From the NCBI GenBank assembly GCA_023105745.1, contig JALGQZ010000005.1, forward strand, positions 64,222,019 to 64,286,018: 64,000 bases of DNA. The letters are read 5' to 3'. The notes beneath the pieces are model-generated. The model saw nothing but the letters and a program-made list of their open reading frames with translations. It ran no database searches and was not told the origin of the DNA. The stretch comes from Austropuccinia psidii. Taxonomy: Eukaryota > Basidiomycota > Pucciniomycetes > Pucciniales > Sphaerophragmiaceae. Position 1 is the first letter of the stretch. Each line of letters opens with the position of its first letter. A program made the position numbers and the translations under genes. Below are positions 1-64,000 of this stretch, one piece after another.

Positions 1-1057
1 CACTCAATTGCCACTGTCAAACAACTTTGATTCAATTTTAGTAGCTGTGGCCAGATTCTCAAAAATGGCAATCTTCATTCCTACTTATGGCACAATCACT
101 GCTCTGGATTTAGCTCAAATCTTCATTAGTCATGTATTTTCCAAGCATGGACTTCCAGTCAGTATTGTCAGTGATAGAGGATCCTTATTTGTTTCATCAT
201 TTTAGACTCAATTGTGTCAGCAGCTCAAGATATCAAGAGATCTTTCAACTGCTTTTCACCCTGAAACAGATGGACAGACAGAGAGGGTAAATCAGATACT
301 AGAACAGTACCTTCGGATGTATGTCAGCTATCATCAAGATGACTGGTACACCTGGCTCCCTCTGGCTGAATTTGCCTATAATAATGCAGAACATTCATCA
401 ACCAAGCAATCACCTTTTTTCACCATTTATGGAAGGAATCCCAGCTTTGACTCAATCCATATTTCTCAAGACTCACCTGTTGGAAAGTTATCAATAAAAC
501 TCCAATCAGTACAGCAAGTTGTCAAAGAAGAATTAGAGTCAGCAATAAGGAGATTCAAGAAGTATGCAGATAGAAATAGAGCAATTCCACCTGATTTCCA
601 ACCTGGGGACAAAGTATGGCTAGCTTCCAAGAACATTAAGACAACAAGACCCACCAAGAAATTATCAGAAAGATGGTTGAGACCTTTTGAAGTTCTGAAG
701 AAGATTGGCAGTCATGCATATCACCTCAAGTTGCCTCAGCAATGGAAGACAGTTCACCCTGCATTCCATGTGTCCTTATTAGAACCAGTCAAGCATTCAG
801 CTATCCCAAATCGTCATCAATTGCCGCCACCACCAGTTTTAGTGGAGCAGCAAGAAGAATGGGAAGTGGCTCAGGTTCTGGACTTAAAACTCAAAAGAGG
901 TAAATTATGGTATCTTGTAGAGTGGAAAGGATTCAGCGAAGACCCAGAAAGAACCACTTGGGAGCCGGCTTCAAACCTTACCAACTCACCAGACCTTGTC
1001 AAGGACTTCCACTCATTATATCCAGACAAGCCTGGTCCAAATACCTCAAGAGTTTGA
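1..1057 (+). pseudogene. Ty3/gypsy chromovirus pol 3' end: integrase core, C-terminal domain and chromodomain
   Basis: This is the C-terminal part of a gypsy polyprotein that inserts retrotransposon cDNA into the genome. The frame enters from the left edge and ends with TGA at 1055-1057. Visible in order are the integrase core with the second catalytic Asp in VSDRGSLF and the Glu in DGQTERVNQILEQYL, a GPY/F-like C-terminal region (DKVWLASKNIK, HPAFHVSLLEP), and a chromodomain at about 860-1030 (WEVAQVLDLKLKRGKLWYLV, then EWKGF and TWEPASNL). The first catalytic Asp would lie just left of the window. An in-frame TAG at 203-205 falls where relatives have Trp (SSF-W-TQL), so a TGG to TAG change is inferred. 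Otherwise the frame is open for about 350 codons. The chromodomain places it among chromoviruses. Confidence 0.9.
203..205 (+). other. Premature in-frame TAG in gypsy integrase
   Basis: The reading frame on both sides is the same and encodes continuous integrase sequence, so this is a point nonsense mutation and not a gene boundary. A Trp codon (TGG) is expected here. TGG to TAG is a G-to-A change, equal to CpA-to-TpA on the other strand. Confidence 0.85.
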
Positions 1058-1530
1058 TTTATGGTGCTTGGTGGGGAGAAGAAGTTATGAAAGTAAGTTC
1101 CTCTCCTGGCATGCACCTTTAAGGGGGTATTCTACCCATATGTTGTTGTAAGCATCACCTTGGCCACTTTGTGAGCACTTGTCAGTTCTTTGGACAGGTT
1201 CAGGAAGCATACAACACCAATACCCTCCGATTTGGACCTTATCAAGATATGGCCAAATATTCCTTTCTTTCTTTTCATTTATCATTTCAATTTATGCCAA
1301 TCATCATAATTCAAGACATTCATTACTCCAAGTCATTTACGGCAATTCTTCTCAGAAGCCATTTATGGCAATTCATCTCAGAAGTCATTATGGCAATCTT
1401 TTCAATTTTATGGTGCTTGGTGGGGAGTGGAAGTTATGAAAGTAAGTTCCATCTCCTGGTATGCATCCCTGAGGGTTCTACTTCTTTTAAAACATCACCT
1501 TGGCCACTCTGTGAGCATCAAATGCTTGGT
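1058..1530 (+). repeat. Direct repeat in the gypsy 3' region, about 350 bp apart
   Basis: Sequence beginning TTTATGGTGCTTGGTGGGGAG right after the pol stop is repeated from about 1408. Both copies continue with a GTTATGAAAGTAAGTTCC block and later CATCACCTTGGCCACT with TGTGAGCA. Copy 1 spans roughly 1058-1180 and copy 2 roughly 1408-1530. Between them, at about 1335-1400, a roughly 26-bp unit (CATTTATGGCAATTC plus TCTCAGAAG) occurs nearly three times. No protein is evident. The repeat is probably part of the untranslated 3' region of the element. Confidence 0.75.
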
Positions 1531-1810
1531 TTTCATTTTTTCAGACACTTTTTTGGCCAGAATCAAGCAACTCACAACAAGAAGGACCAACCATCAGGAT
1601 TTTTCTTTATTTCTTTCTTTACTCTCATTTTCTCTTATACTTTTATTTTTCTTTCTTTCTTTACTTGTATAATTTTATTTCTTTTATTTCTTTAAAGCAG
1701 CAGCATCCCCTCCCAAATCATGTATGGGGAGGTTCCATTTTTTTTTCATCTTTTATTATTTATAAGAGTGGGGATAGAAGGCAAACCAAACACAAACAAG
1801 GAAAAGGAAA

Positions 1811-3168
1811 CTAGTTATCTCTACCCAAATCATCAAAGGTTCTCTGGAAATCATTTATCAACTCATCTTCATACCAGGCAAATTTTGCAGCCATCTCTTC
1901 AGAAGCAGTACCTGGGATAGTCCTGTCATTGGCATACATAATCACCTCTCTGCTATTCCTATCAACCCTCCTGAACAATCTGGCCACAGCATCTTGACTT
2001 TCACTAGCCGCGTTGGGATCTTCTCTGGTAACCCGGATAGGCCAACGTTCTCTTCTTTGAAAAACTTTAGCGGCAGGAAACGGCAGAGGGGACAATCCAT
2101 CTCTTCTTCTGCTGGAGCTGGCCACAGGTTGGAGTTGACGGGAGGTGTTTATGGGTGAGTTCCTGGGCTGTTGAACTGGGGATGGTCTTACTGCTGGATT
2201 CAAGGCAGGCCTGGTGGTGTGGGAAGTAGTTGGTGAAGGAGGAGGAAGGGTTGTAGGAATGGAGGCAAGCATTGGTTGGAAGGTTCTTGGAGTACTGGGA
2301 ATGACTTGACTTTGGAATCTGGTGTTGGCAAGAGGTTGAGAAGAGGAATTGCTGGATGGATGGCCAGTGGAATGAGGAATAACTTGAACTTCTTCACCAT
2401 CCAACTCATCACTTCCTTCAGAATCTGGATCTGATGGGGAATCAACAATTCTTCTTAGCTTCTTCACTACTTTCACCACTCCATCAGCATTGGTCCTTGA
2501 AATTGGAATTTCTGAGCTGTATTGGATAGGCCTACCACCAATTGGAATGGACCCTCCAACATTAGTCCATCTGGACACATCCCTCTGCCTAGAACCAGTC
2601 ACTACATCAAGATATCAGCACCAATTCAATCAAAGTATGCAAATCACTCACATTGAGAAAATCCAGAAGTGGCATCAGGGGTAGGCTCCTCAAGAATGGG
2701 GAATTCCTGCCCATAAGGCCCATCTTTCCTACTCCATAAGTGTCTCCTGACCTGGGACAAAGTCGATCCGGTATGGCGGCATGGCTTCTTCCCAACAAAA
2801 CAAAAATGGCATTTTGATGATCGAGGATTGTAATGTTGAAAGCAATCCTTTCCCTTGGCCAAACACTCAGTACAGGCAGGATCAAGAACTTCAACTGCTC
2901 TGAACCCATCATATGTTTGGGAAGGATCAAAATGGCCAGAAGACGCCATGGAAAGGGAGGACAATCGACTGAAGACGCCAGAACCATGAAGAACAGACGG
3001 TGGCGGTGCAGAAGGAGCAGATTCAGTGAGTTCAGTCAGTTTGGAACTCATAACTGAAGAATATGCAAGCAGAAGATTCAAGACGTCAGAATCAATCCAC
3101 TCCATATCAAGATAAAAGAATTTGACCTCAAGGAAATGGGGCCATAACTCAATTATGCCCCCCCTCAA
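1811..3168 (-). CDS. Antisense accessory gene of the gypsy element, Zn2Cys6-like cysteine cluster, one intron
   Basis: An intact two-exon gene runs against the pol gene between the pol stop and the 3' LTR. Exon 1 is 3168-2652 and exon 2 is 2601-1811, with a 50-bp intron (2651-2602; donor GTGAGTG, acceptor TAG). Splicing joins the frames exactly and gives 435 aa from 3168, or 396 aa from the Met at 3051, which I prefer because Ser/Pro-rich sequence starts there. Counting from that Met, Cys60, 63, 70, 81, 84 and 91 form C-x2-C-x6-C-x10-C-x2-C-x6-C, the spacing of fungal binuclear zinc clusters. A long Pro/Ser-rich linker follows, then a charged, probably helical C-terminus ending in RTFDDLGRDN. 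I recall similar proteins among rust 'hypothetical proteins'. Function is unknown; DNA binding is only suggested by the cysteine spacing. No stop or frameshift is visible, unlike the neighbouring pol. Confidence 0.8.
2602..2651 (-). other. 50-bp spliceosomal intron of the antisense gene
   Basis: On the minus strand the intron starts GTGAGTG and ends TTGATGTAG, with a plausible branch site TGCTGAT. Removing it joins ..SGFSQ to LTGSRQRDV.. in frame. An intron in an antisense gene of a retroelement shows that the antisense transcript, not the genomic RNA, is the spliced message. Confidence 0.8.
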
Positions 3169-3976
3169 AGCCTCTATGGTGAAGGTTCATACCCCTTTGG
3201 GGCTGAACTCATCACCCAGGGCCTCCCCTGCAATTTTGGGGAGGCCAGGATGTTGATGGTCCAGGCCATGTATGGTGAACTTTTATGCTTGGGCCATTTC
3301 TGGGCCCCTTGGTCACCCTGGGTCCCCAGCAAATTTGGGCCCAGGGGCTCCATTTTGGTCCTGGGGGCCTCCATTAACCCCCACGGACCACGGCGTACAG
3401 CCCGCGGACCGTAGGACCCCAAAATATCCAAAAGGCCAATTATGGCCAAATTCACCAAAACACCCGAAAAGGCCAAAAGGCCATAAAAAATCAAGATTTA
3501 TCAAGAATCATCAGGGTAAAGGCCACAGCCCAAAACATTTTGGAGGGCTGTTGAGGCCATTTCCATGGGTAATGGGGACAAGACCCCTTGGAGGATTTTT
3601 TTTTCAATGGATTAAGCCTTTCCCAATGAGTACACTTCATATACTCATTGGGCATCATTTTTTGAGCACAAAAGCTCAGTGGTCCTTATTCTGGGATATA
3701 TCCCAAGGCCACATCTCAAGGGCATGGTTGATTGAATCAGAAGAAAAGAAATGCATACTTCAAAGTGGAATACTTACTCAAACTTGGAAAAAAAAGGGGG
3801 GAATCAATTGAATTTGACAGAGAAGAAGTAATGAAGGATTTTCAGGATAATGTTCAAGAGGGAAAGAAAATTAAAAAAAGAAATTTTTTGAAAAAATGTG
3901 GGGATATTGAGATGCCACTCAACAGTGGCAGGGTATTATGGTGTTCAGGAGCCCACCAGTTTCAAGAGGGGGATAC
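3169..3976 (+). other. Gypsy 3' internal region and polypurine tract before the 3' LTR
   Basis: This stretch links the antisense gene to the 3' LTR. It has Lys/Glu-rich open frames (for example 3732-4001), but I recognise no domain and do not call a gene. The last part, TTATGGTGTTCAGGAGCCCA followed by TTCAAGAGGGGGATAC, ends in a purine-rich tract directly before the LTR. A matching block lies next to the minus-strand LTR near 61601-61640, which supports its identity as the conserved 3' end of the internal region. Confidence 0.65.
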
Positions 3977-4739
3977 TGTAACAACCATCCATCAGGGGTA
4001 AGGGTATTCATTCATACACCCACTCAAACACCCCAAACCAGCAAATCCAGTATCTGCAGCAGCATTCAGTTTCAGCAATCTTCATTCTGAAACATGCATA
4101 CAGCTTGGTACATCAATACAGCCTGTCAATACCTGTACAGGTTGGATTCACCCAATACAGTTTCAATACACCAATATGGAACTGTATGATCACTCAAATA
4201 CACCACACCTCTTGTACAAGTCCTGTACAGCTGTACAAGACCTGTATTGGCCAGACTCAATTCAATCATCAATTACTCTCATGAAAATTCTTCCTCTGGA
4301 TCAGGGCTGGTGATTCTCACATATACCAGCCCCTCTTTCTCCCCCCTGGGGACTTTTCCCCAGTTAATTAATTTAGTTTATTTATTATTTTATAATTATT
4401 CTTATCCTTATAATTGGGTATTATGATTATTTAATTTTAAGTTAGTCTTTGCCCTTCCTCTCTTTGCCTGTACAGTATGAGTTGGGTGGCCATATCCTTA
4501 TTAACCCTTCTCTTTCCGTTCTGACAGGTTGAAACAGTGGACTTGGACTTGTTTGTGGTTGGCTCTTCTATTTCTTACTCTTACTCTTGTTGCTGCTTTT
4601 TTCTTATTTTTATTCTTTTAGCAATTTATCTTTAACACTCTTCAGTGTACCCCTTCTTACCATATCTTTGAGCCCTCCATAAGTGAGTCCCAGTTTACTG
4701 AGTTCCAGGCCCTCTTCACTTCGAAGAGCCCCTGTGACA
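3977..4739 (+). mobile_element. 3' LTR of the gypsy element (family beta)
   Basis: The LTR starts TGTAACA right after the polypurine tract and ends TGTGACA, giving 763 bp with near-perfect terminal inverted repeats. It shares long blocks with the minus-strand copy at 60907-61600, including CACATATACCAGCCCC, AAGTTAGTCTT, CATATCCTTATT and GAAGAGCCCCTGTGA. The left part is dense in CAATACAG/CTGTATTG and CTGTACAG motifs. Its partner 5' LTR lies outside the window. Confidence 0.85.
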
Positions 4740-4803
4740 GTCACAGTCATATTTAAAGCTGTAAATACTATTATTACTGCTTCATCATAGACTCATCCTG
4801 AAA
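4740..4803 (+). mobile_element. Fragment of an alpha-family LTR (3' tail)
   Basis: The 64 bp after the beta LTR match the 3' tails of the alpha LTRs: GTCACAGT, then TTAAAGCTGT, then CATAGA and TCATCCTGA, in the same order as at 60233-60287. The beta element therefore most likely inserted into an alpha LTR whose other part lies left of the window. Confidence 0.6.
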
Positions 4804-5540
4804 AATAAAAAGATCAACATTGACCAAAAAGGGCAGGAGTTTTGAAAGTGGTGTAAGTAAATTAAATCCAAGATATTAATAATTGATTCTTTTTTCTAGG
4901 TAATATCAATATTGAAGAATTTTGGAAATTTTTAAAGAAGTTAAATATCAATTTAAATCTTTTCAATATTTAGTTCATTTTCTAGAATAAAATAATTTGA
5001 GAACCACATGCTAATCAAAATAAACCTTCCAATCAACAGCCTTGGAATATTCAATCAATATCTATTGAACTTGTATTGAATTTGAAAAATTTGATTTTTC
5101 AGGAAATTCAAGGTGATGTGTTTCAAACTATTTAATCTCATTCAAATTAAATTACTTCCCTGTGAGAAATTGAATAAGATCGACTAGTTAGAAACCTACT
5201 AAAGTCAATTTTTCAATTATTCAACCCATGTGAGCTAAGGACTAAGCAAAGTGTTCCATTTGAATGATATCAAATAAAATGGTTTTGTTAGAGAAACAAA
5301 AGACAAAATTCCAGTTTTAAATAGTCCACCTATTAGGCTTTAATTTTCAAGTCTCATGATTAAAACCCTAACCACAACATTGTGAATATTCCCACCTATT
5401 TCCCCCAGAATATATTGGCAGAGAAGGCCACTCAAAATATTTCTGTGATTGGGTTCATCATTTACACCAACAAACCATCATACCATATGGCTCTAAACAC
5501 TTACTATGATGAAAGGTCACTCATATCAAATTGAGGTAGG
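4804..5540. other. AT-rich spacer, no gene seen
   Basis: No long open frame, repeat or structured RNA is evident. Stop codons are frequent in all frames. Confidence 0.5.
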
Positions 5541-6350
5541 GTATTGGTCATTGGGAATTGGGGATGAGGTGAGACAGGAGAATCCTGAAATGAGATAGTT
5601 GTGTGGCAAAAATTTGACACTTTAAATTACCATTAAATAGTTTGATATCAATTTCCAATGGAAACAATGTGTAAGCAAATTTTTTCCATGAGTATAATGA
5701 TGAGAAATGGGGCAAATTAACAGTCTTCTGTGTGCAAGCATAAGGATGGGAAATTGCGAAAATGAGAAGGAAGTGCAGGAGCATAAACATGGTAAGTTGC
5801 AGAGATGATGAGGCAGGTGTGCAGATGTATCAGGATGGGAAATTGCAGAGATGCAGAAGCCAATTGTTGCATGAGTGCATGGAGGGCCAATTGGGGAAAT
5901 GAACAGCTCTCAGTGCAGAAGACAATCATTGCATGTGCATAAGGATGGTAAATTGATAGGTTGAGTGCGCAGTGCAGGAGTGTAAGCATGATAGGATGTG
6001 GGGGTGCAAATGCATAAGGATGTCATAGGGGAGAAGTGGAGCCGGTGTTGTGGAGGGCAATCTTTTCATGAGCGTAATGATGAGAAATTGGGCAAATGAA
6101 CAGTCTTCTGTGTGGAAGCCAATCATTGCATGAGTGTAAGGATCATAAACAAGACCATGAGAGGTCAGTGTGGGAGCATAAGTATGGTAAGTTCCAGAGA
6201 TGATGATGCAGGGCATGCAAGCATAAGGATGCTATATGGCAGAGATGATGAGGCAGTGGAGGGGAAGCCAAACTTTGTGTGAGTGTAAGCATGGTCAGGT
6301 GTGGAAGCCAATTTTTGTGTGAGAGTAGGCATGGTAAAGGGGGGTGATGA
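5540..6350. repeat. Degenerate ~186-bp tandem repeat (satellite-like), about four units
   Basis: A block with AATTGGGCAAATGAACAG, a TCTTCTGTGTGGAAGCC-type run and CATTGCATGAGTGTAAGG recurs near 5695, 5882 and 6068, a spacing of 186-187 bp. Shorter internal motifs (GCATAAGGATGG, GAGATGATGAGGCAG) also recur. Composition is GC-richer and more purine-rich than the flanks. Minus-strand open frames here (rich in His, Pro, Leu, Tyr) come from the repeat and are not taken as genes. Confidence 0.7.
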
Positions 6351-6522
6351 TCAGGAGGATGTGCGGAAGTCATGTCATGCATGAGCATGAGCATGCCAAA
6401 CTGTTGGCTTGCACCATGAGGTGTAATTACCCAAAGATTGCAAATAGTGTTGATATGGGTTTTTGCTTTGAGTGACATACTCATGTGACATATTTGATGA
6501 TTGACATTGTCTTGATGCAGAC

Positions 6523-7764
6523 ATGACACGACCCACTAAATCCAGTGACTATAATGTGATACTAACATGACTGAAGCAAGATTTCATACTGATAGCAGTG
6601 CAACATGAAATCAATCGCCAACAATTGACCCAACATTTGCTCTGGTGCCTTGTGAATCATCCAGCTATGGCCCCAATAATCAAATTGAATAAAGTTTTGG
6701 TCAATTATGTCACCACTTCATTTTTGAGCATATACCTCACATCCTGAGCACCAGAGGACAATATGCCCATGGGCTCTCAACATCTTGTGAATCACAGGAG
6801 TACTTGCTTGCACAGGTTTCAAACACACAAGAAGGGATTTAAAAATGCCTTAATAATTTTCAATGTGCCGCTGGTGATACTCCTTAGATTGCTCCTGCTA
6901 TGCTCTTAATTTTCCAGAGCCAAGATGATTTTATGTTGAACAAATTATTGGTTACAATCCTCCAGCCAATCATTGATAGTATATTTCACTTGGAGCACAT
7001 CCAGACTGAATTAGCAGACATTTGAAAATAGTTGACTCTGGTATATAAATCAATCAGCTCAATTGAGGTCTACTATCAATTATCTGATTTCAAAGACCAT
7101 GGCCCCCAGGTACTCCACCAACAAGCCAAGGTGTTTGGCTCCAATCTTTATATTAACCCTTATTCTTCATCCAACATATAGATAGGAATGTGGCAATAGC
7201 ACTCAAGCACTCTGTGAAGAATCTAAATGTAAGGATTTTAGTACTTGCCAAGAATTGGTCGTACCATAAAGAGGATGCAGAGCTTTTGATACCACAAGTA
7301 AAGCAATACCATATCCAACATGAGCCATTTGGTAATCAAACATTCAGTAATTTATGTATTACTAATCCTGAGCGATGATAGGTTCTTCAGTAACAAAGCA
7401 CTGAGTATTGGTTGTGACTGCCAAAATCACCTCAATGCTTGCCACTTAGAACGCTTTCAATCCAAGTTGGTGAAATCATACCCCCTGAAGCTGGTGTTGA
7501 GCGTTTATCCTCAATCATGTCAGAAATAAAAACCAGATATTGGAATTAAATGCTACCAAATACACTCAAGACGTTCAGTCAAATCAAGCTGACCCACAGA
7601 AGCCTAAAGCCAAAAAGGCTAGCAAGATTATTTCGACTGAGGCACAAACTGAATACAATCAAATGGTGGGATATGAATTTTTCTCCTCTACTCTCAAGCT
7701 TGACGAGTTTCAAGATGGAGTCTTCAATGAAGCCAACAGAAAAAAATCATCAGCTTGCTACTAG
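6523..7764 (+). pseudogene. Decayed coding-like region of unknown family
   Basis: From ATG 6523 one frame reads through coding-like sequence (ILIAVQHEINRQQLTQHLLW, then LVNHPAMAPIIKLNKVLVNY) interrupted by TGA at about 6568 and 6751. Further open pieces occur at 7190-7378, 7320-7529 and 7540-7764; the last is Lys/Gln/Glu-rich. Residue composition looks protein-like and the stops look secondary, but I recognise no domain. It may be a dead transposon gene or a dead host gene. Confidence 0.3.
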
Positions 7765-7769
7765 ATTTG

Positions 7770-8690
7770 TTACGCTAGGCTGGGACAGCAGAAGAGTCTC
7801 CCAAACTGGTATCCATCAGCGAAAGCAGCTTGCTCCCAGCCACCCACTCCAGAGGCCATCCCAGCGTTCGCATCTTTCTGATCACTGGAAAAGTACCAAA
7901 ATGACATCTTTGGCTGAGACGGAGACAGCATCCTCTGCAGTGAGTGAAGGGCAGGAATCTCTTTGTCGATAGCTTTCCCCACTCCAGACGGTTTATGAAA
8001 GGCCATCCGACGATCATTCACGCTTCATCGTTGGCGCGAACCAATAGATCGTAGACTTCACACCAGGGCACCAGGGAATCAGCCGATGTCTGTCTCATTG
8101 TGTTGGATCATTAGCGATGAGATAATTGCTTGGCCATTTCTCAAGGCCTCGTTAGTAATATTCGATAAGTGTTTCCTTTGTTTAGCTCTCGTACCTCCTA
8201 CAAGATGGCCTTTTCTGACCATTTTATTACATTCTCGGCTAGCTGTGTCTATTTCGTGGATGGTTTTTCCTTTTCAGCATTGGATAATCTTCATTTCAAG
8301 GTATCGTTGCTTTTGATTTGGTGGGGGTTGTTGCAAATCTATTGATTTACTCCAATATCAATTTCTTATCCCCCAAGATAACATTATCCAATCCTCAAGA
8401 AAACTCTAGTCTTTCCTTCACAAATACATTTTAATGATAATTTCTCAAATTGATATGAAAGTATTCGATTCGGTTCTCTTTTACCCAAATCGATTTGAGA
8501 AGAAACTTTTGCAAAGGTCTCCCAAGAATCGTTCCCCTTTCGATAACCAAAATCTTCAAGTCCTCCATCTTGATCATTACGGTCCATCTTGGCTGATCCC
8601 TTGTCGAACCAGCTATGGGCTATCTCGGTTGTTTTTATCAAACCTCTCAAGTTTTTCATTCCAATCACGATCTCATAAGATTCATTCTTA
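7770..8690 (-). pseudogene. Probable host gene remnant, unidentified, at least two exons
   Basis: On the minus strand, 8690-8384 reads IGMKNLRGLIKTTEIAHSWF and onward to QFEKLSLK, without an internal stop. After a likely intron (acceptor near 8272) a second segment, about 8271-8085, reads HEIDTASRECNKMVRKGHLV, then NITNEALRNGQAIISSLM. A frame change near 8085 is followed by SLVPWCEVYDLLVRANDEA, then another open block to 7770. The amphipathic, helix-like sequence and frequent CpG argue for a real gene, but the frame changes suggest it is broken or that further introns were missed. I cannot name the family. It would be divergently arranged with the KAR5-like gene to the right. Confidence 0.35.
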
Positions 8691-9057
8691 AATCATCATC
8701 ACATCTTATCTTCAGTGATCTCAAGACAATCCATCACTTAGAGATTCATCAACTCTTGAAACGTTGAAAATTTCCCGCAAACGATCATTCTGAGATTTAT
8801 TTTTAGATTTTCTCCGTCTGAGGCTGCTTCTATCAGTCTTGCGAATCTACTTCCGTCAGCGGATTGTCTTAGATCAATCTTACACTCAAATCCTCATCTT
8901 GGTTTCCATTTTACATCATTGGAGTAGTTCACTTGGTGTAATTCAACCTCTAAGTCTAACTTGTCATTATTATTGATCCATTGCACTCTTACAAATTATC
9001 TCAAGGCCTCTAAAACTCTTTTCTCGATTTATCCATTCATCTCATCCAGCCCAAGAG

Positions 9058-11233
9058 ATGCTTTCAGGAAATCTATTCATTTTATATCTTCAATTCTCTT
9101 TCCCTATCTTTAATTCCTGCGTGGTTTCTTTCAACCTTCGCTGGGGTCATCCAAAATCAGAAATTCAGCTAAAAAATGACCGTCGGCCTTTAGCCTTAGA
9201 CCACTCAGCTTCGCTTCCAGAGCTGGATCAACGTCTCATTGAAGAGATTGATATGTGTCGGTGACATTCATCATCGAATTCAACCCAACTTTTGCTTATT
9301 ATTGTCTTATTTCTCAAAGCTCTTGAAGATCACTTGTCCACTCCAACCTATTCATCTTGTTATGGTCAGATCTTTACTCTTTGGACCGGCTCAAATCATC
9401 AAGACACTTTAAATAATTCTCTTTGCTCTATTCTCGGTCATTCCGAGACTCAAAGAACCGCTTTTGCTGCCAGGTTAACAATATGTGAACTTCAAACAAA
9501 TAATTTACCAATACCTAAAGAATGTACAATTTGGCTTGACTCTGCCTCAAAAACTTCATTTGGCAATTGTCAAGCTTGTGTTGGTGCTTTGCATGCTTCA
9601 CCTCAATCTTGGTCCTCTTTCACCGGAAACCAGAGGGAAGCGATTCAACTTTGCTTTTCTCATGAGAGACTTTGGGCTCTAGGTAAGCCTCAAAAAGTTT
9701 TCTTTCTTGGTTCGATACTCACACAAAGCATTTATTGAAGACATATCCAATCAATTAAACCTCATTGATCAGAATTTTCAAATAATTTCGTCGAAAAAAC
9801 TAAAAACTTATCGATCGAGTTGGTTAAATCCCTAAGATTGGAGCAACACCTTATGAGAAAGGACTTGAACAATTTAACTAATCAAATCAAAATATCGTTG
9901 GAACAAGGCCTTCAAATGGCCACTCAAATACTTGATCAAAATTCGGAAAACTTTCAAACAACTTCAAAAGATTTGGAAATTAACTTTGCAAATTGGAAAG
10001 AAAATTTCAATGATTGGACAACCCGCCTACGACAAGAGTTTGAACTACAGCAGTTTCATTTATTCGATAAACTCAATCAACAAGTAGCAAGGCTGACTCA
10101 CTCTGCTCAACAGGATATGAGCAAAGCTTTCACGCATTCCATTCAAGCCGTCAGTCTACTCATTAATTATAACTAATCCGCTTATCGAAATCTGAATTTG
10201 AGTGCAAATCATATTTTGCTTCGCTGATCAAAGGCTAGTTAATGCTTGTAGATCACCCTTAAGGCAGATGAAAAAATACATTCTGCTCTTGAATCAGCCA
10301 GTTTTAGAATAATTGAAAATACAATCAATAAGCTAGTCGAAAAATTCGATATCGTTTTTAGTGGTATGGACACAATCATTACGATGGTAAGTTGATGACA
10401 TGTTGCTTTCGGAATCAGAGAATACGAACTGTGCGCTAAAATGTTTTTTAAGCAAATTGAGAGATTCGTTAAAATAGTTTCTCAAAATCATCAAGAATTA
10501 CTAAACTTTAATCTTTTACCTCAATTTCAAACCATGGTAAGAAAAAAAGCAAGCTCATTAAATTTCTCAACCGCTAAATCTGATCAAAAACAAAACGTCT
10601 TCTTTTGCGATAAACAGCAAGAAATAAATAATAAACTTATTTCTATGCAGCTTACCATTCAAACTACACATAAAAATCTTGAAAATTCTGCCATCGTTTC
10701 CAAAACTAATTACGAGTTATTAAAAAAGTACTCAACTCTCCTAGAGGAAAAACAAGTAAGTTATTTGAGTAGAAACCTGTATTGCGTATCTCTTTTCTTG
10801 AGAAATTATTCTAACCAAAGCCTTTCAAAGAAAATAAATGCACTGTTGACACAGAATGTGACAATTGCGTTGGAAACGCATGAAATTTTGGTTCGAAATC
10901 TTTCCAAAACTTTAGCAAATACCTTTGAGTTTGGCCCAAAGGTTAGTTTTCAAGGCGGCCTAAGATTTCTAAGATATCTAGTTACCTGTAAGCTGTCGAA
11001 ACTTTCCTTGAAAACTGTGGTATAACCACGCAATCTTATTTTGAAGCACTAACTTCGCGCTTTCCCTACTTTTCGAATATTTTAAACAAAAAAGCGGTCT
11101 CAAGGCGATTCCCGCCAAGACATATTTTGAAGTTTCTTGAATGGCTTCTTTGGCTTAACTGGATAAGTGGTGGAATGACCTGGGTAATAGGGGTGGGACT
11201 GGTTAGTTCATTGTTTTGGTCATGATCGCCAGC
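9058..11233 (+). CDS. KAR5/Tht1-like nuclear fusion protein, multi-exon
   Basis: KAR5-family proteins sit in the nuclear envelope/ER and act in nuclear membrane fusion after mating. A hydrophobic N-terminus (LFILYLQFSFPIFNSCVV, ATG 9058) fits a signal peptide. A Cys-rich domain follows at about 9320-9682 with the family-like order SCYGQIF, LCSILGHSETQR, LTICEL, P-EC, C-CVGALHASPQSWSSF, REAIQLCF. Coiled-coil exons then run in phase 0: to 10149, 10252-10386, 10453-10536, 10618-10755 and 10831-10941, each with GT-AG ends (GTAAGT at 10387 and 10756). The last exon encodes a hydrophobic segment LNWISGGMTWVIGVGLVSSL before TGA at 11231-11233. The exon 1/2 junction, the acceptor near 9741-9773 and the join into the last exon do not resolve cleanly, so a frameshift is possible. 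I am fairly sure of the family and less sure that the gene is functional. Confidence 0.65.
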
Positions 11234-14200
11234 AACCTTTAACGGTTTTAATCAGCTTATTTGTCCAAAATAACAGACAAAACTTGGGATAATAGCACTT
11301 CTGTTCTTAGTGAAAATGCCCTTAGGATGGTTGAAAAACAAAACTGTTATAAGTTCTCGCAAAGCAAATCTGAGGGAAAGATACGAAAAGGCAATGGTAT
11401 TCATGTTAGTTGTCCTATTATTATTATTATTTTGTAAGGCCTCAACGAAGGAGACGAACTGAAACTTTGTGCTTGACCTTTAAATAAGAAACAATACCGA
11501 TAAGCCTATATCAACCTTCAAAGAACAATCTTTGCAAAGGAATGCCTGGAATTCCAGGCCCAGGAGAACGACGCATGAGAGCAGAATTGTTCCCAAAAGA
11601 CTCTTGAATTCAAAATGTTAACAAGTGCAAGGTTCATTTTTAAAAACGCTTCAATCGTTTGAATCAAACTTAACAAAAAACAACAACAATACTACAAGAA
11701 AGTCAAAGTTTGGAATTAGATTTATGACTTAAGAAAAGGAAATTCCGGGTTAAGTTGGATTATATTAAACTTTCAATATATATCGAGCTGAAGAAAGGCC
11801 TCAAATTTGAAAGACCGATTGCAAATGCAGAACATGTGTGAATATAATAAAATGTCAAGGTAATATACCAAAATGAAAGTTCTTTTGATAAGATTAAACA
11901 TGATGTTACTCAAGAAACTCATTCGTTTATAAATATTACTATGAGCAATCGGTCAATTTTCAGTATTTTTTGAGAATAAGCTCATCTTTCTCACCTAGTT
12001 ATAAATGGTTAATTCCTCATGCAGGGCTAAGTTGAGAAATTGTTATATACTGTCTCTAATGAGATGCTTGTATATCAAAGGCATTAAAAACCTCCAAGTA
12101 AAGATTTCTTGCCTCTCGTTAGTTTGTGACAGTGTTTCTCTTTCGTAAATTAAAGAAAATCAACACAAGTACCTATCGCTGGGTATTAAATCAACCTTCT
12201 TGTTTAAAAGACTAGTTTTTACTTATACAGTGTCTCACTTTAATGGATTAAATGACCGGAAAAGACTAAACATTTTGTCAAATAAAATAAAATCCAAACA
12301 CTCATTATTAAATAGAAACTTTAACAGAAGAGGTGTCCTGATTATGCAAAAAAAATGAATTGGGAATAAGCATTTGGACTTCTGAAATCATGAATAGATT
12401 CAATAACACTGTATTTCATCATTCAATATTACATTTTCATCTTACACCACTAGGCTTTCTATCTTTTTTTTTGGCTTTGCTTCCAGTATCATACAAATTA
12501 CTAAGAGCTTATCAAGAAATTCAGTCAGACCTATTATGAATGATTTAGTTCAATCCTTAAATGCCACTCTTGTTTAATAGACTAATAAGTGTTCTGTCAT
12601 TTGTGTGTATTATTCCAAATATTATGTAGGTTACTAATAATTTGTCGAAAAGTTGAATATAAGGGTTATGGTTCCAGGATCTGGTTGGCTTAGCCTATCA
12701 AAAGAATATAGTCCCAATTCTCTCTGAAAACTACATAAAATGGAATGTAGTAGTCTGAGTTTTTTGTCCTATAACTTGGTTTCTTGAACTATCTTCAAAG
12801 AGATTCCGCAGAACCATAAACCATGAGTAAATTGGTTACACATGAAAGCAGATTTAGCATTTGAGAAGTCACCTGGGCAATAGGTAAGACACATATTTAA
12901 TTTAAAATGAAACTAAATTCCAAAATTAGAAGTTTGAGAAAATTTCAAGTCACCTGCCAATCACCAATTTTGATTTAGGTAATGACATTGAAAGTTTGAT
13001 CATCCAAAAATTTATCATAAACAAAGTTATTTCAAATTACAAATTTATTTTAATGTAAATTGGAGTAAATATTATTGAATGAAAAAAAAATGAAAAACAC
13101 AAGTTTGGTTTTATAATTCTTTAAATTAATGTCAAGATGTAAGAAAAGGTTTCTTTTTCATTTAACATATATAAAAATAATTAATAAAAAAAACTATAAG
13201 TGAAGCCTTTTTATCTCAAAATAAATTTTAATTAGTTCAAACAAAACTTTGATTAATTAAGGATAATGAAATTATATTGAGATATTAGTTAACAGATAAT
13301 CTTTTAATAAGCTCATGTCTCTAACAAAAATCTATGTTGAAATAGAAATTATATCTCTCCCTTTTTTTCAAATTAACTTGAGATAAATTCATAAACCCAT
13401 TTCAAAATATTAATTCAAGAATAGAATCATTAATGTGAATTATATTGGAAACATATTTAAAGAATTAAATCTTTTTAAGATCTGGAGAGAATATTTTCTT
13501 ACTTATATAGCTAATATGTTAGCATCTCTATAACAGCTTCTGATATATCTCTCCTATATTTAACAAGTTGGATTTATGATGATTTCTAAGCTTTAAATTC
13601 AAGATAATCTTTATATTAAGGTATATTTTATAATAAAATAGAAGAATATTTCTTAAAAATCACCCTTTCATATATTTCATGATTTTGTTTTTGATAATTT
13701 AAACATTTTAATTATCATTAATCATTTTTGAATGAAATTCAGCATATATAAAGTTTGAAAATAGCTTAATGATCTATTCACTCACTTTAGTTGATGAAAG
13801 ATTTCAATATTAATGAAATTCTCTTTTTTAATATGTTGAATTTTTGGGGATCTAATTTCAATAATAAAGGGGAGATATTGAATTATTGAGTGTTCAGAAT
13901 TTGTATCTAGAGGCTCCCTATTATATATAAAGCAAGCCAAAGTGTAATAATTGATTTTGAAGAGTTTAATCTTCAAGTCATTGATATGGTGAAGGTTTTT
14001 TTAAATTAATCCATATTAATTCAGAAACGTTTCATTTAAGCTGGATTTAGATTTAATTATTTGAATTTCTTAGCACCTTTATTTAGGTATTTTACAATAA
14101 TTCAATTTTAAGTTTGTTTTTTTAAATGATAGAATTAATTTTTAGGTATTTAAAAGATTAAAAATAAAAAACAATTCATGAATTTTATGTTTTGTTTACT

Positions 14201-14243
14201 TAAATTATTCAAAAGAAAAATCCACTGCATTAATTTATAGTTC
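11234..14243. other. Intergenic AT-rich spacer
   Basis: The first ~400 bases still contain CpG sites like the gene to the left and may include its 3' untranslated region. Further right the sequence becomes AT-rich with stops in every frame. I see no gene, repeat family or RNA gene. Confidence 0.5.
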
Positions 14244-15811
14244 TGTCACCCTTGAATCAAAATAAGAGCACAATAATGATTCCTAAAATGTGATAAAATA
14301 TAGTATTCAAGGAAAATAGTGAATTATATCTCTTGAATATTTATCAAACCCAATGAAAATACAAAAAGCCCAAAAACACCAATTAAAAAGACGTAAGAAA
14401 GGCAGTTTGTACATGTGGCCATCTCAAAGAGGAAATATTCCTTTTTCAGGAAACATAATTCTTATCACTAGCCAATAAGAATTTACTAATCTATTCAGGT
14501 TATAAGCTGTTTCTGAGCACATATAATACTTTTTTTTCTCATATCAGAAATCTTTATTTTTGATTAAAGACTCTTAACATGAAGTATTTTATAAATTATA
14601 TCAAAGAGGAATTTCCAATGGTGCCAAATTCAATAATTTTACCCCACTTTATCAAACAATAATATAATCTCATTTTTAAGGGAAAATATAAAAATCTTCT
14701 GTTTCTCACCTCTCATCTAATTTCTACAGTTCTTGTGAAATATCAATGTAGTAAAATAATAAAATATTTCCTTGAGAAAATGATATAGGAATTCAAAATC
14801 ATATCACCCTTGGACCTGTATCTCTCACAGATTAAAATGTATCATAAACTTTCTTGTAAGTCAAGAGAACTATTATTTTGAGAAAAGGAAAAAAACCACT
14901 TTCATTCTATATATATTTTGAATACTCCATAGAAATCAGGTAAGAATTTCTACCATCTTTTAGGGCACATTTTTAGCTACTTCTGGAGCTACATTTGTGC
15001 CCTTAATCTTAAAAATCGAAAAGGCTGTCATAGATTTAAGGGTAAAATCTTACACCAGTTGAATTATAGGATACTATCCAATACATTTGACTTATGAGGT
15101 GTAAAGGAAATGAAAAAATCTGTTTTTCTCTTGATTAATGATAATATTGAAGCTAAAATTACAAAGCTTAATCTAAAGGTTGTTACTGTGGGATACTATT
15201 CCATTGAGCTGTCAAAGAGATTCAAATGAGTTTTATACTTTTATTACTCATACCTCTACCAATAAGAGTAATCCAGATGTTTTCTTAAAAGAATTGGGTT
15301 CATCCTGGATTTTGGAATACACCAGAGCCTTCCATTTATGAAAGATTTGACCCTCAATTGGTGCAAATTGTTGAAATGTGGTTTCAAAACCATATCTGAG
15401 TACCAATAATAGTAGTATTTTTCCCTTTTAACCAAACTACATCCATCAGAGTTAAGAATTTAACTCTATTCATGTGGAAAGAAATTATTCTCCTTTTTCT
15501 ACTATGCTTTGGAAAAAAGGAGGCTTTTCCCCCTAGTAACAATCCTATATCTTTTTTATCAATGTATTCTTACTTGGTTATATTGTGTTACAGAAAAGTA
15601 ACCCTTGGAATATAAAGATATAGTTTTAATTTGAATTTACATATCAATACAACTTAGAATTAAGGAAACCAAGGCTTTGTGTAAACTCATTACAACTATT
15701 CTACAATAGCAGATCCATTTTATTCCAACTTTAAACTATTTTACTATGCTAAATTCTCAGTTATACTGTGTAACTACTACCTTTTAGCTACTTCATAGAA
15801 TAATCCTAAAA
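14244..15811 (+). mobile_element. Alpha-family solo LTR, heavily decayed copy (A)
   Basis: The left end TGTCACCCTTGAATCAAAAT aligns with the start of the clean copy at 58850, and the tail CTACTTCATAGA..AATCCTAAAA aligns with its end. Shared internal blocks include CACCTCTCATCTAA-TTCTACAG, AATGTGGTTTCAAAACCATA-TCTGAG and the GGAGGCTTTTCC promoter-like block. Flanks AGTTC and ATTCC match at only 3 of 5 positions, so a target duplication is not demonstrable. C-to-T and G-to-A differences relative to the clean copy are common. Confidence 0.75.
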
Positions 15812-16366
15812 ATTCCTGATTAATTCAGTTGATATGATAGAAGAAAATAAAAAAAAAGACTTTTTTGACCATAATATTCTTTCAAAAAAAATATTTAGGA
15901 ATTCTATGGAAATCCTAATAATAAATATAATTAGGAAAAATCAATTAATATCACCATTGAATATCAATTTATTGCATAAAGAAATTCTTATTTTTGAACA
16001 AAATATATAATCTATCTTATTTCCCCTTAAAATATTTTTAATTATTTAAAATTGAAAAAAAAATATTCTTTTTTAAGATTTTATTTTTTAAAATTGATTC
16101 ATTAAGCTATTCAGGAGTTTCATAAAATCAAGTGAAAATTTTAACTAATTATTCAGACAAAAACTAAATAATTTGACTATAAATTAATTTCTTTACTTTT
16201 TAAATTCATGAATTTGGATCCTTGACTTGAGCCAATTTGTGAGATATAAAGTATATAAACAAATAATTATGTATTTTTGGTATTAAATCTGAAAAAACTA
16301 GAGAAAAGTCTAACTTTTTCTTAAATTAAATTTGGATAAGTTTCAGGATCAAGAATGAAATACTTT
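15812..16366. other. AT-rich spacer, no gene seen
   Basis: Short AT-rich sequence between an alpha solo LTR and the outer gamma LTR. Nothing recognisable. Confidence 0.5.
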
Positions 16367-18176
16367 TGGTAAGCTTTGACTAAAAAACAATAAGTAAATA
16401 TTATTAATAAGTTACTTATTGTACTCTGAATTTCCTTATTAAAATGATGAATAAGATTAAAAAAAATTAAAATAATAGAGAAGTATTATAGTTATGTCAG
16501 AAAAATATTTATATGATTTAAATAAGTATAATAATATAATAAAAATGAATAGATTAATATTCAATAATTAATATATTCATAGAAATTTATTATTGTTACC
16601 AATAAAAAATAAAAGTTGAAAAAAAATCTTTTTTAATAATAAAAAAACAATTTATAATGATAATATTACTAATATTAAATTTATATATTAATATAAATAC
16701 TATTTATATTAATAAAAGAATTGTCAAAAACAATAGAAAAAGAGAAAGTTATTATAAAAAGAGAAATAAAATACTTTTAATACTTAATATAATAATTTTG
16801 AATAATTTTAAACCTGAAAATTATTTAAATTGTATTTAAAATTTAAAATAAAAGAAATTAAAAATATTCTTGATTTTAAATTGAATTAAAGATTTTTAAA
16901 GAGAAATTAACAAAAACAAAAAGGAAATATTGACTCAATCATGTCAAAAGTGGTGATTACTATAAATATTGAATTTGGTCTTTAATAATATAATAGAACT
17001 ATATAAAAAGAATAAAGCTTTTACCTTTTTAGTTAATATTTTTAGTGTTTTAATGCATCTTAGGGAGAAATAGAGCAAAAAGAACTCTATTTAAAGTAAA
17101 ATACTCCCTTCTAGAGTCCAGAATGCTTCTAGTAGACGTTTAATGATGGTATCTATGGGAATCTATCATTATTTTAAGGTTTAGTGATAATTACATTATA
17201 ATTAAACCTTCTTATCTCAGTATCACACCATTATTTGGAGTTGCCACTGTAACTATAAGTTTTCTGAAATCATAGGCTTTAAAAATAGCTAAGCTTTGTG
17301 GATTGTATTGGTATTAACAATGATATACTAGTACCCACTGGTTTCATAGCTTATATAGCTGTTAAGCTTAAAGTAAGATTACAATGTGTGATCATAAATG
17401 ACCATTTTTAAGCTTTGAATTTGATCATTAAAAATTTTTGAGTTAATCACACTAAAGCCATTCAGAGAGAAAATTATAATATCTTGGCCTGTCCTCACTA
17501 AGCTTCCAAAAGAAGTTTATTACATCATTAAAACTCTATTTTTGATGATTTTTCTTGTAACTCATCCTTTCTGTTGTAATTTACTATTTTAAACTTCAAA
17601 ACCATGTTTCAAGGGGCTACACCTTTAATATAATGATGGAAGTTAAATCATTATTCACATAAAAGCTATTAGAGTCTGAATATCCACTTTTTTTATGTTT
17701 GGACTACTTTTAAGTTAATGGGATCAGTAGCTATTGTTATTTTTCTCAATAAACCATTGTAAGATATAGCCATCCTTATAGATTGTCAAATAAAACTTAT
17801 ATATGTATTCTTAAAGTTATTTTGTGGTAAATTTATTTTTGGATAAACTCTTTATTTTGCATAAATCAAGAGATATGTGCCAAAAGCCATGAATATATGG
17901 GCTTATCCTAAAAGTGCATATATTCAGGCTATCTCAGTAAGTATTTAATTTACAGATATGAAATAAAAATTCTCTTTATGTAGTATTTTATGGGGAATCA
18001 AATGGTTTAATTCATTTAGAATTTTTATTCATTTGTTTCTGAGATAAGCAAGATTTTATACCTTTTTATGGCATTTTGACTTATTTTATCATAATAATTT
18101 CAATTATTATTAAAATAAGTATTGTGAAATTGCTTTGTGAACCTTTTGTATATGTGGTCATATCTCAAAGGCTCAC
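16367..18176 (-). mobile_element. 3' LTR of the outer gamma gypsy element
   Basis: Read on minus, it begins TGTGAGCCTTTGAGATATGA and ends near a degenerate CTTACCA (+ strand TGGTAAGCTTTGAC). It is homologous along its length to the LTRs at 30425-32344 and 38965-40896. It shares more with the fragment at 40897-42384 (for example GTTTAATGATGGTATC, AAACCTTCT, CTGAAATCATAG) than with the inner element's LTRs, which is why I pair them. The adjoining sequence at 18177 (minus-strand GGTAGGGAA) is a plausible polypurine tract. Confidence 0.8.
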
Positions 18177-19515
18177 ATTCCCTACCATCAAAGAAAATTG
18201 TACCACAATATGATATAGCTAATTAGGTACCATTCACTATCCTACCTTTTCAATAGACTTTTTTAGTCTTGAAGCTCAATAACTCTCAAATTTTCTATTA
18301 TTAAGGTTTTCTTTCATTTCTAAGAATCCTTAATAGATTATCAGAATTAGCTATGTCTTAATCAAGTAGCCATTAATCTTCTTGAGTAAGATTTACATAC
18401 CTTACAAGGTATTCTCTTTCTTTTTTGTTTCTTGTCCTCTTTCCTTTCAGTATTTTACAATTTTCTTTCTTTCTCCTTCTAGAGGGGGAATTTCAAGAAG
18501 TGGTTTATTCATTAAGGGAAATGCTTCCTCATCACTTGAGATGTAAGTTTTCATAAGACCTAAAGGTAAAGCTGGGTGTTTGATCATCAGTTCACCTGTT
18601 AATTATAGTTGCACATCATTAGGGCCATGTAGTGCTCTTATCATTAAGGGTCCTGCAAAGGAATATTTTGATTTCTTTGGGCCTTTGATGTTATCAAACT
18701 TTAGATTTTATACTAAGACCAAGTCTCCTCCTTTAAAACTGGGGTTTTATGCTTTCTGTCCCATCTTTCTTTTGCATATTTGAAAGCATCTTGTATACAT
18801 CTTCTTGCATGATGTCTTTCTTTTTCAAGAATTATTTTGAAATTTTTCCTGTTGGATATATATCAACTAAGTCTTTTTTGAGAGTATCATAGGGAAGTCT
18901 TGAATTCCAACCTTTTTATAACATTTCTGGTGTTTTAACAATTGAAGAATGGATTGATGTCCTGTATCACAGTTCAAGAGCTTGCATAAGAGTATACAAA
19001 TAATGCTCAAAGCCATCAGAGCCTTTCAATTCTAGGCCATAAACACAGAATATTCTGATCATTTCCTCTAGAGTTTGTATCATTCTTTCTGCTAGTCTAT
19101 TAGTCTGAGGGTGATAAGCTGTTGATAATGATAATTTTGTTCCAAAAAGGGTTTGGAGATTTGTCCATAATGCTGAAGTGAATTTGGGATATCTATCACT
19201 TATGATATTTTGTAATAATCCTGGATGGCTAATTACTCTATTTAATATCATTGTGGCTGTGTCCATAGCTGTGTAATCTTTATGACATGGTAAGAACATT
19301 GGAGATTGAATGTTCCTTTCAACTGATACTAGGAATGCATTAAAACCCTGTCTCATCCTGGAGGTAAGGCTCTTACCCAATCCATGTGAACTATTTCCCA
19401 TGAGATATTGGTTCTTTAATTTGGAAAATAATTCCAAATTTCTTTCCTGTGGCTCTGTTTTCTTTTTGAAATCAGTCACAATTTTGAAAGTTCTCTGAAA
19501 GATTGTTTCTCCCAT
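18177..19515 (-). pseudogene. Outer gamma element: integrase and C-terminal chromodomain-like region, decayed
   Basis: The minus-strand frame 19515-18967 carries the integrase core: FLPCHKDYTAMDTATMI, IISDRYPKFTSALWTNLQ with the second catalytic Asp, and LAERMIQTLEEMIRIF with the catalytic Glu. Downstream (18967-18240) the DNA still aligns with the inner element's C-terminal region, but stops and frameshifts break the frame. The protein would have inserted element cDNA. It is not functional as it stands. Confidence 0.8.
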
Positions 19516-21400
19516 TTGGACAACAAGAGCAGGTTTTGAACCTCTCTAGTGTCCTATCTTCTGAGAGATGTCAAGATACAACACTATCATGGAATTCATG
19601 TAGTGTATTATTTATCAGAGTCCTATCTGTCAAGGTCATAACACATGTGTGTTTAGTACTATGATCAAGAATTCTATCAAGGAGGTAGGATCTTCCTTCA
19701 TCATATTCTTTTTCCATACTTCATTTAGTTTGGAAGATAGTGACTGGTGTTTTCAATCTTTCATTAAGATTTGGAATAAAATATGACCGTTTTTGTCAAT
19801 CTTATACCTTTCTTTAACTTTATTCACAAATTCTGTGCCAATGTCTGTAACACATATACCTTCTATATGATGTTCTTCCTGTGGTACCCATGATTAATTT
19901 TCAGGTGTATTTGCTAATTCCCATCTGCTAAGACCATTTTCATTTTTATAAATATTTCCAGATTTATGAGCTATAGTCATATTTCCTCTATACTCTTGGA
20001 TAGAAATCTGCCATCTTAGCATAGGTCTATTTGGTTTCTTCATGTTTAATAAGGATTTTAAAGCATTACAGAATGTGATTTCATCAAAAAATGTCCCATC
20101 CAAATAATAGTCTGATTATTCTAAAGCCCACTAGGCAAAGAAATTAAATTTTGCTTTCACAATATCTTGCTTCTGTTGGCTGAGTTCATCTTGAAATGAA
20201 GCAAATTGGCCCTTAAACAGGTTTATAATTGATGATTTGTGTTTGGTGTAGTGCAGAACCTAGTCCTTTTCCACAAGCATAAATGTTGAAAGATAGCTTC
20301 CAATCTGGTATTAGAAGAAATGGGGAATTCGTGAGGGTTTTCTTTAGTTCCTCATATGCTTTAACCCCTTCTTCAGTCATTTCATAAAATGTTTGTTGGT
20401 CAGAGATTACACAAGGATTTGGCAATTCTTGAAAAGTCTTTTATATGATTTCTGTAATAAATAGAAAATCCTAGAAATGATTGAATTTCTTTTTTGGTTT
20501 GAGGGATTGGTTTTGGTTTTACTGCTGCTATGTTGTTTTTATTTATGCCCAAACTTAATCCAGATACAACAAGTCCCAGTGCTTTTAGTTCACTATATGC
20601 AAAGTGATTTTTTTTCAAGGAAATTTTCATATTTACTTTTACTTTATTTGGAAAGACTCTTTCTAGTCTTTTCAAGTGATTTGACCAAGTTTCTGAGCAA
20701 ACTATAATATGATAAATGTAGATAATTCACCATCCTTCTGATAATTCTTCAGGAAGTATGGAATTCAACATTCTTTGATAATGGGAAGGTGCATTTTTAT
20801 ACCAAAAGGAATTCTTAGGTATTCATATATTCCACAATGGACTATTATTCTTAGTAGCTTTCTGGAATTATCTGTTGATCAGTTTTTATGAAGATTCTAT
20901 AGAGCATCCATGGATTTAATAAATTTAGCCTGTGATGATTTTGTTAATGTATCATAGGTTCTGGGTATTGGGTATCTGGCAGAGAAGGTATAGGTATTTA
21001 GAGATCTAAAGTCCCCTACCATCTTTGATTACCTATTATTCCAAATTGTAATGACAGGTGTACTTACCTCTACCAGCTCATTATGTCCCACTTTCCTTAA
21101 CACTTCAAGGTCTATTAGTTCTTGAATGTGTACCTCTAAGTCTTTTCTAGCTCTTGGGCTAGCTGGGTAAGCTGGTATTGTTAAAAAGGGTGGATAAGGT
21201 TTTTCCACATTAAAAATAGTGTCTACCTCACATTCAATGATAGTACCTAGTTCTTCTTTTTTCAGTTGAAAAGGAACTTTTGTATTTAAACAAGAGATCA
21301 ATCAACTTTTGTTTCATTTTTTCTGTTGATTCATGATTTAATTCTGGCTCTGTAAGCTTTTCACTTATGAATAGATGTTTTCTGGGCTTTTCTCTGCATT
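19516..21400 (-). pseudogene. Outer gamma element: reverse transcriptase and RNase H, decayed
   Basis: RT palm sequence is visible at 21301-21029 (KPYPPFLTIPAYPASPRA, EVHIQELIDLEVLRKVGHNE) and 20675-20400 (FAYSELKALGLVVSGLSLG). RNase H follows at 20425-19894 ([18 protein letters not shown]). The YxDD box at 20709-20720 reads YIYH, so both catalytic aspartates are gone. The first RNase H Asp is also replaced (IYACG for IDACG). Several stops and frameshifts separate the pieces. Confidence 0.85.
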
Positions 21401-23219
21401 TTTAATAACAGTAATTCATTTTTTATTGTTTAAAAAACCAAATTCCTGTCTTTTATTGTCTCCTATGGTAAAATATCTGTCTTTCAGGTTAGAAATATCT
21501 ATACCATAGATGCACAAGTAATCATTTCCAAGTATAAAATGGTTACTAATACAGTTTTCCATTACTACAAACTCTACTTTCACTCTTATGAATTAGGAAG
21601 GATGAGGAAAAATTAATGTTAAGTCAATTATTCCAAGGGGCTTCATCCTCTCACTTTCACTACTGAATTTTACCCTTTGTATTGGTATAATTGTTTCTTC
21701 CTAATCTGGTATAAATGTTTGCAAAAAACTTTTACCAACACAGGTGCAGTATTCTCCTGTATATTGGTTTACTTTTCCCTCTTGGTTCACTACCATAACA
21801 ATACTTAAAATTGACTTTAAAGCTATATATCCATCCCTTTTGCAGTTTGGGTTCTATGAAGTTTGGCATCCTGTATATTTGTGGGGGTTGTATCAGATGT
21901 TCCAACTTGTGGTAAGTTTGAGTTTAAATCTAGTACTTCATATATCAAGTCAATATTATTACTTTGTGAATTGGTTATATTGATTTAATCACTTTCAGAA
22001 GTTTATGACTCTTTAGTTTCTTTTTCAGAATCAGCGTCATATTTTTTTTATCATTATGTTCTTCTGTTTCCACAATTTTATTTCTTTTTGCCTTTTTGAG
22101 GCGATTATTGGATAGGTGTCTAATACTACCACATTTATGGGATTTTATTTGCTCATTAGTGTGGGATGTCTTGGGTTTGGAAGGTTCTCTTGGTATTTCT
22201 TTCTTAATAAATGGTTTATTTGGACTATTAATATCCAATTTTTTCCATTTTCTGCCAGTTTTGGTTCTTGTCACTATTTCTTCCAGTGAGTTAATATACT
22301 ACTCTGTGAAATATGGCTCTATGCACCTGCTTCTCAGTGCATGTTTCAGCTCTCCTCCACATCTTTTAATTATCCTCATGTGCCCCATTTTTTGTGACAT
22401 TTCTGGGTACAGTGCATTTAATCTTTAAACTTTTTCCAAGAACCAACTTAAGGGTTTATCCTTATCTGGGTTAAAGAAGGAATTTTCAAAAGCATTTTCT
22501 ATTTTGTACCTCCATGAATCATTTTCACACTTGGTGATTATTTCATTTTTTCACCAGGACCAGTTTTTTTCCATTTTTTGTCTTATGCCGTAATACCATC
22601 TTTTTGCAGATTTTGGAAATAATGAATGTGATCTTGCAGTGATTAATCCATCTATTATGGAATGATACTCATGCAACATGTCAATTGTCTTAATAAATGA
22701 CATATTGTCATATTCACCTTCACCTGTTAATGTTGGCCATTAGTTAAGCTGAGGTGCTGTTTTCATTAAGACTTGATTGTTGTCTTGATGACTTAAGTCT
22801 GAGATTAAGGGATTTGTTATTTCCTCTTTTGGCTTAATAGGAATTCTTATGTGAGAAAATGGGGTTCATAACTTTGGCATATTTATATTTTCCTCATTTA
22901 TTTTATCCATTTTCTTGGTGATAAGTCTTATTTCACTTTGAATGTCATCTTTAAGATTCATCCCTGATACATCCCTTTTTTCTACATAGTCTAGAAGTAA
23001 TTTTTGGTGTGATGAAGTATTTTGCTCACATTTTTCAACAGAAATATTTAATTTATTCAATTTTTCTGTCAGGTTTTCAATACTATGGTCATAATTGATG
23101 ATAAATTTTTTTCTTTGCTTTCTCTTATGTATTTATACAATTATTGTTTTCCTTGTATTAAATTCTGTGTATTGTCAAGTAAGCCTCTTGGTTTGTTATT
23201 TTCAACCAAAAATTCTATG
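21401..23219 (-). pseudogene. Outer gamma element: gag C-terminal part and protease region, decayed
   Basis: The zinc knuckle at about 22150-22110 is damaged: SHKCGSIRHLSNNRLKK keeps one Cys and the His, but lacks the first and last Cys of the CCHC pattern seen in the inner copy. The frame 23060-22866 encodes the coiled-coil gag segment (VEKCEQNTSSHQKLLLDYVE, IQSEIRLITKKMDKI). Homology to the inner copy stops abruptly at about 23219, where an unrelated junction begins. Confidence 0.75.
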
Positions 23220-23625
23220 CCCAAACACATCCAGATACAACATGTCCCAGTGCTTTTATCTCACTATATGCAAAATGACATTTTTTCAAGGAAATTTTCA
23301 TATTTACTTGTACTATCTTTGGAAAGACTCTTTATAGTCTTTTTAAGTGATTTGACAAAGTTTCTGAGAAAACTATAATATGATCGATGAAGATAATTCA
23401 AGCTCCTTCTGATAATTCTTCAGGAAGTATGGTATTCAACATTCCTTGACAATGGAAAAGTGCATTTTTTATACCAAAAGGAATTCTTAGGTATTCATAT
23501 ATGCCACAATGGACTATTATTATTAGTAGTTTTCTGGCATTATCTGTTAAGAAATTTTGATCAAGACCCTATAGAGCATCCATTGCTGTAATGAATTTAG
23601 TGTTTCATTATTATGTTATCCAAAA
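23219..23625 (-). pseudogene. Extra reverse transcriptase fragment joined to gag
   Basis: Starting at TGCCCAAACACATCCAGATA this block repeats the RT-coding stretch at about 20545-20930 at roughly 90% identity by eye, including CTTCAGGAAGTATGG and CACAATGGACTATTATT. It sits in the same orientation and directly abuts the gag segment. In an intact element RT lies over 2 kb away from this gag position, so this is a rearrangement or the edge of a second truncated copy. Confidence 0.75.
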
Positions 23626-26600
23626 ACAGAATTAATCTTGATTTCTGGAAATAAAACTAAAATTAAGATATATCATTCCCTTCTTTACACATTGGGAATT
23701 ATTTCTGTAACTCTTTTGTATATATTAGATCCAAAACAAAGATCTCCTAAAAAAACTGATCAAGTTTTTTTGTCTTATCCTTCAAATAAAATATCTTTTT
23801 CAAATTTGAGACCAAATATCATTCCCATTTTCTCAAAATTCAAGATTCAATCATTTCCACACCTTTTCCCATTATGGGAATAACTGGAGACCTCTTATGA
23901 CCAAGAAAATATTGCTTCCAATCTCAAATGAAATTCAATATATCCACACATTTCAAAATAAGCTAATTAATGGAAATATATCATGAAATGCTATATAGTT
24001 TATACAAATGCTATTGAGAAGAGAAAAAATAATCATATTCTACTGTGGTGGGGGAATAAAATTTAACTTGGGCTCTCAATATTTTATTTCCTAGAGAAAA
24101 ATCCGCAGTCCTATATTTTCTTTCCAGATCAGAAAAATGTTAATAATTAATAACCATTCATCAAAATAACATCTTAAGAAGGAATCTTTGCCTTATATAT
24201 TCCAATTCTCTATATGGAAGAAAATATTTTGACTTTAAGGTATGTACTAAGCATCTATAGCTTAAAAATAAGGAATCAATATCCATGATTTTGTAAATCC
24301 TGGAATCTCAAAGAGGGAAATCCTTCATTCAAAGAAAATTACAACTCATGAAATCACTATTAAAATTTCTCATACTTATTTTTTCCCAAAAAAGTATTTG
24401 TTTCAATCTAATCCTTGAAGTTGGGTTTGAAATCTATTTCATATTGTCACCTTTTTACTATTAATAATCTTATTACCATTGTAACATTTCATGGTGCACA
24501 ATTAAAATCTTCAATATTTGAAGCAAACTTATCAAGGTGAAAAACTTCTTGAAAACATTTATAGACTTTTATATCAATATTCCAATCTAATTGGAAACAA
24601 AAACATTAATTCTTCTGTCAAAATGAATTTTCACTATGGAAAATGCATAACTTTTCTAGGTTTTAGGACTGAATTGAGAGCTTCATAACAATAATCAAAT
24701 ACAAAAATCTCATTTAGTGGTCGGAATAATATACTTAGTCTCAAAGATCCCTGCAATTTGTAGCTTCTAATGAGATATTAATCATAATAATCATTTTCCA
24801 AAACCCACAGGGACCATATCCTGATCAATATAATAATATCCAATTGGTGGTAAAACTGATATTTTTTCAATAAGCTCATTTCAGCTTGGAATTTAAGATA
24901 TTTTTCACATGTTATTTATTTCTTCAACCTGAAAGGTCTAACACATGATTCTTCCAAGAAACAAAATCCCAGATCTTTTTAAGGATTGGTACCCTTTGAG
25001 TGTAACTTATAAGCAGACATTTTTTAATAAGGTTTTATTCTTCCTTCTAAAAATAAAAAACATATTCAAGTTTATCAATTTAAATATTCATGTAGGTTTA
25101 TAGATTTAGCAAGCTATAAAAAAAGGCAATACTCAAAATCTTAATCCCTGCAAAAGGGAAGTGGAAAGGAGTTTTATAATCAAATAGTGAAGTCAGAATC
25201 CTTAAATGACTCCTTTAATTTAGAAATTTAATGCATAATTTTCAAACCTCATCTGTATATAAATTTATTTCTATTTCCTAATTATTAGTTGGTACTAGCT
25301 TTTGATTGGACAGTTTTTCATCTACTATTAATTCAGTCAATTCATATGCAAAACTCAAATATGTACAAAACAAATATAATTTTCTTTCTTTCTTCCAAAA
25401 TAACTTCTATTGATTTCTTCAAAAATTGGAGCATGAAAGATGAAAGGTTGGATTATCATCATAAGTAATTGTTTCATAAAAAAGTATGTTCCCATAAAGG
25501 AGAAATTCCAACTTTCCCTTAAAGAAATTCTGCTTTTTTTGACATTTTGTTACTAAAATGGAAAAGATGAAAAAGAATATCACAGTAGTAGTATATGGCC
25601 TTTTTTGTTTTTATTTATTCAGAAAAACAATTCTCAAAGAAATTTAAGTAAATTTTCAAACCCATGTTTTTGGTTTTTCATGCCATGGAAATAAATATAA
25701 AATTATGATCACTATACTATCTAGCTTTAGAGATTAAAATAGCATTAATTCACAGGAGGCATCTTTGAAGTGGAATATTTCAAAATTTTTGATAACAGAA
25801 TATTGTAATAAATGTCTATTTACATTCTTGGAATCTGATAAAAATTGCTTATCTCAATAAAAAAAATAAGTGTGAATTCTCCAGCTAACAATTCATAAAA
25901 TATCAGGGTATCCTTTGAGATTTACTTAGGAATTTTTAAATGAACTGGTAAAAGGTCAAATTTTCTGTTCATATTGGAAAACAATCATGACTCCAGAAGT
26001 GATAATATTAGAAATTGGCTCCTGAAAACCTTTCTGTGGTGGTATTTTGTTTTTTTAGAAATACAAATACAATACATTTTAACCTTCATTCAAAATTGCC
26101 CCAAAAATTTGTTCAACCCACATGCACTGGCCATGTTATGGTCCAGTTAGACATAAGCTGGATAAAAGATTAATTAAAAGTTAAATTGTATTGTAAACTC
26201 CTGAATTGAAAAAACACTAAGAGTCAATTTGAATTTATTGATTCAGATCACTGACAAATAACACCTATTAAAATATTTTAAATAAAAATCCTCTATCAAA
26301 TTTTCAATCATTTTGATAAAACTTATATAATTGGCCTTTGAGTCTTTTTACATGTCTTATGATGATTATGGAATTTCAATATGTATTCCAAATTCAATCT
26401 TAAATTCAATATATTTCAATCCACAGGAATTTATTGCATCCAAACCAATTTTTTTGATACATGGAACAACTTCTAAATAACCATGCTACCTCATGCATCT
26501 ATACTATTTTCCAAACGTTTTTAATTAATTTTATCTTAATTACACTGTTTTCATTTTCCCCTTCTCTAATTTTCTGTTACAATATTTTCATATTTAATCA

Positions 26601-28683
26601 ACAAAACTGCAATAATTTTGATCTTTGTAATTTGGGAATGGCTTTTATGACTATTTACTTAATTTTTTCAAATTATTATTCTCTTATTCTCTTATGCTTT
26701 GCTTCATTTTTGTATTTGTGGCATACTTCAATTATTCATTTGATTTGATTGCCTCATAATTTCTTTCTTTCTTTTTGATTTTTCATTTTGAGTCAGTTTC
26801 TGTAACTTTTTTCTATTATTATCTCAATGTTTTTTGGATTTTGAATTCTTTTGAATTTCTTTTTATGTTGTTTTTTATTTGTTTGAACTTTTTTGAATTT
26901 TTTTTAAATTTCTAAATTTTGATATATTTCTTTTCATTTGTAATTATATCAAGTTTTTTGTTTTAATTTGGTTGATTTGTTTTTTTTGATCTTTAATGTT
27001 TTCTTTTGTAATTTGTAATTTTTTGATTTTTTTTTAATTTTTAATTTTCTTGAATTTTTTTTATCTTTTTATTTTTATTTTCTTTAAATTTATTTTTTTG
27101 ATGGGTGCAGATACTCCAAATTTGGTATATCTTCACCCATGAAAAAAAGATCAAATTCAAAAGAAATTTATACTTGAATTTTTCTCAAAAAAAAACAATA
27201 AAATTGAAAGAAAAGTTCAAATCCAAAAAAATAAACCAAAGTTGAAATTAAAAAAACATCCATATTCAAAAAGAACTGATCAAAGAATATAAAAAAAATG
27301 AGAATGGATAAAATGAAATAAAACACTAAAGAAATTTTTCTTTCTTGAAATAAAAAACAAATGTGATAAAATAACAAAATACAAAAATATCAATCGAAAA
27401 AAAAAGTTAGAATATTCTTAAAACATTATAAAAATAAAAAATATAAAAAATATAAAACAACATTTAAAAAATTGAAAAAAGTCAATTTTTTGAAATCATT
27501 AAGAAATAAGTTGGTATAAATATCAGGTAAACCCATTGCTATGAAAAATAAGAGAGAATTGAAATTTGAAAAAGAAATGTGATTTTTTACTTTTGAAGAA
27601 ACCCACTCATGTTTATTATTTGCACTTTTTCTAGAAACAATAATATTTGAGCTAAAAAAAATAATTCAAAAGAGAAAATTAACATTAATGGCAATAAATA
27701 ACTGATATGAGAGGTGAAGAGGTTGAACCAGAAATGGGAACCATAAAAATCCATACTTGTATTGTTTGTAAACTTGTGTATAGAAAACTTTGAGAAAGTG
27801 AATTGAATGTGAAGGAGAAGAGGTATCCAAAACACCACATAGAAATTTGAAAAAAGAATCAACTTAGCCTACATAAGTAACATTGTTATTTCTTTTAAAA
27901 ATCATCAACCTCAAAACACTGGTAAATTTAAGCTGAAAGATACCTTGAATAATGCAAGTTTTGCAATACATTGACAAAAGCTTATGAAGCTTGAAAAATA
28001 GAATTTGATGAGTATTTTAAATAATAAGAAGAAGAGTATGAATATTCAAAAGAAAGTATATTAATACATATTTAGAAATATAAATGGCTAGGAATTAAGT
28101 TTCAAACACTTGTGAAAGACTTTTATTGACATAAATATGGGATATTTATTAATGAGTGATAAGAAAGAAAAAGTTTATATATCAATAAAAGATTAAATAA
28201 TTTCCCTAGAAATTTCAAAAGTTTTACAAAGTATGTAAGAGGATTTAAAAAATGATATGGTAGAAAATCTGTCTGGATAATTTTTCAGTTTTTCTTTTAA
28301 TAACAGTCAAAAGTTAATGTTTTGGTAGTGGTTGCACATGTAAAGTGAGGTTATTATTTCAAACAAGAGGAAAAATGCAATTAATGTGAGTATTCTAAAC
28401 AGAATTAACAAAGAGAGGTTTCTTTTCCTGCTCAAAATGATTTTCATTCAAGACCCCCTTCAAGGAATGAATAGTGAGCATGACATGTATAAGGACACAA
28501 ACAAATAGCATTAAAAATCCATAATATTTTATTTTAATAGAGTTACATTCTTAATTTCCAAATATGTAGCTGAAAGTATCTGAAAAAATAATTCAAGGTT
28601 AGAACCAAGACTGAGACCCAGAATGAAAGCAGGTTGGACCTGTAACCCCACTGGTGGGGGTAGCTTCTTTTCACAGTGAATTT
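23626..28683. other. Foreign block interrupting gag of the outer gamma element; no gene recognised
   Basis: About 5 kb of AT-rich sequence separates two gag parts that are adjacent in the inner copy (equivalent to about 37370 and 37450). I see no convincing coding region. The right half holds a T-rich stretch (about 26510-27100), a central 40-bp palindrome (27101-27140) and an A-rich stretch (27141-27500). It is probably one or more inserted elements, but I find no matching terminal repeats or target duplication by eye. Confidence 0.5.
27101..27140. repeat. 40-bp palindrome at a T-rich/A-rich composition switch
   Basis: ATGGGTGCAGATACTCCAAA is followed immediately by TTTGGTATATCTTCACCCAT; 17 of 20 positions pair with no spacer. 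Upstream about 600 bp are strongly T-rich and downstream about 350 bp are A-rich, so the palindrome is the mirror point. Confidence 0.8.
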
Positions 28684-30126
28684 GTTTTAAAGATAATAAA
28701 ACTACTATTTATTTCTTTTAAAGATAATAAACTATTTTGAATTTCTGTTAAGTTATTGAAAACATCAGGAGACAGAGTTATTTCTTTGGTAAATGGGGTT
28801 GTCTCATTCTTTGCTACTATTTATCCTTGAATTCCATCAAGGCTCTGGCCATGTTGAAGACATTATCCATGGCATCCTTTTGAATTTCTAGGATCCTTTA
28901 ACTTGGGGAAAACTTTTTCCTACAATTATTTTTGTTTTTCTTTTTCCCCTCTTTGGAAGGTTGGCTGACTTGTGGCTTGCTGGTAGAAGCCACTGGGGCT
29001 TCTTCCTTGCTTTCATCCCTCTTTTTGGCATTTTACTCTGTTATATTTTTGATTTGGGGTTTGATGACAGTGGATTTCATCCATTGGATTATTTCACCAT
29101 TTCCTCCTCTTTGAGCAACTTTTTGAGAATACACAAGGAGCTCATTACTCCTTGGTGGATTTGTGGCAAAATTTCCCAATCCTTGTCCTTGTATACCATG
29201 TAATACTGCTTGTAATGGCTAATATATCTGTCTGTTTGAGCCCTCTAAATCTTCTTTGTCTCTGTTGAATTACTAATACTTAGTTCCAACTCTGGTTCAG
29301 AGATTATAGGCATTTCTGGGACTTGCCTTTGGGATGTGGCACTTCCTTGTGTGGATTTTTTCTTTTCTTTTCCACTTATTATTCCACATCCATCCGATTG
29401 GATGGAGTATTGGGATCCTCATCTAGTTGTCATATCAAAAAAACAAGAGATAAAAATATTTCAGAAAAAGAAAAAGTCTTTTTATGGCAATTTAAGAAAG
29501 GTACTCACATTCAGAGTCCTGAACAGTGGGTCCTGTAAAAACTAATTTCTTAGCTTTCCTTTTCTTATTGACAACTGGTGTTGTAGAACTTGTACAAGTT
29601 TCTTACACCAATGTTTCAATAGTGGTCTAATGGTCCTGTGTTGGGTTGTCTGCAGACACTAAAAAAGACAAATAAATATAAGTATTTTTAATAAGAATGT
29701 TATTTTTGGGTAGATAGAGAAATTTCCACATAAAGGTTGCTTTTATATATTTTTTAAATAAATGAAACGCATAAAAGAAATCAAGAAAATGATTTTTTAT
29801 TCAATTTGTATTTTGATTGTGAAAGAATAAAAAAAATTAATATGATTTTTTTTCAAATTAAATTATAATATGAATTTATTTTTTATTTACAAATATCTTT
29901 TTTAATAACCAGAGTCACTCAAATAAAGTTATTGCAAGTCTAAGGATGTGAAAAACCATTTGTAAGACAGTACAATTTCTTTCGAAATGCCTCAGTAGCC
30001 TTTAAAATTAATAAATATGACAATATTAGATAATTTTATAATGAAAGATATAATTTACTATTGGATAAGCCCAATGCGAATATTTTTAAAGGTCTTTTAA
30101 GTAAATATCATGGCCAGGCCCCCAAA
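28684..30126 (-). pseudogene. Outer gamma element: gag N-terminal region and 5' leader
   Basis: This block aligns with 37450-38964 of the inner copy in the same order: TTATTTCTTTGGTAAATG, the ATTCCATCAAGG-CTGGCCA block, TCCTTGGTGGATTTGTGGCA, CCCAATCCTTGTCCTTGTA, and finally the leader with GTAAGACAGTACAATT and GGCCAGGCCCCCAAA next to the LTR. It is broken by stops. The sequence next to the LTR, read on minus as TGGGGGCCTGGCC, is identical in the inner copy and is a candidate primer-binding site. Confidence 0.8.
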
Positions 30127-30424
30127 TGTAAGGCTTAACTATGAAACACTAAGTAAATATTAATAATATTTTACTTATTTTACTCTGAATGTCCTTATTA
30201 AAATAATGCATAAGATTAAAAATAATCATAATAACAAAGAAGTATTATAATTATGGCATAAAAATATGTATATGATTTGAAAAAATAAAATGATGTAATA
30301 AAAATAAATATATTAACATTTGATACTTAATATATTTATGGAAATTTATTATTGTTACCAAAAAATAATAAATGTGTAAGAGATTCTTATTTGATAAGAA
30401 AAATAAATTTATCAAAATAATATT
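30127..30424 (-). mobile_element. 5' LTR of the outer gamma element, part 1 (distal 298 bp)
   Basis: Plus-strand start TGTAAGGCTTAACTATGAAA is the LTR terminus. Homology to the other gamma LTRs runs to 30424, where the inner element begins. The LTR resumes at 40897. Together the parts total about 1786 bp, similar to its partner LTR (1810 bp). Confidence 0.85.
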
Positions 30425-32344
30425 TGTAAAGTTTGACTATGAAACAATAAGTAAAAATTACTAATATTTCACTTATTGTACTCTGCATGCCATGATAAAC
30501 AAAATAAATAGGATAAAAATCCTTATAATAATAAAGATTCACTATAGTTATGGTGTAAAAATAATTATATTATTAAATAAATATAATAATATAATTTATA
30601 TTATAAAAGAATAATATAATAAAGGAAAATATTTAAAAGCTCTTTATTATTGTTACCAACAAAGAATAAAGGCATGAAAAACTGTTTTTTATTAATGAAA
30701 ACAATCAATAACAATAACACTACAAATATTAAAGCTATATATTAATATAAATACTATTCATATTAATTAAAGAGTTATTAATAGTAATAATGCAGAGAAA
30801 TTATTATAATAAGAGAAAATAACCTACTCTTAAGACTTGATATAATAATTTTGAAAGATTTTGAGCCAAATAATGTAAATAAAACTTATTTAAATTGTTC
30901 TTACAAATAAAATAAAAGAAAAGAAATTACAAATACTCTTGATTTTATGTGGAAATAAGATTTTTAAGAGAATTATAACAAAAAAAAAGGAAAAATTGGA
31001 GTAATCACATCAAGATTATCTTTGGTCTCTGATAATATAGAAGATTTATATATAAAGAATAAAGATTTCAACTTTTGATTCATCTGGGGGAAATAGAGTA
31101 AAAAGAGCTCTATTTATAGTGAATTCTTCCCTTCTAGAGTCCAGTAGACTTCTAGTAGACCTGTACAGATGGTATCCACTGGAAATGATCAGTATGTTAA
31201 TGTTTAGTGATGATTACATCACGATAGAACCATCTTATCTCACTATTATGCCATTATTTAGAGTTATCACTATAAATCTATGTTTGATGACATCATAGGC
31301 TTGGAAGAGGCCTAAGTTTTGTGGATTTTATTAGTATTCATAATAATCTAATAGAATTCACCGGTTTCGTCACTTATATAACTGTTCAACTTAAAATAAG
31401 ATTACAGTGAGTGATCATAAATGATCAATTTTAAGCTTAAACTTGGATCATTAATCACTTTGAATTTATACACGCTACAGCTATTCTGAGAGTTAATTCT
31501 GATAAAATGGCATGTCCTTATTGAAATTCCCAGAGCATATCATTACATCATCAAAACTTTATTTTTGATTTTTTTTCTTGCATCTCATCCTTTCTATCAA
31601 AATTAAATATTTTAAACTTCAAACCTTGATTTCAAGGGGTTTAACTTGAATATTATGATACAAAATACATCATACTCCATGTATGAACTAGTATAATCTG
31701 AATATCCACTTTGTCTTAAGTTTGGATGACTTTCACAACAAAGTGGTCAACAGCCCCAGTAATTTTGTTCAATAAACCCTTACAGGTTATAACCTTGTTT
31801 ATAACCTATCAAATAAAGTCCATATCTGTGTTCTTACAATAATTACATGGTGACTTTATTTTGGTTTAACTCTCTAAAATGTATATTCTAAGAGATATCA
31901 GCTAAAACCCATGAATGTATGCATTGACCAAAAAAGTGCATATATTCAGCTTAATTCCTTAAGTATTGACTTTGGAGATTGTCATAAAATTGTTTTATGT
32001 GTAGTATTTCATGGGGAATAGGAGGGTCATATTTATTTCACATGTTGTTGCATTGGTGTCTGAGTTAAATAAGATTTTATGTCTTTTTTAGGGTATTATT
32101 ACTTATTATTAAGTAATTATTGACTTTACAGATATGCCATAAAAATGATATATGTGTATTTTACCATGAGGAATCTGATGATGTAGTTTATTTAAAATGT
32201 TGACTAATTAGATTCTGAGTTCATTCAAAGTTTATACCTATTTATGGCATTTTCACTGGTTTGAAGATGATTATTAAGAGTATAATTATTATAAAGTTTT
32301 TCTTGTGACCTTTTTGGATATGTGGTCATATCTCAAAGGATCCA
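30425..32344 (-). mobile_element. 3' LTR of the inner gamma element
   Basis: The left end is TGTAAAGTTTGACTATGAAA and the right end near 32344 (GGATCCA) corresponds to the GGCTCACA terminus of other copies. Length is about 1920 bp. Just inside, the minus strand reads GGTGGGAA, a likely polypurine tract. Confidence 0.85.
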
Positions 32345-32936
32345 TTCCCACCACTAAGAAAGATTGTACCACAATCTGATATATTAATTAGGGTATCATC
32401 CACTGTCCTAACTCTTCAATAGACTTTGTTAGTCTTGAAGTTCCATAATGCTCAATTTTCTATTCTTCAGGTTTTCTTTCACGTATGAACCTTCTTCATA
32501 GTTTGTCAGAATTTGTTATATCTTTTTAAAGTAGCCATTCATCTTTTTGAGTTGGGTTTCTATACCTTACAAGGTATTCCATTTCTTTTTGTTTTCTTGT
32601 CCTTCTTTCTTTAAGGACTTTCACAATTTTCTTTTCTTCTCCTTCCTCTAAAGGGGGAATTTCAAGTGGGGGTGTATTTCTTAATGGAAATAATTCTTTG
32701 TCACTTGAGCTGTAAGGTCTTATCAGATTTACAGGGAAAGCTGGGTGTTTGTTCATTAATTCACCTGTGAGCTCTAGTTTCACAGCATTAGGTCCATGTA
32801 GTCTATTTATCATAAATGTTCCTGCAAAGGAATCTTTCAATTTCTTTGGGCCTTTTATATTATTGAAATTTAGAGTTGACAATAAGAACAAGTCTCCCAT
32901 TTTGAATTCAGGTGTTTTATGGCTTTTATCCCATCC
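32345..32936 (-). pseudogene. Inner gamma element: integrase C-terminal and chromodomain-like region
   Basis: The frame 32900-32526 encodes a GPY-like region (STLNFNNIKGPKKLKDSFAG, then INRLHGPNAVKLELTGELM), the HPAFPVNLIRPYSSSDKELF linker, and a chromo-like end (KVLKERRTRKQ, YLVRYRNPTQKDEWLL). Such domains help target integration to chromatin. Sequence downstream of 32526 to the LTR has stops. Confidence 0.8.
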
Positions 32937-33870
32937 TTATTTTGCATATTTGAAAGAATCTTGCATAAATCTGTTTTCATGGTGTCTTGCTTTGTCAAGT
33001 ATTAATTTGAAACTACTTGCTGTTGGGTGAAGATCAACTAAGTCCTTTTTGAGGGTATCATAAGAAATTCTTGGATTCCAGCCTTTTTCTAGCATTGCTG
33101 GTGTTTTGCCAGTTGAAGAATGGATTGATGTTCTATATGCTAGTTCAAGGTCTGGTATCAATGTACACCAATCATGGGTAAAACCATCAGAATATTTGAG
33201 TTCCAGTCCATAAGCACAGACTCTCCTGATCATGTCTTCTAAGGTCTGTATCATTCTTTCTGCTAGACCATCAGTTTGGGGGTGGTAAGCTGTTGAGAAT
33301 GATAATTCTTTTCTAAACAGGTTATGGAGGTTTGTCCATAATGCTGAAGTGAATTTTGGGTCTCTATCACTTATGATATTCTGGAATAAGCCTGTGTGGC
33401 TTATATCTTTATTCAATATCATTATGGCTGTGTCCATAGCTGTGTAATCCTTGTGACATGAAAAAAATTGGAGTTTTGCTGTATCTGTCAACTAGTACTA
33501 GGCATGCATTGTAACTTCTGTCTCCTCCTGGAGGTAAGGCTTTACCCAATCCACGTGAACTATATCCCAAGGGGATTTTGGTTCTTGGATTTGTATAATC
33601 ATTCCAAATTTCTACCCTGTGGCTCTGTTTGCATTCTGACATCTGTGACAGGTTTGGAAGTATTCTGCAACATCGTTCTTCTAATTTGGCCACCAAGAGC
33701 AGGTTTTTACACTCTCTAGTGTTCTGGCTTCTGAGAGATGTCCAGCTGCAACACTATCATGACATTCATGTAGTATAGTGTTTATCAAATTTCTATTTCT
33801 TAAAGCCATAACACATGTATGTTTAGTTCTATGATAGAGGATTTAATCAAGGAGGTGGAATATTCCTTCA
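32937..33870 (-). pseudogene. Inner gamma element: integrase (zinc-binding and catalytic core), frameshifted
   Basis: The core frame 33491-32937 holds IISDRDPKFTSALWTNLHNL (second Asp) and TDGLAERMIQTLEDMIRR (Glu). Frame 33696-33409 holds LPPGGDRSYNACLVLVDRYS, but a frameshift separates it from the first catalytic Asp, whose VHVDWVKA context is readable in another frame. The H2C2 zinc-binding region is readable only in pieces at 33700-33860 (RTKHTCVM, ECHDSVAAGHLS). Confidence 0.85.
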
Positions 33871-33934
33871 TCATATGCATTTTTCCATATTTCATCTAGT
33901 TTTGATGAAAGTGATGGGTCTTTACAGTATTTTA

Positions 33935-34558
33935 TTAGAAGTTGGAATAAGATATGACAGTTTTTGTCCATTTTATAGCTTTCTTAACTTGGTTCAAGAA
34001 TTTTGTGCCAATATCTGTGACACATATGCCTTCTACATGGTTCTCTTCCTGTGGTACCCATGCTGGATTTTCAGGTGTATTTGCCAGAGCCCATCTGCTA
34101 AGACCATCTGCATTTTTATGAATATTACCAGATTCATGAACTATAGTCATATTTACTCTATAATCTTGGATGGAAATTTGCCATCTTAGCATATTTCTAT
34201 TTGGAGTTTTCATATTTAATAGATATCTTACAGCATTGCAATCTGTAATGTCATCAAACAATGTTCCATCCAAATAATAGTGTAATTTTTCTAAAGCCCA
34301 CACTAAGCAGAGGCACTCCATTTGGCTTGCTCCATACCTTGTTTCTGTTTGCTTTATTTGTCTTGAAATGAAGCAAATTGGTCCTTCAACAGGTTTGCCA
34401 TTGATGAGTTGTGTCTGGTGTAGTGCAGCACCTAGACCTTCTCCACAAGCATCAATGCATAGTTTAAAGGGTAGTTTCCAATCTGGAATTAGAAGAAATG
34501 GGGCATTTGTTAAGGAATTTTTCAGTTCTTCATATGCATTGACTCTTTCTTCAGTCAT
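33935..34558 (-). pseudogene. Inner gamma element: RNase H domain
   Basis: The 207-codon frame retains [18 protein letters not shown] (first Asp), [15 protein letters not shown] (Glu) and [15 protein letters not shown] (third acidic residue), the usual retroviral RNase H order. It continues into [18 protein letters not shown], the tether to integrase. This is the best preserved domain of the copy. Confidence 0.85.
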
Positions 34559-34562
34559 TTAA

Positions 34563-35904
34563 TAGACTGTCTGTTGGTCACAGAGCTTAAAAAGAATTTA
34601 GAAATTCTTGCAAAGTATTTTATATGCTGTCTGTAATAACCAGCAAATCCTAGAAATGATTGCATTTATTTTTTGGTTTGGGGTATTGGCTTCAATAGTA
34701 CTGCTGCTACTTTGTTCTTATCTGTGCCCAAATTTAGTCCAGATACAACATCTCCTAGTGATTTTAGTTCACTGTATTCAAAATGACACTTTTTCAAGGA
34801 GATCTTCATGTTTACTTCTACTATCTTTTGCAAGACTCTTTCTAGTCTTGTTAAGTGACTATCCCAAGTTTCTGAGCAAGGTATGATATCATAATAATAG
34901 ATAATCAACCATCCTTCTGATAATTCTTCATTAAATACAGTATGCATCATTCTTTGCTAATGGGAAGGTGCATTTTTTATACCAAATGGCATTCTCAGAT
35001 ATTCAAAAATTTCACAGTGGACTATTATCCTCAGTAGTCTTTTGGCATTTTCTGTTAAGACATTTTCATGAAAGCCCTTTAGAGCATTCATGGCTGTGAT
35101 GAACTCAGCCTGTGATAATTGTGTTAATGTCTCATGGATTCTGGGTATTGGATATCTGTAAGGGATAGTATAGGTGTTTGGAGCTCTAATGTCCCCTACC
35201 ATACTTGATTTTCCATTATTTCAAGTTATAATTACAGGTGTAGTGACCTGTACCTGTTCATTACGTCCTACTTTACTTAATACTCCAAGGACCATTAATT
35301 CTTTAATGTGTACCTCTAAAGATTCTCTAGCTCTTGGGCTAGCTGGGTAAGCTGGTCTTCTTAATAATGGTGGATAAGGTTTTTTCACATTACGTATTAT
35401 GTCTAACTCATGTCCAATTATGGCACCTAGTGGTTTGTTGTCAGTTGCAAAGACATTTTTATATTTCAATAAGAGGTCAATCAATTTTTCTTTCATCTTT
35501 TCTAGTAATTCATGGTTGAATTCTGCCTCTCTAAGCTGTTCAGCTGTGAAAAAATCCTTTTCTGGGCTTGTTTCTTCATTCTTGATAACTGTAATTTGCT
35601 TTTTGTTATTTAAGAAGCCAACTTTTTGTCTTTTATTGTCTCCTATGGTAAAATATCTATCTTTTTGGTTAGAGATATCTATGCCATAAATTGACAAGTA
35701 GTTATTTTCAAGTATAAAATAATTAGTAGTGCAGCTGTCCATTACTACAAACTCTACTTTCAATCGGATACATTGTGAAAGATGAGGAAAAATCAGTGTT
35801 AAGTCAATTATTCCAAGGGGCTTCATGATTTTGATTGCACTGCTAAATTTGACTCCTTGTGTTGGTATAAGTTTTCTTTCCCAATCTGGTACAATTTTAT
35901 TCAA
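34563..35904 (-). pseudogene. Inner gamma element: protease end and reverse transcriptase, catalytically dead
   Basis: 35904-35221 holds the protease-like part (VEFVVMDSCTTNYFILENN) and the RT N-terminus (KPYPPLLRRPAYPASPRA, EVHIKELMVLGVLSKVGRNE). TGA at 35221-35223 replaces an expected Trp (VIIT-W). 35202-34957 holds YRYPIPRIHETLTQLSQAEF and FEYLRMPFGIKNAPSH, then an in-frame stop. 34950-34666 carries the active site at 34889-34900 as YYYD in place of YxDD, so the first catalytic Asp is lost, followed by VNMKISLKKCHFEYSELKSL. Confidence 0.9.
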
Positions 35905-38255
35905 AGAACTCTTACCAACACACGTACAATATGTCCTGTATCTAAGTTAACTTTTGCTTCTTGGTTTTCCACCATGAAAATACTCATACTTGATTTTCCA
36001 GCTATATATCCTATCCCTTTTGCTGGTTTGGTTCTAAACAGTTTGGCATCTTTTATGGTTTTCAGGATTGTGTCAGATGTTACAAGTTATGGCAAGTTTG
36101 AATTGACATCCAGTACTTCATATATTAAATAAATACTATTGATATTTGCATTAATTATATTAATTTCATCACTTGCAGAAGTTTCTGATTCTTCAGTGTC
36201 CTTTTAAGAGTCAGATTCTTCTTTATAATTGTGGTCTTCTGTTTCCACAATTTCATTGAACTTTGCTTTTTTAAGGCAATTATTGGCTAAGTGTCCAACA
36301 CTTCCACATTTGTGGCACTTTCTTTCATAATTACTGTTGGATGTATTGGGCTTGAACGGTTCTCCTGGTTTATATTTCTTGATAAATAGTTTATTTGAAA
36401 TCTTAATGTCCAATTTCTTCCAAGTTCTGCCAATTTATGTCCTTGTCACTATGTCTTCTAATGCATTGATATACTCTTCTGTGGAGCATGGTTCTATACA
36501 CATGCTTCTTAGGGCATGTTCCAATTATCCTCCACATTTCTTAAGTATTTTCATTTTCATGTGCACCATTCTTTGTGACATTTCTGCGTACAGTGCATTT
36601 AATCTTTCAACTTGTTTTAAGAACCAAGTCAAAGGTTTATCCTTGTCTGGGTCAAAGAACAAATTTTCAAATGCATTTTCTAATTTGTACCTCCAGGCAT
36701 CATTAGCCCACTTGGTGATTGTTTCTTGTTTCCACCAAGACCAGGTATTTTTGCCATTTGTTTTCCTTGTGCCATAATACCATCTTTTTGCATATTTCTC
36801 AAATAGTGAGTGTAATCTGGCAGTGATTAATTCATCTGGTATGGCATAATTTTCTTGTAACATGTCAGTTGTTTTAATAAATGACATATGGTCATATTCA
36901 CCTTCTCCTGTGAATTTTGGCCATTCTTTTAATTGAGGTTCTTACTTCATTAAGACTTGGTTATTGTCTTGATGACTAAAGTCTGTTATTAATGGATTTT
37001 TTATTTCCTCTTTTGGCTTAACAGGACTTCTTATGTGAGAAAATGGGGTTGATAACTTTGGCATATTCAAGTTAGCCTTATTTATGTTATCCACTTTTTC
37101 AGTAATAAGCCTTATTTCACTTTGAATGTCATCTTTCAGATTCATTCTTGCTTCATCACTTTTTTCCACATGATTTAGAAGTAATTTTTGGTGTGATGAA
37201 GTCTTTTCTTCAAATCTTTCTACAGAAATACTTGATTTGTTTAATTCTTCTGTAAGATTATCAATACTCATGTCATGATTGATTGGCAAAGCTTCATCTT
37301 TGATATCTTTTATATATTTATAAAGTTCCTGTTGTCCTTGTATTAACTTTTGAGTATTGTAAATTAAAAATTTTGGTTTATTATTTTCAATGATAAATTT
37401 AATGTTATCAATTTCTTTTTTATTTTATACAACAATTTTTGTTAAAGATGATAAATTATTATTTATTTCTTGTAAGGATAATAAACTATTTTTAATTTCT
37501 TTAAGAGGTAAAATACTATATTTAATTTCTTTTAAAGTATTTACAACATCTGAAGAAAAGGTTATTTCTTTGGTAAATGAGGTTGTCTCATTCTTTTCTC
37601 CTCCTTGTCTTTGAATTCCATCAAGGTTCTGGCCACGTTGAAGATATTGTCCATGGCATTGTTTTGGATTTTTGGAATCCTGTAACTTGGGGAGTATGGT
37701 TTTCTCCTGTTCTTTTTCTTGTTCTTATTCCCTTCTTGGGGAAGTGGGTTGGTTTATGGCTTTCTGGTAGAAGCTACTGGGGATTCTTCCTTGGTTGCCT
37801 CCCTCTTTTTGGCATGTTATCTCTTGATCTTTTTGATTTGAGGTTTGGATGATATTGGATTCCATCCATTGGAGTATCTCACTATTTCCTCCTCTTTGAG
37901 GAATTTCTTGAGGATGTGCCAGGAGGTCATCACTCCTTGGTGGATTTGTGGCAACATTTCCCAATCCTTGTCCTTGTACACTGTGTAGTACTGCTTGTAC
38001 TGGCTCATGTAAATTTCCATTTGAGCCCTCTTAATGTGATTTATATCTTATTGAGTCACTCATACTTAGTTCTAACTCTGGTTCAAATATTATGGGCATT
38101 TCTGGGACTGGCCTTTGGGATATGGAACTTCCTTGTGTGGATTCTGTTCTTCTGGGGATTTTTCCCTTTCTTTTTCCTTTTAAAGGATCAATTCTACTTC
38201 TGAGTCCAGCTCCATCTGATTGGTTGGAGTATTGCAAACCTCTTCTGGTAGTCAT
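35905..38255 (-). pseudogene. Inner gamma element: gag with CCHC zinc knuckle, frameshifted
   Basis: The likely start is the ATG at 38255 (MTTRRGLQYSNQSDGAGLRS). Pieces lie in several frames: 38255-38031, 38020-37725, 37289-36942 (coiled coil SHQKLLLNHVEKSDEARMNL), 36887-36525 (capsid-like KRWYYGTRKTNGKNTWSWWK) and 36413-36204 (zinc knuckle CHKCGSVGHLANNC, pattern C-x2-C-x4-H-x4-C). Gag packages the RNA. An open segment upstream (38552-38256) contains a good splice donor, GGTGAGTG near 38334, so the leader may be spliced. Confidence 0.85.
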
Positions 38256-38964
38256 AATATAATAAATAAGAAATAAAAAGATTTCAGGACAAGAATTTCT
38301 TTTTATGGCAAATTTAAAAAGGAGGCACTCACCTTCAGAGTCCTGAATGGTGGATCCTGGAAGGTCTGATTTGTTAGCTTTCTTTTTCTTAATGACAATT
38401 GGTGTTGGGGAAATTGGGAAAGTTTCTTCCACCAATCTTTCAACAGTGGTTTGATTGTCCTCTTTTGGATTGTCTTCAAAAAATAAAACAGACAAATAAA
38501 TACAAGTCTTTTTATAAAGTGTTATTTTTGGTAAGATATGGCAGCTTTCCATGTATAAATTACCTTTATATCTTAGAATAAATGAAGAAAAATGAATAAA
38601 AAATAACTTTTTTATTTGATCTTAATATTTTTAATTTTTTTTTATTTTTATTTTTTAAGAATAAACTAAAAATGAAAATGATTCCTTATGAAATTAACTT
38701 ATAATATATTTTTTTTTTTTCATTTATAAATATCTTTTTTAATCACTAGAGTCACTCAAAGAAAGCTTTTGAAAGTCTAAGGATGTGAAAAACCACTTGT
38801 AAGACAGTACAATTGCTTTCCAAATGCCTCAATAGCTTTTAAAATCAATAAATATAGAATTATTATATAATTTTATGACTATAGCTCTAATTTATTGTTG
38901 GAGAAGGAAAATCAGAATCTTTTTAAAGGTCTTTTCAATTAAATATTATGGCCAGGCCCCCAAA
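38256..38964 (-). other. Inner gamma element: 5' leader with candidate primer-binding site
   Basis: The minus strand runs from the LTR end (TTACA) through TT and then TGGGGGCCTGGCC (38962-38950), which begins with the TGG expected for a tRNA primer. The same sequence sits beside the outer copy's LTR at 30126. I could not match it to a specific tRNA. The rest is AT-rich leader with an open frame at 38552-38256 of uncertain role. Confidence 0.6.
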
Positions 38965-40896
38965 TGTAAGGTTTGACTATGAAAAAATAAGTAAAAATTA
39001 CTAATATTTTACTTATTGCACTCTTAATGTCCTTATAAATGAAATAAATAATATAAAAATACTTATAATAATAAAGATTTGGTATAATTATGGTGTAAAA
39101 ATAATTAGATTATTAAATAAATGTAATAGTATAAGCTATATTATAAAAGAATAATATAATAAATAAATATATTAATATATTCCAAAGCTCTTTATTATTG
39201 TTACCAACAAATAATAAAGGCATAAAAAATTGTTTTTTATTAATAAAAACAATTAATAACAATAATGCTACTAATATTACAGCTATATATCAATATAAAT
39301 ACTATTTCTATTAATTAAAGAATTATTAATAGTAATAATGGAGAGAAATTATTATAATAAGAGAAAATACTCTACTTTTGAAATATTTTACACCAAATAA
39401 TTCAAATAAAACTTATTAGAATTGTATTTACAAATAAAATAAAAGAAATTACAAATATTCTTGATTTTATGTGGAAATAACATTTTTAAGAGAATTATAA
39501 CAAAAGAAATGAAAAATTTGAGTAATGACATCAAGATTGATGATTATAATAAATATTATATTTGGTCTTTGATAATATAAAATATTTATATATAAAGAAT
39601 AAATATTTTACCTTTTGATTTAATTGTTTTATTGTTTTGATGCATCTTGGGTGAAATAGAGTAAAAAGAGCTCTATTTATAGTAAATTCCTCCCTTTTAG
39701 AGTCCAGTAGGCTTCTGGTAGACGTGTCCTGATGGTATCCACTGGAAATGATCCGTATTTTAAGGTTTAGTGATGATTACATCATGAGAAAACCATCTCA
39801 TCTCATCATTATGCCATTATTTAGAGTTATCACTATAACTCTAAGTTTGATGACATCATAGGCTTTTCAGAAGCATAAATTTCATGGATTTTGTTATTAT
39901 TAATCAAAATATCAAAGTATTCACAAGTTTTGTCACTTATATAACTGTTAAGCTTAAAATAAGATTACAGTGAGTGATCATAAATGATTCATTTCAAGCT
40001 TAAACTTTGATCATTGATAAATTTCAAGTTATACATGCTCAAGTTATTCTGGAAATGGATTCTATCAGCCTGGAATGTCCGTATAAAAATTTACAGAGTT
40101 TTTTATTACATCATCAAAACTCTATTTTTGATGATTTTTCTTAAATCTCATCTTTTCTGTCAAAATTCAATATTTCAAACTTCAAATCTTGATTTCAAGG
40201 GGTTTTAACTTGAATATTATGATGAAAAATACATCATTCTTCATGTATGAACTAGTAGAATGTGAATATTCACTTTGGTTTAAGCTTGGACCACTTTCAC
40301 AACAAAGTGGTCAAAAGCTCTACTAATTCTGTTCAATAAATCCTTACAAGTGATAACCTTGCTTATAGCCTGTCAAATAAAGTACATATCTGTGTTCTTC
40401 AATTAATTAAGTGATTACTTCATTTTTTGTTCAAATTTCTATCATGTATATTTAAAGAGATATTAGCTAAAAACCATGAATGTGTGCATTGACCAAAAAA
40501 GTGCATATAGTCAGCTTACTTCCTTAAGTATTGACTTTAGAGAATTTTCATAAAACTGTTTTATGGGTAATCCAATGGTGAAACGTATTTCACATGTTGT
40601 TTCATTGGCTTCTGAGTTAAATAAGATTTTCTGTCTTTTTTAGGGTCTTATTACTTTTATGCAGTAATTATTGACCTTACAGATATTCCATAAAGATGAT
40701 ATATGTGTACTTTACCATGAGGAATCTCATGGTGTATCTTATTTCACATCTTTACTCATTAGATTCTGAGTTAATTCAAAGTTTATACCTATTTATGGCA
40801 TTTTCACTGCTTTTAAGATAATTATTAAGAGTATAATTATTATAAAGATTTTCTTGTGACCTTTTTGGATATGTGGTCATATATCAAAGGCTCACA
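38965..40896 (-). mobile_element. 5' LTR of the inner gamma element
   Basis: The plus-strand left end is TGTAAGGTTTGACTATGAAA and the right end GGCTCACA. Length is 1932 bp, against 1920 bp in its partner. It is followed directly by the ATATT target duplication and the resumed outer LTR. Confidence 0.88.
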
Positions 40897-42384
40897 ATAT
40901 TACTAATATTGAAATATATACTATTTACATTAATAAAAGAACTATTAAAACTAATAATTAAGAGAAAAAGCCTACTTTTAACACTTAATATAATAATTTG
41001 AATAGTTTAAGGCCTAAAAATGTAAATACAGCTTATTTAAATTGTAGTTATATTTAAAAGTAAAATAAATTACAAAATATCTTTGATTTCACATGAAATT
41101 AAAGATTTTTAGAGAGAAATAAAAAACACTTAAATATTGAGTTAATAAAGTCAAAAGTGGTGATTATTACCAAGATGGAATTTGGTCTTTAATAATATAA
41201 TAGAAATATATAAAAAGAATAAATTTCTTACCTTTTTATTTAATATTTTTAGTGTTTTGATGCATCTGAGGGAGAAATAGAGGAAAAATAGCTCTATTTT
41301 TAGTAAAATTGTCCCTTCTAGAGTCCAGAAGGCTTCTAGTAGACGTTTAATGATGGTATCCATGGCAATTGATTAGTAATTCAATTTTTAATTATGATTA
41401 CATCATGATTAAACCTTCTCATCTCAATATCATGCCATTATTTAGAGTTATCACTGTAACTAAAAGCTTTCTGAAATCATAGGCTTGTAAAAAGGCTAAG
41501 TTCTGTGGATTTTATTGATAGTCATTATAATATACCAGTATCCACCAGTTCCATCACTTATATAACTGTTAATCTTGAAATCAGATGACAGTGTGCGATC
41601 ATAAATGATACTTTTCAAGCCTTAACTTTGATCATTAATAAATTTTGAGTTATTCACGCTCAAGCCATTTAGAGAGTGAATTCTAATATTTTGGAATGTT
41701 CTTACTGAGCTTCCAAGAGTAGTTGATCACATCATTCAATCTCTGTTTTATGATTCTCTTTATGACTCATCTTTTCCATTGTTACTTATTACTTTAAACT
41801 TCAAACCAAGATTTAAAGGGGTTATACCTTGAATAGAATGATGAATATTAAGTCATCCTTCATGTATGATCCAGTAGAATATGAATGATGACTTTTTTAA
41901 GTTTGGACTACTTTTAAATTAAAGTGTTCAACAGCTATTGCTATTTTGCTTCATGAACCCTTGTAAGGTATAACCTTGTTTATAACATGTCAGATAAATT
42001 TTATACCTGTATTTGTATATTTATTTAGTGGTAACTTTATTCTTGGATCAACTCTTTATTATGCATAATTCAAGAGATATGATCCAAAAACCATGAATAT
42101 ATGTGCTGATCCTAAAAGTGCATAAATTCAGGTTATCTCAGTAAGGATTGACTTTACAGATATGAAATAAAAATGTTATATGTGTAGTCTTTGATGGTAA
42201 ATCCAATGGTCTCATTTATTACATATTTTAATTTATTGGCTTCTGAGATAATAAAGATTTTATTCCTTTACAAGGAATTTTTACTTATTCTAACAGAGTA
42301 ATTTCAATTATTATCATTAAAAGAAGAATTGTAAAGTTGTTTTTTGACCTTTTTGGATATTTGGTCATATCTCAAAGTCTCACA
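40897..42384 (-). mobile_element. 5' LTR of the outer gamma element, part 2
   Basis: The sequence continues the LTR broken at 30424: ATATTACTAATATTGAAATA here matches ATATTACTAATATTAAATTT in the LTR at 16367-18176. It ends at GTCTCACA (42384). The flank TTTTG does not match the opposite flank ACTTT (16362-16366) convincingly. Confidence 0.85.
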
Positions 42385-43342
42385 TTTTGAAAGAAGCTTG
42401 AAGTGGTCCAAATATGAAATTAAAGTTATATCAAACAAATTTCTCATAATTAGAACTGATATTTACCATAGATTCTATTACCCCATTAAAAAAGAGCTAA
42501 CATAATAATATCCTTGAAGGATATACACACCTAAAATTGGTTCTTTATTTCATAAGCTATATTGTTAATTTATTATAATGATTCAAGGGGTTTTTGAAGC
42601 TAATGAAAAGGCATTGAGTTGGAAAAAAATAGTTTTCCAAAAGAATAATGCTTCTTAAAAGGCGTTCAGCATCACAATATCAGTATTAAGTCTCTATCTT
42701 ATGTTGATTGAATTAGTATGCCACAAAAATACATATTTTCACTTCTTCATTACTCAACCATATGAGAAATTAGGGGAAAAATATTCAATTGCTCAAGTTT
42801 TTTGTTCATCATTAATTGGAATAAGATTGAAAAGCCATAGGGATTGACGAACACATTATGTTGTTTCAACCATCAGTCATTTTAGCAGTTTTAATTAAGA
42901 AAGCTAAATCTGTCTTTTTAATTTACTTTGGGAAGGAAAATAAACTGAAAATAGTTTTGTTGTCACAAAAAAAAACTTCATTAAAAGTGATCAGTGATTC
43001 ATCCAAAACATAATGAAGAGATAGGTGTACAACCTTTTTTTTGTTAATTTTATGTTTATTATTTGAATTTTGACATCATTTTCTGGTTAATTGTTCTTAT
43101 AAATTAGTTTACTAGGAAGGAATGAGCTATATTCAGTTCATTTCACATGTTTATTTTCTTGAATTGAAAGTTATTACTGTGGTTGAAAAACCTTTATTTT
43201 TTTATTATGAGCACAATTTTTGTTGGTTTTTCATTTTTTATTTGATCTTGTTTATTTTTAGTTCATCTTATTTTATCTTGTTTATTCTCAATTCATCTTA
43301 TTTTATCTTGTCTCATTTTATTATTTTAATTTGATTTTTTTT
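42385..43342. other. AT-rich spacer, no gene seen
   Basis: Nothing recognisable. From about 43020 the plus strand becomes T-rich, leading into the tandem array. Confidence 0.5.
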
Positions 43343-43672
43343 ATTTATTTTTGATTATTTTTAATTATTTTTAATTATTTTTAATTATTTTTAATTATTT
43401 TTAATTATTTTTAATTATTTTTAATTATTTTTAATTATTTTTAATTATTTTTAATTATTTTTAATTATTTTTAATTATTTTTAATTATTTTTAATTATTT
43501 TTAATTATTTTTAATTATTTTTAATTATTTTTAATTATTTTTAATTATTTTTAATTATTTTTAATTATTTTTAATTATTTTTAATTATTTTTAATTATTT
43601 TTAATTATTTTTAATAATTTTTAATTATTTTTCATTATTTTTAATTATTTTTAATTATTTTTAATTATTTTA
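43343..43672. repeat. 10-bp tandem array (TTAATTATTT)n
   Basis: About 32 nearly perfect copies of TTAATTATTT run head to tail, with variants such as TTAATAATTT and TTCATTATTT near the right end. It is embedded in a T-rich plus-strand stretch (about 43020-43920) that also contains TTTA-type runs after 43800. Confidence 0.95.
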
Positions 43673-45201
43673 TTTATTTTTAAGTTTTTTTAATTTTTCT
43701 TACCTTTTTTCACTTTTATTTTCTTTGTTTTATTTTTTATTTTTTTTATTTTTTTTATTTTAGTTATTGTATTTGTTTTATCTATTTGGTTTGGTTTGTT
43801 TAGTTTATTTACTTTATGTATGTATTTATTTATTTATTTTATTTTATTTAATTGATTTATTTATTTATTTTTGTTTTTTTAATCTTTATTTATTTATTTT
43901 ATTCATTTTTTTTAGTTTTTGACAAAATTAAAGTAACGTGCCCTTAATGGCATCCTACTGTAAAATGCAAACAAAAATTAACATTTTTACACCCACATTT
44001 AGTTTAGTGCCTCTACTTTCAAAAAGCCGACAATAATCATTACTTTAACATTAGGAGGATGTAAAAATCCTTCTACTTTAGTAGCTTCAAAAAAATTAGA
44101 ACAAAAAAACCAAAAGACAAAAGATGACAGTAGAGAAAAATTGATGAAAATTAATTTCTTTTAATCTAGGTGGCTTTCTTAAAAAAATTGAATATAAAAT
44201 AAAAAAATTCTTTTACAAAATTAATGAATATATGTATATATATAATATTTCTGGTTCAATTTCGAAACATAAAAAAAAATGCAAATTGAGATTTAAATAA
44301 AAACAATATGAAAATAAAACATCTAGCTGATGTCTTTCTCGATTCAAATGCTTAAATGACATGAATTACTTTCCTTAACAGCTTTCTTGAATTTTGAGCA
44401 GCTAAAATATTTTTATATCAAAAATTAGTGAATTATACAACATAAATTGATAATAAAATAGATAATGAAATCTTACAAATAAAAAATAACTAATCTACAG
44501 CTTCTTGGGGATGTTATATACCCTTTTGGAACTCACTAAACCTAGACCTCATTATGTTTTCAAGATATCTGGGTCAAGTAAACAAATTCTGTTATGTACA
44601 GGAATGGTTACCTATCTTTTAAAACCTGAGATTGAACAAGCTTTGAAGCTTTTCATCTTCTTCAATAGTACTGATTTGCAAGAATTTTTGTTTTCTTTAT
44701 GGAAGATCTCCAGATTAGGGAAAAAACAGGCCTCAGATTTGGGTTAAATTGAAGGACATCTTCTGATTGGAAAGTTTTCAGTGTGGTTAGAACAAGAAGG
44801 AGGACTTAGGACTGTGGAGCTGGAGATTTGGGTATTGGTATTTATTTTTTTGGATTTTTTACTGAGGAATGTGAATGATATCATCGTCCCAAACAAATAG
44901 TGGAATGATTATATAGAGAAATGCAATTCAACATCTGAATCATAGAGATAAAGATTTTCGAGAAATTAATTGAAGGGTTTAATAACGACTTCAATATTTA
45001 AACGTTATCCACACCATGAATATATGCTTTTATCAGGTTTGGTAAGAAAAGTGCAAAAAGCTCACACGAATGGAAAGAAGAAGGGGACACAGATAAAATA
45101 TCATTTTATTCATAATTGAAAAAACTATTTTTTTAATGCAGGATTTGGGGCCCGGATCCTCTTTTTTACAATGGGATTTGGTAGCTTTGAAATCCCCCAA
45201 T
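43673..45201. other. Low-complexity T-rich tail, then AT-rich spacer
   Basis: To about 43920 the sequence is T-rich low complexity. Around 43955 it reads CCTACTGTAAAATGCAAACA; a similar TACTGTAAAA motif also follows a T-rich stretch near 55758. An open frame at 44505-44747 (80 codons) has no recognisable domain and is not called. Confidence 0.5.
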
Positions 45202-46616
45202 TTTCAGGAAGGCTCTATGATATAGCTTTAAAGTGATAATAAAAAGCTATAGCTGTGAGTGCTACACAATTTTAATAGTGAAAAATAGGTGGTAAGATGA
45301 TTGAAAGGGATAGACTAATGCATATTAGTGATGTTGGGAACTACTGAGAGCCCTGGATGCAGTGTTTATCTGTTGGTTTATATTAATAAGCCCTAAAGTA
45401 ATTAATATTATAATTCTACCTGTTAAATTATAAGGGTATGACTCATTAAGAGTTCATACCACACAAGAATACTATGAACAGGATTATTGAATTTTCTTTT
45501 GGTGAGGAAAAGTCTCCTTTTATCTTGTTCAAGGGTAGTGAAAGGTTGTTTGACTCTTCAAACAACCACATAGTGAAGGCTTTCACTACTGTGGTCTGGC
45601 TTGTGGTCCCAAAAAGTCAATAAAGACTGTTATTGGGTGGAAAGGTCATTTTAGAACCACAAGTCGTTATTTTTACCCAATACAGGGTGAATATTTTTAC
45701 CTATATACTTGAGAGGTGTGCTCTAGTGGCTTTGATGTGTCAGAAACTGTAAAGGATGTTTCTCCAGTACTCCTTTTGATCAGATTATGAGTGATTCAGG
45801 AATAAACAGAATTTAATTCAATTGATAAGGTGTTGATTTATCTATATGGAACACTATCCCACAGTAAGATTCTATACTGGCTATTGTGGAGTTACAATAT
45901 TGAATCCTGAATAGATTTATCAGTTTTAAAGATAGAGAGCTTAAAGGTGTCTCATTTTGTAGCCCTCGATTATTTCTATATAATGGTTACTCATTAATTT
46001 AACCTAGAATTAAGTCCGGGAAAGCTATACCAGTTTTAAATTCAATTTTAAGATATGGATTGTGTATGAATCCTGTATTAAGATGATTCACTCAATAACT
46101 TCTATTCTAGGTGAGGTACAGGGTTATGGATGGTATCATCCAAAATATCTGTTTCTTTCCTCTTGAAAAAGGCCTCAGCTTAGGTATCCCACACTAAAGC
46201 TGTAAAAGCTAGATGGGAAGTGAATATTTCATTCACCACTTTTTGGCCTATTCCTGGCTTTAAATTCTGTCATTTTGTTGATAGCGCAATCTAGGTAGTA
46301 CAATTGAATAGAAAAAGTTGAGGGCTTTCATTGGAACACCCATTTCATAGGGTTTTGCCTTTTTCACTACATTTTGGATGAGAAGTCATACTTAAGGTTT
46401 ATGCTCAGTTCTGCTTATTCATTGGAAGAACTTTGTTTTTTTATCCTATTGGGATAAGAGCTATGTATTCTGAAATGTGGGAGCTTCTCCTTTAACATTT
46501 ATACTATTGTTAACCATTGGGAACATTCTTCATTCTATGAGTATCCTATTTTGAGACAATTACTCATATTATTGAGGTTTAATGCTTGTTTTCTGGTTTT
46601 AATTAACTTGCTGACA
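45202..46616 (-). mobile_element. Alpha-family solo LTR copy (B)
   Basis: On the minus strand it starts TGTCAGCAAGTT at 46616 and ends CCTTCCTGAAA at 45202, matching the clean copy from end to end. Shared blocks include GAGCATAAACCTTAA, ATTGCGCTAT, GTGGGATACCTAA, CCAATACAGGG (inverted) and AGATAAAAGGAGACTTTTCC. Flanks are CCAAT (45197-45201) and TCAAT (46617-46621), a target duplication with one C/T difference. No internal region or second LTR is present. Confidence 0.85.
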
Positions 46617-47205
46617 TCAATAGTATAAAAGCTTGAGTTTTCTATTTTAGCTACATTTGTGATCATAAAATTCAGGAACCTCTCACATGGATTTTGATAC
46701 TTACCTGATTTACTTACTTTGATAGTGCATTGGGATATGTTTCTATTGGGGATCTCCCTTCCCATGATCATCTGAGATTGATCACAAATTCAAGCTGGTG
46801 AGAATTTTGAAAATTAAATAAGATACAAATTTAATTATTGTGACATTTCCACAGAATAATTTCTCCATTTCATAACATACTAGTAGTATTTTGTCATTGA
46901 GATAATGTATCTAGTTATTTCTATCTCCATCAGATTCCTAGAATATGCATGAGGTATATTGGTTTTTTAGTGGTTTTCTCAAAAAAAGAAAGTGGATAAA
47001 AGAGATTTTATAGTGAGTAAAATTAACTTTATCAATATGATATCAATTCAAGTATTAAATAAGCTGGCTACTTTACTGAATAAATGTCTTTTTATTAATA
47101 AAGAAGCTTTGAATTAATAAAATTGAGAAATTATTTTGGTCTTTTTCAATTTGACATCCTTCAATGTGGAGATTGTAGAATATTTCTGAGAGAAAAATAA
47201 AATAT
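46617..47205. other. AT-rich spacer, no gene seen
   Basis: No gene or repeat recognised between the alpha solo LTR and the MULE. Confidence 0.5.
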
Positions 47206-47717
47206 GGGTATTGGTAAAAACACGTAAGGGGTGCCCTGGGCCCATTTTTAATTAAAAATGAAACACCATTGGGCCTGTATTGGGCCAAAACATGCCCAAA
47301 AGAGGTTTTTTCCCCACAAAGCCTCTCTAACTCCAAATTGTTTCAGATTTTTTTTGCCCAGCCCCCCCAAAAAAAACAAACAAGCTCAAACACACCAATA
47401 ATCCACATTATCCCCGACCCAAACCATTGTTTTTTTTTGGAAAAACAGCATTACCAAAGCCATTTTGCAAAGCTTTTCACACTTTTTTTTCTTTTTTCCC
47501 CCCGAAGACTGCATTTTCCACCACAACAACCTGCTTTCAAGCCTCTCAATTTTCAATTTTGTACCATCCCTCATCTATTAATCCCACATTTAAACCACTT
47601 CTGTTCATTTTTCACACCTTTTTTCACCTCTTTTTCACATTTCAAAAGGTTCTTACACCATTCCAAATCCCCCAATTCCCCCTTTTTTTACTTTTATACA
47701 TAATTTTCATTAAAAAA

Positions 47718-50700
47718 ATGCTTCAACCCCCCACTGAAGGTGAATTTCAGACCCTTGAGCTTCTTTGGCAACATGTGCATAATGTTTCCAGGGCTCAGGG
47801 GTATGCTGTGTCCACCTTGAGGTCCAATATGACCCACAACCAAATTGAAATATGTTGCGACAGGTCTGGCACCCCAAATCCCAACAAAAGCCCCTCCAAA
47901 ACAGTCACCTCAAGAAAGCTTGACTGTCCTTTTAGACTTTATGCCAGGAAATATGCCAAGAGTACCACTTGGACTCTTAAAGTCAAAAAATCTGGACATA
48001 GCCATGATGCCACTGAAAATATCATGGCACATCCTGCTTTCAGGAAATTCAATGAGCAAGAAATATCCCAAATTGCTCAAATGTCTGAATCACTCCTCAT
48101 GCCAAGGCAAATTCAGGCCAGTTTATGCAGCCAGAGGGAGTCTGACAGGCCTGTAATCCTTAAAGACATTTATAACCAATTCAAGAAAATCAAGAAAGAC
48201 AAACTGCAAGGCAGAAGGCCCATTGATGCTCTTATTGACACTCTCAAACAAGAGAATTTTGTTTGGTCCTCTGCAAGGGATTCTGAGGGACACATTACCT
48301 CCTTGTTTTTTACTCACCCCCTGGCCATAAAACTTCTTCATGGCTTTCCTCATGTCATTCTTATGGATTTTACTTATAAAACCAATAAGTACAAAATGCC
48401 CCTTTTTCATATTGTTGGATTCAGCTCAACAAATAAGACCTTTTCTGGGGCTTTTTGTTTGATGAAGAATGAAAATGAAACTTCATATACTTGGGCATTA
48501 AATCAATACATTGAAAAGGTCCTCAACAACAACAATATTGTTCCCCCTCCAGTCATTGTTATTGACAGGGATCTGGCCTTGAAAAACTCTACTAAGAAGC
48601 TCTTCCCAGACTACAAAGTCATGCTATGCATTTGGCACATCAACAAGGATGTATCTGCTCATTGCATGAAGAAAATTGGTCATGGAACTGATTTTGAAAA
48701 TTTTATGGGCCTTTGGAATCAAGTAATATACTTCTTCACTTTATTTCATTTTATTTCACTTTTTTTCTTATTATTGTCTTTATTAATGACTTTGGGATTC
48801 TTTTCTCAGCTTATGTATTCACCCACTGAAAGGTCTTTCAAAGACAACTGGAAGAAGCTTCAAAAGCAAGTTAAAAATGCTGAGGTCTTGCAGTATTTGG
48901 ACAATACCTGGCTTCCTTTAAAGGAGTATTATGTGCCAGCCTGGACCAACCACCATTGCCACCTGGGTGTGGGATCCACCTCCAGAGTTGAAGGTGCCCA
49001 TGCCATGGTTAAAATTTGGCTACAAAAGTCCACTGGTACTCTCCTGGAGGTAGTCAGGGCACTCCACATGGCATTCAGAAAACAATTTATAGAAATTATC
49101 AACAGAATCTCCAAAGAAATGATTGTCCATGTAAAGAATTTTCCTCCACACATCTGTGCCCTCAATGGCAAGGTGTCTCATTATGCTCTTCAGATTGCCA
49201 TTGAAAATTTCAAAAAAAAAATTCCTCCAAATGAAAAATGCACCAGCAAATACAACAATTATAAAGGCATTCCTTGCAAAGACAAGACCCAAAAGGCATT
49301 TGCCAAGCGCCAAAGGCTTGAATTATCAGACTTCCATCCTCAATGGCATTTGAATTTGCCTGTGAGGGTTTTTTAATTTCTTCTTATTATTTTTTTTCTT
49401 ATTAACTGATTTTATTTGTCATATTCTTCTCAGACTGGTTTTCAAGGTGATTATCAAAGTGTTGAAAAATAAAGAAAGAATGAAGCCAAGAAAATATTTG
49501 AAGACATTGGAGAAGACCTGTTTCAAAGACCAATGGCAGAAATCACTCCAATACTCTAGCATTTTCAAGATGTTTTGACTGGAAAAGTCCCATTTGATCA
49601 AATTCCCAAGAGTCAAGAGGATGATCAATATTATGAAGACCCTCTAGAATGCAAGAATATCCGTGGAAGACCCCAAGGAGCCAAGAATAAAAACAAAATA
49701 GAACCTTCAAGATTTGAAATTATTGAAAGTCAATCCAAGAGAAGAGGAAGACCCCCATCAAAAGTGACTAGCACAACAACTTCAAGATCCCAGTCAAATG
49801 TCCCCTCTCCAATTATGGAAGTGGACTCATCTGAAGATTCTGAAGATTCTGAGGACTCATTATCTAAATCCATCAGTTCATCAGATTCACTACTCTCAGC
49901 AACTGAATTAAATAAATAAGAAGTAACCCTTAGAAGGTCAAGGAGATTGGCAATTGGAAGCAAAAAATCACAAAGAAAATCACACAAGCCTGCCACCAGT
50001 TTGAATATCTATGATGCAATTGACTTGACCTGTGAGCATTGTCAAAGCAACTATCACACAAGTGATGAATGCTCCAAGCTGTTTGTGAGTTTCTGATTCT
50101 TTTTAATGTAATTTTATGTTGTTTATTTTGATATTTATTCATTTTTTGAACTTATTTTATCAGATAACTGGCTCAGAAGACTTGCCCAAGTTTATATTGA
50201 AATACACCTTCAAGGCCATCAATGTCCAGGGTGATGGAAACTGTGGCTACAGAACAGTATCCCACTTCATTTACAAGACTCAAGATCAATGGGCTGATGT
50301 CAGAGGTGACTTGGCTGAAGAAATTCAACAAAATCAAGACTTTTATGAAGCCATGAAAACCTTAATTCCCTCAGTATCCTCTTATTTGGGAATAATTGAA
50401 TGGTATGAAGATGTTGGCCAGGCTCCAAAAAGCAAGTGGATGTCCATGCCTGACATGGGAGATCCAATTTCAAATAAGTATAAAAGACCAGTTTTCTTTT
50501 ATTCCACAGCCCAATCTTTTCTTTTTTCCCTTATTTCTGTCCTCCAAATGATCATCCCCCCATTTTCATCTGCTTCTTCAATAGTTGTGCTCATTTTGTT
50601 CCTTTGGACATCATCATTTCTAAAGTTTATCCAGTTCCCCCCATTACTGTGAGCTGGGAGATTCATGCCCAAGCACAAGCCCTGGGGTGGGCTGATAAAT

Positions 50701-50786
50701 TTAAGAAACGCAGAATGTTGTATTTGTCCAATCTTCCTCCCCCCTCTCAGAAACAACCCACTATTTTGGAGGTTGATTCTGATTGA
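47718..50786 (+). pseudogene. MULE transposase with AT-hooks, zinc knuckle and C-terminal OTU protease
   Basis: The gene starts at ATG 47718 (MLQPPTEGEF). Residues 45-97 resemble the FAR1/WRKY-GCM1 zinc-binding DNA-binding domain (CC, C70, HSH at 94-96). The MULE DDE core has Asp217 (ILMDFTYKT), Asp283 (VIVIDRDLAL), the CIWH motif at 304-307 and Glu396 (STSRVEGAHAMVK). Three phase-0 introns are clear: 48723-48809, 49362-49433 and 50085-50163. The later exon encodes GRP-type AT-hooks (IRGRPQGAKN, RRGRPPSK), an acidic Ser/Glu/Asp run and a knuckle CEHCQSNYHTSDEC (C-x2-C-x4-H-x4-C). An OTU cysteine protease follows, with GDGNCGYRT (catalytic Cys codon 50242-50244). In-frame stops at 49470, 49557 and 49917 and a frameshift near 50525 break it; the C-terminal end is readable in the shifted frame (CAHFVPLDIII with a candidate His, then to TGA before 50787). 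Confidence 0.88.
50164..50786 (+). pseudogene. OTU deubiquitinase-like domain fused to the MULE transposase
   Basis: The exon begins right after the 79-bp intron and stays in phase with the zinc-knuckle exon. The catalytic Asp-Gly-x-Cys loop (QGDGNCGYRTVSHFI) is intact. After FFYSTAQSF a one-base shift near 50520-50535 moves the frame; in the new frame the sequence reads NDHPPIFICFFNSCAHFVPL, fitting the OTU region that holds the catalytic His. OTU enzymes cleave ubiquitin linkages; the role inside a transposon is not known to me. Confidence 0.8.
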
Positions 50787-50900
50787 ATGATTTTTGTATA
50801 TACAATTTATGCCAATTATCCCCCTCCTCAGTCATATTTATTGCTTAAATCCCACCTCATTCTCATTTTTTATCAAACATGTGGAGCTTTTGTACTTGAA

Positions 50901-51265
50901 AATAGTCATATTACACACAAGAGAAAAAACAATTAAAAAAAACACTCATTGCGCCTTCACTTGTTGTCCCACCCAAAAAATTTTCCCAATTCATGAGCTT
51001 CTGGTTCTTTATTGTCCAGATTGAACCCTTCAATTTAAAAAAAATGAAGGAAATTCATAAGTGGGAAGTTATTAAATTCACTTTTTAAGAATAGGCATAT
51101 TACAATGACGAGAAAAAACATTTGAAAAAAAAACCCTTTTTGCACCTTCACTTGTCCCACCCAAAAAATTCCCAAAATTATCAGATTCTGGTGCTTTATT
51201 CTTCACATTGAACCCTTCATTTTTAAAAAAAATGGAGGAAATTCATAAGTGGGAAGATTTTAAAC
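50901..51265. repeat. Tandem duplication of ~180 bp near the MULE right end
   Basis: Unit 1 (about 50901-51083) and unit 2 (about 51090-51265) share CATATTACA, GAGAAAAAACA, CCTTCACTTGT, CCCACCCAAAAAATT, TTGAACCCTTCA and AAATTCATAAGTGGGAAG in the same order. No coding capacity. Confidence 0.8.
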
Positions 51266-51440
51266 AAATTTTTGAAAAAAATATGCCATTTTGGCGTATT
51301 GGCCAAATTTGTGAAATTTGGCAAAAAAAAAATTTTTGAAAAAATTTGTGCTTATTGACATACCAAGTCGGGAAAAATATGGCAAAAAAAATTAAAAAAA
51401 TCCTCAAAACTGAGCCTGAGGATTTTTTTTGAAAATTAAG

Positions 51441-51550
51441 GTCCCTTACGTGTTTTTACCAGAAACTTACGTGTTTTTACCATAAATTGGTAAAAACACG
51501 CAAGTTTTTAGTAAAAACATGTAAGGGCTTACGTGTGTTTACCAACACCC
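51441..51550. repeat. Subterminal array of MULE terminal motifs in both orientations
   Basis: CTTACGTGTTTTTACC occurs twice, followed by inverted GGTAAAAACACGCAAG and GTAAAAACATGTAAGG, then the terminal TTACGTGTGTTTACC. At the left end I see only one clear copy. Such arrays are often transposase-binding sites, but that is inference. Confidence 0.8.
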
Positions 51551-54500
51551 TAAACGTTCAGTAGAATTATCATTAGAAATCCTATATTATTCTTGGAAAA
51601 TAACTTATGCTTTGGCCAAAAATCCTGGAATGATTTACTCTACTTCCTTTATCTGAGTCCTCCAATGTGTCTTTCAACCTGAAGAATATGAGGAAGATGT
51701 ATTATCTTCCTACTATTCCAACTATAAATAAATTTTCATGTAATTTTTGGATTCAATACTTTATTATTATTGTGTGCTTACTGATAAAATAGGACAGATA
51801 TTCCATATGATATTAAACTGAAGCCATATAATTAAATCCTCATGAAAGAAGTATCTCAAGGTTAATCAAGTAAATGTGTTCTTACATATTTGATAAGATG
51901 TAGAAACTGTTCTAATTTTATAAATATCTGAAATTGAAAATGCCTTGTCTATTCCTCAACTCCATTTTTTAAAATTTCAATTATAAGAATTTAATGTGGT
52001 ATATGAATAAAAAGGAATGGATCATTGAGATTATGAATTTTAGATTCTAATCAATAAAAAGCAGAGTGAGCCCAATAATGTGTGTTTGAGCCTTTGGTGT
52101 TATTTTGATTTGTAAATGTCAATGTGGAGAGTAAGATTATATATTTTGGATTTCTATCCTGATGTCTTTTTGGTTATATGCTCCTAGGGATTATTATTAA
52201 TATCAGTTCAACTCCAAATTTTGATATTTTTATAGAGTGTGGGATTTAATTTAGAGTTGTGTGAATTGAAGCTGTATTATAAAAAATTCAAAATCATTAT
52301 ATTTCAAGATTAATTATATTTTCTTTTTATTGGTATAAATATAAAGAATGGACATGAAACTTTCATTAAAAAAGTACTTTTATTGCCCTCACAGTTTGTA
52401 TAAGGTGAAAATGTAGAAAGATAGTAATTTTCCGATTTTTGAAGGGAAAAAAGATTGATACTATTGATTATAGATTTATCAGTATATAAAAAAAATCTAC
52501 AAAGATCTATTGGCTTACCAACAATGAAATATCATCTAAAAATACTGAGCAACAAATATTTCAGGCTACAAATGAAATTTCTTTGAGAAATTTCAATGGA
52601 AATTCATGGAGAAGTGTAATTCAAAAACTTAGTACCAGCATTTGGTCTTTAAAATATTTCTTTAATATAAGAGATCCCTAAAAGTGACTTTTAAAATAAA
52701 ATTCAAGACTCCAAAGTGATAGAAGACACTTTAGTTCACTTTTTGAGTGATTCAGTGGTAAGAAGATTTTGAAGAGTTACAAGTTATGATTAAAGTTGTT
52801 TTTCAAACTGCTAATTCTCATGAGCAAAGTGGCTACACCTGACAGCAGGTGTTGCATTTGGAATTTGACATTGGAGATAGATTTAATTTAGGTTAAAGAT
52901 AGGAAAGAAGCTAAATATATAAATAGAATCTTTGGAAGAAACTCAAGCCACATATCCAAGCCACAAAATATCAATTGAGAAAATGACTTGGCTCAATATC
53001 AGTGTTTGGTCAGGATTCTCAAAGCTCAACAATCCAACAATAAATGATGAACAGGTTTATTTTAATTTTCCCTATGTTCAAATATTATTTACTACTTTAT
53101 ATTATTTTCTTTGTAAAACGTTCAACCTCTAGGCATTTGCCTATAGATTTTCACACATATATCACACTTTCAATATGTATTTTCTGTCAATCCCACTCAT
53201 GAGAAAGATACATAATCTTGAAATTGGAACCATTCAAGGTGAAAAGAAGCTCATAATCAATCTTAGAATATCTTTGGGAATGTCTGAATATATACACATT
53301 ATGAAAAATATAGCATACCATTCAACAGTTTTCTCTTATAAAAAGGTGTATTTTGTGAGGCATTATATGCCTTATTTCTACTCTCTCTTAAGATCAAGGG
53401 TTTAATCAGAATTGAAACAAGATTTCAATATTTAGGGTGCATATTAATTTTCAGGAGAGGTCAATCAAAATTTAGTTTATATTTAAAGAATACCACCCCT
53501 ATTTTAGCCCATAAACTTCATTTAAGGAGACCTTTACCCTTATAGCTAGATGAAATAAATATTTAAAGTAGAATATATGGTTTTAATTTTATGATTGAGG
53601 AATTTTCTACTATACTATTCCATGGTGTAAGGTGAAAACTATTTTAATCTTCATATCAGAAAATTGGCTTAATAGATACTCCTGATTCTTGAGGTCTGTG
53701 GAGAATTCAATTTTTATTTATTGATACAAATTGAGCTCAGGTTGGAACATTTCTGTGGAGAAATTATGAGTTCCAAAATAACTATCTTGATTTTATGTGT
53801 TACTCAAATATGTGAGAATCAAGATAATTTGAGTTTCTACTTTGAGGAGATGAAGGTAGTATCTGTGTAAAAAGGTTGAATGAAGATAGGAGAATGCAAG
53901 TTTTTTTTAGAAATTTGAGGAAATATAATCTTCATGTTCCAATATGACCATCCATTATTGTCATGAATTATTGAATAATGTGAAAGAATTTTACTAAGAA
54001 AAACTTCTTACATAATTATTATGATAATATTTACTTTATTCTAAAGTCTTTTTGGACTTTGAATTCAACACACCTAATCTTTAAGAAATTTTTAATGATT
54101 AGGATATATGTAGAGCTCTCCATGAAATAAGAAATTTATTATGTAATATGAAATTGATAGGTTTATATCTTTGATTCTCTTGAAATATTCTTTTTACTTT
54201 ATAACTACTACATAATCAAAACTCACATTATCAGGAGTAATTCAGAAAAGACTTTTTTTAATTTCTCTAAGCTGAAATTTTCTCAAAATTTGCAGGGAAA
54301 GCTTATATGTCATTATCTATCACTTAATTTGAGCTGATATATAGATTGAATACATATTCCAAATAGTTAAAATATTCAGATTTATGAATACCTGAGCCAA
54401 CTCATTTATATTTCTTTGAAACAATCAGACCCCCATACAATATTAAGGAAAAAGAACCTGTATAAATAAGATATTTTAACAAATTTATTTCTAAAAATAT

Positions 54501-55600
54501 ATCTATAGAGCTCCTCTGAGTCTTTTAAATTAATAATTAAGTCAATAAAATCATGAAATCTAAAGGAATGATAAATTTGAACAATCAGATGTTTATGACT
54601 TGGAGGTAAAAAATCATATACACAGCTCTCTCAAGTGCTTGTAAAGTAGAATACAGGAACATTTAGTGGTTTTCTTTGGTATTTATCTTGTTGAAAAAGG
54701 TTAAATTATTGATTAAATTCACATTTTAAAAAGAAAGGTCACAGAAATAAGTTGGACCCTTTCAGCTTGCGCCTTTAGTGGTAAAACTATCACTCCAGAG
54801 CCCTGTCCAATTAGAATCAAAAAATGGTCTTAATCATGTCTCAAGTATTGAATCTTAATTTTGAAGAATTTATCAAGGAATTTATTCATTCAATCTTTTT
54901 TTATGATGGAAATTCATGAACGGTGTATTTCCAGAAATTTGCACACCCATATTTTGATTTTTTTTACAAACAATGAATTGATTATTAAAAAGAATAATGA
55001 ATAATATGCTTTTATCAGTTTAAATATGATGAAAATTTGCAGATATATCTTGTCAAGATAAACAAAAACTCTGTTGAACCTTCACAAGTTGAAAAAATTT
55101 GACAAATCTGAATATTGAAAATATTTGAACAGGCTTCCAGGGAAATCAAGCTTTTTTTTGAGCTAATACTCTTCTATATCGGCGGATAGCTATCAGAGAT
55201 TAAGTGAACTGGCCCTTTATTCTTGAAAAAATTCTAATAATTATCATTTTTATTAGTTTGATCAACATTCTTTTGAGCTTAAAAGCACCAACTGGTCTTT
55301 AAAAAATTATATTATAACTCAAATAATATTCAATTTGATTGTTGAAAGAGAAATTAGAAACAAAAAACCACAAAAAATATCTCAAAAATATTTTCTGTAG
55401 AAAAGAATTTGAATAAAATAAAGAAAATATGTCAAAAGAAGATGGAGAGCAAACTATCAAAATGTGCGGCGAATTTGTTGATATTATTTAAATCATTTTT
55501 TCCATATTTTTTGAATAAAAGAAATAGGAAAAACTGTTTTTTCTGCTAGGCTCAATCAATTTTGATGATTTTTTAATTTTTTGAGTATTTGTAATGCTTT
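51551..55600. other. AT-rich spacer with at most a weak spliced open frame
   Basis: No transposon boundary is evident. At 52932-53405 two open pieces (MTWLNISVWSGFSKLNNPTI.. and FSHIYHTFNMYFLSIPLMRK..) could be joined by an intron-like stretch from GAACAG/GTTTATT to CTCTAG, but there is no recognisable domain, so I do not call a gene. Confidence 0.4.
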
Positions 55601-55731
55601 TTTAGATTGGTGTGTTGTTTTGATGATTTTATCACTTTTTTTTTGTTTTTTTGCTTTTTTCATTTTTTCTTTGTTTTCTTTTCAATATTTTTAATTTTCT
55701 TTAATTTGTTTCTTTAGTTTTCAAAGAAAAC

Positions 55732-55836
55732 TACAGTAGCAGGCTTTGAAAGGTCTGCTACTGTAAAATTATTTACAAGTGTCAACTTTTTTACAGTACC
55801 ATGGCTGTAATGGAACCTACTGTAAATTTGTTGACA
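55732..55836. repeat. Pair of inverted-repeat hairpins after a T-rich tract
   Basis: TACAGTAGCAG (55732-55742) pairs exactly with CTGCTACTGTA (55755-55765). A second hairpin nests TGTCAAC (55780) and TTACAGTA against TACTGTAA and GTTGACA (ending 55836). About 130 bp of T-rich sequence precedes them. This could be a MITE-like end or a folded transcript. Confidence 0.75.
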
Positions 55837-55869
55837 ACCGTTGAAAATCTTATAGTAGAAGCTATTACA

Positions 55870-58849
55870 GTCCTTATACTTTAATTTCTTTTTAAAATTT
55901 GCATTTCTTCCAATTTCAGGGGCTGTAATTCAGAAAGTCCACTAATTCTCTTGTAAACTAAGAAATAATACTCTCAAAAAAGAAAGAGTATGGTATTTTC
56001 TCTTTTCAAAGAGAAAGGTGGGTTTTTGAAATGAACTTGAACCAAATTTTTGAGGATACAAGCAAATCAGAAAATGAAAAAAATCGAAAAAACTTAAGTT
56101 CCATACATTCATATCAATAAAGAAGAAAAAATGGACACATTTTTTATATTTTTCTTCAAAATAACTTCAGTGAAAGGGCTTAAAAAGCCTTCTCATTGTG
56201 CTTCTCAGGTTCCAGAAGCTTACCCATTTTTAAAAAAATATGCAACAATCCCGTTTTATTAGAAGAGGATTAAGCTGAAAAAATCAGATATATATATATA
56301 TATATATATATGCAAGCCATGTTTTGAGATGGGAATATAATGAAAAAAATTAATTTATAAATTATTAATAGGTCATCAATCAATAAAGATAAGAGATTTA
56401 TTCATTTTTATAAACTACCTTTTAGGTCTTTTGGCTTTCAGAAGAATTGAGTTATTTAAATTGAAAATATATTTTTATATTCAATTTTTTATCATAGAGA
56501 GTATTCACTTTAAGATGAAAATATAAATGGAACAAATTTTCATATAATATACTATATACTTGGTCCATCCCATTAAGAAAAAAAGAAAATACTTGAGATT
56601 CTGCAATATTCCAGTAGCTTGTAATAACTGTGAATACTAACAAACATTTAAATTTTGGGTTCAACCTAGTTCACAGGAAGGGTCCAAGCTGTGTCTATCA
56701 GAGGTCCAAATGCAAAACCTGCTGTAAGGTGTAGCCCTTTTTCACATGGTGAATGGGATGGAAATGACTAAATAATGGTGGTTTAAATAATATATCCATT
56801 GATTCAACTATAAGAAACAATTCTGACCTTCAAAGAAGAGATTCTTCGATAGGCTCAAATTTTCCTCCTCCAAATGAAAACGAAAGTTCTCAAATGGAAT
56901 GAAATCTGTATTTGAAAGTGAGAGTCTTATTAAAACATTATTAACCCTTGCTTTGGACCAAACAGGGCTGTCTTTCTCAATTTCATTCCTATAAACCAGC
57001 CACAACTACAGTTATATTTGGTCGTGAGCTATGAAAACCTGAAATACTGTTTGTAGATGCCCTTTAAATGAGTGAAAATGGTTTTGAAATTTTTTAAACT
57101 TAAGCTTAGCTTTAGTCACTTGGAAGAAGATACAACTGATCCATTTTTATAAAAGCCTCATCATAAATGGCGTCTCACATCCTGTGACTCAATTTCAGGT
57201 CATACATAATGAAATTTTGTGTTAATTTCTTCATACCAAGCCTGGTGAAAAGGAGCTTGGGGAATTCTGGAACCCTTTGAGTCATTATTATTCCCCCCTG
57301 AAGATTAATATTTTCTATTTTATCTGATTTGAGCTCCTTGAACTATATTATACATAATAGCTCAAATATTCAATTTGATTTGAAAACTCCAGTAAACACT
57401 TCAATTCTTACTTACTCAGATATAAATTAAGGTTCACTTATTTCATAAACATGCAAATCTCAATCAAAAATTTAAAAGTACTCAAATAACTAACAGATTT
57501 TAAACTACACACTCCAGCTCATTTTTAAACACAAAAAATTATGGTTAAAACCACATAGGGTGTGAAATAAATTTAAGCTTAATTATTTTCAGTTTTCATA
57601 CCAAAAATCCTCAAACCTTAATTTAAGCTTATTTATAGTTGATTGATGGAATTTTTACCAAGAGTTGACCAAAGCTGGAATTTCATCAAGAATCTAATTG
57701 TAAAAAAATTTCATCTCCTTTCATAAGAAAAGAATTATGGAAAAAGTTTACAATTTTTTGTTGAAAAAAGAAAAGGATTTTTGAAATTCCAAATGAAATT
57801 GCATTTTTGTTTAATTTTTGAAAGGAAATTGTTTAATTTTCTTTTTCCTCAAACTTTATTTATTTTTTCAAAATTGAATTTATTTTATTAACTTGAAATT
57901 ATAATTTTAAGGAATAATAAATCTTATTTCATTAGAATTCTGTGTTTTTTGTCTTTTGGATATATTAAAATAACTCTAAGGCTCACAGTGAATCTAAGCT
58001 GTGAATTCTCATGTGATTTGTTTTGTAATATTTTTGTTTATATTAAGATTCCTTAGTAATGTGCTATTGTAAATATAAATGTTTCTGTATTCTTGATCTT
58101 CTTCATTTAACGTATTCTGCATAACCTGTAGTCACCAAAAACCTTGAGCTGTAAAATTGGCTTAGAAGAGCTGTTTTAGTATTTTTTTAAAATATTTTTC
58201 ATTATCATCATGATCATTTATAGTTGACATTTCTTTATTCAGAGAAGAATGCACGCAAATATAAATATCTGGTCTTGAAAGGAGAGGTTCTGTAATTCCT
58301 TCCACTTATTTGGTGAGATTAAACAGGATATTTTGGTATGGAGTACCATGGAAGAAATGTCTTTAATTAGGATTATTTTTTAATAATAAAATCTGTAACA
58401 TGTTGTGTAAATCCTTTAGGTGTGAGGTTTGATAAAGATATTCTTTTGAGGGGAATTAAAGGTAACCAGTTTCTAATTTCTAAATATCCTTGTAAGACAG
58501 GGTGCTAAGGCTTATGAGCTTTCCATCTGAAAATAATAAACCCTCTCTTTATAGAGGTTAAAAATGAATTATTGAGGTATTGGACTTACAGCTAGAGAAT
58601 GATTTACATATTCTCTAGCTGAACTACTCACAAATCATATAAATAACTTACAAAGGTGAAGTATGGAAAAAATTGCTCAGTAATGCTATATGACAATTTA
58701 TCATTATGATTGAAGTGTTTCTTCAATATTAATAAGACATAATTGTATAGATTTAAAATACTCAGAAAAAAATTTCATAATATCTTTATTGAAGGTAATA
58801 ATTTTAATCATAAGGATAAATTTGATATTACAAGACTTGGAGATAGTAT
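55870..58849. other. AT-rich spacer with a dinucleotide run
   Basis: An (AT)n run of about 12 repeats lies at 56288-56311. Open frames at 56452-56664 and 56808-57005 (minus) have no recognisable domain. Nothing else is called. Confidence 0.5.
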
Positions 58850-60287
58850 TGTCAGCTTGTGACTCAAAACCAGAGCACAAGCATGACAGCCAAAATACCA
58901 TAAACCAATGGTATAGCCAAGATACCACCAAAACATGGAGCTGAGACAAATTAGCTCAAAAGGTATCAAACGAAAGGGGAAACTCACCCCTTTTCAAATA
59001 TAGAAGTACCATCATCATAGGACAAAGAATAACAAAGTTATTCCTGCTCAAAGCTGTTGCTGAGCATAAACCTTAATTTTCACCTCTCATCTGAAATACA
59101 GAGTAAGAGGCTTAACCCCATCAAATGGCTATGCAAAATGAAGCTCTAAGTCAGGGCTATCCAATGGTATCAGTCAAACTGAGCTAGCACCAGTATTACA
59201 GAAGTTATGGTCAAATTCAGGCCAAGTAAGGGTGAACAAAATATTCACCTCACATCTAACTTCTACAGTTTTAGTGTGAGATACCTAAAGTGGGGTCTTT
59301 TTGGAAATAGCGCAATCAGGGGTATCTGATGGTGTCATCCATTTCCTCATATCTCAACTATAACAAAAGGTATGATGCAAACAAGCCCAATACAGCTTTT
59401 GCCTAAAACACGCATATGTACAAAGTATCTTGCACATGGGATAACTTTGCCATATTTAATGAAAACCATAACAAATAAGGTACCATTGTGTAGAAAACAT
59501 TCAGGGCTACACACCGAACCAATTTTGAGGTTGATATATCAAGAACTGACAAAGGTATGGCTGTTTTGAGGTCAAACTCCCACATCCTGGGCAATACAGC
59601 CTTACCATGGGATAATATCCCATAACCATGATGATTAGGTGTCAAAAGGACAAAGAATCATGTTTATACTTCAATAACTCATAATTCAGTCAATAATGGG
59701 GTCCCATACACTTTCTGTACAGCATTCTACGCGTCATACATGTCAGAAGAAGGCTATGTGGTCCCCAGATGAAACCTTTCACCCTGTATTGGTGAAAACT
59801 GCCCAGATGTGGTTTAAAAACCACATCTGAGCCCAATACAGGCTATACAGGCCTTTGCAAACCACAAGCCTGTCTCAGAGAGTGAAAAAATCTTCACTTC
59901 CTTTATGTGGAAAGGTCTAGCAGCCTTTCCACCCCATTTCAGGATAAAAGGAGGGCTTTTCACAGCCAGAAAAGCTTTCCACATCCTGCTCTTGAATTCC
60001 TATGTATTGCAACTGTAAAAAACAATTATACCCTTGGAAAATAAACAGGGATAACTATAACATTAATTATTGTAGTCTTCATTATTGTCATCCAACAGGT
60101 AAAGCTTCACCCAGGGCTTTCAATAGCGCTCACCACCACTATTTTATAGTAGTAAAGCCCTTTAAATATTATTATAAACCCTTATTATCAACCAATACCT
60201 TTATTTTTAATCTTTTATCACGTGTCACAGTCACAGTTAAAGTTGTGAATAGCCTAATTACTACTTCTACATAGAATCAACCTGACA
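58850..60287 (+). mobile_element. Alpha-family solo LTR, best preserved copy (C)
   Basis: The copy starts TGTCAG and ends CTGACA, a perfect 6-bp terminal inverted repeat, and is flanked on both sides by AGTAT (58845-58849 and 60288-60292). Length is 1438 bp. No internal region or partner LTR is present, so it is a solo LTR left by recombination. A TATA-like ATAAAAGG lies at 59944-59951. A long cruciform-forming region lies at 59783-59842. It is richer in G+C than its decayed relatives, implying a more recent insertion. Confidence 0.9.
59783..59842. repeat. Nested inverted repeat inside the alpha LTR
   Basis: Outer arms are CCTGTATTGG (59783-59792) and CCAATACAGG (59833-59842), both perfect. 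The inner stem AGATGTGGTTT (59805-59815) pairs with AAACCACATCT (59818-59828) across a 2-base loop. It lies about 100 bp upstream of the TATA-like box, where LTR regulatory sites are expected. Confidence 0.85.
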
Positions 60288-60906
60288 AGTATTATAGAGA
60301 GAATAGTAGGTGCTATTCAAATGAAAATACAAGGCTAAAATTATATACTTAGTTAAAGGCTCTTATAAACAATCTAACTAATAGTATTTAATTAATAGGA
60401 ATATGTACCCTCAAATATTCTAAGTCTATCATCAAAATAAAAGTCATATAGCTATTAAAACTGATAAGAATAATAATACTATAATTGAGAACTGATTTAA
60501 TGCTATTTATTGAATATTAAGCTCTTTACTTGATACTGTGGATATTGTTTATATTGATAATATAAAAATACTATTGATATTTTATCCTGAGATTTCCTAA
60601 TGATCCTATAGTCTCCTTTAATTTCTGCACTACTAGGATAGTTATTTATGTATTATTTGGATTTAGGATTAGATTTCCACTTAATGGGGATAGGGTTCCA
60701 TCAACTTAGGGGCAAGTGAGGCAGAGTTACCCTCTATTTATATTATCTGGGCCTTTCATAGAGGCACTAATAGATGGAGGACTTAGATAATTTTGGGTTG
60801 AGATATTTTAGCTGGTCAGTTCTTTTGAATTTACTTACATTTATTAAGATTTTGCATTATGTTTGTGGTATATTGCACAATTATTAGCTTTATTATTGTT
60901 TATAAA
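60288..60906. other. Spacer between alpha and beta LTRs
   Basis: No gene or known repeat is seen. Confidence 0.5.
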
Positions 60907-61600
60907 TTTCACAGGGGCTCTTCTCAATAAAGAGGGCCTGGCACTCAGTGAACAGACTTCCTTATGGAGGGCTCAAGGGAATTAATCAAAGAATAAGAGC
61001 AATGAAATAAAAGGTATGATTCCTACTGATAAAAAATGAGCATGAAAAGACATAAAATAAAAACAAAAGCAATAACAAAGAACCAACCACAAATAATCTT
61101 GAATCACTGTTTCACCCTGTTCAGAAAAGAGAAAAGGATGAATAAGGATATGACCACCAGGACTCTACTTAACAGGTGAGGGAAGGGTAAGACTAACTTA
61201 ATAGTTAATAAAATAGTACCTCTGAGTGAGAAATAAAATAATATTAATAATGAATCAAATATCTTAAGTCACCGGGGGAAAAACCCTCAGGTGGGTGAAA
61301 GGGGGCTGGTATATGTGAATAAATGCCAGCCCAGAGTTTGAGTTTTGAGAACCCATGACTGTATGCTGGAGTAATCTGTATTTTAGATGTAAACCTGTAT
61401 TGTTGCATCCAATACAGGTATTTGCACCTGTATTGAGGACAGGCCTGAATTTGGTTAATACTGTATTTGGGTTTTTCCTGTATTGAGGTTTGAAAGTGTG
61501 TTTGGTGGATCTTCCATGAAACCCCCTTGTTGATTAGGTGTTGGAAGATCTTCAATTGGTAATGATTGGTAATGCCCTGCCTGTCTCCATGGCTGTGACA
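60907..61600 (-). mobile_element. Beta-family LTR, minus strand
   Basis: Read on minus, it begins TGTCACAG at 61600 and ends TGTGAAA at 60907. It aligns with the LTR at 3977-4739 in order, including CACATATACCAGCCCC and GAGCCCTCCATAAGG. The polypurine tract AAGAGGGGGATAA lies directly upstream (61601-61613), so this was the 3' LTR of an element whose interior extends to the right. Confidence 0.85.
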
Positions 61601-62424
61601 TTATCCCCCTCTTGAAATCGGTGAGCTCTGAGCACCATAAAAAGAAGTGAATATTGATTAGATCAATTAAAACAATCTTTCTTCCCCCAATTACCCAATT
61701 TTCATCCCCCATAATTCCTCTTCATCAATCATAACTCAAAAACATTTTTGATCTTCATAGCTTGTAGGTTGTTTTGCTTTGACTTGATTCTAATTCTTCT
61801 CTTCTTCTTTGAAAAATATATTTTACTTCTTCTTCTCCTGTGATATTTTTATTTCTTCTTCTCATTCCAGTGTTCTTCATCCAACTTGTCTTGAGTCATC
61901 ATGGCTCAAGATAAGTGGATTAATTCAAGTTTATGTCCTAAGAACACTCTGCCATTGAATAACTTTTATTAATCTTGAATTTGGGCTAAAAATTGGCCCT
62001 TTCATGATTGTGGACGATTTCAGAAGTCCATTGAAACCTCCTCAATTTTTATGTTTTCTGGGGTTTTTGGGCAATTGGGCCAAAATGCCCAAAATGCGCA
62101 ATTATGTCATTATGCAAGAAATTCAATAACTTGTGGAAGTTTTGATCAAAAGTGGCTGAATTGACAAATTTGATGGTTTTTGAGAATTGCCAGAAATGCA
62201 CAAAGTTCCAAAAATGTGCAAAATGCGCAAATATGCCAATATACATGAAAATGGCATATTTGATGAAAAACTGAATAAAATGAAGATTTTGAAAGTTTTG
62301 AAGCAGAATTAGCCAAAATTCACAAAATGCACAAAAGTGTGCAAATGAGCCAATCAGCCTTTTTTTCTTTGACTTTAAATGTTTCAAAGGCCTTTCAGAT
62401 GATTTCAAGTGATCATGCTCACAT
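61601..62424 (-). pseudogene. 3' internal remnant of a beta gypsy element
   Basis: Next to the LTR, minus-strand TTATGGTGCTCAGAGCTCAC matches TTATGGTGTTCAGGAGCCCA at 3929-3948 of the + copy. Similarity becomes patchy further in. A 119-codon minus frame at 62408-62049 is Phe/His-rich with no recognisable domain. No antisense gene is present in the retained part. Confidence 0.6.
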
Positions 62425-64000
62425 TGTAAGGTTTGTCTATGAAACTCTTGATAATAGTAACAATATCAAGAGTACTATGGCTGTCCTCAGTAGAAAAATA
62501 TAATATAATAAAATATTATAACCACATATTTAAATAGAATTATTGAAAATAATTATATTAAAAAAATAGATTTAATTATTATTATATAAAATAATAATAA
62601 AAGAAATATAATAACTATAACCAATTATAATTATTCTATTATTGTTATAGTCACTGACAATTATAACAATAAGAAGTGTAAAGCTCTTAATGAGACAATT
62701 AAAGGTAGAAAATATAAATATTTAACCACTTATGAATAATATATAAATATTATTCATAAAAGAATTGAAACACACACTGTCCAGAAATAATTATTATAGA
62801 AAAATTCTATATAAAAAAACTAATAATAGATAAAAAAGATATAGAATTTTAGAGAAAAATTACTTATAATAATAATTTAATACAACAAGTCAAACAGCAA
62901 CAGTCATTATATTAAATAATAATTATAAGTTAAAAACATGCCAAAAATCAAAATATTCAAGATAAAAAAACTTCTTTTAATAAAAATTATTATTAGAGAG
63001 TTTTTGAGAGGAATTTGGGAATTGAAAAGATATTTGAAAGACAATAATTTTATAAAGTAATGTATATTATAGGTGATTACAACAATAATAGAATTTCTAT
63101 GATTTCAATTCTTTAATTTAAGATTCATAAAGAATAAAATACTTAAAAAATACTTTAATAATAAGATTTTATATATAATAAAACTTTACCTGTTTAAATT
63201 TCTAATATGATTGGATTGAGAACTGATTGGTGGACAAAAACAGTGATGAAAAGACTCTTTTTATGTCTACGTATCATCTCTCATGATTCATAATGGATAA
63301 AGAGGGCGTGCTCAAGTCAAAACTGAAAGACCATTCTTAAAAATAAGGTTCTTAACTTAAGGTAACTTATTTTTAATTCCAATTTAAAGCTACCAGTGTT
63401 ATTCTTAACTCCAACTAAGCTTAATCCTCATTTAAGTTAATTATTTTAAGTTTTAATGTGAAATAAGTTTATTTATATTAAATTTGATCACATGAACAAC
63501 TTGAAAATATAGTTTCAAGCAGAAATCTCTTAAGCTCAATTTTGAATTAATTTTTAAAGAAATCTTAATTTTCTTTAAGAATAATTAAAAAAGTAAATTT
63601 CCAGGCTAATTACCCAGGAATTCCATTTATCAAAGATAATGAAAATTGAATTTATATATAGATAATATTAAATTGTAATCTGTGTGAAATGTTCAAGTAA
63701 ATTCATTAAGAATTGGATTTTTAATGAATTTTTGAAGTTATCACCATTTTTCCATGTAAAATAGCACCACACACCAAAACTTAACTTTTAATAAGGTTTT
63801 AATTCTTGTAACATTAAATTATTAAGCTTATTTAAGCTTTACAGGTCTCAAAACCTTCATTTCAAGCCTGCATATTGAGATTCACCCTTTGGAAGCTTGA
63901 AATTCCTGTCCAAATTGGGTTAAAACCAGTTTAAACCTTAAGGTTGGGTCAAAGTCTAATCTTAAAGTTTAAATAAGGTTGAAAATCCTCCAATACAGGT
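62425..64000 (-). mobile_element. LTR related to the gamma family, incomplete at window edge
   Basis: The plus-strand start TGTAAGGTTTGTCTATGAAA matches the gamma LTR terminus TGTAAGGTTTGACTATGAAA at 19 of 20 positions. Beyond the first ~40 bp it diverges, so it is probably a sister family. It abuts the beta remnant with no TGG-type primer site, so it is more likely inserted into it than part of it. The other end lies outside the window. Confidence 0.55.

What the first reader, a model, noticed from the sequence alone, without database searches (positions are those of the whole stretch)
1811..3168. Antisense, spliced accessory gene with a Zn2Cys6-spaced cluster inside a rust chromovirus
Between the pol stop and the 3' LTR lies an intact two-exon gene on the opposite strand. 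Its six cysteines follow C-x2-C-x6-C-x10-C-x2-C-x6-C, the spacing of fungal binuclear zinc transcription factors, but the residues around them are not obviously Gal4-like. A retroelement with its own antisense, intron-bearing, possibly DNA-binding gene would be an unusual self-regulating system. Antisense ORFs are known in some plant gypsy elements; one of this type I do not know as described. The frame survives while pol is broken, hinting at recent or ongoing constraint.
Basis: partly seen in the sequence, partly recalled or inferred. Interest (0 to 1): 0.88.

Follow-up and report, generated by a model that had tools for sequence, protein, structure and literature searches.

The report
Antisense accessory gene in rust retrotransposon
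A retrotransposon in a rust fungus genome carries, on its opposite strand, a real spliced gene kept intact by natural selection, which may encode the element's own zinc-binding regulator.

Summary
Between pol and the 3' LTR of a chromovirus lies a genuine antisense two-exon gene (CDS 3051-2652 and 2601-1811, minus strand, 50-nt GT-AG intron, 396 aa). It starts at 3051, not 3168. The host is very probably Austropuccinia psidii. The gene travels with the element: 18 of 20 copies chosen by exon 1 keep the order pol-spacer-gene-flank; of 20 copies chosen by pol, 15 carry the gene and 5 are deletion derivatives. In 54 gene-bearing sequences, inner-branch dN/dS is 0.15 (exon 1) and 0.07 (exon 2), against 1.14 in flanking non-coding DNA. 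The six cysteines have Zn2Cys6 spacing and no inner-branch replacement, but no profile or predicted fold links them to Gal4-type proteins. About 300 nt upstream of the start, young copies carry a dense CGG/CCG array (up to 17 per 80 nt); the window is CpG-poor. CGG pairs are what typical Zn2Cys6 factors bind. Gene-less copies keep the array. Best reading: an element-encoded nuclear regulator, possibly acting on that array and in trans. Antisense genes at this place are known (Grande, Retand, Boty brtn, HTLV HBZ), so this is a new variant. Transcription and binding are untested.

The parts
2..1057 (+). 3' end of pol: integrase C-terminal part, Tf2-1-like SH3 domain, chromodomain; in-frame TAG at 203-205
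   Evidence: the same domains end a 1244-codon pol frame in copy L013
1058..1810 (.). spacer between pol and the antisense gene; behaves as non-coding (dN/dS 0.76-0.83), holds an imperfect 120-nt duplication (1058-1177 / 1407-1517)
1811..2601 (-). antisense gene, exon 2 (stop codon 1811-1813)
   Evidence: inner-branch dN/dS 0.07
1829..2002 (-). C-terminal predicted helical hairpin (approximate place); the 68 codons of 1814-2017 are the most constrained part tested (inner-branch dN/dS 0.02)
2602..2651 (-). 50-nt intron, GTGAGT...TAG
   Evidence: GT-AG in 41 of 41 sequences and in 15 of 15 gene-bearing copies; in 86 of 120 annotated homologues that cover both flanks there is no insert, and 68 of the 86 have the same junction residue
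2652..3051 (-). antisense gene, exon 1, start codon ATG 3051-3049
   Evidence: ATG in 54 of 54; inner-branch dN/dS 0.15
2779..2874 (-). six-cysteine domain, C60-x2-C-x6-C-x10-C-x2-C-x6-C91
   Evidence: no inner-branch replacement at the six cysteines, four on end branches
3052..3976 (.). 5' flank of the antisense gene, fast-evolving, non-coding (dN/dS about 1); polypurine tract at about 3964-3974
3382..3412 (.). decayed remnant of the CGG/CCG triplet array, about 330 nt upstream of the antisense start codon
3977..4739 (+). 3' LTR (TGTAACA...TGTGACA)

Best explanation
A Ty3/gypsy chromovirus of the (probable) myrtle rust genome carries its own antisense accessory gene. The gene is read from the region just inside the 3' LTR back towards pol. 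Its mRNA loses one 50-nt intron and encodes a 396-aa, largely disordered protein with an N-terminal six-cysteine (zinc cluster-spaced) module and a C-terminal helical hairpin. Because the mobile RNA runs in the opposite sense, the intron is not removed when the element copies itself. The protein most likely works in the nucleus as a dimeric regulator of the element, and a CGG/CCG triplet array about 300 nt upstream of its own start is its candidate target. Deletion derivatives that lost the gene but kept pol and the array may be served in trans. Shown: gene, splice sites, linkage, purifying selection, array, gene-less relatives. Inferred: transcription, splicing in vivo, zinc binding, DNA binding, dimerisation, nuclear action, regulation, action in trans.
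For: Order pol-spacer-gene-flank in 18 of 20 fetched copies chosen by exon 1; L020 has a deletion between pol and exon 2, L025 lost most of exon 2; a 3' LTR follows in 18 of 20. Of 138 scored pol loci, 29 have a listed exon-2 match at the expected place; of 20 more without one, 15 carry the gene. Pairwise dN/dS: exon 1 0.22 (0.18-0.28) in copies chosen by exon 2; exon 2 0.33 (0.26-0.43) in copies chosen by exon 1; flank 0.97-1.07. Inner branches 0.15 and 0.07, end branches 0.46 and 0.52, flank 1.14 and 1.01. Array: 6-17 CGG/CCG per 80 nt in the 15 gene-bearing and 9-16 in the 5 gene-less pol-chosen copies; 13-mer CCGCGGCGTACGG 1236 times in the genome, reversed control 0; downstream of pol on the same strand at 11 of 13 pol loci on contig C1 up to 43.5 Mb. 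Typical Zn2Cys6 proteins bind pairs of CGG triplets as homodimers (PMC5559640, passages).
Against: No profile match to Zn_clus, no zinc cluster hit in PDB sequences, no confident fold for the cysteine region. Among 120 annotated MF-1 homologues the six cysteines change at least as often as other sites (12.8 against 8.6 end-branch changes per site). By cysteine alignment Gal4's DNA-contacting Lys18 position holds Gly (Gal4 letters recalled; the Lys18 contact is in PMC5559640). Gene-less copies have multiplied too, so the gene is not needed in cis. In the 20 exon-1-chosen loci the array is the triplet maximum in only 11; elsewhere it is decayed or missing. No RNA data; no direct evidence of binding.
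Confidence: 0.5

Rival explanations
1. The protein is an accessory factor of another kind: an RNA- or protein-binding helper (packaging, nuclear import, integration targeting, or blocking host silencing), and the CGG array is an unrelated CpG-rich minisatellite or promoter element.
For: No DNA-binding family detected; the strongest constraint is in the last 68 codons (0.02) rather than the 52 codons around the cysteine module (0.12); the helical-hairpin matches are generic.
Against: The cysteine spacing fits the zinc cluster pattern and the cysteines show no inner-branch replacement; a CGG array lies on the gene's 5' side.
Confidence: 0.3
2. The product is a self-limiting repressor or competitor (copy control), and gene-less derivatives are escapees.
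For: Gene-less copies have multiplied; HBZ of HTLV-1 is an antisense protein that lowers sense expression (PMC10186651, passages).
Against: A pure repressor would be hard to keep by selection among copies of the element, yet inner-branch dN/dS is very low. Direction of effect cannot be told from sequence.
Confidence: 0.15
3. The antisense RNA, not the protein, matters (double-stranded RNA or interference with the sense transcript).
For: Proposed in general for antisense ORFs of plant elements (PMC7264820, passages).
Against: Frame-specific dN/dS of 0.07-0.33 shows selection on the protein.
Confidence: 0.04
4. Passenger: a host gene fragment caught once and carried without function.
For: No function shown; deletion derivatives exist.
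Against: Inner-branch dN/dS far below 1 while the flank is near 1. A search limited to longer proteins (455-1449 aa) found 4 hits, all A. psidii MF-1: three long models of this gene and one fusion with a copia gene, so no host parent gene was seen at that sensitivity.
Confidence: 0.01

Closest known systems
brtn, antisense gene of Boty-like elements of Botrytis cinerea (Zhao et al. 2011, Virology; not held, not read; seen as a reference and in passages of PMC7264820, PMC8365987, PMC4227169, PMC5987419)
   Same: Fungal chromodomain-bearing gypsy element with an additional antisense gene
   Different: Ascomycete host; I could not compare sequence, intron, cysteines or selection
Retand elements of plants (TRP28 antisense ORFs; PMC11963269, abstract and passages)
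   Same: [quoted passage not shown] predicted DNA binding; tandem repeat arrays in the same region in about half
   Different: Non-chromovirus, plants, TRP28 domain; the word intron does not occur in the text searched
maize Grande gene23, rice RIRE2, bean PvRetro13 (PMC7264820, abstract and passages)
   Same: Antisense gene between pol and 3' LTR; gene23 is transcribed from a promoter upstream of it and its protein is nuclear
   Different: No clear similarity to known proteins reported; no cysteine cluster or CGG array in the passages seen
HBZ of HTLV-1 (PMC10186651, passages)
   Same: Antisense gene at the 3' end of a retroelement, with a spliced form, encodes a transcription factor that acts on the element's own expression
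   Different: bZIP, retrovirus, promoter in the 3' LTR; works like, no shared ancestry shown
Fungal Zn2Cys6 (Gal4-type) transcription factors (PMC5559640, passages)
   Same: Cysteine spacing; CGG triplets nearby; a helical part elsewhere in the chain
   Different: No profile match, Lys18 position not conserved (nor is it in Pho7, same paper), fold not predicted

Membership tests
Chromovirus (chromodomain Ty3/gypsy) | gag; PR-RT-RNaseH-IN order in pol; chromodomain at the IN end; two LTRs | tested here: met
   Window: SH3_Tf2-1 and Chromo. Copy L013: Retrotrans_gag/Ty3_capsid, RVP_2, RVT_1, RNaseH, rve, Chromo. A 5' LTR piece together with a 3' LTR in 11 of 20 copies
Elements with an antisense additional ORF between pol and 3' LTR (aORF-3R) | Conserved antisense ORF at that place in most copies | tested here: met
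   18 of 20 exon-1-chosen copies in full order; 29 of 138 pol loci have a listed exon-2 match in place and 15 of 20 of the remainder fetched carry the gene
Elements with an antisense additional ORF between pol and 3' LTR (aORF-3R) | ORF under selection as protein | tested here: met
Elements with an antisense additional ORF between pol and 3' LTR (aORF-3R) | Antisense transcript | not testable with these tools
   No RNA data held
Fungal Zn2Cys6 binuclear cluster proteins | C-x2-C-x6-C-x(5-12)-C-x2-C-x(6-8)-C (pattern recalled) | tested here: met
   all six cysteines kept in 36 of 41 sequences and 15 of 15 gene-bearing pol-chosen copies
Fungal Zn2Cys6 binuclear cluster proteins | Match to Pfam Zn_clus PF00172 above its cut-off | tested here: not met
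   0 of 68 members; 0 of 2 short native pieces; pieces with swapped halves do no better than cysteine-preserving shuffles (7 of 12, best 15.5 bits, against 3 of 10, best 16.9 bits; 12 of the 30 swapped pieces made were submitted)
Fungal Zn2Cys6 binuclear cluster proteins | Fold of two short helices around two zinc ions | tested here: inconclusive
   Block means of pLDDT 34-49 over the region in two models
Fungal Zn2Cys6 binuclear cluster proteins | Zinc and DNA (CGG) binding | not testable with these tools
   Only the presence of a CGG/CCG array is shown
brtn family (Boty) | Sequence homology to BRTN | not tested
   The BRTN sequence was not at hand; the paper is not held

The most novel reading that the evidence does not exclude
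The chromovirus carries a complete control circuit on its antisense strand: a zinc cluster-type protein, its own promoter and a tandem CGG/CCG operator array, kept by selection in what may be thousands of copies. Sister elements have deleted the gene but kept the operator and live off the regulator in trans, so a two-level parasite system has helped shape one of the largest fungal genomes.
Probability: 0.3. Interest if true: 0.9.

Novelty: new variant of a known kind. Interest (0 to 1): 0.74.

Why it matters
Antisense genes of LTR retrotransposons have long been known without a known role (PMC7264820). Here such a gene is shown to be under strong selection and comes with a recognisable cysteine module, an intron that fixes its strand, a candidate binding array, and natural gene-less controls in the same genome. 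That makes the question 'what are antisense retroelement genes for' testable with ordinary binding and reporter assays in laboratory yeast. It also bears on how A. psidii reached about 1 Gb, over 90% of it covered by transposable elements (PMC8063080, abstract passage).

Tried and rejected
Homology to known families: Pfam on the window exons and on 68 homologues, PDB profile, structure comparison of model 1 (only the C-terminal hairpin is covered, matches generic, no Gal4-type chain listed). Half-swapped zinc cluster idea: not above shuffles. Viral contigs: no relative. Longer proteins with the domain: none listed outside A. psidii. Presence in other rusts: not answerable; the 120 listed of 606 hits are all A. 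psidii MF-1, the rest unseen.

Protein-only selection test on MF-1 models: star-like tree, cysteines not slower than other sites; this counted against the reading until DNA copies of the window's own genome gave a clear answer. Locus-tag adjacency of pol and antisense models in MF-1: 3 directly adjacent pairs, 4 pairs within 6 tags on contigs of equal length; the shift null for any contig has mean 1.4 and maximum 7, so weak alone (two pol hits without tags left out, 118 of 120 used).

Samples: 20 of 149 other exon-1 matches, 20 of 144 other exon-2 matches and 20 of 137 other pol matches were picked by hand down the lists. For the pol sample I passed over loci next to a listed exon-2 match (0 of 20 have one; 29 of all 138 do), so 5 of 20 gene-less overstates the gene-less share. 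Rows dropped: L020 and L025 from the dN/dS sets; the five gene-less copies from the 54-sequence counts. The first dN/dS for exon 1 in the pol-chosen set (0.80) included those five and is void; exon 2 there (0.19) rests on 15 copies. A first impression that gene-less copies have the richer array failed once young gene-bearing copies were included (P 0.44).

Full report
What was claimed.

Where the window lies. All 120 listed homologues of the spliced protein (606 passed E 1e-3) are Austropuccinia psidii MF-1 'hypothetical proteins'. The window lies on contig C5 of an assembly of 1,015,390,075 bases in 84 contigs, which fits the published size of just over 1 Gb (PMC8063080, passages).

The element. 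Window 1-4739 is the 3' part of a chromovirus: pol ends at 1057 with SH3_Tf2-1 and Chromo matches, an LTR spans 3977-4739. In copy L013 gag matches Retrotrans_gag and Ty3_capsid, and a 1244-codon pol frame carries protease, RT, RNase H, integrase and chromodomain. In the 11 of 20 copies where a 5' LTR piece was held, it differs from the 3' LTR by 0.6-4.3% mismatches over 219-716 nt, so these insertions look young.

The gene. Exon 1 and exon 2 join through a 50-nt intron, GTGAGT...TAG. It is GT-AG in 41 of 41 sequences and 15 of 15 gene-bearing pol-chosen copies. Of 120 annotated MF-1 homologues, 86 cover both flanks, all without insert, and 68 of these have the same junction residue; those are predictions, not RNA. 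The start is the ATG at 3051: ATG in 54 of 54 sequences, while the ATG at 3105 is kept in 23 of 54 and the codons between show 7 inner-branch replacements and no silent change. The protein is 396 aa. Stops: exon 1 in 3 of 18 and 4 of 20, exon 2 in 6 of 18 and 0 of 20 of the exon-1-chosen and exon-2-chosen sets; none in the 15 gene-bearing pol-chosen copies.

Linkage. In 18 of 20 copies chosen by exon 1 and scattered over the genome, the order is pol, spacer, antisense exon 2, exon 1, flank. L020 has pol joined directly to exon 2 by a deletion; in L025 most of exon 2 is gone and a related gypsy element lies beside it. The 3' LTR follows in 18 of 20 (not in L013 and L014). Independently, two MF-1 pol gene models run on into the complement of the antisense gene (P0152, P0212), and 8 antisense models run into the 5' flank and 6 into the 3' flank. 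Of 138 scored pol loci, 29 have a listed exon-2 match at the expected place; of 20 others fetched, 15 have the gene.

Selection. Nei-Gojobori dN/dS over all pairs of 19 sequences: pol 0.42, exon 1 0.21, exon 2 0.33, flank 0.93, spacer 0.76-0.83; the other five frames of exon 2 give 0.54-1.72. To avoid choosing copies by the exon tested: exon 1 is 0.22 (0.18-0.28) in 20 copies chosen by exon 2; exon 2 is 0.33 (0.26-0.43) in 18 copies chosen by exon 1; the flank is 0.97 and 1.07. On a tree of 54 gene-bearing sequences (window included), changes on inner branches give 0.15 (exon 1) and 0.07 (exon 2), on end branches 0.46 and 0.52; the flank 1.14 and 1.01. The last 68 codons reach 0.02, the 52 codons around the cysteines 0.12, and the six cysteine codons have no inner-branch replacement and four on end branches. 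On the same 19 sequences, inner branches give pol 0.21, exon 1 0.21, exon 2 0.08, spacer 0.89. So the gene is kept by selection while the element spreads and decays afterwards, as pol does. Limits: copies were chosen by similarity to the window's proteins, which favours young copies; changes were classified on the commonest codon; near-identical copies are not independent.

Gene-less relatives. Five of the 20 pol-chosen copies (L049, L051, L057, L062, L067) lack the gene. They keep sequence alignable to its last codons, and L051 and L057 also to the stretch at its start, so they most likely arose by deletion. Their LTRs form one clade (98/93) next to a gene-bearing copy (96/94), with a distant outgroup; deletion ends differ, so one or several events are possible. 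A search with the L051 junction gave 43 matches from 40 scored candidates (3034 in the first look), 9 of them next to one of the 138 pol loci and none next to a pol locus with a listed exon-2 match. On contig C1 up to 43.5 Mb, where all 13 pol loci were used, the distance from pol to the array is about 2.0 kb at 5 and 3.2-3.4 kb at 6 of the 11 with an array (positions; distances taken from them by hand). The gene is thus dispensable in cis.

The array. The window is CpG-poor (observed/expected 0.17). At 281-342 nt upstream of the antisense start a CGG/CCG array is the triplet maximum of the locus in 11 of 20 exon-1-chosen copies. In the 15 gene-bearing pol-chosen copies the maximum per 80 nt is 6-17 and in the 5 gene-less ones 9-16; the commonest arrangements are CGG-N4-CGG, CGG-N1-CCG and CCGCGG. 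The core 13-mer occurs 1236 times, its reversed control never; it lies downstream of pol on the same strand at 11 of 13 pol loci, and 25 of 75 clusters on that stretch lie within 4.5 kb of a listed element feature (shift null mean 0.6, maximum 5). The other 50 could not be assigned, as the feature lists are capped. Zn2Cys6 factors typically bind pairs of CGG triplets in inverted, direct or everted order as homodimers (PMC5559640, passages). The link between this protein and this array is inference.

Protein. AlphaFold2 is fairly confident only for a C-terminal helical hairpin (block means of pLDDT 65-80 at 331-390 of P0003), whose structural matches are generic. The cysteine region is not folded in either model. 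No Zn_clus match.

Known relatives. Antisense ORFs between pol and 3' LTR occur in plant Grande, RIRE2, Retand (PMC7264820, PMC11963269; abstracts and passages), in fungal Boty as brtn (title and mentions only), and, as a working analogue, HBZ in HTLV-1 (PMC10186651, passages). My searches for such a gene in rusts or other fungi and for a zinc cluster or CGG link in LTR retrotransposons showed none among the titles and abstract beginnings listed; two searches listed 20 of 258 and 20 of 49 papers. PMC12210899 and PMC8063080 hold no 'antisense' in the text searched. Only open-licence papers are held.

Verdict. A real, selected, antisense, spliced accessory gene, a new variant of a known kind; the regulator-plus-array reading is the most interesting and is open to simple tests.

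Noticed in passing
L011, L012, L015, L016, L018, L019, L022, L026 just after the 5' LTR; window LTR about 4362-4375: The leader after the 5' LTR does not look like a usual tRNA primer site (judged by eye); its reverse complement matches 14 nt (AGTTAATTAATTTA) inside the LTR in 8 of 11 copies (11, 9 and fewer than 8 nt in the other three), suggesting Tf1-like self-priming.
   Followed up: partly
MF-1 homologues P0003-P0122: Cysteine losses in MF-1 proteins are mostly Cys to Phe (73) and rarely Cys to Tyr (6), a G>T skew; DNA copies of the window's genome show C>T and G>A as commonest instead. Either an assembly artefact in MF-1 or a different mutation regime.
   Followed up: no
window 60909-61640, minus strand: A diverged solo-like LTR related to this element's LTR (75-85% in pieces).
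   Followed up: no
window 32487-34558 and 18736-19515, minus strand: Two other, distantly related gypsy pol remnants (27-28% identity to this pol); no plus-strand ORF of 120 aa or more is listed within 5 kb downstream of them.
   Followed up: no
window 47427-50652, plus strand: A long ORF that reads like a MULE-type transposase, followed by an ORF with an OTU-protease-like stretch (from reading; not tested).
   Followed up: no
gag/pol junction of copies L009, L011, L013, L014, L015, L018, L023: Open frames of gag and pol overlap by 16 nt in 7 of 9 copies listed, which may point to a programmed frameshift.
   Followed up: no
P0243: A copia polyprotein gene model ends in exon 2 of this antisense gene, probably a nested insertion joined by gene prediction.
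   Followed up: no
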